Source of the DNA: Bacteroidaceae bacterium
GTDB taxonomy: Bacteria > Bacteroidota > Bacteroidia > Bacteroidales > Bacteroidaceae
DNA length: 44,643 bases
Direction: 5' to 3'
NCBI GenBank assembly: GCA_017445925.1
Contig: JAFSRW010000012.1
Span: forward strand, 1 to 44,643
Position 1 is the stretch's first letter, and each line of letters begins with the position of its first letter. The position numbers and the translations under genes were made by a program. Positions 1 through 44,643 of the stretch are shown piece by piece. The notes beneath the pieces were generated by a model. The model saw only the letters and a list, made by a program, of their open reading frames with translations, did not search any database and had not been told where the DNA came from.

Positions 1-90
1 ATATATTATAATATAGTATATTATAGTAATTATTATTAAAATGTATAAATAATAAATCCCACTACTTTTCCTTCCTTCATTTTCATTTTG

Positions 91-225
91 GAAACTGATA
101 TCTGATATAACTGATATCTGATTCCTGGAAAAACAAAACTGAAAACTGAAACTGAAACAACTAATATTGGTGCAGGAGACCCCAAATGAACGTTAAAACG
201 GAAACTGTATACTGTATACTAAATT
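91..225. repeat. Degenerate heptamer repeats, cluster A
   Basis: CTGATAT occurs at 95-101, 102-108 and 111-117 and is followed by CTGATTC. CTGAAAA-type units lie at 139-158, and CTGTATA occurs at 205-211 and 212-218 followed by CTAAATT. The period is mostly 7 nt with occasional slips. Rotated, the units read GATATCT, GAAAACT and GTATACT, which fit the GRNNNYT pattern of the other arrays in this window. Confidence 0.7.
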
Positions 226-300
226 ATGGTCAAAATAAAACTAAGATCTGAGATAACTGAGATGATTGCAAGGAAATATTTTGACGCCAATCAACCCCAT

Positions 301-326
301 GCTAAAAAGCAAACATGCTCTTTAGC
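301..326. terminator. Short hairpin, possible terminator
   Basis: Arms GCTAAAAAGCA (301-311) and TGCTCTTTAGC (316-326) pair with one mismatch around a 4-nt loop. It lies beyond the end of the beta-galactosidase gene on the minus strand. It has no strong T-run, so a terminator role is only possible. Confidence 0.4.
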
Positions 327-334
327 ATAAGAAT

Positions 335-404
335 TTTTACTGCCACGTTAGGCCGCAAAAATTCCCTAACTAGGCGGCAAGTTTTTCCTAACGTGGCAGT
401 AAAA
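335..404. repeat. Long inverted repeat, 18-bp perfect arms
   Basis: The left arm at 335-352 (TTTTACTGCCACGTTAGG) is the exact reverse complement of the right arm at 387-404. The 34-nt spacer holds further complementary pieces: GCCGC at 352-356 against GCGGC at 374-378, and A5 at 357-361 against T5 at 382-386. It sits about 80 nt past the end of the minus-strand beta-galactosidase. It could be a large terminator or the remnant of a small inverted-repeat element; no coding sequence lies inside. Confidence 0.75.
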
Positions 405-482
405 GCGGATTGCGGAATACTTTTGGAAAATATTTTACATTACATTGTGTGCTTTTGTGTGGATTCTGTCTTAAGGACACTA

Positions 483-7219
<6,737 letters not shown>

Positions 7220-7251
7220 TGTTGATAGTTAATTATAAATGATTGAGGAGA

Positions 7252-7259
7252 CAAAAGTA
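7252..7259 (-). promoter_or_regulatory. -7 promoter box for GH78
   Basis: On the minus strand the box reads TACTTTTG, matching the Bacteroidetes TAnnTTTG consensus, about 33 nt upstream of the GH78 start. No clear -33 TTTG is visible, as expected for a promoter that needs the neighbouring AraC activator. Confidence 0.6.
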
Positions 7260-7387
7260 TAGTTTTTGGCACAAGAAAACCTTTAATTTCTGACATTCTA
7301 CCATTGAATAATGACATTTCTGTGCTTATTTATGTCCTAAACACGTAAAAAACACAAAAAAAAAGCACAAAGTAAGATGATTATGAG

Positions 7388-7395
7388 TATATTTG
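7388..7395 (+). promoter_or_regulatory. -7 promoter box for the araC gene
   Basis: TATATTTG is an exact TAnnTTTG match 29 nt upstream of the AraC start. The roughly 130 nt between this box and the GH78 promoter is the shared divergent control region and the likely operator site. Confidence 0.65.
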
Positions 7396-7424
7396 TGCAA
7401 TATTAACTATTCAATCTCTAAATA

Positions 7425-8327
7425 ATGACACAGAAGGACGAACAACACCTTAATTTCAAATACCTGCCTTCAGTAGAGCACGATTTAGACTGGGGACTAA
7501 CTGTCAACTGCGTTGGTACACAAGAAATTCTGCCAGGCGAGCCATATCCTCCAGCGGGGCATCCTTTATCTCACAGATTTAACCCGAAAGTAGGACGTAT
7601 GTTAGACGAATACCAACTGGTGTACTGTTCGAAAGGCTCTGGTATGTTTCGTTCTGCTACAACAGGTGAGATGCCTGTGAAGGCTGGCGATGTAATGATG
7701 CTTTTCCCAAAGGAGCGCCACCTGTATCGGCCTAATATAGAGACAGGATGGGAGGAGTATTGGATAGGATTCCGTGGGCCGAACATAGAAACGAGGGTAA
7801 AGAACGGCTTCTTTTCCACAAAGCAACCCCTATTTCATCTGCCCATTACACTGAATAACGATATTGTCAACCTCTTTAACCTGGGCATAAAGACTGCACA
7901 GCACATGGAGAAAGGCTATCAGCAGTTGCTGAGCGGCTACGTAAACATGCTACTGGGCTACATATCAGCATACGACAATACATCAACGCTGCAAGAAAAA
8001 CATATCGCTGAAGACATCCACCAGGCTTTGCTTTTCATCCATAATCACTATAGGGACGAAATCAGCTCTGAAGATGTGGCTCAGGCCATCGGCTGGGGAT
8101 ACAGCCGCTTCCGCAAGATATTCCAGAAGCATACAGGCAAGTCGCCTTACCACTACATTCAGGAAACGCGCATCAAGAAGAGCAGATTCCTGATTATGAA
8201 CACCACAAAACCCCTCAAGGAAATAGCCTATGAGGTAGGGTTCACTAATCCCGACTACTTCTCTACCGCCTTCCGACGCATAGCAGGTTTTCCCCCAACA
8301 GACCTGAGGAAAAACGAGACTATGTAG
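7425..8327 (+). CDS. AraC-family transcription regulator
   Basis: A 300-residue regulator with an N-terminal cupin-type sensor domain (about 20-170; KAGDVMMLFPKERHLY is the typical double-stranded beta-helix strand) and two C-terminal helix-turn-helix motifs (about 200-298; IAYEVGFTNPDYFSTAFRR is the hallmark second HTH). It is divergent from the GH78/GH2 unit with a 205-nt shared control region, so it probably activates that pair on a rhamnose- or galactose-containing ligand; the ligand is inferred only from the neighbours. It ends 5 nt from the convergent rsmF gene with no visible terminator between them. Confidence 0.9.
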   Translation: MTQKDEQHLNFKYLPSVEHDLDWGLTVNCVGTQEILPGEPYPPAGHPLSHRFNPKVGRMLDEYQLVYCSKGSGMFRSATTGEMPVKAGDVMMLFPKERHLYRPNIETGWEEYWIGFRGPNIETRVKNGFFSTKQPLFHLPITLNNDIVNLFNLGIKTAQHMEKGYQQLLSGYVNMLLGYISAYDNTSTLQEKHIAEDIHQALLFIHNHYRDEISSEDVAQAIGWGYSRFRKIFQKHTGKSPYHYIQETRIKKSRFLIMNTTKPLKEIAYEVGFTNPDYFSTAFRRIAGFPPTDLRKNETM

Positions 8328-8332
8328 GCAGA

Positions 8333-9592
8333 CTAATCACCTAAGGTGAAGGGAGTGGTATATGTGGTACGAATGCGCCATTGCTCGGGATAAAGATTGT
8401 TGATGCGATTGCCAACGCATTTGCCTGGTCCTAAGATATAACCCTTATAACATAGCAGGACCATTCCGCGAGGTGCAGGAACACGAACGGCTTCACGACG
8501 CAGATATTGCAGGGCTTCATTGTAGTTGAGCTCTACGCGGGGCGTATCGGGGGATAGGACGAATGCCGGAGACAAACAGCCTCCCCCAGCCCCTCCCAGA
8601 GAGGGGAGAAGCTTTTCCAGACGTTCCACCTCGTCACCCCTCCTTGGGAGGGGCTGGGGGAGGCTTTTCTTCCTTATGGCGGCACAATAGAAGCCTTCTC
8701 CCCTATCACGACCTGGGAGGAAGTGACGCTCTTCCAAAAGCTCCGCTCCTAAAGTATCGCAAATCCAACGGGCATTGTCCTCGTCCTCGAAATGATTGAA
8801 GGTACAGGTACTGTAAATAAGCAAACCACCAGGCTTTAGCGCGTGCCAGATGTCCTGCAAGATCTCGCGCTGACGATGCCAGCAGAGGTCGACATTCTGG
8901 AGACTCCAATCCTTTACAGCAACCTCATCCTTACGGAACATTCCTTCGCCTGAGCAAGGAACATCGGTCACCAGTAAATCAAAGGTATCTGTAAAGGCTG
9001 CAAAGTCAGCCGGATAGTTCTGTGTAACAATACAACGGACGGGATAATCGCCTTCTGCCATACGGGTCCACTTCTGCATATTCTCTGAAAGCACCTGTGC
9101 ACGCTTGGGCATAGGCTCGTTGCTGATGAGCACAGAGCCTTCGGGCAACAGACCAGCTAACAGCGTACTCTTGCCGCCAGGAGCAGCACAGAGGTCGAGA
9201 GCAACAAGGGGAGCATTGAGCATTGAACATTGACAGTTGACAGTTGCCTGTTGGCTATTTGAATCATGAATCATGAAACTTGAATCCTGAACCATATACT
9301 TGCGGAGGAGTTCCGCAATGTACATAGAGGAGGCTTCCTGCACATAATAAGCGCCGGCATGTAGAAGGGGGTCGAAAGTGAAAGCAGGGCGCTCGCTCAG
9401 ATAATAAGCATCGGGGCACCAGGGAACAGCCTCCGCGCGTACATTATCTATTATAAGGGGCTTTCCTTTGCGGGGATTCAGACGAATGGAGACTTCGGGC
9501 TCCGTTTCCGTGAGGGCCTGGCACAATGCATGGGCAGTATCTGCTCCATACTGTTCTTGCATCAAACGTACAAAATCCTCGGGCAACTGCAT
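8333..9592 (-). CDS. rsmF: 16S rRNA m5C methyltransferase, RsmF/NOL1-Nop2 type
   Basis: A 419-residue RNA cytosine-5 methyltransferase. It has a SAM-binding motif DLCAAPGGKST (133-143), the motif IV cysteine in DVPCSGEGMF (Cys213), the catalytic cysteine in YSTCTF (Cys263), and a C-terminal PUA-like domain typical of RsmF/YebU. Two segments look foreign. Residues about 100-127 are encoded by a heptamer array and lie just before the SAM motif. Residues about 310-339 (SLPQPLPRRG to PSLGGAGGG) are encoded by a GC-rich inverted repeat at the junction of catalytic and PUA-like domains. Both keep the frame, so the protein is probably functional with surface loops. The start gives a complete N-terminal domain; thyA ends 6 nt upstream of that start. 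Confidence 0.88.
   Translation of the reverse strand: MQLPEDFVRLMQEQYGADTAHALCQALTETEPEVSIRLNPRKGKPLIIDNVRAEAVPWCPDAYYLSERPAFTFDPLLHAGAYYVQEASSMYIAELLRKYMVQDSSFMIHDSNSQQATVNCQCSMLNAPLVALDLCAAPGGKSTLLAGLLPEGSVLISNEPMPKRAQVLSENMQKWTRMAEGDYPVRCIVTQNYPADFAAFTDTFDLLVTDVPCSGEGMFRKDEVAVKDWSLQNVDLCWHRQREILQDIWHALKPGGLLIYSTCTFNHFEDEDNARWICDTLGAELLEERHFLPGRDRGEGFYCAAIRKKSLPQPLPRRGDEVERLEKLLPSLGGAGGGCLSPAFVLSPDTPRVELNYNEALQYLRREAVRVPAPRGMVLLCYKGYILGPGKCVGNRINNLYPEQWRIRTTYTTPFTLGD
8578..8665. repeat. GC-rich inverted-repeat element inside rsmF
   Basis: The left arm at 8578-8598 and the right arm at 8645-8665 are perfect 21-bp reverse complements. Both are built on CCTCCCCCAGCCCCTCCC and its complement, and the pairing extends imperfectly into the 46-nt spacer. 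The element encodes about 30 residues of rsmF in frame. A related GC-rich copy lies at 10430-10466. Confidence 0.9.
9211..9295. repeat. Heptamer array D, inside rsmF
   Basis: Seven heptamers (GAGCATT twice, GAACATT, GACAGTT twice, GCCTGTT, GGCTATT) run from 9211 to 9259. After a single-base slip, five more follow (GAATCAT twice, GAAACTT, GAATCCT, GAACCAT) at 9261-9295. The 85-nt block encodes residues about 100-127 of rsmF, an unconserved-looking segment rich in S, Q, N and M. Confidence 0.88.
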
Positions 9593-9598
9593 TTGTGC

Positions 9599-10396
9599 TT
9601 ATACACTTACCACGCCCTTAATGGCTGGCCATGGGTCGTAGTCTACAAGTTGGAAGTCCTCGTACTTGAAATCGAAGATGTTCTTCACCTCGGGATTAAT
9701 AATCATCTTGGGCAACTTACGCGGTTCACGACTCAACTGCAAATGTACCTGATCAAGATGGTTCAGGTAGATATGCGTATCGCCTGTAGTATGGATGAAA
9801 GCACCTGGCTTAAGACCGCAAACCTGTGCCATCATCATACAAAGAAGGGCGTATGAGGCAATGTTGAAGGGAACGCCCAGGAAGCAGTCGGCACTGCGCT
9901 GGTAAAGCTGCAGGCTGAGCTTACCGTCTGCTACATAGAATTGGAAGAAAGCATGGCAGGGCGGCAGATTCATATTCTTCAGGTCGGCCACATTCCAAGC
10001 GCTAACGATGATACGACGGCAGTTGGGGTCGTTCTTGATAGTATCTACTGCCTGCTGAATCTGATCGATGAACCCTCCATCATAATCGGGCCAGGAACGC
10101 CACTGATAGCCATAAATATGGCCCAAGTCGCCTGTCTCGGGATCTGCCCACTCGTTCCAGATACGAACGCCTCGCTCCTGGAGCCAACGGGCATTGGTAT
10201 TTCCTTGCAAGAACCAGAGCAACTCGTAAATGATGCTCTTTAGATGTACCTTCTTGGTGGTAAGAAGGGGGAAACCATCTTCGAGATTGAAGCGCATCTG
10301 ATGTCCGAAGATACTGATGGTACCTGTGCCGGTACGGTCTTCTTTCTTATAACCCTCATCGAGGATACGCTGTAGTAGGTCTAAATATTGTTTCAT
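9599..10396 (-). CDS. thyA: Thymidylate synthase
   Basis: A 265-residue ThyA, the usual length. It methylates dUMP to dTMP using methylene-tetrahydrofolate, giving dihydrofolate. The sequence has the RTGTGT folate/phosphate loop near residue 21, the catalytic cysteine in [10 protein letters not shown] (Cys147), [13 protein letters not shown] and the dUMP-binding HIYLNHLDQ. The dihydrofolate reductase gene lies upstream on the same strand across a 71-nt gap holding octamer and GC-rich repeats. Together the two genes close the thymidylate cycle and are probably cotranscribed. Confidence 0.97.
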
Positions 10397-10402
10397 TTAT
10401 TG

Positions 10403-10426
10403 GTCGTTTAGTCGTTTGGTCGTTTG
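10403..10426. repeat. Octamer tandem repeat, thyA/folA gap
   Basis: GTCGTTTA, GTCGTTTG, GTCGTTTG: three 8-nt units directly next to the GC-rich repeat copy. It differs from the other arrays by its 8-nt period. Confidence 0.75.
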
Positions 10427-10429
10427 GGG

Positions 10430-10466
10430 CTCCCCCCGCCTCGGAGAGGGGTTGGGGGTGAGGCTG
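10430..10466. repeat. GC-rich repeat copy, thyA/folA gap
   Basis: The block contains GAGAGGGGTTGGGGGTGAGG, closely similar to one arm of the inverted repeat inside rsmF (GGGAGGGGCTGGGGGAGG). It ends 2 nt before the folA stop codon and fills most of the thyA/folA gap with the octamers. Confidence 0.7.
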
Positions 10467-10467
10467 T

Positions 10468-10953
10468 TTACCGTCTCATATAATCTACAAACCGGTAGGG
10501 ATGGGCATGTTTTTCGTCAACATCATGCTCTTCTCTAAAGTTTTCCTTCCACTCCTTCAGAGAGAACTGGGGAAAGAAGGCATCGGCCTGCTCTGGAGTA
10601 TCCTGAATCTCTGTTAAGCATAGACGATCAGCCAAGGGAAGCGCCTCCTTATACACACTGGCACCACCTATAATATAAACATCTTCCTCTGGAGCACAAG
10701 AAGCCAAAGCCGCCTGCAATGAGGGATAAACCTCGGCACCAGGAAAGGTGATTTGGGAACGCGTGAGCACCACATTGCGCCTATTGGGAAGAGCACCCTT
10801 AGGCAAGGACTCAAAGGTCTTACGGCCCATAATGATGGTATGGCCTGTGGTAAGTGCCTTGAATCGTTTCAGGTCGTTAGGCAACCAGTAGAGTAGCTTA
10901 TTCTGGTATCCTATAGCCATATTCTGCGCCACTGCAGCTATAATACTTATCAT
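10468..10953 (-). CDS. folA: Dihydrofolate reductase
   Basis: A 161-residue DHFR of normal length that reduces dihydrofolate to tetrahydrofolate with NADPH. Visible signatures are the N-terminal ISIIAAVAQNMAIGYQNKLLYWLPNDLKRFK with the substrate-binding Asp, the NADPH-binding GRKTFESLP, and YIIGGASVYKEAL. It comes before thyA on the same strand. A -7 box lies just upstream and overlaps the terminator of the exbD operon. Confidence 0.97.
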   Translation of the reverse strand: MISIIAAVAQNMAIGYQNKLLYWLPNDLKRFKALTTGHTIIMGRKTFESLPKGALPNRRNVVLTRSQITFPGAEVYPSLQAALASCAPEEDVYIIGGASVYKEALPLADRLCLTEIQDTPEQADAFFPQFSLKEWKENFREEHDVDEKHAHPYRFVDYMRR

Positions 10954-10980
10954 AAGAATTCTGTGTATTTATTATGGTTG

Positions 10981-10988
10981 CAAAAATA
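10981..10988 (-). promoter_or_regulatory. -7 promoter box for folA-thyA
   Basis: On the minus strand the box reads TATTTTTG (TAnnTTTG), 27 nt upstream of the folA start. It lies inside or next to the T-rich tail of the upstream hairpin terminator. Confidence 0.55.
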
Positions 10989-10997
10989 CAAAAAAAA

Positions 10998-11021
10998 GGC
11001 GACTTGCGAAAACAAGTCACC
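10998..11021 (-). terminator. Rho-independent terminator of the exbB-exbD operon
   Basis: The stem GGCGACTTG/CAAGTCACC has one mismatch and a 6-nt loop. On the minus strand it is followed by eight T residues (plus-strand A's at 10990-10997). It lies about 30 nt past the exbD stop. The plus-strand side also has a T-run, so it may work both ways. Confidence 0.8.
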
Positions 11022-11049
11022 TCTTTTTTATAGGAATATCTGAGTTTTA

Positions 11050-11511
11050 TCAGTTACGCCTTGAAGCCGAATAATTTATACGCAAGGCCCAAGACTTACG
11101 CAGAACCTCCTTGATATCAGTTATATAACCCATCTGGGTGCCCTTATCGGCCTTGATAGAGATTACCTGCTCAGCCTGATTCTGCATACCCTGACGCTCG
11201 GCAGCAACGAAATCCATTACTTCCTTAGGTTCAGCGTAACGATCATTCAACTGGATACGCGTACCGCTACCCATCTGAGCACGAAGCTGATCAGTTGGAG
11301 GACCAACGTAAATGAATGAAACAGCAGACTTCTTCTCCAGTTTCTCCAATTCAGTACCCTGAGGAACAACGAACTTAACCTTCAATGTTACCTCGCGCAT
11401 GGTTGTTACCATCATAAAGAAGAACAAGATGGTAAAGATCAAGTCGGGCAGAGATGATGTATTCATCTCAACCATTTCACGACCTTCTTTTCTCTTAAAT
11501 CCTGCTGCCAT
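11050..11511 (-). CDS. exbD: ExbD-type biopolymer transport protein (second copy)
   Basis: A 153-residue ExbD family protein with one inner-membrane helix at about 22-42 (SLPDLIFTILFFFMM) and the proton-pathway aspartate Asp23, followed by a periplasmic domain. With ExbB it would use the proton gradient to energise TonB. Its ATG shares one base with the stop of the preceding exbD (TAATG), so translation is probably coupled. It is the last gene of the operon and is followed by a clear terminator. Confidence 0.9.
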   Translation of the reverse strand: MAAGFKRKEGREMVEMNTSSLPDLIFTILFFFMMVTTMREVTLKVKFVVPQGTELEKLEKKSAVSFIYVGPPTDQLRAQMGSGTRIQLNDRYAEPKEVMDFVAAERQGMQNQAEQVISIKADKGTQMGYITDIKEVLRKSWALRINYSASRRN

Positions 11512-12116
11512 TATTTGGTTCCTCCATACTTTTTAGGTTCTGCCTCGGAGATATTCTGAGGATAGTACTGCTTACGAATGACGTCCTTTATTTCATCATC
11601 CAAATACTGGTATTCACGTCCGAACTTCTCCTTTGCCAACTCATTACGTAACTCAGAATATGCTGCAACCAACTCGTTCTGAACCTGGAAATACGCATCG
11701 TATGGGGTTCCACGGTCAGTCTGCACAGAGATAACGTGCTTATCAGTAACATAGCAACGACCCAGATGGTCAAGAATCTTTACATGCTTCTCTGGCCACT
11801 TACTATAGTTCTGCTCGTTCTTAACGAACTCCTTAACACGCTGACGTAATTCTTTAATGTCGGCATAGCCTCTGGTGGTCTCATCCTCTATCCATAACTG
11901 GCCTTCGAAGTTCAAGCGAACATACAAGATATTTCTTGCCTTGATGTCGACCTGAGCATCCTCCTGATCTGGATCTGGCGGTTGGGGCAGGTGTCGAGCC
12001 AAACCCATATCCGTATCCATAGATGTTGTTACCAGGAAGAAGATAAGCAACATGAAAGAAATATCCGCCGTTGAACTAGTGTTCAGACCGGGCATTTTCT
12101 TTTTCTTCTTTGCCAT
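11511..12116 (-). CDS. exbD: ExbD-type biopolymer transport protein (first copy)
   Basis: A 201-residue ExbD family protein. A lysine-rich cytosolic start is followed by one membrane helix (about 17-36, STADISFMLLIFFLVTTSM) with the key aspartate Asp18. The periplasmic part is longer than in the second copy and ends with an extra charged tail. Two different ExbD proteins in one operon are common in Bacteroidetes and may form a mixed dimer inside the ExbB pentamer. Confidence 0.9.
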   Translation of the reverse strand: MAKKKKKMPGLNTSSTADISFMLLIFFLVTTSMDTDMGLARHLPQPPDPDQEDAQVDIKARNILYVRLNFEGQLWIEDETTRGYADIKELRQRVKEFVKNEQNYSKWPEKHVKILDHLGRCYVTDKHVISVQTDRGTPYDAYFQVQNELVAAYSELRNELAKEKFGREYQYLDDEIKDVIRKQYYPQNISEAEPKKYGGTK

Positions 12117-12137
12117 ATCTTACATTATTTAAGGATG

Positions 12138-12626
12138 TTACTTTTTAATAGCGCTTTTGGTAAGAACGCCTGTCATGCTAACAATAACGGCAGCAGCAGC
12201 AGCAACGATAAGGATACCGATAGACACACAGAATGCATCTACAACTGTAACCCATCCGGCTGTAGTAACAGTGCCATCAGCAGCCTTGAAATCTGTCTCA
12301 CCTAAGCCTAATACAAGACCAATTACCAATGAAACAATGAACAGGCCCCAAGTAATGAGGGAAACCTTTCCGCCAGGAACGCCGGTGGAAGCTACGGGAT
12401 CAGTACCCTTGCTGCTTGCCATACCCCTGATACCTGACCAAATGGTAAGTCCTGCTGTTGCAATTACCATCAGATACATCAACCACATGATGATATCTGT
12501 CAGAATTGGCTCATTGTTGTCACCTACAGGATTATCGTAGCCGATCGTCAAGAACAATGCGAAGGATACCAAGATAATTCCAATGCAGATGTACAACGCC
12601 ATCTGGGAAATTTTCTCAATCTTCAT
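12138..12626 (-). CDS. Small membrane protein of the exb operon
   Basis: A 162-residue protein with about four hydrophobic segments (near residues 9-28, 41-64, 88-106 and 125-152). The ATG at 12626 is preferred because AGAGAGAG precedes it; the upstream GTG at 12662 would overlap exbB. It lies between exbB and the two exbD genes and is probably an accessory subunit of this ExbB/ExbD system. No catalytic motif is seen and the function is unknown. Confidence 0.85.
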   Translation of the reverse strand: MKIEKISQMALYICIGIILVSFALFLTIGYDNPVGDNNEPILTDIIMWLMYLMVIATAGLTIWSGIRGMASSKGTDPVASTGVPGGKVSLITWGLFIVSLVIGLVLGLGETDFKAADGTVTTAGWVTVVDAFCVSIGILIVAAAAAVIVSMTGVLTKSAIKK

Positions 12627-12649
12627 AATTCTCTCTCTAAAATCGGTTA

Positions 12650-13492
12650 TTACTTCTTGCACTTATCAGACTGTACACACATGGTCAGCAACTCCTGTGC
12701 TGCCTCTTCCATGTTACTTGTCAGAGATTCTACCTTAGCCAAAATGTAGTTGTAGAATACCTGCAGAATCAAGGCAACGATAATACCGAAGATAGTGGTA
12801 ATCAAAGCCACCTTCATACCACCAGCAACAACGGTAGGACTGATATCACCTGCACGCTGGATGTCATCGAATGCCATAACCATACCGATTACAGTACCCA
12901 AGAAACCAAGAGATGGTGCCATAGCGATGAAGAGGGTAATCCAAGAGCAGTTCTGCTCGAGGTAAGAGCCCTGAACCTCAGCCTCCATGTTGATAGTACT
13001 CTCAATGGTACCGATATCGTTGCGGTCTGTACTAGCCAGACATTCCATAGCCTTGCGGCTTACCTGAGCTACTGGTCCACGTGTACCCTTACAGAAGTCA
13101 ATTGCGCCAGCAACGTCACCAGCAGCAACCTTAGCGGCCAAATCCTTTGTGAACTTGCGGGTGTTAATCTGAGCGAGAGACAGATAGATAACACGCTCGA
13201 TACAGAAAGCAAGACCCAGTACCAAAGCAATAGCAACCAATGACATGAAGCCTGCACCACCCTCGATGTACTTAGTCTTCAATGTCTTGAAAATACCTTC
13301 GCTCTCTTCCTCAACAACGGGAGCAGCTTCTGTTTCTGCCTCAGCATCAGTAGCTTCAACAGCAGCAGTGTCTACAGCAGCGGTGTCTACCTGCTCAGTA
13401 GCTTCTGCTACATCTTCCTGAGCTCTTAGAGATGATGTTGCTCCAAAAGTACATGCTGCTACTAGCGCAACAATTGCAAATAACTTTTTCAT
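12650..13492 (-). CDS. exbB: ExbB/TolQ/MotA proton channel protein
   Basis: A 280-residue ExbB family protein. It starts with a signal-peptide-like helix (1-24), then an acidic, alanine-rich linker (about 25-66), then the canonical three-helix channel: FMSLVAIALVLGLAFCIERV (helix 1), a cytosolic stretch, and the paired C-terminal helices with APSLGFLGTVIGMVMAF and VALITTIFGIIVALI. It forms the pentamer around ExbD that powers TonB. The signal peptide and long acidic periplasmic linker are usual for Bacteroidetes forms but absent from E. coli ExbB. No TAnnTTTG box is visible before the tRNA upstream. Confidence 0.92.
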   Translation of the reverse strand: MKKLFAIVALVAACTFGATSSLRAQEDVAEATEQVDTAAVDTAAVEATDAEAETEAAPVVEEESEGIFKTLKTKYIEGGAGFMSLVAIALVLGLAFCIERVIYLSLAQINTRKFTKDLAAKVAAGDVAGAIDFCKGTRGPVAQVSRKAMECLASTDRNDIGTIESTINMEAEVQGSYLEQNCSWITLFIAMAPSLGFLGTVIGMVMAFDDIQRAGDISPTVVAGGMKVALITTIFGIIVALILQVFYNYILAKVESLTSNMEEAAQELLTMCVQSDKCKK

Positions 13493-13573
13493 TTTGTGTT
13501 CGTTTAAATTGATTAATGTTATTAATTTTTGTTTTTATGTTATTTTCACTCTGTATCTCTTTTTGTGAGAAAA

Positions 13574-13626
13574 GCGGAGAGACGGGGATTCGCAAAGGCT
13601 TTCTGCCTTTCTGGCTTTGAACCCCG
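13574..13626 (-). repeat. Split partial copy of the tRNA-Ser 3' end
   Basis: Bases 13574-13592 repeat exactly the 19 nt at 13638-13656, the T-arm and acceptor 3' part of tRNA-Ser. Bases 13619-13626 (GAACCCCG) supply the other T-arm strand, so a T-arm/acceptor copy is split in its T-loop by 27 nt (13592-13618) of purine/pyrimidine repeats. The whole can fold into a hairpin. It may be an integration scar, a tRNA duplication remnant, or a transcript end signal. Confidence 0.7.
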
Positions 13627-13638
13627 TTTTATCTCCTG

Positions 13639-13726
13639 CGGAGAGACGGGGATTCGAACCCCGGATACGCTTTTGACGTATACACGCTTTCCAGGCGTGC
13701 CTCTTCAGCCACTCGAGCATCTCTCC
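13639..13726 (-). tRNA. tRNA-Ser(GGA)
   Basis: An 88-nt class II tRNA. The acceptor arm GGAGAGA pairs with TCTCTCC, the anticodon stem CACGC/GCGTG encloses the loop CTGGAAA (anticodon GGA), a long variable arm (TACG/CGTA stem) marks serine, and the T-arm is CGGGGTTCGAATCCCCG. The discriminator base is G and CCA is not encoded. It reads UCC and UCU codons. Confidence 0.97.
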
Positions 13727-13774
13727 TTAGGCACTAACGCACATATATTGCGTCATTATATACGTTTTCGGTTA

Positions 13775-13782
13775 CAAAAATA
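13775..13782 (-). promoter_or_regulatory. -7 promoter box for tRNA-Ser
   Basis: On the minus strand the box reads TATTTTTG (TAnnTTTG), 49 nt upstream of the mature tRNA 5' end. Because no other box is seen before exbB, this promoter might also feed the exb operon. Confidence 0.5.
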
Positions 13783-13871
13783 TCTTTTTTTTTGAACATT
13801 ACCACATGTTATTACAAAAAACTTTCGGGTAAAGTGTTTTTTTGCAAATATTTGCACATATAAATGCAATT

Positions 13872-14642
13872 TTACATGCAAAAAACATGTTTTACATTGG
13901 CATTGGTGACTTTTTCCACTTCTTCGGGTGCTACATTATATATATTAGCCACTTTATGCATCACCTCCACCACATAAGCTGGTTCATTCCGCTTGCCACG
14001 ATATGGAACAGGAGCCAGATAGGGGGAGTCTGTTTCTAACACAATACGCTGGAGAGGAACTGATTGCAGAACTTCCGGTAGTGTAGATTTCTTGAAGGTA
14101 GCGACACCTCCGATTCCAAGTACAAAACCATCGAAGGAGAGCAATTCCAAAGCCTCATCTAGCGTACCGCTGAAGCAATGAAAAACACCCCTTAGCCCTT
14201 CTGAAGCAAACGGACGGATAGCCTGCACTAACTGATCATGAGCGGAACGGGAATGAATCATTAAAGGAAGTTTGTAGCGAACCGCCCACTCTATCTGACG
14301 GGTAAAGACCTCAATTTGTTCCTGGGAATGGCTTGCATCCCAATAAAAATCAAGTCCGACCTCTCCGATTGCAATATAAGGATGAGAAGATTCTTTAAGC
14401 AAGTTCTCCATTCTATTCAAAACTTGCGGATAATCATCGGTTACATCTTCGGGATGCAGACCCATCATGGGAAAACAATAGCCAGGAAAAGAATGGCAAA
14501 GTGAAAGCATAGGCTCTATGGATGCCTCATTGATATTGGGCAGCAAGATACGCTCCACCCCAGCCTGCCGAGCCCGTTGAACTACAAGTTCCCGGTCTTC
14601 GTCATACTCTGGTCCGTAAATATGGCTATGGGTATCTATCAT
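13872..14642 (-). CDS. tatD: TatD family metal-dependent deoxyribonuclease
   Basis: A 256-residue TIM-barrel hydrolase of normal TatD length. Metal ligands are visible in DTHSHIYG (His4, His6), the bridging glutamate in GEVGLDFYW, HSR, FHCFSGT and ETDSPYLAP. It acts as a DNA exonuclease or phosphoesterase in the cytosol. Its start overlaps the stop of the polyprenyl synthase by 4 nt, so the two are translationally coupled. Confidence 0.93.
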   Translation of the reverse strand: MIDTHSHIYGPEYDEDRELVVQRARQAGVERILLPNINEASIEPMLSLCHSFPGYCFPMMGLHPEDVTDDYPQVLNRMENLLKESSHPYIAIGEVGLDFYWDASHSQEQIEVFTRQIEWAVRYKLPLMIHSRSAHDQLVQAIRPFASEGLRGVFHCFSGTLDEALELLSFDGFVLGIGGVATFKKSTLPEVLQSVPLQRIVLETDSPYLAPVPYRGKRNEPAYVVEVMHKVANIYNVAPEEVEKVTNANVKHVFCM

Positions 14643-15613
14643 GACCTACGATTAAGCATGGACTGGGCAAATTCCCATAGTATTTCAGTACGTTCCTGAG
14701 GCAAAGAAATACGTGACAAAGCCTGCGCCGCTTCCTGATAATATTGGTTTATCCTGTTACGAACCAACTCAGGTACACCTATCTCATCATATATACGAGT
14801 AACTGCTGCCACTTTTTCCTCTCGCGAAGGATTCTCCATATTCAGCCACGCATTCAGCTCACTAGCCTGTTCCTCGTTTGCCAACAACTGGGCATTGATA
14901 AGCATATAAGTTTTCTTGTTACACATGATATCGCCACCTATCTGTTTCCCAAATGTTTTGAAATCGCCGTAAACATCCAGATAATCATCCTGAAGCTGGA
15001 ATGCAAGCCCCAACTTCTCGCCGAATTCATACAGCGTGGCTGCATCTTGTTCGGAAGCTCCACCCAAAATGGCTCCTATTTTAAGCGCACACGCCAAGAG
15101 AACAGAGGTTTTCAGTCGTATCATCTCGATATACTCTTCCTCTGTAACATCAGATCGAGTTTCAAAATCAATATCATACTGTTGGCCCTCGTCAATCTCA
15201 AGAGCTGTTTCTGTAAACAAACGCAGCACAAAAGGCATATACTTATCATCGCATTGAATCATACGGGAGAAAGCCAACACCAGCATGTTATCACCACTCA
15301 ATATGGCGGTATTATCATCCCACTTGACATGCACACATGGATTTCCACGACGAACCTCGGCCCGATCCATAAGGTCGTCATGAAGGAGTGTGAAATTATG
15401 ATACGTTTCAATGGCGATGGCTGGCATCAGGATATGCTCCACATCCTCCTTATACATATTATATGCCATCAGCATTAAAACGGGGCGCAAGCGTTTTCCA
15501 CCCAAAGACAACACATACTGAATGGGGGCATATAAAGATTGAGGTTTTCTGTCGTATGGCAAGGATTCGATGGCTTTATTCACCATCTGCATAAGTTCAC
15601 TACTGCTATACAT
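14639..15613 (-). CDS. Polyprenyl diphosphate synthase (trans type)
   Basis: A 324-residue isoprenyl diphosphate synthase that condenses isopentenyl diphosphate units onto an allylic primer, probably making farnesyl/geranylgeranyl diphosphate or a longer precursor for carriers and quinones. It has the first Asp-rich motif DDLMD (79-83), the second DDYLD (209-213) and the GGKRLRP basic motif (38-44). Chain length cannot be read safely from the sequence. It leads a two-gene unit with tatD, and the tonB terminator lies just upstream. Confidence 0.9.
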   Translation of the reverse strand: MYSSSELMQMVNKAIESLPYDRKPQSLYAPIQYVLSLGGKRLRPVLMLMAYNMYKEDVEHILMPAIAIETYHNFTLLHDDLMDRAEVRRGNPCVHVKWDDNTAILSGDNMLVLAFSRMIQCDDKYMPFVLRLFTETALEIDEGQQYDIDFETRSDVTEEEYIEMIRLKTSVLLACALKIGAILGGASEQDAATLYEFGEKLGLAFQLQDDYLDVYGDFKTFGKQIGGDIMCNKKTYMLINAQLLANEEQASELNAWLNMENPSREEKVAAVTRIYDEIGVPELVRNRINQYYQEAAQALSRISLPQERTEILWEFAQSMLNRRS

Positions 15614-15645
15614 TATAATATAACGTTACAATTAAACCGGAAAAA

Positions 15646-15675
15646 CAAGGCTGCCCACCAAAAGGAGAGCAGCCT
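15646..15675 (-). terminator. Terminator of tonB
   Basis: The perfect 8-bp stem AAGGCTGC/GCAGCCTT (15646-15653 with 15668-15675) has extra pairing inside and is followed on the minus strand by GTTTTTCC. It lies about 20 nt past the tonB stop. Confidence 0.85.
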
Positions 15676-15696
15676 TAGATTTATTTTTGAATCGAA

Positions 15697-16410
15697 TTAG
15701 CTCAAACGGAAATTAACAGGAAGATTGAAGCGTGAGCGAACCGTCTTATTATTCTGCTTAGCAGGCTTCCACTTAGGCATCATCTTAACTACGCGCTCTG
15801 CTTCCTTTGACAAGTTTGGATCGGGAGAACGTAAAACCTTAACATCCACAATACTTCCGTCACGATTTACAACGAAGCTAACCTGCACACGTCCCTGTAC
15901 ATTCTGCTCAATACATATTTGAGGATACTTAATATGATCCTGCAACCACTTCATACAAGCCTCATCTCCACCGGGGAACTGAGCATTCTCCTCAACAGTT
16001 TCAAAGATTCGGTCATCATCGTCATTCTCCACTACAGGACCTACGGGGCCAGAAACAACAGCCGTTGGAGCACCTGTACCCACTACAGTAGTGATAGCTT
16101 GGTTAACCTCCTCAGTAGTCTGAATCTCCTCTTCAGGCAGCTCGGTATCGTCCTCAACCTCATTGATAACCTCCATTACAGTTGGGGCTGCGGCTGGGGG
16201 CGGTGCCATCATTTCTTCCTGATGAGTAATAGGAATCATATCCTCCTCCATTCTGAAATCATAAATTTTGCCTTCCTCAACTACCTTAACTTCACGCTGG
16301 GTATACTCAAAGGCAACGAACATAAGAGCCAAAGACAGTACATATCCAATAAGCATATTGGTGGATTTCTGCCCCTGCAGTTCTTCGTTTACAGTTTTGT
16401 TAGCATCCAT
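15697..16410 (-). CDS. tonB: Energy transducer TonB
   Basis: A 237-residue TonB. A short cytosolic start is followed by one membrane anchor (about 18-36), a proline- and glutamate-rich periplasmic linker (about 65-130) and the C-terminal TonB fold (about 150-237, with GRVQVSFVVNRDGSIVDVKVLRS). It couples ExbB/ExbD to SusC-type outer-membrane receptors. The ATG at 16410 is preferred over an in-frame TTG at 16440 because it gives the normal N-terminus. It is monocistronic, with its own -7 box and terminator, separated from the exb operon by about 2.2 kb. Confidence 0.93.
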   Translation of the reverse strand: MDANKTVNEELQGQKSTNMLIGYVLSLALMFVAFEYTQREVKVVEEGKIYDFRMEEDMIPITHQEEMMAPPPAAAPTVMEVINEVEDDTELPEEEIQTTEEVNQAITTVVGTGAPTAVVSGPVGPVVENDDDDRIFETVEENAQFPGGDEACMKWLQDHIKYPQICIEQNVQGRVQVSFVVNRDGSIVDVKVLRSPDPNLSKEAERVVKMMPKWKPAKQNNKTVRSRFNLPVNFRLS

Positions 16411-16457
16411 AATATTTATTTTTCTTATTTTTGTTCGCAAAAGATATCTATTTGGGG

Positions 16458-16465
16458 CAAATTTA
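16458..16465 (-). promoter_or_regulatory. -7 promoter box for tonB
   Basis: On the minus strand the box reads TAAATTTG (TAnnTTTG), 47 nt upstream of the tonB ATG. Confidence 0.55.
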
Positions 16466-16561
16466 GCACATTTTTTTTATTTCACGCATCTATCATGTAT
16501 ATTTTTTTGAGTTCAATTTAATTTTTGTGCGATTATTGGACAATATTGACAGAAAATGCAC

Positions 16562-16569
16562 TAACTTTG
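16562..16569 (+). promoter_or_regulatory. -7 promoter box for porQ-cmk-ispH
   Basis: TAACTTTG matches TAnnTTTG 20 nt before the ATG at 16590. It shows that an upstream in-frame GTG at 16527 would lie before the transcript start. Confidence 0.6.
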
Positions 16570-16589
16570 GACGCAAATTAGCAGAAACA

Positions 16590-17591
16590 ATGACAAAGAA
16601 GCATATACTTCCACTTATTTTGGCATTATTATTAGTGCAAACTGAATCATTCTGTCAAGAGAGTACCAGCATTTTCAATTTTTTGAGTCTCCCCAACTCT
16701 TCACACTTAGTAGGTTTGGGAGGCAAAAACATTTCATTGGTACAAGACGAAATCCAAACGGCAGTTACAAATCCTGCATTACTTTCAAATATTAGCGACA
16801 AGAGTATTGGAGTCAATTTTATGTCTTACATGCAAGGTTGCAAGGCCGGTGGCGCTGCTTACGCTCAAACTGCAGGCAGCAGAGGCACATGGGGCGTTTA
16901 CACCCAGTTTGTCGGCTACGGCTCCATGAAAGAGACAGATTTAGCTGGAGAAATCCTTGGAGAAATGAAGCCCCTGGATTTCTGCATAGGCGGGCAATAC
17001 AGTTACATGCTTACAGACAGGCTATCAGGAGGAGCCACAGGAAAGATTGTGTACTCACATTACGGAGAATTCTCTTCTTGTGCCTTGGCTGTTGATTTGG
17101 GCTTAAATTATTATTGGGAAGAGAAGAACCTCTCCCTGTCAGTCGTTGCCAGAAATATTGGCGGACAAGTAAAGAGGTTCGGCGATCATGGAGAACGCCT
17201 CCCCTTTGATATGCGAATAGGTTTTACCAAAGGACTTGGACATGCTCCCATTGACATATCCGTAACAATGGTGGACCTTACCCATTGGAGCCAAAGTGAT
17301 TATTTCTCTACTGACGGAGAAGTTAGCGGAGGAAGAATTTTCACCAATCATTTTGAAATCGGTGTGGATGCCTACCCTATTCCTATTATATATGTATGTG
17401 CCGGCTTTAATTTCCGTCGCGCATTTGAAATGAAGGCCGCTGGAAGTTCGCATGCTGCAGGTCTTTCATTTGGAGCAGGTGCCAACCTAAAGAAACTGAA
17501 AGTAGGAATTGCCTATGCAAAATATCACATCGGGGCTCCCACGCTTTCACTGAACCTTTCATATAGTTTTCAGAAATCATCTAAAGAATAA
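16590..17591 (+). CDS. porQ: PorQ-like type IX secretion protein
   Basis: A 333-residue outer-membrane beta-barrel of the PorV/PorQ (FadL-like) group. A signal peptide (1-22) precedes the typical N-terminal [17 protein letters not shown] and [23 protein letters not shown], which identify PorQ. In the type IX system PorQ works with PorU, PorV and PorZ in the attachment complex that cleaves and anchors cargo at the surface. It starts a run of close genes with cmk (14-nt gap) and ispH. The ATG at 16590 was chosen because the -7 box lies just upstream of it. Confidence 0.85.
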
Positions 17592-17605
17592 CTCACATAT
17601 CAGAT

Positions 17606-18295
17606 ATGAATAAGATAACAATAGCCATCGACGGACACTCCTCGTGCGGCAAAAGCACAATGGCAAAAGATTTAGCACGAGAAATTGGATATGTTTACAT
17701 AGACACAGGAGCCATGTACAGGGCTGTAACGCTTTTCTGCCTTCAAAACGGACTCATCAAGGACGAGAAAATCGAGACCGATGAGTTAAGAAAGCACATG
17801 AACGACATCTCCATTACCTTCCAACTGAATCCGACAACAGGAAAGCCTGATACATATCTAAACGGGATATGCGTTGAAGATAAGATCCGCACCCTAGAAG
17901 TATCAAGTAAAGTAAGCTATGTTGCAGCTTTGGACTTTGTCAGAGAAGCAATGGTTGACCTTCAAAGATTAATGGGCGAGGCAAAAGGTGTCATTATGGA
18001 CGGAAGAGACATTGGTACTGTTGTATTCCCCAATGCAGAACTTAAGATATTTGTTACTGCCAGCGATGAGATTCGTGCCCAAAGAAGATATGACGAACTC
18101 ATTGCCAAGGGGGAGAAATGCAACATAGAAGATATCCTTGCAAATATACGCGAACGCGACAGAATAGACAGTACTCGCGCCGTCAGCCCACTCAGGAAAG
18201 CAGATGACGCTATCGTTTTAGATAACAGCCACATGACCATTCCTGAACAAAAGGAATGGCTCTTAGCACAATTCCAACGTGTAACAGCTGGATGA
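17606..18295 (+). CDS. cmk: Cytidylate kinase
   Basis: A 229-residue (d)CMP kinase that phosphorylates CMP and dCMP with ATP. It has the P-loop GHSSCGKST (9-17), [11 protein letters not shown] for nucleotide binding, the family-typical [17 protein letters not shown], and [13 protein letters not shown] near the end. Its stop overlaps the ispH start as ATGA. Placement between porQ and ispH is an operon link without an obvious functional link. Confidence 0.96.
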
Positions 18296-19164
18296 ATATA
18301 GAGATTGACCAAGGATCGGGCTTCTGCTTTGGTGTAACCCGTGCCATAGGAAAAGCTGAGGAAGAACTTAACAAGGACGGACATTTGTTCTGTTTGGGCG
18401 ACATTGTCCATAACGGAAAAGAATGCGACCGCCTGCAACGCTTAGGACTCACCACCATCAATCATGAAGAACTGGAAGGCATTCATAAATCAAAAGTCTT
18501 GCTGAGGGCACATGGCGAGCCGCCATCGACATATCTCCTTGCCCAAAAAAACAAAATTGAAGTTATTGATGCCACTTGTCCTGTTGTACTTCATTTGCAG
18601 GAACGCATAAAAAAAGAATATGATGCCGATACCGAGCATAAAAAACAGATTGTAATCTTTGGGAAAAACGGTCACGCAGAAGTTCTTGGTCTGGTAGGCC
18701 AGACAGAAGGCACAGCCATTGTCATCGAATCAATAGAAGACCTTCATAAACTGAATTATCATAAAGACATTTGCCTATATTCACAAACTACCAAGCCCCT
18801 GGATGAATTCAGGCGCATTGTTGAATACATAAAAAAACACATAGGCAAGGATGCCACGTTTACATTCTATGACACCATCTGCCGACAGGTAGCTAACCGG
18901 ATGCCTAACATCAGGGAATTTGCCAACAAACATGATGTTATTCTGTTTGTTTGTGGCAAGAAAAGCAGTAACGGAAGAGTGTTGTTCAAGGAATGCAAAG
19001 ACGCCAATCCGCAATCATATATGATAGATACAGCCAACGAAATTGACCTTCGTTGGCTGCAAGACTGTAATTCCATTGGCATATGTGGAGCAACAAGCAC
19101 TCCCAAATGGCTAATGGAGGAGTGCAAAATAAGAATCGAGGAGTTGCTTTGCTGCAACAAATGA
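18292..19164 (+). CDS. ispH: 4-hydroxy-3-methylbut-2-enyl diphosphate reductase
   Basis: A 290-residue IspH, the last enzyme of the MEP isoprenoid pathway, making IPP and DMAPP with a [4Fe-4S] cluster. The three cluster cysteines are Cys12 (GFCFGV), Cys96 (DATCPVV) and Cys197 (DTICRQV), the same numbers as in E. coli. HGEPP, GHAEVLG and GATSTPKWL are also present. The ATG at 18292 gives the canonical N-terminus and the ATGA overlap with cmk. Its 3' end overlaps the convergent meaB gene by 54 nt. Confidence 0.96.
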
Positions 19165-20208
19165 TGAACGCTGGCCTTCCAGCACACTCTTTTCTGCCGC
19201 TTGTAGCATATCTGCTATTGTAGGATTCTGATAGAAATTGTTACGCAGATGCTCGTTTATACTCTCATACATCCAATACTTAGACTGTTCTGCACGACGG
19301 TATTCAAAATACCCGTTTTTCTTAACAAAATCTACATACTCATATATCATATCCCAGATTTCCTTGATTCCCAAAGCATAGAACCCGCTATATGTAAGAA
19401 CTCTTGGTTGCCATCCGCTTTCAGGCATGGGGAATAATTGCAGAGCGTTTCGGAAATGCGTGGCAGCCAATTGACATTTATCTACATTGTTCCCATCGCA
19501 TTTGTTTATTACAATGCCGTCTGCCATTTCCATAATTCCACGTTTAATTCCCTGTAATTCATCGCCTGTGCCAGCCAGTTGGATAAGGAGGAAGAAATCG
19601 ACCATTGAATGGCACGCAGTTTCACTCTGACCCACTCCAACTGTCTCAACAAAGATCTTATCAAAACCTGCAGCCTCACAAAGGATGATTGTTTCACGTG
19701 TTTTTCTGGCCACACCTCCCAAACTGCCAGCAGAGGGGCTAGGGCGAATAAAGGAATCTGGATGAACGGAAAGTTTCTCCATTCTGGTTTTATCTCCCAA
19801 GATACTACCCTTCGAACGTTCGCTACTGGGGTCAATGGCCAGCACAGCCAGCCTGCCGCCATACTCCTTTAATACGTGTATGCCAAATTCGTCAATACTG
19901 GTACTCTTTCCTGCTCCAGGAACGCCACTGATACCTACTCTGACACTATTCCCAGAATAAGGCAAACATTTTTCTATCACCTCTTGGGCAATAGCCTGAT
20001 GAGCAGGATTCGTGCTTTCAACCAACGTCACAGCCTGTCCCAATATGGAAACGTTGCCACGTAAAATTCCTTCCACATAATCTCCTGCAGTAAGTTGGTG
20101 TCGGGCAAAACGACCACGTTTCAGATAAGGATTAACTATAGAAACAGGTCCAACTCCGCTATTAACTGTCAGGCCTTCAAATTCTGCACTGTTCTCGGGA
20201 TGCTCCAT
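19111..20208 (-). CDS. meaB: MeaB/ArgK G-protein chaperone of methylmalonyl-CoA mutase
   Basis: A 365-residue P-loop GTPase of the MeaB group, which guards and reloads the B12 cofactor of methylmalonyl-CoA mutase. It has GVPGAGKS (95-102), DPSSERSKGSILGDKTRM, ETVGVGQSE and the base-specificity NKCDG. The C-terminal dimerisation helices end in a family-like LDSYFALLH-type tail. The mutase genes are not in this window. It is the third gene of a DUF4837-DUF1573-meaB unit, and its last 54 nt lie antisense to ispH. Confidence 0.93.
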   Translation of the reverse strand: MEHPENSAEFEGLTVNSGVGPVSIVNPYLKRGRFARHQLTAGDYVEGILRGNVSILGQAVTLVESTNPAHQAIAQEVIEKCLPYSGNSVRVGISGVPGAGKSTSIDEFGIHVLKEYGGRLAVLAIDPSSERSKGSILGDKTRMEKLSVHPDSFIRPSPSAGSLGGVARKTRETIILCEAAGFDKIFVETVGVGQSETACHSMVDFFLLIQLAGTGDELQGIKRGIMEMADGIVINKCDGNNVDKCQLAATHFRNALQLFPMPESGWQPRVLTYSGFYALGIKEIWDMIYEYVDFVKKNGYFEYRRAEQSKYWMYESINEHLRNNFYQNPTIADMLQAAEKSVLEGQRSSFVAAKQLLDSYFALLH

Positions 20209-20214
20209 ATTTTA

Positions 20215-21282
20215 TTATTGTTTTACATCAATATTAATAACTGTTTTTGGTTGTGAGGGATCATTGGTAATCAGAAGGACGCGGGGACGGCCTTTCTCGC
20301 GTTTTAGATATTTAGGAGTTACACTTATCTTCAGTTTCGTACTTGCACCTGGTTTCAGCACCCTATTGCCTAAACTTACGGAAACAGCTTTGTTAAAGAC
20401 CTGTACCTGTTCAAATAGCAAATTGCTCTTTCCTTTATTAGTAACAATAATAGTATGAGTAGCTTTTGACTTTTCTTTTAGGGAACCAAAGTCTACAGAA
20501 GATTCTGCAAGAAATAATTCTGGCGCATTCTCTTTCTCCTCCTCAGTCATTTTAGAGAAATCGGGAAGAAGAATAGCTGAAATCTGAATCTCATTGTCTT
20601 CACTGATTTTATCACCCATATATCGTGAAAGATATACGGATGTGTTATTTAAGCCCAATTGTTGCAATTTGTCGCTGTCTAATGTCAATCGTATGATACC
20701 TTTTTTACCTGCCGGAACATTTTCCGGAATATACTGAGCTGAAAGATACGCTGGCATGTGCATAAGCTCAGGCCGAAAAGCGGTATGTTCCTTGTTGATT
20801 AACGACAGCTCCACAACAGGGTGCTCGCCTTTATTAACATCATCAAACTCCAGATAGTTGGTCTGAATCTGAACATTCCCCAAATCTATCGGGTAATCCT
20901 CGTCAACATTCACAACTTCCACTACAACTGTTCCTTGCATTCCCAAATAGACGGGAGTTTCGGATTCATTCGAAATTACCTCCACCTCTTTATAGAAAGT
21001 GCCTAAAGTAGCTGCATCATAGACCACAACAATCTCACCCTTCTCACCTGCAGGAATAGATTCTTTGGGATAAGAAACATCCATACAGCCACAAGAAGCC
21101 TTAGCCGAAGAAATACTCAGCGGTTGATTACCTTTATTGACAAACCCAAAAACAACTCTTTTGGGTTGTTGGAATTCCACCTCGCCCATTTTTTTTATTT
21201 CCATGTCGGGAACAAAACGGGGCTGAGCATGTAGCACGCCTGTACTAATCAAGCATAAAAGGATGATATATATTAATCTCAT
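20215..21282 (-). CDS. DUF1573 secreted protein
   Basis: A 355-residue exported protein with a signal peptide (1-19) and at least two Ig-like DUF1573/ASH-type domains (about 30-120 and 255-355). The CGC motif in SSAKASCGCMDVSYPKE and the FVNKGNQPLSI strand are the hallmark; the second repeat reads FGSLKEKSKATHTIIVTNKG. Molecular role unknown. It overlaps the upstream DUF4837 gene by 4 nt and meaB follows 6 nt later, so the three are one transcript, though I see no functional link to meaB. Confidence 0.88.
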   Translation of the reverse strand: MRLIYIILLCLISTGVLHAQPRFVPDMEIKKMGEVEFQQPKRVVFGFVNKGNQPLSISSAKASCGCMDVSYPKESIPAGEKGEIVVVYDAATLGTFYKEVEVISNESETPVYLGMQGTVVVEVVNVDEDYPIDLGNVQIQTNYLEFDDVNKGEHPVVELSLINKEHTAFRPELMHMPAYLSAQYIPENVPAGKKGIIRLTLDSDKLQQLGLNNTSVYLSRYMGDKISEDNEIQISAILLPDFSKMTEEEKENAPELFLAESSVDFGSLKEKSKATHTIIVTNKGKSNLLFEQVQVFNKAVSVSLGNRVLKPGASTKLKISVTPKYLKREKGRPRVLLITNDPSQPKTVINIDVKQ

Positions 21283-22277
21283 TTCCGTTTATTAGCATTA
21301 TATAGTGTCCATAAAGAAGCTTCCACCGTGCGTAACAGGTCGCGTTTATCTGTTGATGGAGAATAAACAAATCCTTCAGTCACAATGAGTTTATTGTTCA
21401 CGGTATCTACTCTTGATAGCGAGACAAATGACCCGCCTAGAGCACCATTCCTCATCTCCCATAATCCGCGCACTTCGAAAACTTTTTCGCCTTCTACGTC
21501 ACGCAAACGGGAGAACAGTATAGGAGAGCCATCAATCTTTGTTGTCTGCATCCACTGATCAGGATTACTTCCTGGAATATTTTCGTGCATCACAGAATCA
21601 CGGCATAACACAAATTTCTCTACATCGGTATAATCCCTGCCGTCCCAAGGTAATGTGTATAGCACAATGTTAAGGTCCTTTTCGTTGAGATTTGTGCCAA
21701 CCCATACAAAGTCTTTTCCCTTCTTGCTCGCCCTAACTTGTTTGGGAACATTCAAGCTATACCCAACTGTAGAGGCAATCTTCTGACTCAAGTCTCTATT
21801 ATAATGTTTGCGCAATTCATCCGCACGCATTTCTATCTGTGCATCATCTATAAGCCCGCGAATATACATAGCCTTCTCTGAAAGGAATTTGCGAAGCGAA
21901 TCTAGATTAGGAGCTGCCACTGTTACTTCTATTTGAGGTTTTGCCACCACATCTCTTGCAACACCCACAATTGCGCACTTCAAATCAGCATCCAGATGAA
22001 CAAACAGTTTACTATGAAATGTAGTATATGTCTGACTATAATGACGCGAAGATATCCTAACCGTCTTGAAAAATGGTTCTTCCTGCATAAGGCCGGGAAC
22101 AGGACCCTGTGTAATAGCTTTAAGCGAATCAGCAATATCACTGTTCCATACTTTGTCGTCCACAACCAAAAGGAGCTCGCTCGGCAACCCTTTTGATGCC
22201 ACAATTCTGACCTTCTTATCCCCTGACGTACAAGAGATAAGGCATGATAACAACACTAAAATGAATAAAACACGCAT
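21279..22277 (-). CDS. DUF4837 lipoprotein
   Basis: A 332-residue lipoprotein with a lipobox at LLSCLISC. The body matches my memory of DUF4837, a Bacteroidetes-only family: a GLPSELLLVVDDKVW start, PFFKTVRIS, and an ending with TEGFVYSPSTDKRDLLR. Function unknown. It is the first gene of its unit, behind a well-formed promoter (22334-22341). Confidence 0.85.
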   Translation of the reverse strand: MRVLFILVLLSCLISCTSGDKKVRIVASKGLPSELLLVVDDKVWNSDIADSLKAITQGPVPGLMQEEPFFKTVRISSRHYSQTYTTFHSKLFVHLDADLKCAIVGVARDVVAKPQIEVTVAAPNLDSLRKFLSEKAMYIRGLIDDAQIEMRADELRKHYNRDLSQKIASTVGYSLNVPKQVRASKKGKDFVWVGTNLNEKDLNIVLYTLPWDGRDYTDVEKFVLCRDSVMHENIPGSNPDQWMQTTKIDGSPILFSRLRDVEGEKVFEVRGLWEMRNGALGGSFVSLSRVDTVNNKLIVTEGFVYSPSTDKRDLLRTVEASLWTLYNANKRK

Positions 22278-22333
22278 ATCTATTCCGTATAGTTATATCT
22301 GGCCTGTTCTGCCGACCTTTTCATTCTCACCCA

Positions 22334-22341
22334 CAAAGGTA
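22334..22341 (-). promoter_or_regulatory. Promoter for DUF4837-DUF1573-meaB
   Basis: On the minus strand a TTTG is followed after 19 nt by TACCTTTG. This is a full Bacteroidetes -33/-7 pair (TTTG, 19-21 nt, TAnnTTTG) and the best-formed promoter in the window. Confidence 0.75.
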
Positions 22342-22435
22342 ACTTTTTTTTCAAGAATGACAAAGACGAAGCGCGAAACTTCTAGTTTTGTTGTTTTTTT
22401 TTAACAGAAAAAACGATTGAATCAGAATAATAATG

Positions 22436-22443
22436 TACATTTG
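22436..22443 (+). promoter_or_regulatory. -7 promoter box for the GT-C-like gene
   Basis: TACATTTG matches TAnnTTTG 26 nt upstream of the ATG at 22469. An earlier in-frame ATG at 22433 overlaps this box and is therefore not used from this promoter. Confidence 0.6.
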
Positions 22444-22468
22444 TTGGCAAATTAATTACGATGTTATT

Positions 22469-24016
22469 ATGAAGCAAACGGAATATCGGGAGCCTCTATT
22501 TCTTTTCCTCTTCGCTGTACTCATTACCACATTGTTCAGTACATGCTCTTTTCTATATCCACTGAATCCATGGGATGATGCTAACGTATATATGACCATT
22601 GGCAATGCTATGCTCAGCGGCAGAGAACTTTATGTTGATATCTTCGACCATAAAGGGCCCGTGCTATATCTCATGCACGAAATAGCGGCTATATTGTCAC
22701 GCGACAGCTTTGTGGGAATATATCTGGTAGAAATCTTTTGCAGCTTTATCTTTATGTGGTATTCGCTGCGTACTATGCGTCTCTTCACCTCCTCAAAAGT
22801 TGCTTTGCCACTCACATTTCTTTTGGGTTGGCTTACCTTGTCTTCCGATCTGTTCTATTATGGAGACAGTGTTGAAGAATTCTCCTTGCCCATTCTGGCT
22901 CACTGTCTGTACTTTATGCTCCGATTTGCCAGAAACCGCCAAACTCCGCTTTGGTGGCAGGCGCTTATCATGGGAGTAGGTTTAGGCCTTATCTTTTGGA
23001 CTAAGTTCAACATTTTGTTTTTCTATATTGGAGGCGCCATGGCACTTACCTTTATTGCCTGGAGACATCAACAGTTTAAGGAGTTGCTGCACACTATACG
23101 ATTTGTATCTTTTGGTTTTGTTTTAGCAACAATTCCTGTCTTGGCATATTTCATAGCACACGGAACAGTTAATGCACTCTTTGAAGCATACTTTATGGTT
23201 AACATTTTCCAATATCATGGGACAGCCACTAATGGCGAGCCAGACTTTTGGTGGTTCCCACTCATGAAACTTGCTATCTGGGCAGTGTGCACGCTTCCTA
23301 TTTTCCTTGCAAAAGCACGTTGGGAAGTAAAATTACTGATATTTGGAACATACAGTGTTCTTTTGTTTTCATTTGCCACAATGACGGTACAATTCTATTA
23401 TTTTCTGTTGATGTACGTTTTCTCTCCGCTTGTTATCTATTTCTTCCGGAATCATACGCCATCCGTACGGACTTATTTAGTGATTGCACTCATAGGCACA
23501 GCATCTGCTGCTACCAACTGGAATATTGTTACACTCCTGAACGGGACATTTCCTCAGCGTGTTCTCGAGATGGCTGAAATAATAAATGCCGACAAAAGCG
23601 AAGATAGCGAAGTGCTTACTTTTAGTTCTTACGACACAGGCATTTATCAGCACACACATCACTTGCCACCAAATAAGAATTTCTTTATGTCGAGCATTCT
23701 TGACCCAGAGATCCGAAAGGAACAAGCAGATTGGGTTGCCTCAGGTAAAGTGCGCTACCTGGTACGCGAAATTGGTGCTATCATAACCTGCCATGAGTAC
23801 TATGATACTCCTATACCAGACAACTACCGTTGTATATATGACGAGGAAGAGTTATTCCGCTACCGTTTAATAACTACACCACACAAGTTCCTGTGGAATC
23901 TCACCTACCCTCGTGTGTTGCTTAAATATGTTATGGAACCTGTTACCGTAAACCAACGTATGCTGATATACGAGAGAATGACGCAAGAAGAAAACACGAG
24001 AAAAAGTCTAGACTAA
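22469..24016 (+). CDS. GT-C type membrane glycosyltransferase-like protein
   Basis: A 515-residue protein with about ten membrane helices in the first 360 residues and a soluble C-terminal part. The first periplasmic loop carries NPWDDANVYMTIG and DIFDHKGP, a pattern seen in ArnT/PMT-like GT-C enzymes that use a polyprenyl-phosphate-linked sugar; the Asp pair is the likely catalytic site. It probably adds a sugar to a lipid or protein on the periplasmic face. The facing GtrA gene, whose family moves such lipid-linked sugars, supports this. Donor and acceptor cannot be told. Confidence 0.75.
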   Translation: MKQTEYREPLFLFLFAVLITTLFSTCSFLYPLNPWDDANVYMTIGNAMLSGRELYVDIFDHKGPVLYLMHEIAAILSRDSFVGIYLVEIFCSFIFMWYSLRTMRLFTSSKVALPLTFLLGWLTLSSDLFYYGDSVEEFSLPILAHCLYFMLRFARNRQTPLWWQALIMGVGLGLIFWTKFNILFFYIGGAMALTFIAWRHQQFKELLHTIRFVSFGFVLATIPVLAYFIAHGTVNALFEAYFMVNIFQYHGTATNGEPDFWWFPLMKLAIWAVCTLPIFLAKARWEVKLLIFGTYSVLLFSFATMTVQFYYFLLMYVFSPLVIYFFRNHTPSVRTYLVIALIGTASAATNWNIVTLLNGTFPQRVLEMAEIINADKSEDSEVLTFSSYDTGIYQHTHHLPPNKNFFMSSILDPEIRKEQADWVASGKVRYLVREIGAIITCHEYYDTPIPDNYRCIYDEEELFRYRLITTPHKFLWNLTYPRVLLKYVMEPVTVNQRMLIYERMTQEENTRKSLD

Positions 24017-24429
24017 CCGTTTGACTTTTTCTTAGAGAATTTTACCACAGTGCGTATCACCAAAAAGTTTGTAACGGCGCTGATAATGGCCATAGGTATA
24101 TAAGCTATGGAATCGTCCCATTCGAAGACTTCAACAAACAACCACATCAAACCCATTCGTACCACAAAGAGGTTAAACATGTGGGCACCTATAATTCCTA
24201 CAAAGTTGTGCGCAGAAGGAGAAGTCTTAAACGTCCAGTAAATGGTAAGAAAATAATTGGCACAAAGTGAGATAAGGTAGCCAGAAACAAGGGCAACCTG
24301 ATAAGGGGCAAAAAGGCGTACAATATAGAATACTATTGCATCAATAATGGCACACGTGCCACCCACGATGCAGAAACGTATGAATTGCCGCGTCTCAGTA
24401 TGGTTAATAATTTCCTTTGCTTTTCCCAT
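24013..24429 (-). CDS. GtrA-like membrane protein
   Basis: A 138-residue protein with four membrane helices in the GtrA pattern (FIRFCIVGGTCAIIDAIVFY opens helix 1). GtrA relatives are thought to flip polyprenyl-phosphate sugars across the inner membrane. It ends the envelope operon 3 nt after murI, and its last 4 nt overlap the convergent GT-C-like gene. Confidence 0.85.
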   Translation of the reverse strand: MGKAKEIINHTETRQFIRFCIVGGTCAIIDAIVFYIVRLFAPYQVALVSGYLISLCANYFLTIYWTFKTSPSAHNFVGIIGAHMFNLFVVRMGLMWLFVEVFEWDDSIAYIPMAIISAVTNFLVIRTVVKFSKKKSNG

Positions 24430-24432
24430 TTT

Positions 24433-25281
24433 TTATTCTAAGTAGACTCTTTTTGCCGTGAGCGATTCACCCATAAAAGCTGTGGCTTTACATTGAAATG
24501 TCTCTGCCTGTTCTGTAGTCAGGAAACGCGTGGAGCCTCCGCAAGTAATTCGCTCAGCCATCTCTTGATGTCTTTTCAAATAGTCCTGCAAACTGTTTGC
24601 CACATAAAAACCCTGCTCTATAACATGCACACCTGATGGCATGTATTTGCGAATCTTGTTCAGCAATAACGGATAATGTGTACAACCCAGAATAACGCTG
24701 TCAATCTGCGGATCACGAGTGAGCAGGCTATCGATATTCTTTTTGACAAAGTAGTCGGCACCCGGTCCATCATACTCATCATTCTCCACCAATGGCACCC
24801 ACATTGGGCAGGCTTCACCTGTGACTTTTATATCGGGGTGTAACTTAGCTATTTCCAAATCGTAAGTTGCACTGCGTATGGTACCCATTGTTGCCATAAT
24901 ACCCACATGACGACTATGGGAAATATCCCCCACAACCTCAACCGTAGGTCGAATCACTCCTAATACGCGACGTTGTGAATCCATTTGCGGAAGGTCGTTT
25001 TGTTGAATGCTACGTAGGGCTTTGGCGGAAGCTGTATTACAACCCAATATTACCAAATGACATCCCTGCTCAAAGAGATACCGGACCGCTTGCAACGTAA
25101 ATTCATATACAATATCAAAAGAACGTGTGCCGTATGGAGCACGAGCGTTGTCCCCAAGATACAAATAATCATACTGCGGCATTAACGAACGTATCTGCCG
25201 CAGTATAGTTAAACCACCATAGCCCGAGTCAAAAATTCCTATCGGACCGGGATTTTGTGGAAATTTATTCGTTTTGTTCAT
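24433..25281 (-). CDS. murI: Glutamate racemase
   Basis: A 282-residue MurI that makes D-glutamate for peptidoglycan. GIFDSGYGGLTI opens the fold, and the two catalytic cysteines are Cys81 (LGCNTASA) and Cys200 (LGCTHYPLL). The ATG at 25281 is preferred; the reading frame continues up to a TTG at 25320, but the extra residues do not fit the family. The chosen start overlaps the end of the third skp gene by 17 nt. Confidence 0.95.
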   Translation of the reverse strand: MNKTNKFPQNPGPIGIFDSGYGGLTILRQIRSLMPQYDYLYLGDNARAPYGTRSFDIVYEFTLQAVRYLFEQGCHLVILGCNTASAKALRSIQQNDLPQMDSQRRVLGVIRPTVEVVGDISHSRHVGIMATMGTIRSATYDLEIAKLHPDIKVTGEACPMWVPLVENDEYDGPGADYFVKKNIDSLLTRDPQIDSVILGCTHYPLLLNKIRKYMPSGVHVIEQGFYVANSLQDYLKRHQEMAERITCGGSTRFLTTEQAETFQCKATAFMGESLTAKRVYLE

Positions 25282-25795
25282 CTTGAGATGACTCTGCAAC
25301 CCCAAGCTTCTGGCGTACAATTTCTGTTACGTCCACACCCACCACGGGATTAATATACGGGCAAGCGTTGTCGTCTGTATTTAGGATAAAACCATATCCA
25401 TACTCTACACCAACTTCCAGAAGCACTCGGTTCAGTTTCTTCTGAACCTCAGCAATCAGGTCCTTCTCTGCCTGAGCCAATAGGCCTTGCACTTGTACAC
25501 GGAAGGCAACGCCATTGTCCATCAGTGTCTGAAGTTCTGCCTGACGCTTCTGCATAATAGTCTGAGGAAAGTCCTTTTGCCCCTGCAAGAAATCCACAAA
25601 TTTCTTCTGGAACTCAGCTTCTCCTCTGGCCGCCTCCTCATCATACTTGGCTTTCAGGGTTTGCAGTTCCTGCATAGCCTGCGTATACTCAGGCATTTCC
25701 TTAATTACCTGCTGATAGCTCAAATAGCCAAACTGAATTTGTGCCGAAGCAATTACAGGGAGTAGGACAAAGAGGAATAAAAATAGGCGTTTCAT
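25265..25795 (-). CDS. Skp/OmpH periplasmic chaperone, third copy
   Basis: A 176-residue OmpH/Skp family protein with a signal peptide (1-18), a beta strand core (FGYLSYQQVIKEMPEY) and a long coiled-coil arm (about 38-115). It ends with a hydrophilic SSQDEQNE tail. Skp trimers hold unfolded outer-membrane proteins on the way to BamA. Sequence differs strongly from the other two copies, so the three may have split roles or form mixed trimers. Confidence 0.88.
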   Translation of the reverse strand: MKRLFLFLFVLLPVIASAQIQFGYLSYQQVIKEMPEYTQAMQELQTLKAKYDEEAARGEAEFQKKFVDFLQGQKDFPQTIMQKRQAELQTLMDNGVAFRVQVQGLLAQAEKDLIAEVQKKLNRVLLEVGVEYGYGFILNTDDNACPYINPVVGVDVTEIVRQKLGVAESSQDEQNE

Positions 25796-25812
25796 ATTCC
25801 TTTTTTTATTTA

Positions 25813-26313
25813 TTACTGAATACCAACCTCTTTCTTGATCTGATCTGAGATGTCAGTACTCAACTGAGTATTAACAAATGGTATTGCACCTATGTTGAGG
25901 TCAACAACGTATACATAGCCACCAGCTTCACCTATTTTCTTTACGGCAGCCATAACCTTCTCGTTAATAGCACCCAGTTTTTCCTGGCGAGCCTTCTCTA
26001 ATGCTTGCTGATTGTCCTGGTATGACTGCTGCAGACGCTGGTAAAGGTCCTGTAACTCCTGCTCACGGCGCTGGCGTACATTCTCCAAAAGGTTAGCCTG
26101 CTCTTTCTGATATTCATCACCTTTCTTCTGAAGTTCTTCCTGCATCAGTTTCATATCGTCCTCATACTGCTTTGCCATAGCCTGAATTTCCTCAGTGGCA
26201 GTTACATACTCCTTCATATTCGGAAGAATGTCAGCGCTATTGAAATGAGCAAACTTCTGGGCACTTAAACTCAAGGGAGCTATCATCATGATAGCAATCA
26301 TAAATCTTTTCAT
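25813..26313 (-). CDS. Skp/OmpH periplasmic chaperone, second copy
   Basis: A 166-residue Skp-like protein: signal peptide (1-18), FAHFNSADILPNMKEY at the core start, a charged coiled coil at about 35-120 with many Q, E and K residues, and the closing strand AGGYVYVVDLNIGAIPFVN. It lies 17 nt before the third copy, and its signal peptide differs from those of its neighbours. Confidence 0.9.
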   Translation of the reverse strand: MKRFMIAIMMIAPLSLSAQKFAHFNSADILPNMKEYVTATEEIQAMAKQYEDDMKLMQEELQKKGDEYQKEQANLLENVRQRREQELQDLYQRLQQSYQDNQQALEKARQEKLGAINEKVMAAVKKIGEAGGYVYVVDLNIGAIPFVNTQLSTDISDQIKKEVGIQ

Positions 26314-26359
26314 AATCTTTTATTTATTTTATTGTTATTGTTTTCGTTATCGTTTTCAT

Positions 26360-26866
26360 TTAATTATACCCCAACTTGGTAAGCACCTCATTAGAGATAT
26401 CTATCTTTGGGTTTGCGTATATAATGCCAGCATCACTGGCGCGGTCTAAAATCAAGCTGTATCCTTTTAGGTCAGAGATATCTTTCACAGCATTGTATAT
26501 CTCATCCTGAATAGGTGCCATCAGACTCTCACGTTTCTTATAAAGTTCACCTTCAGGGCCAAAATATTTTCTCTTAAGCTCTGCAGCTTCCTTTTCCTTT
26601 GCTACGATGGCCTCCTCACGTTGGGTTTTCTGTTCATTGCTCAGGAAAACAGCCTCAGACTGATAGTTTTTATACAATGTCTGCGCCTCTTGTGTCAGAG
26701 CATCTACCTCAGCTTGCCATTTTTTGCTTACCTGATTTAACTGTTCATTTGCACGTTCATAAGCAGGAACATTCTTCAATATGTATTCCATATCTATCAA
26801 GGCAAACTTCTGGCCCATGGCATTAGCACTTGCCATAACCATTAAAATCAAAAATAGCTTCTTCAT
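26360..26866 (-). CDS. Skp/OmpH periplasmic chaperone, first copy
   Basis: A 168-residue Skp-like protein directly after bamA. It has a signal peptide (1-18), FALIDMEYILKNVPAY, a coiled coil (about 38-115), and the closing LKGYSLILDRASDAGIIYANP typical of OmpH. The gap to the second copy (26314-26359) holds an approximate 6-nt repeat built on TTATTG and TTTTCG. Confidence 0.9.
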   Translation of the reverse strand: MKKLFLILMVMASANAMGQKFALIDMEYILKNVPAYERANEQLNQVSKKWQAEVDALTQEAQTLYKNYQSEAVFLSNEQKTQREEAIVAKEKEAAELKRKYFGPEGELYKKRESLMAPIQDEIYNAVKDISDLKGYSLILDRASDAGIIYANPKIDISNEVLTKLGYN

Positions 26867-26892
26867 ATGCGTAAACTTATGATATGTTATTA

Positions 26893-29520
26893 TTAAAATT
26901 CTTGTCCCAATACAAAGTGGAAGTGACTTCCGCTATATGTCTTGCTTCCGAAGACAGAGTCAAAACCGTATGCCCAGTCTATACCCAACATACCTACCAT
27001 AGGCAAGAAGATACGTACGCCCAAGCCGGCAGACTTCTTCATATCGAAGGGATTAAACTTCTTCACTTCGTTCCACGCGTTACCGCCTTCTAAGAAGGCC
27101 AAGCCATAGATGTTCGTGCTAGCTCCCAGTATAAAGGGATAACGTAACTCTACAGAAAAACGGTCGTATGCATAACCGGCATAACCATTCGGCGTAAGAG
27201 AGCCATTGTCATATCCGCGCAAACCGATAGTTTCTGTTGCATAAGTATAACTGTATCCGCTCATACCATCACCTCCAACATAGAAGGTCTCAAACGGAGA
27301 ACGTTTGTTCTTATTATAATGACCAAGCAATCCGAACTCTACGCGAGTAGAGAGAACAAAACACTTGTTGCCACCAGAGAGAGCTGTATAGGTGCGATTT
27401 CTGAATTTCCACTTATGATACTCCACCCATTTATGTTTCTCTTGCATCTCCTGTTGATAGGTCTCGCTATAAATATCGTTCCCAAGTTTTGAATAGTCTT
27501 TCTTATCAAACAGGCTATAAGGAGGAGTCAGTGACACACTCATTATGAACTCAGAACCGCTACGGGGATATATGGGATTATCCGTATTGTTTCTACTCAG
27601 CGTCAACCCCAAACTGATGTTGTTACAATTACCGTTATTTATAATAAAGTATTGCCAATCCTTCATCATGTAGCGAATATAGCTGAGCTCTGCAGTAAGA
27701 TTGAAGTAGTCATCAGGCCAACGCAAACGCTTTCCCCAACCCACACTCAGGCTGAAGGTCATGAACGATTTGTCTGGATCATAATAATTCTCGTAATAAT
27801 TATAGCCGTATCCGGTACCCATACCATACAAGAAACTGCTGTAATAGTTGTTGTAATAGGCCGAGTTATAGTAGTTGTCACTAATATCTGTCTGCTTACT
27901 GAATGAAGCTCCAATACTTAATGTATTAGGACGTTTGCCGCCAAACCAAGGATTAATATAGCTAACACTGTAACTCTGGAAATACCTACCGTTAGTCTGA
28001 CCGCTGATACTGAATGTCTCTCCGTTACCCTGAGGCAAAAGACCACGTCTCATGCCATTTTTCTTAAATAGGTTGGCCATGCAGAAATTGGTAAACTTCA
28101 AACCAATTCTTCCTACTACACCTGTTTGACCATATCCCAAAGAGAATTCAATCTGGTCGCTACTCTTGGAGGTCAAACCCCAGTTTATATCCACTGTACC
28201 ATTGGTAGCATCCGGTTGAATATCCGGATTAACGCTTTCGGCATCGAAATGGCCCAATGATGCAATCTCACGATATGAACGCATCAATGCATCCTTAGAG
28301 AACAGGTCGCCAGGCTTGTTTTTCAATTCGCGACGTATTACATTCTCGTAAACACGGTCGTTTCCTGTTATTCTGACATGGCTGATGTGAGCCTGAGGAC
28401 CTTCATAAATTCGCATTTCCAAATCTACGGAATCCTCTACCACATTAACAACAACGGGGTCTAACTTGTAGAAAACGTAACCATTATTATAATACAAATT
28501 TCCAATGGCGTCATTATCGGCAACAAGTCTGTCATTCAGATGTTTCTGATTATACACGTCACCCTTCTTCATTCGCAGTTCTTCGCTAAGGCCCTCTGTA
28601 GGATATAGTGTATTACCCACCCATTCTATGTTTCGAACATAATATTTCTGTCCCTCTTCTACCGTCAGATAAATATCGACATTATTACCAAAGGGGGCTA
28701 TACTGTCTGATACCAATATGGCGTCCATGTAACCCAGCTCCCCATATTTTTCCATCAGATTCTCTTTCGCCTCCTTATATTTTGCATCTGTAAACTTCTT
28801 GTTGCGGAACCAGCCCGCCATAGATCCTTTTTCATGAATTTTCTTCAGGACACCAGGTTTTATCAAGTTACCTTTAATCTTTGCAGTTGCCAGATTCTGG
28901 TTTCCAGAAATATAGATTTTATGAACCTTTACTTTATCCTTCTTATCGACGTTGACATCCAAAATCACCTTATCCGGCTGACTGGCATCATCACGCTGCA
29001 TGATACTAACCTCAGCATTCTTGAAACCCTTCTCGTCGAAGTATCTTTTGCACAACAGTTTCGCACGGTCTAACATATTTGGGGTTAACTGGTTCTCTTT
29101 TATCAGTCCCAGCTTCTCCTGCAAGTCATCACGCTCACTTTTTCTTACACCATTATAGTTTATCTCAGATATTCTTGGTCTTTGAACCAGTTGTATATGC
29201 AAATACACCGAATCGTTTACCAGACTGTCCACACTGATGGAAACATTGCTGAACAATCCATTTCTCCAATAGCGCTTGACCGCCTTTGTAATCTCCTCGC
29301 CAGGTATAGTTATCGACTGGCCGACCGTTAAACCACTTAGTCCTATCAGCAGATAATCATCATAATTCTTGACGCCATCCACAGTAATATTTCCTATATA
29401 ATAAGTGCGCGGGGTGCGACTATAGTCTATTGTCGGATTTATCTCACGCTGCCCAACCTGTCCAAATACATCCGGCAGCAGCGTAATGAATAATAATATA
29501 ACAAGGTATATTCTTTTCAC
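26893..29520 (-). CDS. bamA: Outer-membrane protein assembly factor BamA
   Basis: An 875-residue BamA/Omp85. Signal peptide (1-20), then five POTRA repeats (about 35-440; examples start at ITVDGVKNYDDYL and VRITGNDRVYENVIRRELK), then the 16-strand barrel (about 470-875) with the closing motif FHFVLGQEF ending in Phe. It inserts barrels into the outer membrane. An unusual tyrosine/asparagine-rich segment lies at about residues 545-582, probably an extracellular loop. Followed by three skp genes and preceded by uppS, so this is the core of the envelope operon. Confidence 0.96.
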   Translation of the reverse strand: MKRIYLVILLFITLLPDVFGQVGQREINPTIDYSRTPRTYYIGNITVDGVKNYDDYLLIGLSGLTVGQSITIPGEEITKAVKRYWRNGLFSNVSISVDSLVNDSVYLHIQLVQRPRISEINYNGVRKSERDDLQEKLGLIKENQLTPNMLDRAKLLCKRYFDEKGFKNAEVSIMQRDDASQPDKVILDVNVDKKDKVKVHKIYISGNQNLATAKIKGNLIKPGVLKKIHEKGSMAGWFRNKKFTDAKYKEAKENLMEKYGELGYMDAILVSDSIAPFGNNVDIYLTVEEGQKYYVRNIEWVGNTLYPTEGLSEELRMKKGDVYNQKHLNDRLVADNDAIGNLYYNNGYVFYKLDPVVVNVVEDSVDLEMRIYEGPQAHISHVRITGNDRVYENVIRRELKNKPGDLFSKDALMRSYREIASLGHFDAESVNPDIQPDATNGTVDINWGLTSKSSDQIEFSLGYGQTGVVGRIGLKFTNFCMANLFKKNGMRRGLLPQGNGETFSISGQTNGRYFQSYSVSYINPWFGGKRPNTLSIGASFSKQTDISDNYYNSAYYNNYYSSFLYGMGTGYGYNYYENYYDPDKSFMTFSLSVGWGKRLRWPDDYFNLTAELSYIRYMMKDWQYFIINNGNCNNISLGLTLSRNNTDNPIYPRSGSEFIMSVSLTPPYSLFDKKDYSKLGNDIYSETYQQEMQEKHKWVEYHKWKFRNRTYTALSGGNKCFVLSTRVEFGLLGHYNKNKRSPFETFYVGGDGMSGYSYTYATETIGLRGYDNGSLTPNGYAGYAYDRFSVELRYPFILGASTNIYGLAFLEGGNAWNEVKKFNPFDMKKSAGLGVRIFLPMVGMLGIDWAYGFDSVFGSKTYSGSHFHFVLGQEF

Positions 29521-29550
29521 AATTATTACCTTAAGTCTGTCTCTTTTTGT

Positions 29551-30297
29551 TTACTTCTTTTCCTCTTCCACTTGTTCACCTGTCTTACCAAATCTGCGCT
29601 GACGTCTTTGGTATTCGGCAATCGCTTTATGCAAATCCTCTTCCTTGAAATCAGGCCAGTAGGTGTCACAGAAATAAAACTCGCTGTAGGCACATTGCCA
29701 CAAAAGATAGTTACTGATTCTGAGTTCGCCTCCCGTGCGGATAAGCAAATCAGGATCTGTCATAAAGCTTGTCTCCAAATGGTCTGATACATATTTTTCA
29801 TCTATCTCCTCCGCCTTGACCTTTCCAGCAGCAGCATCTCTTGCTACCTGTTGCATGGTCTTGGTCAGTTCCCACCGACTGCTATAGTTTAGAGCCGTAA
29901 CAGCAGTCATTCGGGTATTTTTGGCCGTATGCTCCATACACTCTTCCAGACGAGTTCTGGCATGCTGAGGCAGACGTGTAATATCACCAATTAAGCGGAA
30001 ACGTACATTATTCTTCATAAATATCTCGTCTTCCAACTTAGTGGCTATAAGGTTCATCAGTGCCTCAACCTCAGGCTCAGGCCTGTTCCAGTTTTCCGTA
30101 GAAAAGGTGTACATTGTCAGGTATTTAACACCCAAACGTGCACATTCCGATGTAATGCGAGTAACGGTCTCCACTCCCTCAACATGTCCTGCCGAGCGAG
30201 GCAATCCTTTCTCCTTTGCCCATCGTCCATTACCATCCATAATAATGGCTATAGACTCAGGAATATTATTCATGTCGAGTTCTATCTTTTTTCCCAT
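29551..30297 (-). CDS. uppS: Isoprenyl transferase (undecaprenyl diphosphate synthase)
   Basis: A 248-residue cis-prenyltransferase that makes the undecaprenyl carrier used for peptidoglycan and surface glycans. [10 protein letters not shown] (Asp21), [22 protein letters not shown] and [19 protein letters not shown] are the family motifs. It lies 30 nt upstream of bamA. The C-terminus has a short basic/acidic tail ([10 protein letters not shown]). An internal ATG at codon 9 is an alternative start. Confidence 0.95.
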
Positions 30298-30331
30298 CGA
30301 ACTTATTTTATTATCAACTTGTCAACTTTTT

Positions 30332-31072
30332 CTAATTATTGCACTTTCTCAACTTAGGCATGAACTCATACGTCAAGTACACCATCGTAAAGTTGTAGCA
30401 GTCTTTATTCTTCAGACCAATACTCTTTATTCCGTATGGATGTGCCAACTGAGTTGTTCCCTCTGGCGTAGCATCCAGCCTGTCGCTTGTAGTAAAGCGC
30501 ATGGTCCACTCAAAACCAATGTTCAGACGTGGTTTCAGTTTGTATTTTACTCCCACTCCCACAGGCAAGCACAAGGCAGCGCATGCACTGGCTCCACCTC
30601 CCATACCTACCGTCATACCTATACCGGCCAATGCGTATGGCGTAATTCGTTTCAAATCCTTATAACCTGCTCCCATACCGAAGCCCCAGAAATTCATTTC
30701 AAACTGAGCTCCAATATCCAGCACATTGCGCGAGAAATCTATCTTTACCGGTGTGCCGCCCTCTATAGTCCCGCTTAATGGATCCAGAGGAATAAAACCG
30801 TCAACACTTCCGCTAAGATGGCCCATTGCTATATTCATCTTCACAGCCATTCTGGGGTTTAAGATGCGCCTGGCAGTAACGCCACCCATAAAGCCCATGT
30901 GGGCATACGGGGTACTGTTAGCGTCTCCCAGATAGAAGCATGTTCCTATGGCAGCTCCCAAATCCATCTTGTATTCCAGTTCCTCAGCATTCAGCCGGGC
31001 AGGAAAGAAACACAACAGGAAGAGCAAAGCTATTGACGCACAAAGTCCAGTCTGTTCAGTTTTCCTCGCCAT
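30332..31072 (-). CDS. porG: PorG-like outer-membrane protein (DUF6089)
   Basis: A 246-residue outer-membrane barrel with a signal peptide (about 1-28). MDLGAAIGTCFYLGDAN, GVTARRILNPRMAVKMN and YKLKPRLNIGFEWTMRFT match the DUF6089 family, to which PorG of the type IX system belongs. In Porphyromonas gingivalis, as I recall, porG also sits between a lipoprotein gene and uppS-bamA-ompH, which supports the name. PorG is thought to link the PorK/PorN ring to the outer membrane. Its first 43 nt overlap the end of the DUF6242 gene in another frame. Confidence 0.8.
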   Translation of the reverse strand: MARKTEQTGLCASIALLFLLCFFPARLNAEELEYKMDLGAAIGTCFYLGDANSTPYAHMGFMGGVTARRILNPRMAVKMNIAMGHLSGSVDGFIPLDPLSGTIEGGTPVKIDFSRNVLDIGAQFEMNFWGFGMGAGYKDLKRITPYALAGIGMTVGMGGGASACAALCLPVGVGVKYKLKPRLNIGFEWTMRFTTSDRLDATPEGTTQLAHPYGIKSIGLKNKDCYNFTMVYLTYEFMPKLRKCNN

Positions 31073-32415
31073 AGCTCACCGTTGGCAATTATCCATAATA
31101 CGTTATTCTCATCCACCACACTACATATGGGGCCACTTACACCTTTCAACTCTTTAGGCAGATGCCATTCCGAGTCTGTACGCCATGAAATGCCGTAGTC
31201 CTGACTTACATACAACGCATCCATTGCCTGATGTGTGCCCTTTCCTGTTACTGAAGGGCCGCCAAAAGCCAGACACTTCTCGTCGTATTGTATCAGGTTC
31301 AGGTATTTCAACTGGGGCAGTGTGCACTTATTTTCGTCTGTTTGGTTCATATACATCCAAACGGCCTCGTTTTCAGGAATATCCTCATTCCACATCTTAT
31401 TCCATACAACAGATGTTTCATCGGTCTCGTCAGTTCTGTTTCCAACCATTACCAAACGATTACTGCCGTTTTTCTGACTCATCTGCAACGCTCTTACATC
31501 CTTCGAGGGCAAATAAGTAGAACTTTCGTCCAGACCTTCTGCATGGAAATCCCACTCTCCTTGCTCGTTCTCGGAACATCTGTACAATTCGCCGTCCATC
31601 AGGGCATAAAGAAAATCAGAGGTTGAACCTGCCAGCACCAAGCCAGGATGCTGGGGCGTATTCAGTTTCTGCCAGTCTTTACCGTCTGTAGTAGTGTAAA
31701 TATCACCATCCATAGTGCTAACCACAAACGCATTTCCCCGCTTAACCATCGTTTCCACATTAGCTTCTGCAGGCAAATTTGTCGGTGATTCATTCCATGC
31801 ACCGTCTGTGGAATTTTCCACCAATACTATGGCATCACCCCTTTTGCCTAGAACAGACAAACTGCCCTGTAATATGAGGGAACGCGCCTGACTCATACCT
31901 TGCAACAAGGGTTCTGCTTCGCTCACCTTGTCCCAATAGAGCGAGTCTCCTTCCAGTTGGTGAACATTCAATGTTAGAGTGTATTTCCGAGTACTGAGAC
32001 CATCGTTAGCAATAAGCAACAACTCTATAGGCCAACGCAAATCCATACTGTCCTCCGCACTATAAGCCAACCAAGTGCTGTCCTCATCTTCTTTGATGCG
32101 ATATGCCAACCTAGCACCAGCATAAGTAATATCAACCAGTACGGCATGCAAAAGGGAGCCGTACAACAGTGAGTCTTTGTTCTCTATTGTCAGCGAACGT
32201 TGGTTGATGGTCATATCATAATTACTTCCCGTGTATGAAGTCTTGATTACAGTATCTTTACCTAAGCTGTCTAACATGTGGACTTCACGTTTAATCGAGC
32301 CCAACTTCACCTCCGAGATATAACAATAATCATCATACACAACCTCCTTGTCGGATATACAGGAACCGACCAAAAAAGGTATTGTTGCCAGCAGCAACAT
32401 CATATATTTCTTCAT
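31030..32415 (-). CDS. DUF6242 lipoprotein
   Basis: A 461-residue lipoprotein with a lipobox at FLVGSC (signal 1-16). An N-terminal Ig-like region (about 20-140) precedes a beta-propeller-like part (about 170-461) with repeats such as GDIYTTTDGKDWQKL and LYVSQDYGISWRT, typical of BNR/sialidase-type blades. It matches my memory of DUF6242, a Bacteroidetes family of unknown role. It leads the porG-uppS-bamA operon and overlaps porG by 43 nt. The ATG at 32415 is preferred over one at 32433 because AAGAGA precedes it and the signal peptide is then standard. Confidence 0.8.
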   Translation of the reverse strand: MKKYMMLLLATIPFLVGSCISDKEVVYDDYCYISEVKLGSIKREVHMLDSLGKDTVIKTSYTGSNYDMTINQRSLTIENKDSLLYGSLLHAVLVDITYAGARLAYRIKEDEDSTWLAYSAEDSMDLRWPIELLLIANDGLSTRKYTLTLNVHQLEGDSLYWDKVSEAEPLLQGMSQARSLILQGSLSVLGKRGDAIVLVENSTDGAWNESPTNLPAEANVETMVKRGNAFVVSTMDGDIYTTTDGKDWQKLNTPQHPGLVLAGSTSDFLYALMDGELYRCSENEQGEWDFHAEGLDESSTYLPSKDVRALQMSQKNGSNRLVMVGNRTDETDETSVVWNKMWNEDIPENEAVWMYMNQTDENKCTLPQLKYLNLIQYDEKCLAFGGPSVTGKGTHQAMDALYVSQDYGISWRTDSEWHLPKELKGVSGPICSVVDENNVLWIIANGELWRGKLNRLDFVRQ

Positions 32416-32459
32416 TCTCTTATGCGCGCACATTTAATAGGGTATATTTAACCAGAGTG

Positions 32460-32467
32460 CAAAGGTA
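32460..32467 (-). promoter_or_regulatory. -7 promoter box of the envelope operon
   Basis: On the minus strand the box reads TACCTTTG, 44 nt upstream of the DUF6242 ATG. Genes from DUF6242 to gtrA are so closely spaced that this could drive all of them. Confidence 0.6.
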
Positions 32468-32559
32468 TAGTTATTATTTGACATAACATCATATTATGCC
32501 TTGGAATTAAGTAAAATTAGGGTTTATCCGACCTAAAGTGGCCGTTTTTGCCTGATTTT

Positions 32560-33549
32560 TTACATTTCATACCGATAGTTAAGGATTTTTCTATTATCTA
32601 CTGACTGTTCCGTTTTCAGATTCTCTCCTTTCATTTTAGGTGCCGGAATGCCATTTCCTAAGACAAACGGAGCAATTTCCACACGAGCCTCGTCCCACAG
32701 ACCAACTTCTATGAAATGCTGTAACAATTGGGCACCACCTTCCACCAATAATGACTGAACACCTCGTTTGTACAAATCAGCAAGTATCTGGTCCAAATCT
32801 CCTGTGTTATAAATAACCGTCGGCACCTTACCATCTTTCAAGTGAACGGTTTCGGGCAACACGCCATTGCGGTCGATGGTAATCCTAAGTGGATTGGGCC
32901 CCTCCCAAAATCGTGTTGTCAGTGTGGGGTTGTCCATCAAACCCGTTTTAGTACCCACCATGATAGCCTGATGCATAGCTCGCATCTGGTGAACAAGCGT
33001 TTGGGTAAAACGCGATGAGAACTTAACCGGCTCCTCACCCTGTTTCCGTTCTGCATCCATGAATCCGTCTTCGCTTTGCGCCCATTTCAGCGTTACAAAA
33101 GGTCGGTGTTGCTGATGAAAGGTGATAAAGCGCTTGTTCAACTCCAGGCATTCTTTTTCCAGAACGCCCACTACCACTTCTATTCCGGCATCGCGTAGCT
33201 TATTGATTCCCTTACCGTTCACCTCAGCAAAAGGATCCATGCAGCCAATCACCACGTGGGGAATCTGCTTTTCTATTATCAAGTCGGCACAAGGCGGCGT
33301 CTTTCCGAAATGTGAGCAAGGTTCCAAGCTTACATAGATGGTGCTTTCATTTAGCAACGACTCATCCCGAACGCTTCGGATAGCATTCACCTCAGCATGA
33401 GGCCCACCGCATCTTCTGTGATAGCCCTCACCAATGATTTTTCCTTTGTGTACTATCACAGCGCCTACCATAGGATTGGGAGGAGCCCCCACGGCTCCAC
33501 ACCTTGCCAACTGAATGCAACGCCACATGTATTTCACTTCATATTCCAT
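32560..33549 (-). CDS. ribD: Bifunctional riboflavin biosynthesis deaminase/reductase
   Basis: A 329-residue RibD. The N-terminal deaminase domain (1-145) has the zinc ligands His51 and Glu53 (HAEVNA) and Cys78/Cys87 (SLEPCSHFGKTPPC); the C-terminal reductase domain (about 150-329) carries KWAQSEDGFM, MVGTKTGLMDNPTLT and LLVEGGAQL. It performs the second and third steps of riboflavin synthesis. It diverges from prmC with only 56 nt between them, half of it heptamer array E. No clear promoter box is seen for ribD in that gap. Confidence 0.95.
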   Translation of the reverse strand: MEYEVKYMWRCIQLARCGAVGAPPNPMVGAVIVHKGKIIGEGYHRRCGGPHAEVNAIRSVRDESLLNESTIYVSLEPCSHFGKTPPCADLIIEKQIPHVVIGCMDPFAEVNGKGINKLRDAGIEVVVGVLEKECLELNKRFITFHQQHRPFVTLKWAQSEDGFMDAERKQGEEPVKFSSRFTQTLVHQMRAMHQAIMVGTKTGLMDNPTLTTRFWEGPNPLRITIDRNGVLPETVHLKDGKVPTVIYNTGDLDQILADLYKRGVQSLLVEGGAQLLQHFIEVGLWDEARVEIAPFVLGNGIPAPKMKGENLKTEQSVDNRKILNYRYEM

Positions 33550-33557
33550 AAAATTTG

Positions 33558-33585
33558 TTCAACTTTCAATTTTCAATTTTCAACT
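33558..33585. repeat. Heptamer array E, ribD/prmC gap
   Basis: Four units in register on the plus strand: TTCAACT, TTCAATT, TTCAATT, TTCAACT. On the minus strand they read AGTTGAA and AATTGAA, the same type as GAAAGTT and GAAAATT in arrays B and C. It fills most of the divergent promoter region. Confidence 0.85.
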
Positions 33586-33593
33586 TTATTTTA

Positions 33594-33601
33594 TACTTTT
33601 G
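33594..33601 (+). promoter_or_regulatory. -7 promoter box for prmC-recX
   Basis: TACTTTTG ends 5 nt before the ATG at 33606, so the transcript would be leaderless or nearly so, or translation starts at the ATG at 33615. Confidence 0.6.
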
Positions 33602-33605
33602 CAGC

Positions 33606-34421
33606 ATGAATCATATGCAGAGACTTTTATCCGTCTATCCGCAACGCGAGGCCCGCGCCCTTTACATGCTGGTTATGGAAGTCGCCTTTGGTCTGACTCC
33701 CACACAGGTTTTGACGGGCAAAGATAAAGAATTATCTTTAGATAAACAGGCTTTACTGCAAAATATTATCGACAGACTTCTCAGAAAAGAACCTGTGCAG
33801 TATATTTTGGGGCAAGCCGACTTCTGCGGACATACTTTTCACGTAGAGCCTGGTGTATTGATTCCCAGGCCCGAGACAGAAAAACTTGTCAATCTCATCA
33901 GCCAGCAATCCCCCACCCCTTGCTCCATTCTGGATATTGGAACAGGTAGCGGTTGCATTGCCGTTTCTTTAGCTCTGATGGGGCATCAGGTAACAGCTTT
34001 CGACATTTCCCCTGAAGCGCTGCGGATTGCCGAAGAGAATGCCAAAAGGTTGCAGGCCAAGGTAGATTTCTATCAGGAAGATATTTTACATCCCACACCC
34101 ACTCAGCAGCAATGGGATGTTATTGCCAGCAACCCTCCTTATATCTGTCAGAAAGAAGCCGCGCAAATGGATAGTAATGTATTGGATTACGAGCCTCATG
34201 TGGCGCTTTTTGTTCCAGATACTGACCCTTTGCTCTTCTATCGTGCTATTGCCCATTATGCGCTTGAACACCTGAAGGCAAAAGGTCATCTGTACTTCGA
34301 GATTAATCAGGCATACCCAACTGAGACCGCATCTTTGTTGGAAAAGATGGGTTTTTGCCAAATAGAAGTTCATCCCGATTGTTTTGGAAAATCAAGAATC
34401 ATCTCAGCTCATAAAGAATGA
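33606..34421 (+). CDS. prmC: Release factor glutamine methyltransferase
   Basis: A 271-residue PrmC/HemK that methylates the GGQ glutamine of peptide release factors. It has the N-terminal helical domain, the SAM motif DIGTGSG (110-116) and the catalytic NPPY (176-179). The open frame extends upstream to 33555, but those codons (MFNFQFSIFNF) are heptamer repeat and lie before the -7 box, so the start is 33606 or 33615. It overlaps recX by 4 nt. Confidence 0.94.
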   Translation: MNHMQRLLSVYPQREARALYMLVMEVAFGLTPTQVLTGKDKELSLDKQALLQNIIDRLLRKEPVQYILGQADFCGHTFHVEPGVLIPRPETEKLVNLISQQSPTPCSILDIGTGSGCIAVSLALMGHQVTAFDISPEALRIAEENAKRLQAKVDFYQEDILHPTPTQQQWDVIASNPPYICQKEAAQMDSNVLDYEPHVALFVPDTDPLLFYRAIAHYALEHLKAKGHLYFEINQAYPTETASLLEKMGFCQIEVHPDCFGKSRIISAHKE

Positions 34422-34882
34422 AACCGTTAACATACGAACAAGCCCTCTCTCGTGCTGCTGCCCTTTGTAGCAGAAGCGAACATTGCAGTTCAGAAATACG
34501 CAAGAAACTGCTCCTTTGGGGTCTTTCCCTGACTCTGGCAGAGAAAGCCATCGAATGGCTTATGGAAGAGAAATATATTGACAATATGCGCTTCTGTCGT
34601 GCCTACTGTCTGGATAAGTTTCGCTATAACCATTGGGGCCGCATCAAGATAAGTCAGATGCTTCGCATGTTAGAATTGGACAGTAAAGATATCAACGAAG
34701 GCTTGGATGCTATCCCAGAAGAAGAATACCAGGAGGTCCTCCAGCACGTTCTGGAGCAAAAGAACAAACAACTCAAGGATGCCGATCCCTACATCCGCAA
34801 GAGCAAACTAATCCGCCATGCCTTATCCCGAGGCTTTGAAACCCACTTAATCACAGACATGGCGGACACACTTGTTGGGTAG
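34418..34882 (+). CDS. recX: RecX-like regulatory protein
   Basis: A 154-residue protein made of three-helix RecX repeats (CSSEIRKKLLLWGLS, FCRAYCLDKFRYNHWGRIKISQML, IRHALSRGFE). RecX binds and restrains RecA filaments. It follows prmC with an ATGA-type overlap. The length and the motif WGRIKI support the call, although recA itself is not here. Confidence 0.87.
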   Translation: MKPLTYEQALSRAAALCSRSEHCSSEIRKKLLLWGLSLTLAEKAIEWLMEEKYIDNMRFCRAYCLDKFRYNHWGRIKISQMLRMLELDSKDINEGLDAIPEEEYQEVLQHVLEQKNKQLKDADPYIRKSKLIRHALSRGFETHLITDMADTLVG

Positions 34883-34899
34883 AATCCAAAGAAAATTTC

Positions 34900-34934
34900 C
34901 CAAAAAACCTAACAGGCCTACTTGACTTTTTTGG
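34900..34934. terminator. Possible terminator between recX and rubredoxin
   Basis: CCAAAAAA (34900-34907) and TTTTTTGG (34927-34934) can pair around a loop containing AGGCCT. The site lies between convergent genes and carries A/T runs on both sides. The stem is mostly A-T, so the call is weak. Confidence 0.35.
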
Positions 34935-34942
34935 TTATGCTG

Positions 34943-35101
34943 TTAAGCGGGACTGAATTCATCCTTGCCTACACTGCATAGTGGGCAAACCCAATCTTCT
35001 GGAAGATCCTCAAAAGCAGTACCAGCGGGGATACCATTATCAGGATCGCCTACTTCAGGGTCATACTCATAACCACATACGTCACAAACATACTTTTTCA
35101 T
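34943..35101 (-). CDS. Rubredoxin
   Basis: A 52-residue rubredoxin, a single-iron electron carrier. The four cysteine ligands are in [12 protein letters not shown] and [11 protein letters not shown]. The start at 35101 gives the normal [11 protein letters not shown] beginning and has AGAGAA upstream; a longer frame to 35128 adds unrelated residues. It is monocistronic, with its promoter box about 160 nt upstream. In anaerobes such proteins serve peroxide and oxygen detoxification; the partner is not in this window. Confidence 0.95.
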
Positions 35102-35118
35102 ACATTTTCTCTTTTTGG

Positions 35119-35375
35119 GGTTAAACATATATTAGAACTCGCTCATGTTCGGAAAACAATGCTGAAAATAAGATTGCCGTCTATTTCATTTGTATTTTGT
35201 TACGTTTAATATTTGTGTCTACTTTTGGTTTTTGGTTAAAACATATATTCACGTTGCTGCAAATATACATCTTTATTTTTTTATAAGAAGGTATCAAGAA
35301 AGTTTTTTTATATCCTTGTGTTAAAATGATGGCATTATTATCCTATATATACAATAATGTATAACAAAAAGGGGA
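35119..35375. other. Rubredoxin leader and rsgA downstream gap
   Basis: AT-rich sequence with no credible gene. GGTTAAACATATATT (35119-35133) returns with one extra A at 35234-35249. The -7 box at 35260 implies an untranslated leader of about 150 nt for rubredoxin. No recognised riboswitch is seen, and no strong terminator for rsgA is visible. Confidence 0.5.
35260..35267 (-). promoter_or_regulatory. -7 promoter box for rubredoxin
   Basis: On the minus strand the box reads TATATTTG, an exact TAnnTTTG match. It is the only good match upstream of rubredoxin. Confidence 0.55.
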
Positions 35376-36332
35376 TTACTTGCGATACTTTTCTGCGTCC
35401 TTGTCTTCCAACATAGAAAGATAGCTGGTGTACCGGCTTTGTGCAATGCGATGTTCCTCCACTGCCTGAAGCACAGCACAGCCAGGCTCATTGGTATGTG
35501 TACAGTCACCAAAACGACATTCCTGCCCAATCTGAAATATTTCTCGGAAGTAATGCGACACCTCGGTTCTTTCCATATCGAAGGTACCAAACCCCTTGAT
35601 GCCTGGAGTGTCGATAATGGCTCCTTTGAACATTGGCTGTTGGCTATTGGCCATTGGCAGAAGGCTATACATCTCGGAGAAGGTGGTGGTGTGCATACCC
35701 GTATCGTGGGCAGAGCTGATTTCGGCAGTCTTGACGTTAGCGTCTGGGATGAGTTGGTTCAGTATGGTGCTCTTCCCCACTCCGCTGTTGCCGCTCAGCA
35801 AGGTAGTCTTGCCGACAAAAGCCTGATAGATGGCTTCTATACCTTCGCCAGTAGATGCGCTGCAAGATAAGCAGGGATAACCCAAGGATTCATAAAGTGC
35901 CGTTATAGCTTGCAAATAGCGAAACTCGTCTTCTGAGTAAATGTCCGTCTTATTGAAAATAAGCACCACAGGCACTCGGTAGGCTTCGGCACTGGCCAAG
36001 AAACGGTCTATGAATGTAGTGCTAGTCTCTGGATGCGAGATGGTGACAATGAGAGCAGCCTGATCTACGTTGGCGGCTATAATATGGCTCTGCTTACTGA
36101 GGTTGCTGGCCTTGCGGATGATGTAGTTCTTTCGGTCCTCCAGAGTATCAATTAGCGCCGTCTTCCCATCTGTCCCAGGTGTGATGATCACCCTGTCGCC
36201 AACGGCTACAGGATTGGTGCTACGAATACCTTTCAGGCGGAAGTTCCCCTTTACCTTACAATCAAAAAACTGGCCGTCGTCAGTTCTGACAACGTACCAG
36301 CTTCCCGTATTCTTAATGACTAATCCAGTCAA
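35376..36332 (-). CDS. rsgA: Ribosome small-subunit GTPase RsgA
   Basis: A 318-residue circularly permuted GTPase that helps mature the 30S subunit. Domains: N-terminal OB fold (1-70), GTPase with NKTD (127-130), P-loop GNSGVGKST (181-189) and DTPG (241-244), and a zinc finger with Cys272, Cys277, His279 and Cys285. Residues about 222-236 between the HTTTF switch and DTPG come from heptamer array F, an in-frame expansion of a loop. Transcribed after frr across a gap made almost entirely of heptamers. Confidence 0.94.
35628..35669. repeat. Heptamer array F, inside rsgA
   Basis: Six units: GAACATT, GGCTGTT, GGCTATT, GGCCATT, GGCAGAA, GGCTATA. They encode the [11 protein letters not shown]-type segment between switch I and the DTPG motif of RsgA. 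GGCTATT and GAACATT also occur in array D. Confidence 0.82.
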
Positions 36333-36341
36333 TGTTAGCTA

Positions 36342-36404
36342 AAGTCTAAGGTATAAAGTCTAGGGGCAAGAGTCTAGAGGCTAGGGTCAAGGGTCTAGAG
36401 TATA
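36342..36404. repeat. Heptamer array G, frr/rsgA gap
   Basis: Nine consecutive heptamers: AAGTCTA, AGGTATA, AAGTCTA, GGGGCAA, GAGTCTA, GAGGCTA, GGGTCAA, GGGTCTA, GAGTATA. They fill 63 of the 72 nt between the rsgA start and the frr stop codon, which begins at the very next base. Confidence 0.9.
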
Positions 36405-36965
36405 CTAAACCGTCATGATTTCCTTTTCCTTGGCAGCCATCAGGGCCTCAATCTGCTTGATGTACTTGTCGTGCATCTTCTGCAGTTTATCCTCGGCATC
36501 CTTCTCGGCATCCTCAGCCAAACCGTCCTTGATACCCTTCTTCAGCTTCTCCAGAATATCCCTGCGTGCATTACGAACGCTAATCTTAGCCTGCTCCTCT
36601 TCCTTGCCGCACTGCTTAACCAGCTGCTTACGGCGTTCCTCAGTCAAAGGAGGAATGTTCAGACGGATAATCTCGCCGTTGTTATCGGGCATGATGCCCA
36701 CTTCACTATTAATGATAGCCTTCTCAATAGCCTTGAACATAGTTTTGTCCCAAGGCTTGATGGCAATGGTGCGCGGATCTGGAGTATTGATGGCTGCCAC
36801 ATTGTTCAGGGGAACCATACTTCCGTAACTGTCAACGCGAATGCCGTCCAATATCTTAATATTGGCCTTTCCTGCACGAATGCGTGCCAATGAATCATCC
36901 AGATACATAACGGCTTCTTCCATTTTCTCCTCGGCTAATGCCAATGTTTCCTTAACATCAATCAT
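36405..36965 (-). CDS. frr: Ribosome recycling factor
   Basis: A 186-residue Frr of normal length, which splits the post-termination ribosome together with EF-G. The family motifs LARIRAGKANIKILDGIRVDSYG, DPRTIAIKPWDK and LTEERRKQLVKQ are all present, with the long three-helix bundle at both ends. It has its own -33/-7 promoter and is followed by rsgA, a fitting pair of ribosome-cycle genes. Confidence 0.97.
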   Translation of the reverse strand: MIDVKETLALAEEKMEEAVMYLDDSLARIRAGKANIKILDGIRVDSYGSMVPLNNVAAINTPDPRTIAIKPWDKTMFKAIEKAIINSEVGIMPDNNGEIIRLNIPPLTEERRKQLVKQCGKEEEQAKISVRNARRDILEKLKKGIKDGLAEDAEKDAEDKLQKMHDKYIKQIEALMAAKEKEIMTV

Positions 36966-37015
36966 AATAGGTCTTATTTACTTTGGTTCTTAATTACTTT
37001 GCCACAATTATGAAG

Positions 37016-37023
37016 CAAAAGTA
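37016..37023 (-). promoter_or_regulatory. Promoter for frr-rsgA
   Basis: On the minus strand CTTG is followed after 20 nt by TACTTTTG, a near-complete -33/-7 pair, 51 nt upstream of the frr ATG. Confidence 0.7.
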
Positions 37024-37077
37024 GGTTAATTATTTGAAAAAAACAAGTTGCAGCACACTTAAATGTATATTTTTTCC

Positions 37078-37085
37078 TATATTTG
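37078..37085 (+). promoter_or_regulatory. -7 promoter box for the VTC operon
   Basis: TATATTTG matches TAnnTTTG 22 nt before the ATG at 37107. It shows that the open frame from 37083 is not the true start. Confidence 0.6.
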
Positions 37086-37106
37086 TGCCGTTTATTGTGC
37101 AATATA

Positions 37107-37880
37107 ATGGAAATTGACGCTCGTATTAACGAATTGTTGCAGCATTTGGAGCCCATAACGTTGGAACAGATGTCCAGTATTCGTCTGATGAATCGGACGG
37201 ACACCAAATTTGTTACCAGTAAGGAGAAATTGGCCCAACTGTTGGAACTGGCTCAAGGCAAGTATTATGCGCAGTTTAACAACGACAGCAAGATAGCCAA
37301 CTATATGACTACTTACTGGGATACGGACAATCATCGTTTCTTCCTGGAACATCATAACGGACGTGCTCCCCGCCAGAAGGTTCGGGTACGCACCTATATG
37401 GATAGTGATTTAACGTTCTTGGAGGTAAAGACCAAGAACAATCACGGTCGGACCAAGAAGAAACGTGTTGAGGTTCCCTCGCAGGAGATTGAGGTACAGG
37501 GTGCCAACGGAGAATTTGTAGAGGGACTTGTACATCAGGGACTTACAGAAATGCATCCCACGGTCCGCAATCAGTTTCATCGCATCACGTTGGTGAACTA
37601 CGATAAGACGGAACGTCTGACCATCGATTACGATGTTCACTTCCATAACATGGAAACAGGTAAGGATGCTGAGACGGGACCGTTGGTAATCATCGAACTG
37701 AAACGCGACGGAAACGTTTACAGCCCTGTGCTGGAGATTCTGCGCATCCTGCGCATCAAGCCATCGGGATTCAGCAAGTACTGCATAGGCAGCGTGATGA
37801 CCAATAAGAACCTGAAGCAGAATATCTTCAAGGCAAAAATGGTAACCCTTAGCAAATTGGCTAATACAAAATTGAACTAA
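37107..37880 (+). CDS. VTC-domain polyphosphate polymerase-like protein
   Basis: A 257-residue protein made almost wholly of a VTC domain, the tunnel fold that in yeast Vtc4 makes polyphosphate from ATP. Expected tunnel residues are present: Arg30 and Lys34 (NRTDTKF), Arg93 and Arg95 (KVRVRTY), Glu106, Lys108 and Lys110 (LEVKTK), Arg170 and Asp174 (RLTID), Glu197 and Lys199 (IIELK) and Lys224 (FSKYC). It is cytosolic and lacks the SPX and membrane domains of the yeast protein. The next gene, 18 nt on, is a DUF4956 membrane protein that may supply the membrane part. Activity is inferred; another polymer or a tripolyphosphate substrate is possible. Confidence 0.88.
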   Translation: MEIDARINELLQHLEPITLEQMSSIRLMNRTDTKFVTSKEKLAQLLELAQGKYYAQFNNDSKIANYMTTYWDTDNHRFFLEHHNGRAPRQKVRVRTYMDSDLTFLEVKTKNNHGRTKKKRVEVPSQEIEVQGANGEFVEGLVHQGLTEMHPTVRNQFHRITLVNYDKTERLTIDYDVHFHNMETGKDAETGPLVIIELKRDGNVYSPVLEILRILRIKPSGFSKYCIGSVMTNKNLKQNIFKAKMVTLSKLANTKLN

Positions 37881-37898
37881 AATAACTAACAAAACAAT

Positions 37899-38609
37899 AT
37901 GGATTTCTTTAACGACATTAACTACCAACTTGGTAATCTTATCGGGTTAACCCTGTTCGACCCCCAGCATTTCATTTCGCTGGTAATGCGCTTCGCCATT
38001 AATCTGGGAGTAGTTTGCTTTATCGCACGCTGCTTTTATTTCCCTCGCAGTCATCGTCGCGACTACATGTTCATTTTTATCCTCATGTCCGCCAGCATTT
38101 TCTTGTTGGTATCGCTGATGGAGGGCGATGGTATGAATCTGGGCGCTGCAATGGGTCTGTTTGCCATCTTCGGCATTATGCGTTTCCGCACAGAGGCAGT
38201 GCCCATCCGTGAGATGACTTACCTGTTCATGCTCATTGCCGTGAGTGTGGTAAACGCGTTGGGTAAGGCAGAGTATCACCCCAAGGCCGACTACTGGGAC
38301 GGCTTCGGACTGGTTACCATTATCTTTGTCAATGTGGTGTTCGTTGGCATGGCTTGGCTGTTCGAGAGCAGCAAGTTAGTCAGCACGCTGTGCAGCAAGT
38401 ACATCAAGTACGATAACGTAGCGCTGATTACACCTGATAAGCGCGAGGAGTTGAAGGCTGATCTGGAGAAGCGCACAGGTTTGAGAATCATACGCTTAGA
38501 AGTGGGAATGATAGACTACCTGAAGGACAGCTGCCTCATCCGTATCTTCTACGATGAGCCAAAGGATCGCGGCAACAGCATCGAAGGAGTAATGAAAATG
38601 CCCCGTTAA
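37899..38609 (+). CDS. DUF4956 membrane protein
   Basis: A 236-residue protein with four or five membrane helices (about 28-48, 55-73, 80-95, 106-122 and 135-155) and a cytosolic C-terminal domain of about 75 residues. GLFAIFGIMRFRTEAVPIREMTYLF is the family signature region (at about 84-108). DUF4956 genes, from memory, often sit beside VTC-domain genes. A role as membrane partner, channel or regulator of the VTC protein is inferred. It is followed 3 nt later by the DUF2490 gene. Confidence 0.85.
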   Translation: MDFFNDINYQLGNLIGLTLFDPQHFISLVMRFAINLGVVCFIARCFYFPRSHRRDYMFIFILMSASIFLLVSLMEGDGMNLGAAMGLFAIFGIMRFRTEAVPIREMTYLFMLIAVSVVNALGKAEYHPKADYWDGFGLVTIIFVNVVFVGMAWLFESSKLVSTLCSKYIKYDNVALITPDKREELKADLEKRTGLRIIRLEVGMIDYLKDSCLIRIFYDEPKDRGNSIEGVMKMPR

Positions 38610-38612
38610 TAT

Positions 38613-39428
38613 ATGAAGAAGTTTCTCTTGATAGCAGTTTTTCTGGTTCCCGCTATGCTTCATGCACAGTGGACAGACGAGTATGGCACTTGGCTGGAAC
38701 TGGGTGCTAAGAAGAACCTGGGCACCAGGTGGAGCATAGGTTTGGAGGCAGAGTACCGTGCGCAGGAGAATTCACGTTGGGCCCTTGGTGTGGATGCAGG
38801 CTACAAGCTGAACAAGTACATCAAGTTCGGCGCTGGCTACACCCTTATATACAATAGAAAGAAGGCAAAGCAGAATGGCGACCCTGCTGTTGACGACGAA
38901 TACAGCATCAGGCCCGCATACGCTTATCCTCGCCACAGATTCATTGTGGAGGCAACAGCCGACAAAAGGTTCTGGAAGTGGTTGCGTATCTCCCTACGTG
39001 AGCGATACCAGCTAACATACCGTCCTGAAAAGAATTACGAGAAGACGGAATATAACAAGGTCATTGATTTCGACGAGGACTGGAATCCCATAGAAAGTTG
39101 GGAGGAAACCGTTGAGCTAAAGACCAAAGCCGCCCTTACCACACAGTTGCTCCGTAGCCGTCTGAAGCTGGAGGTGGACAAGAAGCGGTGGGACTTCTCA
39201 CCCTTCGTCTCTGCCGAGCTATGCAACAGCGTTCGCGTAGGCGACCACATGAATATAGATAAGGTAAGAACGGCCATAGGAACGGGTTATAAGATTAACA
39301 AGAACCACGAAGTTTCGTTGGCTTACATCCTCACATTCGTCTTTAACGATGATGACGAGTTGAGCGATAAGATTACATACAACAACCGAATACATGCCGT
39401 AAGCATCGGCTATAACTATAAATTCTGA
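38613..39428 (+). CDS. DUF2490 outer-membrane barrel protein
   Basis: A 271-residue protein with a signal peptide (1-18) and a run of amphipathic strands (WLELGAKKNLGTRWSIGLEAEYR, YKLNKYIKFGAGYTLIYN, LRISLRERYQLTYR) ending in YNYKF with a terminal Phe, as barrels do. It matches DUF2490. Its place right after the VTC and DUF4956 genes suggests an outer-membrane pore or anchor for the same system; the function is unknown. Confidence 0.83.
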   Translation: MKKFLLIAVFLVPAMLHAQWTDEYGTWLELGAKKNLGTRWSIGLEAEYRAQENSRWALGVDAGYKLNKYIKFGAGYTLIYNRKKAKQNGDPAVDDEYSIRPAYAYPRHRFIVEATADKRFWKWLRISLRERYQLTYRPEKNYEKTEYNKVIDFDEDWNPIESWEETVELKTKAALTTQLLRSRLKLEVDKKRWDFSPFVSAELCNSVRVGDHMNIDKVRTAIGTGYKINKNHEVSLAYILTFVFNDDDELSDKITYNNRIHAVSIGYNYKF

Positions 39429-39450
39429 AACAAAAATCAAACTTAAGAAT

Positions 39451-39900
39451 ATGAATATGAAGCATCTCTTGACGGCCATCCTGCTGATGGCAAGCACCAC
39501 AATGTGGGCAGATAATTACAACTTCCTGACTGTATCTTCTACTGGCGAGGAATACATCTCTCTGCCAACCATCCAGAAGATTACGTTCTCTGATGGTAAC
39601 TGCGTGGTTACAACTACTAACGGTGATTATACTTATCCCTTGAACGAGATAAAGAAAATGTACTTCTCTGTGGACGACCCCACAGCTATTGAGGCTCTCC
39701 CCCAAGAGGCAGAGAATCTGAAGTACAAGAATGGCAAGCTGAAAGTTGAGGGCGACGGTATGTTGCGCATCTACAGCTCTAATGGTGCCCTGGTGCAGTT
39801 GGCCAACGTAAAGAAAGGTGCCAACATTAACCTAAGCAACCTGAAGTCAGGCCTGTACATTGTTAATATGGGCGACAAGACCATCAAAATAACCAAATAA
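39451..39900 (+). CDS. Small exported protein with a T9SS-type C-terminal domain
   Basis: A 149-residue protein: signal peptide (1-20), a short beta module (about 21-75, ISLPTIQKITFSDGNCVVTT and LNEIKKMYFS), and a C-terminal region (about 88-149, GDGMLRIYSSNGALVQL to LKSGLYIVNMGDKTIKITK) with the features of a type IX sorting domain. There is little between the module and the tail, so it may be a bare surface adaptor. Its N-terminal module resembles that of the following protein. Confidence 0.8.
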   Translation: MNMKHLLTAILLMASTTMWADNYNFLTVSSTGEEYISLPTIQKITFSDGNCVVTTTNGDYTYPLNEIKKMYFSVDDPTAIEALPQEAENLKYKNGKLKVEGDGMLRIYSSNGALVQLANVKKGANINLSNLKSGLYIVNMGDKTIKITK

Positions 39901-39920
39901 CCACTTAAGAAATTTATCAG

Positions 39921-41159
39921 GTGAAGAAGATTTTTTCACTTCTTTTGCTCTTGGCAGCTTGCTCTGTGGCATCGGCTCAGGAGTATATGCGAATTTGGCA
40001 GAACGGTGAAAACGTTAAGGTGCCTCTCTCTGAAGTTACCTTTGCCGAAGACGGAACATCCTTTACAGCCGAAGGCCAGACGTACCAAACCAGCCAAGTG
40101 GACAGCATTACGTTCGTCCACATCATAACTGTAACTTGGGATGGTGCTCAGGCTAACGTGGAGAAAGGCAATGTGTTAGGCATTGACTACACAGTAGAAG
40201 GTGCCCACGTTGTTATCACCAGCACCAATATCCACAACGAGCTAGAGTTTGTTCTGCAAGGTTCCAGCACCAACGGCTCGCTTACCTATAACGGAACCTA
40301 TAAGTGCAAGTTCTATCTGAACGGGCTGAACCTTACCTCGCAGAAAGGTGCCGCATTGGAGATTCTGTGCGGAAAGCGTATTGATTTAATTCTGAACGAA
40401 GGAACCGATAATGTCCTTGTAGATGCAGCCAACGGATCACAGAAGGCGGCTCTATACTGTAAGGGACACCTTGAGGTAGAGGGAGGCGGAAGTCTTACCG
40501 TTACAGGTAAAACCCGTCACGGCATCTGTACAAAGGAATACCTGGAGATTAAGAAGAGCGTGGGCAGCATCACCGTCAACGGAGCTGAAAGCGATGGTAT
40601 TCACGCTGGACAGTACTTCCTGATGAAGGGTGGTACAGTAACCGTTAGCGGTCAGAAGGGCGATGGTATTCAGACGGAGATTCTGACCCTCGATGACGAT
40701 GTTACACCCAACCCCGATAAGGAGTTCAACGGACAGATCTTTATCAAGGGTGGTACCCTCAATGTTACTGCTGCAGCGAATGACAAGAAAGCCATTAAGT
40801 CGGCAGATAAGATGACCGTTACTGGTGGAACCTTTACCATCCTGGCTTCAGGCAAGGGAAGTAAAGGCATCTCTGTTGCCAAACATCTGCTCATCAACCA
40901 AGATGATGCAACCACCAATATGCAGATCAGGGCAACAGGAGGAATATATGAGGATGAAGAAACCGAGGAGGAAACCCGCTGTATGGGTATCAAGGTAGCC
41001 AAGAACATGGCCATCACAGCCGGCACATTAAAAGTTGCCAACACGGGGTCCAAATCTCGCGGTGTAAAGGTGGACGGGTTGTACTATATTGGAGCAGAAG
41101 CCTCCGCAGTAGCAAGTTGGACGGGAACAAAATCCACCACCATGCCGCCAATGGATTGA
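39921..41159 (+). CDS. DUF4353 carbohydrate-binding-like exported protein
   Basis: A 412-residue exported protein starting at GTG (an in-frame stop at 39906 excludes an earlier start). Signal peptide 1-19; beta module about 20-70 (VPLSEVTFAEDG, SQVDSITF) like its neighbour's; then a parallel beta-helix-like DUF4353 region (about 75-400) with turns such as GGGSLTVTGKTRHGI, GGTVTVSGQKGDGI and GGTLNVTAAANDKKAI. This repeat family is annotated as carbohydrate-binding domain-containing. No obvious sorting tail is seen. It ends the VTC operon. Confidence 0.82.
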   Translation: MKKIFSLLLLLAACSVASAQEYMRIWQNGENVKVPLSEVTFAEDGTSFTAEGQTYQTSQVDSITFVHIITVTWDGAQANVEKGNVLGIDYTVEGAHVVITSTNIHNELEFVLQGSSTNGSLTYNGTYKCKFYLNGLNLTSQKGAALEILCGKRIDLILNEGTDNVLVDAANGSQKAALYCKGHLEVEGGGSLTVTGKTRHGICTKEYLEIKKSVGSITVNGAESDGIHAGQYFLMKGGTVTVSGQKGDGIQTEILTLDDDVTPNPDKEFNGQIFIKGGTLNVTAAANDKKAIKSADKMTVTGGTFTILASGKGSKGISVAKHLLINQDDATTNMQIRATGGIYEDEETEEETRCMGIKVAKNMAITAGTLKVANTGSKSRGVKVDGLYYIGAEASAVASWTGTKSTTMPPMD

Positions 41160-41221
41160 TATGGAAGAAAGTTTTTTTTAGAGAAAGTAATAAATGTTTA
41201 ACTGATTAATTATTTAAGGCA

Positions 41222-41635
41222 ATGAAAAAGTTATTCTTTATGGTAATGGCCGTTGCTGCCATTTCATTTGCATCATGCTGCAACAAGTGTGAGAAGACCG
41301 CCGAAGGTTGTGAATGCGACACATGTAAGTGCGAACCCTGCGAGTGTGGTCAGAAGGATGCTTGCGCTACCGAAGAGTGCGATAAGGCTTGTGAGAAGGA
41401 GTGCGACAAAGCTTGTGACAAGGCTTGCGAGAAGGCAGAAGAAGCTGTAGATGCTGCTGCTGAGGCTGCTACCGAAGAGGCAAAGAGCCTGGAGCAGACT
41501 GTAAAGGACGCTGCTAAGGACGTGGCAGATGCTGCTAAGGCTAAAGCTAACGAGACAGTAGAGGCAGGCAAGACCGAAGCTAACAAGGCTATCGACAAGG
41601 GTGCCGAGGAAGCTAAGAAGAAACTGGGTTTGTAA
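41222..41635 (+). CDS. Cysteine-rich small lipoprotein
   Basis: A 137-residue protein not assignable to a known family. A lipoprotein-like signal ends at FASC (Cys19). Residues 19-69 hold 15 cysteines in CxC, CxxC and then CDKAC-type spacing (Cys53, 57, 61, 65 and 69 every four residues). Residues 70-137 are a highly charged, alanine-rich helix (AAKDVADAAKAKANETVEAG) like LEA or apolipoprotein helices. The cysteines suggest metal binding or a disulfide-rich cap. It lies 62 nt after the VTC operon and may be cotranscribed, since no terminator is obvious in the gap. Confidence 0.8.
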   Translation: MKKLFFMVMAVAAISFASCCNKCEKTAEGCECDTCKCEPCECGQKDACATEECDKACEKECDKACDKACEKAEEAVDAAAEAATEEAKSLEQTVKDAAKDVADAAKAKANETVEAGKTEANKAIDKGAEEAKKKLGL

Positions 41636-41658
41636 TCTCAATAAATTTCTTACTATAC

Positions 41659-41700
41659 GAAAGAGGGGGAACGCCTGAAAAATCAGGTATTCCCCCTTTC
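41659..41700. terminator. Bidirectional terminator
   Basis: A long hairpin: GAAAGAGGGGGAA pairs with TTCCCCCTTTC-type sequence, and CCTGA (41674-41678) with TCAGG (41683-41687) around AAAA. It sits between the convergent lipoprotein and thioredoxin genes. Confidence 0.88.
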
Positions 41701-41729
41701 ATTATTATTTGGCAATGAATGAAAATCTC

Positions 41730-42872
41730 TTATTTGCCAAAGAGCTCATCCAGCAACGTGTAGAACGCAGGGTCTTCACCCACAATGCTCTTTACAATCT
41801 TGCCGTCTGGGCCAACAATAATCTTTGTGGGATAACCCGTAATACCATAGTCGGACTCAACGGTTGCATCCTCAGGGCAGTAAACGTGCAACCAGGGCAC
41901 CTCGTGCTTCTTGACGGCAGCCTTCCACTTCTCCTCCGTATCGTTGCAGTCGATACCCAGAATCTCGAACTTGCCTTCATACTTGGCATAGTACTCCTTC
42001 ATCTTGGGGAAGCCCTTAATGCACCATCCGCACCACGAACCCCAGAAGTCCAGAATCACGTACTTGCCGCGTAAGGAAGAGAGTGAGAGCGGCTTCCCGT
42101 TAATATCAGTCAGCGTGAAGTCTGGAGCCTCCAAGCCAGGCTGCTGCTTCTTGGCAGCTTCGGCTTCCTTTCCTGCCTGAGCGGCACGCTCTTCAACCTT
42201 CTTTTGCCATCTATCGTAAAACACTTTCATACGACCCTCACGAACAGAGGCATCCATGCTCTCGAAGGCCTCCTTATACATTTCACCGTCGCCCACCATG
42301 CGGTCAAGGAAGGGAACAATAGCTTCCTGCTTGGGATGTTCCTTAGCATAATCTACCAAGGTCTGCCAGAAAGCCTGGTTAGCGGGTACAACTGTTTTCT
42401 CGAAGAATTCTTCTTTTTCCTTTTCGCTGATAGATTCATCCTCATCCATTTCTCTGTATTTCCTACTCACCTCCTGCATTTCCTTGCCTGCTTCCTCCAC
42501 AAAGAGGTCTATCTGGTGATATTCGGCATAGAAACCTGTTCCGTCCACATCGTAGCGTTCGGGGACAGTTTGCCAAATACGCACTTCCTCACCGCCCACA
42601 AAGGGAACATGATAGAACATGATATCATCCATCTCACCACGGTCCAACTTGGGCTGATACAGCAGAGCCGTATACGGGGTATCCACCTGAACCTCGAAGT
42701 CGAACTTGCCGTCTTTGCCTACGAACTGCAGCTTTTCGGGGCCTCCGTAAACCATTACCGTGTCGCCAAAGCCCTTCACATCCATTTTAACTCTCAAGGT
42801 GTACTTGTCCCTGGGCGTACAACCACTTAATACCGAGGCTACTATGAGCCCCATTGCCAGCATTTTTTTCAT
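41730..42872 (-). CDS. DUF4369-thioredoxin lipoprotein (TlpA-like)
   Basis: A 380-residue lipoprotein with a lipobox at VLSGC (signal 1-17). An N-terminal DUF4369 beta domain (about 24-110) and a long helical linker with K/E/A-rich stretches (about 120-245) precede a TlpA-type thioredoxin domain (about 248-380) with the redox pair Cys281/Cys284 (WCGWC) and the cis-proline loop GYPTKIIV. It is probably a periplasmic disulfide reductase; the client is unknown. A 15-nt gap separates it from the upstream membrane-protein gene. Confidence 0.9.
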   Translation of the reverse strand: MKKMLAMGLIVASVLSGCTPRDKYTLRVKMDVKGFGDTVMVYGGPEKLQFVGKDGKFDFEVQVDTPYTALLYQPKLDRGEMDDIMFYHVPFVGGEEVRIWQTVPERYDVDGTGFYAEYHQIDLFVEEAGKEMQEVSRKYREMDEDESISEKEKEEFFEKTVVPANQAFWQTLVDYAKEHPKQEAIVPFLDRMVGDGEMYKEAFESMDASVREGRMKVFYDRWQKKVEERAAQAGKEAEAAKKQQPGLEAPDFTLTDINGKPLSLSSLRGKYVILDFWGSWCGWCIKGFPKMKEYYAKYEGKFEILGIDCNDTEEKWKAAVKKHEVPWLHVYCPEDATVESDYGITGYPTKIIVGPDGKIVKSIVGEDPAFYTLLDELFGK

Positions 42873-42887
42873 AACTTAATTGATTTT

Positions 42888-43670
42888 TTATTTGTTTGCT
42901 TTTCCTAATTTCTCCAAAGCCTCATTAAACCTCTCCAAGCGTTCCTCGTTCTCCTTAAAAGCCTGATGATACATGTCTACAACGGAGGCATCGTGTGCCC
43001 CGTCCAGTTTGTTTCTCTCGTCCACAAAGGCCTGCAATTCTTCGTCGCTCACATACATCATCTCCTTACATTGTTCAAATAACATCTTCAGGTCCATTAC
43101 GTACATCCCGCTTATGAGAGGATACTCTGAGGTTTCGCGGAAGGCAGCCAGACTCTCTATATTCTCAATGCAGCCTTGCATATTCTGCATGAAGTCGTCA
43201 AAAACGTCATGCTTGTATTTGCTTCGGATATCATAGAATATCGACACCCTTTCTACGAAGACCGTGTTGCCGACGGTATTGATGGTTTCGATGCTCGACG
43301 TGAAGATATTCTCCAGCGTAGTCGGATAATCCATGCGTGGCGTTAGCTGGGCCAAATCCATTCTTCCCTCATTGAACGTTTCAGGATTTTCCAGAATCTC
43401 CACCTGTTTATCAAAGAAGCCGTTCAGGCACGAGTCGCATTCATCCACCATCCTAATGGTTGACTGCATATCGTACATCAGCATCATCACTATCTCGCGC
43501 TTCTCTTTATTCTTCTTTCTCTGCTCTACGATGTGAGCCGAACCAAAGGTCAGGGCAATGGATATGGTGGTAGCAAGGAACGATAACACAAACTGGCCCG
43601 TCATAGTGTTCACGTCCTTCATTCTATCAGGCACTTTCAGCCTCATCTTTTTCATGAAATTTTTATTCAT
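42888..43670 (-). CDS. Uncharacterised protein with one membrane helix
   Basis: A 260-residue protein I cannot place in a named family with confidence. One membrane helix lies near the N-terminus (about 25-48, FVLSFLATTISIALTFGSAHIV) followed by a basic stretch (EQRKKNKEKREI) and a mostly helical domain ending in a coiled-coil-like tail. Some Bacteroidetes proteins of this shape are listed as DUF6090. An internal ATG at codon 6 (43655) is an equally plausible start. It is the first gene before the DUF4369-thioredoxin gene, and its leader carries heptamer array H. Confidence 0.75.
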   Translation of the reverse strand: MNKNFMKKMRLKVPDRMKDVNTMTGQFVLSFLATTISIALTFGSAHIVEQRKKNKEKREIVMMLMYDMQSTIRMVDECDSCLNGFFDKQVEILENPETFNEGRMDLAQLTPRMDYPTTLENIFTSSIETINTVGNTVFVERVSIFYDIRSKYKHDVFDDFMQNMQGCIENIESLAAFRETSEYPLISGMYVMDLKMLFEQCKEMMYVSDEELQAFVDERNKLDGAHDASVVDMYHQAFKENEERLERFNEALEKLGKANK

Positions 43671-43691
43671 TTTTCATCTTCGTTATATATT

Positions 43692-43726
43692 CGATAACCG
43701 ATAACCATTGTACGATAACCGTTTTC
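43692..43726. repeat. Heptamer array H
   Basis: CGATAAC, CGATAAC, CATTGTA, CGATAAC, CGTTTTC in strict register. It lies in the leader of the unknown membrane-protein gene, starting right after the expected transcript start. Confidence 0.82.
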
Positions 43727-43732
43727 GTGGAG

Positions 43733-43740
43733 CAAAGATA
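43733..43740 (-). promoter_or_regulatory. -7 promoter box for the 43670 gene
   Basis: On the minus strand the box reads TATCTTTG (TAnnTTTG), 62 nt upstream of the ATG, with array H between box and gene. Confidence 0.55.
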
Positions 43741-43876
43741 AGCATTTTTTACATCTTTATATTTATTTTCAGACAAAATTCGTTAATTTTAACTCCCATA
43801 AAAACTTCTTGTTTACTCTTAACATTCCATTATGATTGTTTAACGAAGCAGGGAGCTGGGGTTGCAGAAATATTCC

Positions 43877-43884
43877 TACTTTTG
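43877..43884 (+). promoter_or_regulatory. -7 promoter box for the right-end gene
   Basis: TACTTTTG matches TAnnTTTG 30 nt before the ATG at 43915. Confidence 0.6.
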
Positions 43885-43914
43885 CTGTCGAATTTACGAA
43901 AAGAACATACACAA

Positions 43915-44643
43915 ATGAAACAATTAACCCTTTGCCTCGTGCTTCTGTGGCCTCTTTGGGCTGTTACACAAGAAGATGACACCACCTTTCAGATAGCCCG
44001 CGTACGCACCCTACAGGAGGTTCTGATAAAGGCCGAAGAGCCTGCGTGGATAAGACAGAAGCTAAAACTTTTTATCCAGAAACGAGAGGAAATCTATCAG
44101 CAGGAACCATGCTTTAGCGAGTATGAATTCTTCTTCCAAGATACGGGCTCCGACCTCCAGCGCGGCTCCCATCGCACCGTTACGGACTCCCTCACAGCCT
44201 ATAAGTTCCAGAGCCAAGGCTTGCTGCTCTCGCCCTCTGTAGCTCAGATGAAGCAGGACAGCGTCTTTCAGGTAGCACCCGAACAAAACACCGTCTTTGG
44301 CACAGATACGGCCTGCGTAAGTCAGCCCGATAGTGCTTATTTGCGTTGGAGTTACCTTAACGAGATGCTTTACGAGAACCTTATCCGTTCACTCGACAAG
44401 CATTTCCTCAACCAGCATCGCTTTGCCGTAAACTGGGAGTTCGAGCATCCGAATCCCAACGTCGTGCAGCTCGTCTTCTGGTCAACCAAGTACCAGTTGG
44501 ACCGTGGCTATCTGAACCTCGATACAGCCCGTTGCATGGTCTTGGAAGCTGAGCGTCACAGCGGTTTGGATTGCATAAGGCACGAGTTCTGCAACAGCTT
44601 TGCCCTCTGGGTGTTAGGCAGGTTTGTAAAGCTTCAGCTAAAA
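43915..44643 (+). CDS. Secreted protein, partial (cut by the window end)
   Basis: An open frame of 243 codons running off the right edge with no stop, so the 3' end is missing. It starts with a signal peptide (MKQLTLCLVLLWPLWAV, about 1-18) and continues as a mixed charged protein with no motif I recognise; it contains TACVSQPDSAYLRWSYLNEMLYE and FEHPNPNVVQLVFWSTKYQLD. A -7 box lies upstream at proper distance and codon use looks like that of its neighbours. Function unknown. Confidence 0.75.
   Translation, partial: MKQLTLCLVLLWPLWAVTQEDDTTFQIARVRTLQEVLIKAEEPAWIRQKLKLFIQKREEIYQQEPCFSEYEFFFQDTGSDLQRGSHRTVTDSLTAYKFQSQGLLLSPSVAQMKQDSVFQVAPEQNTVFGTDTACVSQPDSAYLRWSYLNEMLYENLIRSLDKHFLNQHRFAVNWEFEHPNPNVVQLVFWSTKYQLDRGYLNLDTARCMVLEAERHSGLDCIRHEFCNSFALWVLGRFVKLQLK

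Follow-up and report, generated by a model that had tools for sequence, protein, structure and literature searches.

A VTC-DUF4956 operon with outer-membrane and surface genes in a rumen bacterium: a candidate system for polyphosphate synthesis and delivery

Polyphosphate in bacteria is generally attributed to PPK enzymes, and the fold of PPK1 is unrelated to that of the VTC domain. In the yeast VTC complex, a basic path is reported to lead from the tunnel exit to the channel (PMC9911596). Gram-positive pel operons carry cotH-PPP-DUF4956-DUF4832 accessory genes, in which VTC lies next to DUF4956 (PMC7112168), and VTC/CotH genes are also found in NELoc-2 of Clostridium perfringens (PMC2879425). 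The cotH-VTC-DUF4956 set has already been described in Gram-positives, no function being assigned to it; a two-membrane layout of a VTC-DUF4956 system was not found in the literature searched.

The five-gene operon and its recurrence

The window, which is the whole 44,643-nucleotide stretch of DNA analysed here, comes from a rumen bacterium and contains five tightly spaced genes on the forward strand (37107-41159), confirmed by an open reading frame check, in the following order:

37107-37880, + strand: VTC-domain (TTM) protein of 257 aa, predicted cytosolic polyphosphate polymerase (PF09359, 1.7e-29)
37899-38609, + strand: DUF4956 inner-membrane protein of 236 aa (PF16316, 1.7e-47)
38613-39428, + strand: DUF2490 outer-membrane beta-barrel of 271 aa with a signal-peptide-like N-terminus (PF10677, 3.6e-24)
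39451-39900, + strand: exported protein of 149 aa with a type IX secretion (T9SS) sorting tail (Por_Secre_tail PF18962, 2.1e-7; TIGR04183, 1.3e-7)
39921-41159, + strand: exported beta-helix-type Cthe_2159 protein of 412 aa (PF14262, 2.4e-43; a family that we take to be the former DUF4353, renamed)

The intergenic gaps are 18, 3, 22 and 20 nt. The first-pass annotation had described a chain of five genes with gaps of 3-22 nt, and all five reading frames and Pfam families were recovered. An alternative, longer TTG start for the VTC gene lies at 37083, and the Cthe_2159 gene starts with GTG. Promoter-like and terminator-like sites did not exceed shuffled-sequence counts.

The sorting tail of the fourth protein is of type A, scoring 31.6 bits against PF18962 (cut-off 27) and 31.5 bits against TIGR04183 (cut-off 23), and the genome carries the T9SS protein SprA (2580 bits). 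Residues 110-315 of the Cthe_2159 protein match PDB 4peu (2.6e-9). Twelve family loci read as Cthe_2159, CTD protein, Cthe_2159, where the first match may be an N-terminal part common with the CTD protein; two real Cthe_2159 genes are present at locus L088. Local linkage of CotH and Cthe_2159 was rejected as a general rule, being seen away from VTC at at least three of the 57 Cthe_2159 places listed, all in the same genus as the window (G000, G225). A candidate CotH-Cthe_2159 fusion of 1014 aa in the window genome (L252:8605-11649) was also rejected as weak, its Cthe_2159 part scoring 23.2 bits, below the cut-off of 25.8. The whole frame scores 32.4 bits for Cthe_2159.

Across the bacterium's own family, VTC has DUF4956 as a neighbour at 52 of 54 loci and DUF2490 at 51 of 54, two misses being contig ends, with a gene order that recurs while the flanking genes change. 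In Bacteroides thetaiotaomicron VPI-5482, BT3498 and BT3499 encode DUF4956 and DUF2490 (PMC10434189). At 30 loci from other families, DUF2490 occurs in eight and HlyD-like adaptors in 18, and the two are mutually exclusive. DUF4956 is present in all 29 VTC-containing genomes among 148 from the phylum. The arrangement is far above chance, in surveyed loci that all come from one phylum and are not independent of one another. Such a survey had been proposed in the first-pass annotation; DUF2490, CTD and Cthe_2159 genes do recur with VTC-DUF4956, and these neighbours are not random. Since the gene caller favours long reading frames, at times antisense, locus tallies were taken from an HMM scan, whose CotH model is built on three sequences, misses members and finds fewer CotH than another search did. 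The survey is without the VTC places G016:C24 and G022:C160 (a fragment) and the DUF4956 genome G038.

At one adaptor-type locus, a neighbouring gene encodes an OEP protein (L133:6297-7613; PF02321, 4.3e-17). The c13 protein was considered as a TolC-like outer-membrane factor and set aside, as one member gave no Pfam match and the best PDB profile match was 0.13. In 12 of 15 fetched loci, DUF4956 stands with adaptors but no VTC, and its cargo may therefore be a different one.

Catalytic residues and predicted folds

The window VTC protein matches PF09359 over the whole domain (103.5 bits; curated cut-off 23), and a profile of 26 bacterial VTCs matches yeast Vtc4 (PDB 3g3q) at 2.1e-17. Nine Vtc4 catalytic positions are invariant among 42 aligned VTCs, the window protein included. 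R93, R95, E197 and K224, mapped by hand from the profile match with 3g3q to Vtc4 R264, R266, E426 and K458, are kept in 42/42, 26/26 and 34/34 sequences, and the main tunnel residues named in the first-pass annotation are present. Three other mapped positions differ, with D32 at Vtc4 T198 and H82 and K110 at R253 and H283. At the acidic metal-2 patch, R30, R120 and K199 are basic and D32 acidic; one position of this hand mapping may be misplaced, because the paper gives four basic Vtc4 residues and the mapping finds T198 at one. A CYTH-type ExExK motif with both glutamates is absent from the window protein, which reads R30-T-D32-T-K34, with the R and D in 42/42. The VTC of locus L125 has serine at the places of R296 and R253. 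L125, L128, L140 and five loci lacking a refined start are left out of alignment A5, and a later tally adds these back; the alignments cover part of the available relatives (58 of 80 for DUF4956, 51 of 77 for DUF2490 and 41 of 71 for VTC). From these residues, the VTC protein looks polymerase-competent. Pfam finds the VTC domain alone in the 257 aa, with no SPX and no transmembrane domain. No VTC-DUF4956 fusion was seen among the loci fetched; a 542-aa frame in Bacteroides cellulosilyticus (L192) was rejected as one, because undetermined bases separate the two genes within it.

DUF4956 is predicted to form five long helices followed by a C-terminal alpha/beta domain (AlphaFold2 pLDDT 81.4), and the model matched no PDB fold at E<=0.001 and no known transporter. 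The DUF2490 model is a barrel (pLDDT 91.8) with conserved Arg/Lys pairs in lumen register and a residue, E202, that is acidic in 52/52. Its best VIA-align matches are NalP, BrkA, KdgM, EspP and NanC, autotransporter barrels matching as well as KdgM does, while Foldseek alone places FadL first.

Proposed mechanism and competing readings

The operon may encode machinery for the synthesis and delivery of an anionic polymer, of which inorganic polyphosphate is the likeliest identity, a reading that we hold with evenly balanced confidence. It draws on gene order, co-occurrence, residues and predicted folds, from which the chemistry, transport and interfaces are inferred. Judging by homology and residues, cytosolic VTC would use the gamma-phosphate of ATP to build polyphosphate within its tunnel. 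The nascent chain would then be handed to DUF4956, the putative counterpart of the fused transmembrane regions in yeast VTC. In the window lineage it would exit through the basic-lumen DUF2490 barrel, and elsewhere in the phylum by way of HlyD-type adaptors, related to EmrA/AcrA, together with an outer-membrane factor. At the surface, the T9SS-tail and Cthe_2159 proteins could bind or use the chain, as could CotH kinases in most such genomes. Counting against this reading are the lack of a VTC-DUF4956 fusion among the fetched loci, the unmatched DUF4956 fold, the three differing VTC positions, the DUF4956-adaptor loci that lack VTC, the autotransporter and FadL matches and the acidic E202 of DUF2490, and the presence of PPK1 in most VTC genomes of the phylum.

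The VTC protein could instead be a TTM enzyme that yields a different product, acting as a triphosphatase, a cyclase or a maker of signals, and DUF4956 could be a sensor or regulator in the membrane; we regard this as unlikely. The activities of TTM enzymes are diverse, and AtTTM3 is reported not to produce polyphosphate even though it shares its tunnel-centre residues with Vtc4 (PMC4641920). An acidic residue two before the first lysine, found in all 33 VTCs covering that site (D in 15, E in 18), also fits such an enzyme. However, three of the four hydrolase acidic-patch positions are basic by the hand mapping, in which one may be misplaced, and the equivalent of K458, a residue of little importance in the hydrolase AtTTM3, is invariant. 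It is less probable still that polyphosphate made by VTC and DUF4956 is kept in the cytosol or periplasm for storage and stress, with DUF2490 and the exported proteins as separate envelope genes. PPK1 has no match in the window genome, and within the family VTC and PPK1 occur together in five of 101 genomes when 18.7 are expected (p 5e-9; by genus, p 0.0019), as if VTC met the housekeeping need. Yet this exclusion fails across the phylum, where PPK1 is found in 134 of 148 genomes and in 26 of the 29 with VTC; VTC was therefore rejected as a general PPK1 replacement and is not simply the polyphosphate maker. In addition, DUF2490 or an adaptor recurs next to the pair in 51 of 54 family loci and 26 of 30 loci from other families, which argues against separate envelope genes.

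The co-occurrence with CotH raises the prospect, in our view a doubtful one, that the chief role of the system is to supply extracytoplasmic CotH kinases with a phosphoryl donor or acceptor polymer for surface phosphorylation. CotH is present in 29/29 phylum genomes with VTC versus 31/119 without, and in 50/54 family genomes with VTC versus 18/47 without (median copies five versus zero). It lies within 10 kb at at least six of 31 VTC places outside the window genome among the matches listed (0.68 expected), with two further cases found by Pfam, and the Gram-positive cotH-PPP-DUF4956 operons are in keeping with this (PMC7112168). On the other hand, the window genome has 13 CotH matches and none on the window contig (C66), CotH lies beside VTC in one of 54 family loci (by a weak model), and VTC lies beside none of the 150 CotH places among the matches listed. 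VTC also occurs without CotH in four of the 54 family genomes and in the control Bacteroides ihuae, and a genome-level correlation can reflect lineage. Chance or lineage neighbours without joint function, to which a survey of non-independent loci from a single phylum lends some weight, are very improbable given that the order is kept as the flanks change and that both families also match in Corynebacterium glutamicum and Methanosarcina acetivorans.

The first-pass reading of a synthesis-to-surface chain is partly supported, through its conserved unit, its apparently polymerase-competent VTC and the co-occurrence of DUF2490, CTD and Cthe_2159; it did not foresee the CotH partner or the adaptor exchange. 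The replacement of the outer part by adaptors in other lineages and the strong genomic partnership with CotH are new here.

If the synthesis-and-delivery reading is true, the operon would represent a second, VTC-type polyphosphate maker with its own membrane and surface genes, and many gut and rumen bacteria could purposely send polyphosphate outside. DUF4956 and DUF2490 would each gain their first assigned function, the joint occurrence of VTC and CotH genes would have a reason, and one could test directly where extracytoplasmic kinases obtain their phosphate. More speculatively, and with small probability, VTC-DUF4956 might export polyphosphate and so provide bacteria and archaea with a phosphoryl donor beyond the membrane that does not depend on ATP. 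The chain would pass through DUF2490 or adaptors, be held at the surface by Cthe_2159 and be spent by surface CotH kinases in phosphorylating secreted proteins or polymers. A donor role of this kind, if true, would account for kinase activity in the extracellular space, where little ATP is available.

Comparison with known systems

The yeast VTC complex (Vtc4; PDB 3g3q, 8i6v) has a homologous tunnel domain, shares the main catalytic residues with the window VTC and likewise places synthesis beside a membrane partner. Unlike it, the window protein has no SPX or membrane part by Pfam; the membrane partner is DUF4956, with no matched fold, and outer-membrane and surface genes then follow. As in the Gram-positive cotH-PPP-DUF4956 set, VTC adjoins DUF4956 and CotH is present in the genome, but CotH is not adjacent, and DUF2490, the T9SS cargo and Cthe_2159 stand in place of DUF4832. 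The adaptors beside VTC-DUF4956 in other families, one with an OEP gene, recall EmrA/AcrA tripartite export, whereas the window operon contains no adaptor or outer-membrane factor. KdgM and NanC, monomeric porins for acidic oligosaccharides, have a basic lumen. DUF2490 is a similar barrel by fold, with a basic lumen predicted from its model; the likeness is one of fold only, and autotransporter barrels match equally well. PPK1, finally, would share with the window VTC the same proposed product.

Conservation of the operon

Five genes lie in order on one strand, with intergenic gaps of 18, 3, 22 and 20 nt that bear out the 3-22 nt given in the first-pass annotation. By Pfam, and with the gene that follows, they are:

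37107-41159, +, operon of VTC, DUF4956, DUF2490, a type IX secretion (T9SS) tail protein and Cthe_2159
41222-41635, +, 137-aa Cys/Lys/Ala-rich protein, 62 nt downstream of the operon, with a lipobox-like start by eye

Cthe_2159 is the former DUF4353, and the upstream neighbours, which we take from their sequence to be frr and rsgA, are oriented opposite to the operon. The Cys-rich protein has no Pfam match at E<=0.01, and a similar 132-aa gene occupies the same place in another locus (L158). The genome (3.3 Mb, 83.7% complete), of which the window makes up contig C66, has a single VTC match; its closest named relatives are MAGs, many of them ruminant-derived, that bear the titles Bacteroidaceae, Prevotellaceae or Bacteroidales.

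The operon is a two-membrane form of the VTC-DUF4956 unit, and this form is conserved. The survey drew 98 loci containing VTC or DUF4956 from genomes of the family and phylum, and 80 further named loci came from a DUF4956 alignment; all were scanned, together with the window, using purpose-built HMMs. Among 54 Bacteroidaceae VTC loci (window counted), DUF4956 follows VTC in 52, the other two (L103, L107) ending at a contig edge. DUF2490 is found in 51, Cthe_2159 at any place in 46, and the tail protein followed by Cthe_2159 in 36, so that the co-occurrence of these outer genes with VTC-DUF4956, a check proposed earlier, is confirmed; flanking genes vary from genus to genus. The named loci, biased to close relatives as the best 80 of 575 confirmed, contain VTC in 79 (the exception, L231, begins at a contig end), DUF2490 in 80 and Cthe_2159 in 51.

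Outside the family, 30 VTC loci were fetched of 32 places, and all contain DUF4956. DUF2490 occurs in eight (upstream of VTC in L122, L128 and L139), HlyD-like adaptors in 18, both together in none and neither in four. A further 15 loci, fetched of 16 genomes, have DUF4956 but no VTC match, and 12 of them contain an adaptor. Searches with the adaptor families hit EmrA (5.9e-23, from 13 of 18 members) and, at 8e-8 at best, RND membrane fusion proteins. Next to one VTC lies a gene for an outer-membrane efflux protein.

Loci L147-L157 lack VTC but share a row of DUF4956, an EmrA-like adaptor, an exported-looking protein (410 aa) that belongs to no known family, and an enzyme called SDR-like by eye. 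Lipoprotein-like genes with carboxypeptidase-regulatory/SdrD-like domains lie slightly upstream of VTC at L207:5886-6620 and L206:4838-5548. Six Bacteroidales loci have, immediately upstream of VTC, a small exported-looking repeat protein of ~135 aa, two members of which gave no Pfam family above cut-off:

L184:6700-7107
L207:6663-7058
L221:5077-5478
L222:6659-7099
L234:6793-7209
L236:6717-7124

Enzyme, membrane protein and proposed route

Searching the PDB with a profile of 26 diverse bacterial VTCs recovers yeast Vtc4 (2.1e-17), and residues were mapped by hand from this alignment.

Window residues and their Vtc4 equivalents
K34, R93, R95, K108, K118: K200, R264, R266, K281, K294
R159, R170, E197, K224: R361, R373, E426, K458

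All nine positions are invariant among 42 VTCs including that of the window, in keeping with the tunnel residues first reported; the 26 diverse proteins differ only at R170 (R 25, K 1), and eight more loci show the same conservation except for one truncated row. Differences from Vtc4 are D32 (T198), K110 (H283) and H82 (R253, mapping unsure). K200, K281, K294, R361 and R373 count among the catalytic residues of Vtc4. Passages of the literature report that Vtc4 was inactivated by changes to R264, R266 and E426 (PMC9911596), describe K458 as catalytic and place four glutamates of hydrolytic TTMs where Vtc4 is basic (PMC4641920). By the hand mapping, in which one position may be misplaced, the window has R30, D32, R120 and K199 at these places, three basic residues and one acidic, which tends to favour a polymerase.

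In the alignment of the 26 diverse proteins, two VTC subtypes differ at the N-terminus: R-x-D-x-K, the window type, mostly with an N-terminal extension, versus R-x-E-x-K, which begins near the motif and lies mostly beside adaptors.

The DUF4956 structure model (pLDDT 81.4) has long helices at 22-51, 54-73, 77-97, 103-121 and 138-156, followed by an alpha/beta domain at the C-terminus, with no match among solved folds. Since conserved residues around 47-55 and 95-105 include R53, R95, R97 and R104, the positive-inside rule suggests that these loops and the C-terminal domain are cytosolic, and the protein is a putative channel. The best reading, for which we put the chances at about even, is that VTC would make polyphosphate, DUF4956 would move it, and release would proceed through DUF2490 or the adaptor route.

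As to the polyphosphate kinase PPK1, VTC may take over where it was lost: the two occur together in 5 of 101 family genomes against 18.7 expected (p 5e-9; by genus p 0.0019), and the incomplete genome studied here gave no PPK1 match. Near exclusion does not extend to the phylum, however, as PPK1 is found in 26 of the 29 VTC genomes of the phylum draw. Taken together, these counts make it probable that VTC fills a separate role alongside PPK1.

Surface proteins and CotH

The genome encodes SprA of the T9SS and two further pairs of tail protein and Cthe_2159 away from the operon. Their tail proteins were found by a purpose-built HMM (6.5e-18, 3.7e-16); one falls below the Pfam cut-off of 27 with 25.9 bits, and the other has no Pfam match. 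The profile of the Cthe_2159 protein also hits a tail protein through its own N-terminal part (4e-5). One pair (contig C13) lies between two CotH genes downstream of an ECF sigma factor; the other (C58) has a CotH gene ~5 kb off. The C13 cluster (L252:2190-11649: ECF sigma factor, CotH, tail protein, Cthe_2159 and another CotH that includes a weak Cthe_2159 stretch) reuses the operon's two surface gene types.

CotH, an extracytoplasmic kinase family, accompanies VTC across the phylum draw (29/29 VTC genomes vs 31/119 others, p 2e-14; by genus 21/21 vs 22/62, p 4e-8), p-values that overstate the association because rows share ancestry. In the family, CotH occurs in 50/54 VTC genomes vs 18/47 others, and three or more copies in 38/54 vs 1/47; against the link, four VTC genomes of the family, and the control Bacteroides ihuae, have VTC and no CotH, and the window contig carries none either. 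Among the matches listed, CotH lies within 10 kb of VTC at at least six of 31 places outside this genome (0.68 expected), and Pfam shows two more near VTC. Of the six CotH proteins scanned next to VTC, five have T9SS tails.

No open-licence PMC paper pairing the VTC domain with DUF4956 was found. The available text of such papers gives no function for DUF4956 where it is named, nor a joint function where CotH is paired with the VTC domain, DUF4956 or polyphosphate polymerase. C. perfringens NELoc-2 is described, in excerpts, as carrying VTC and CotH genes (PMC2879425, PMC11677781). In streptococci, clostridia and bifidobacteria, cotH, a poly-phosphate polymerase and DUF4956 adjoin pel genes, and a regulatory role for CotH there is offered as a suggestion only in the portion of the paper available (PMC7112168). 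Whereas the window contig carries no CotH, this Gram-positive pel-linked set places cotH beside the VTC-type polymerase and DUF4956.
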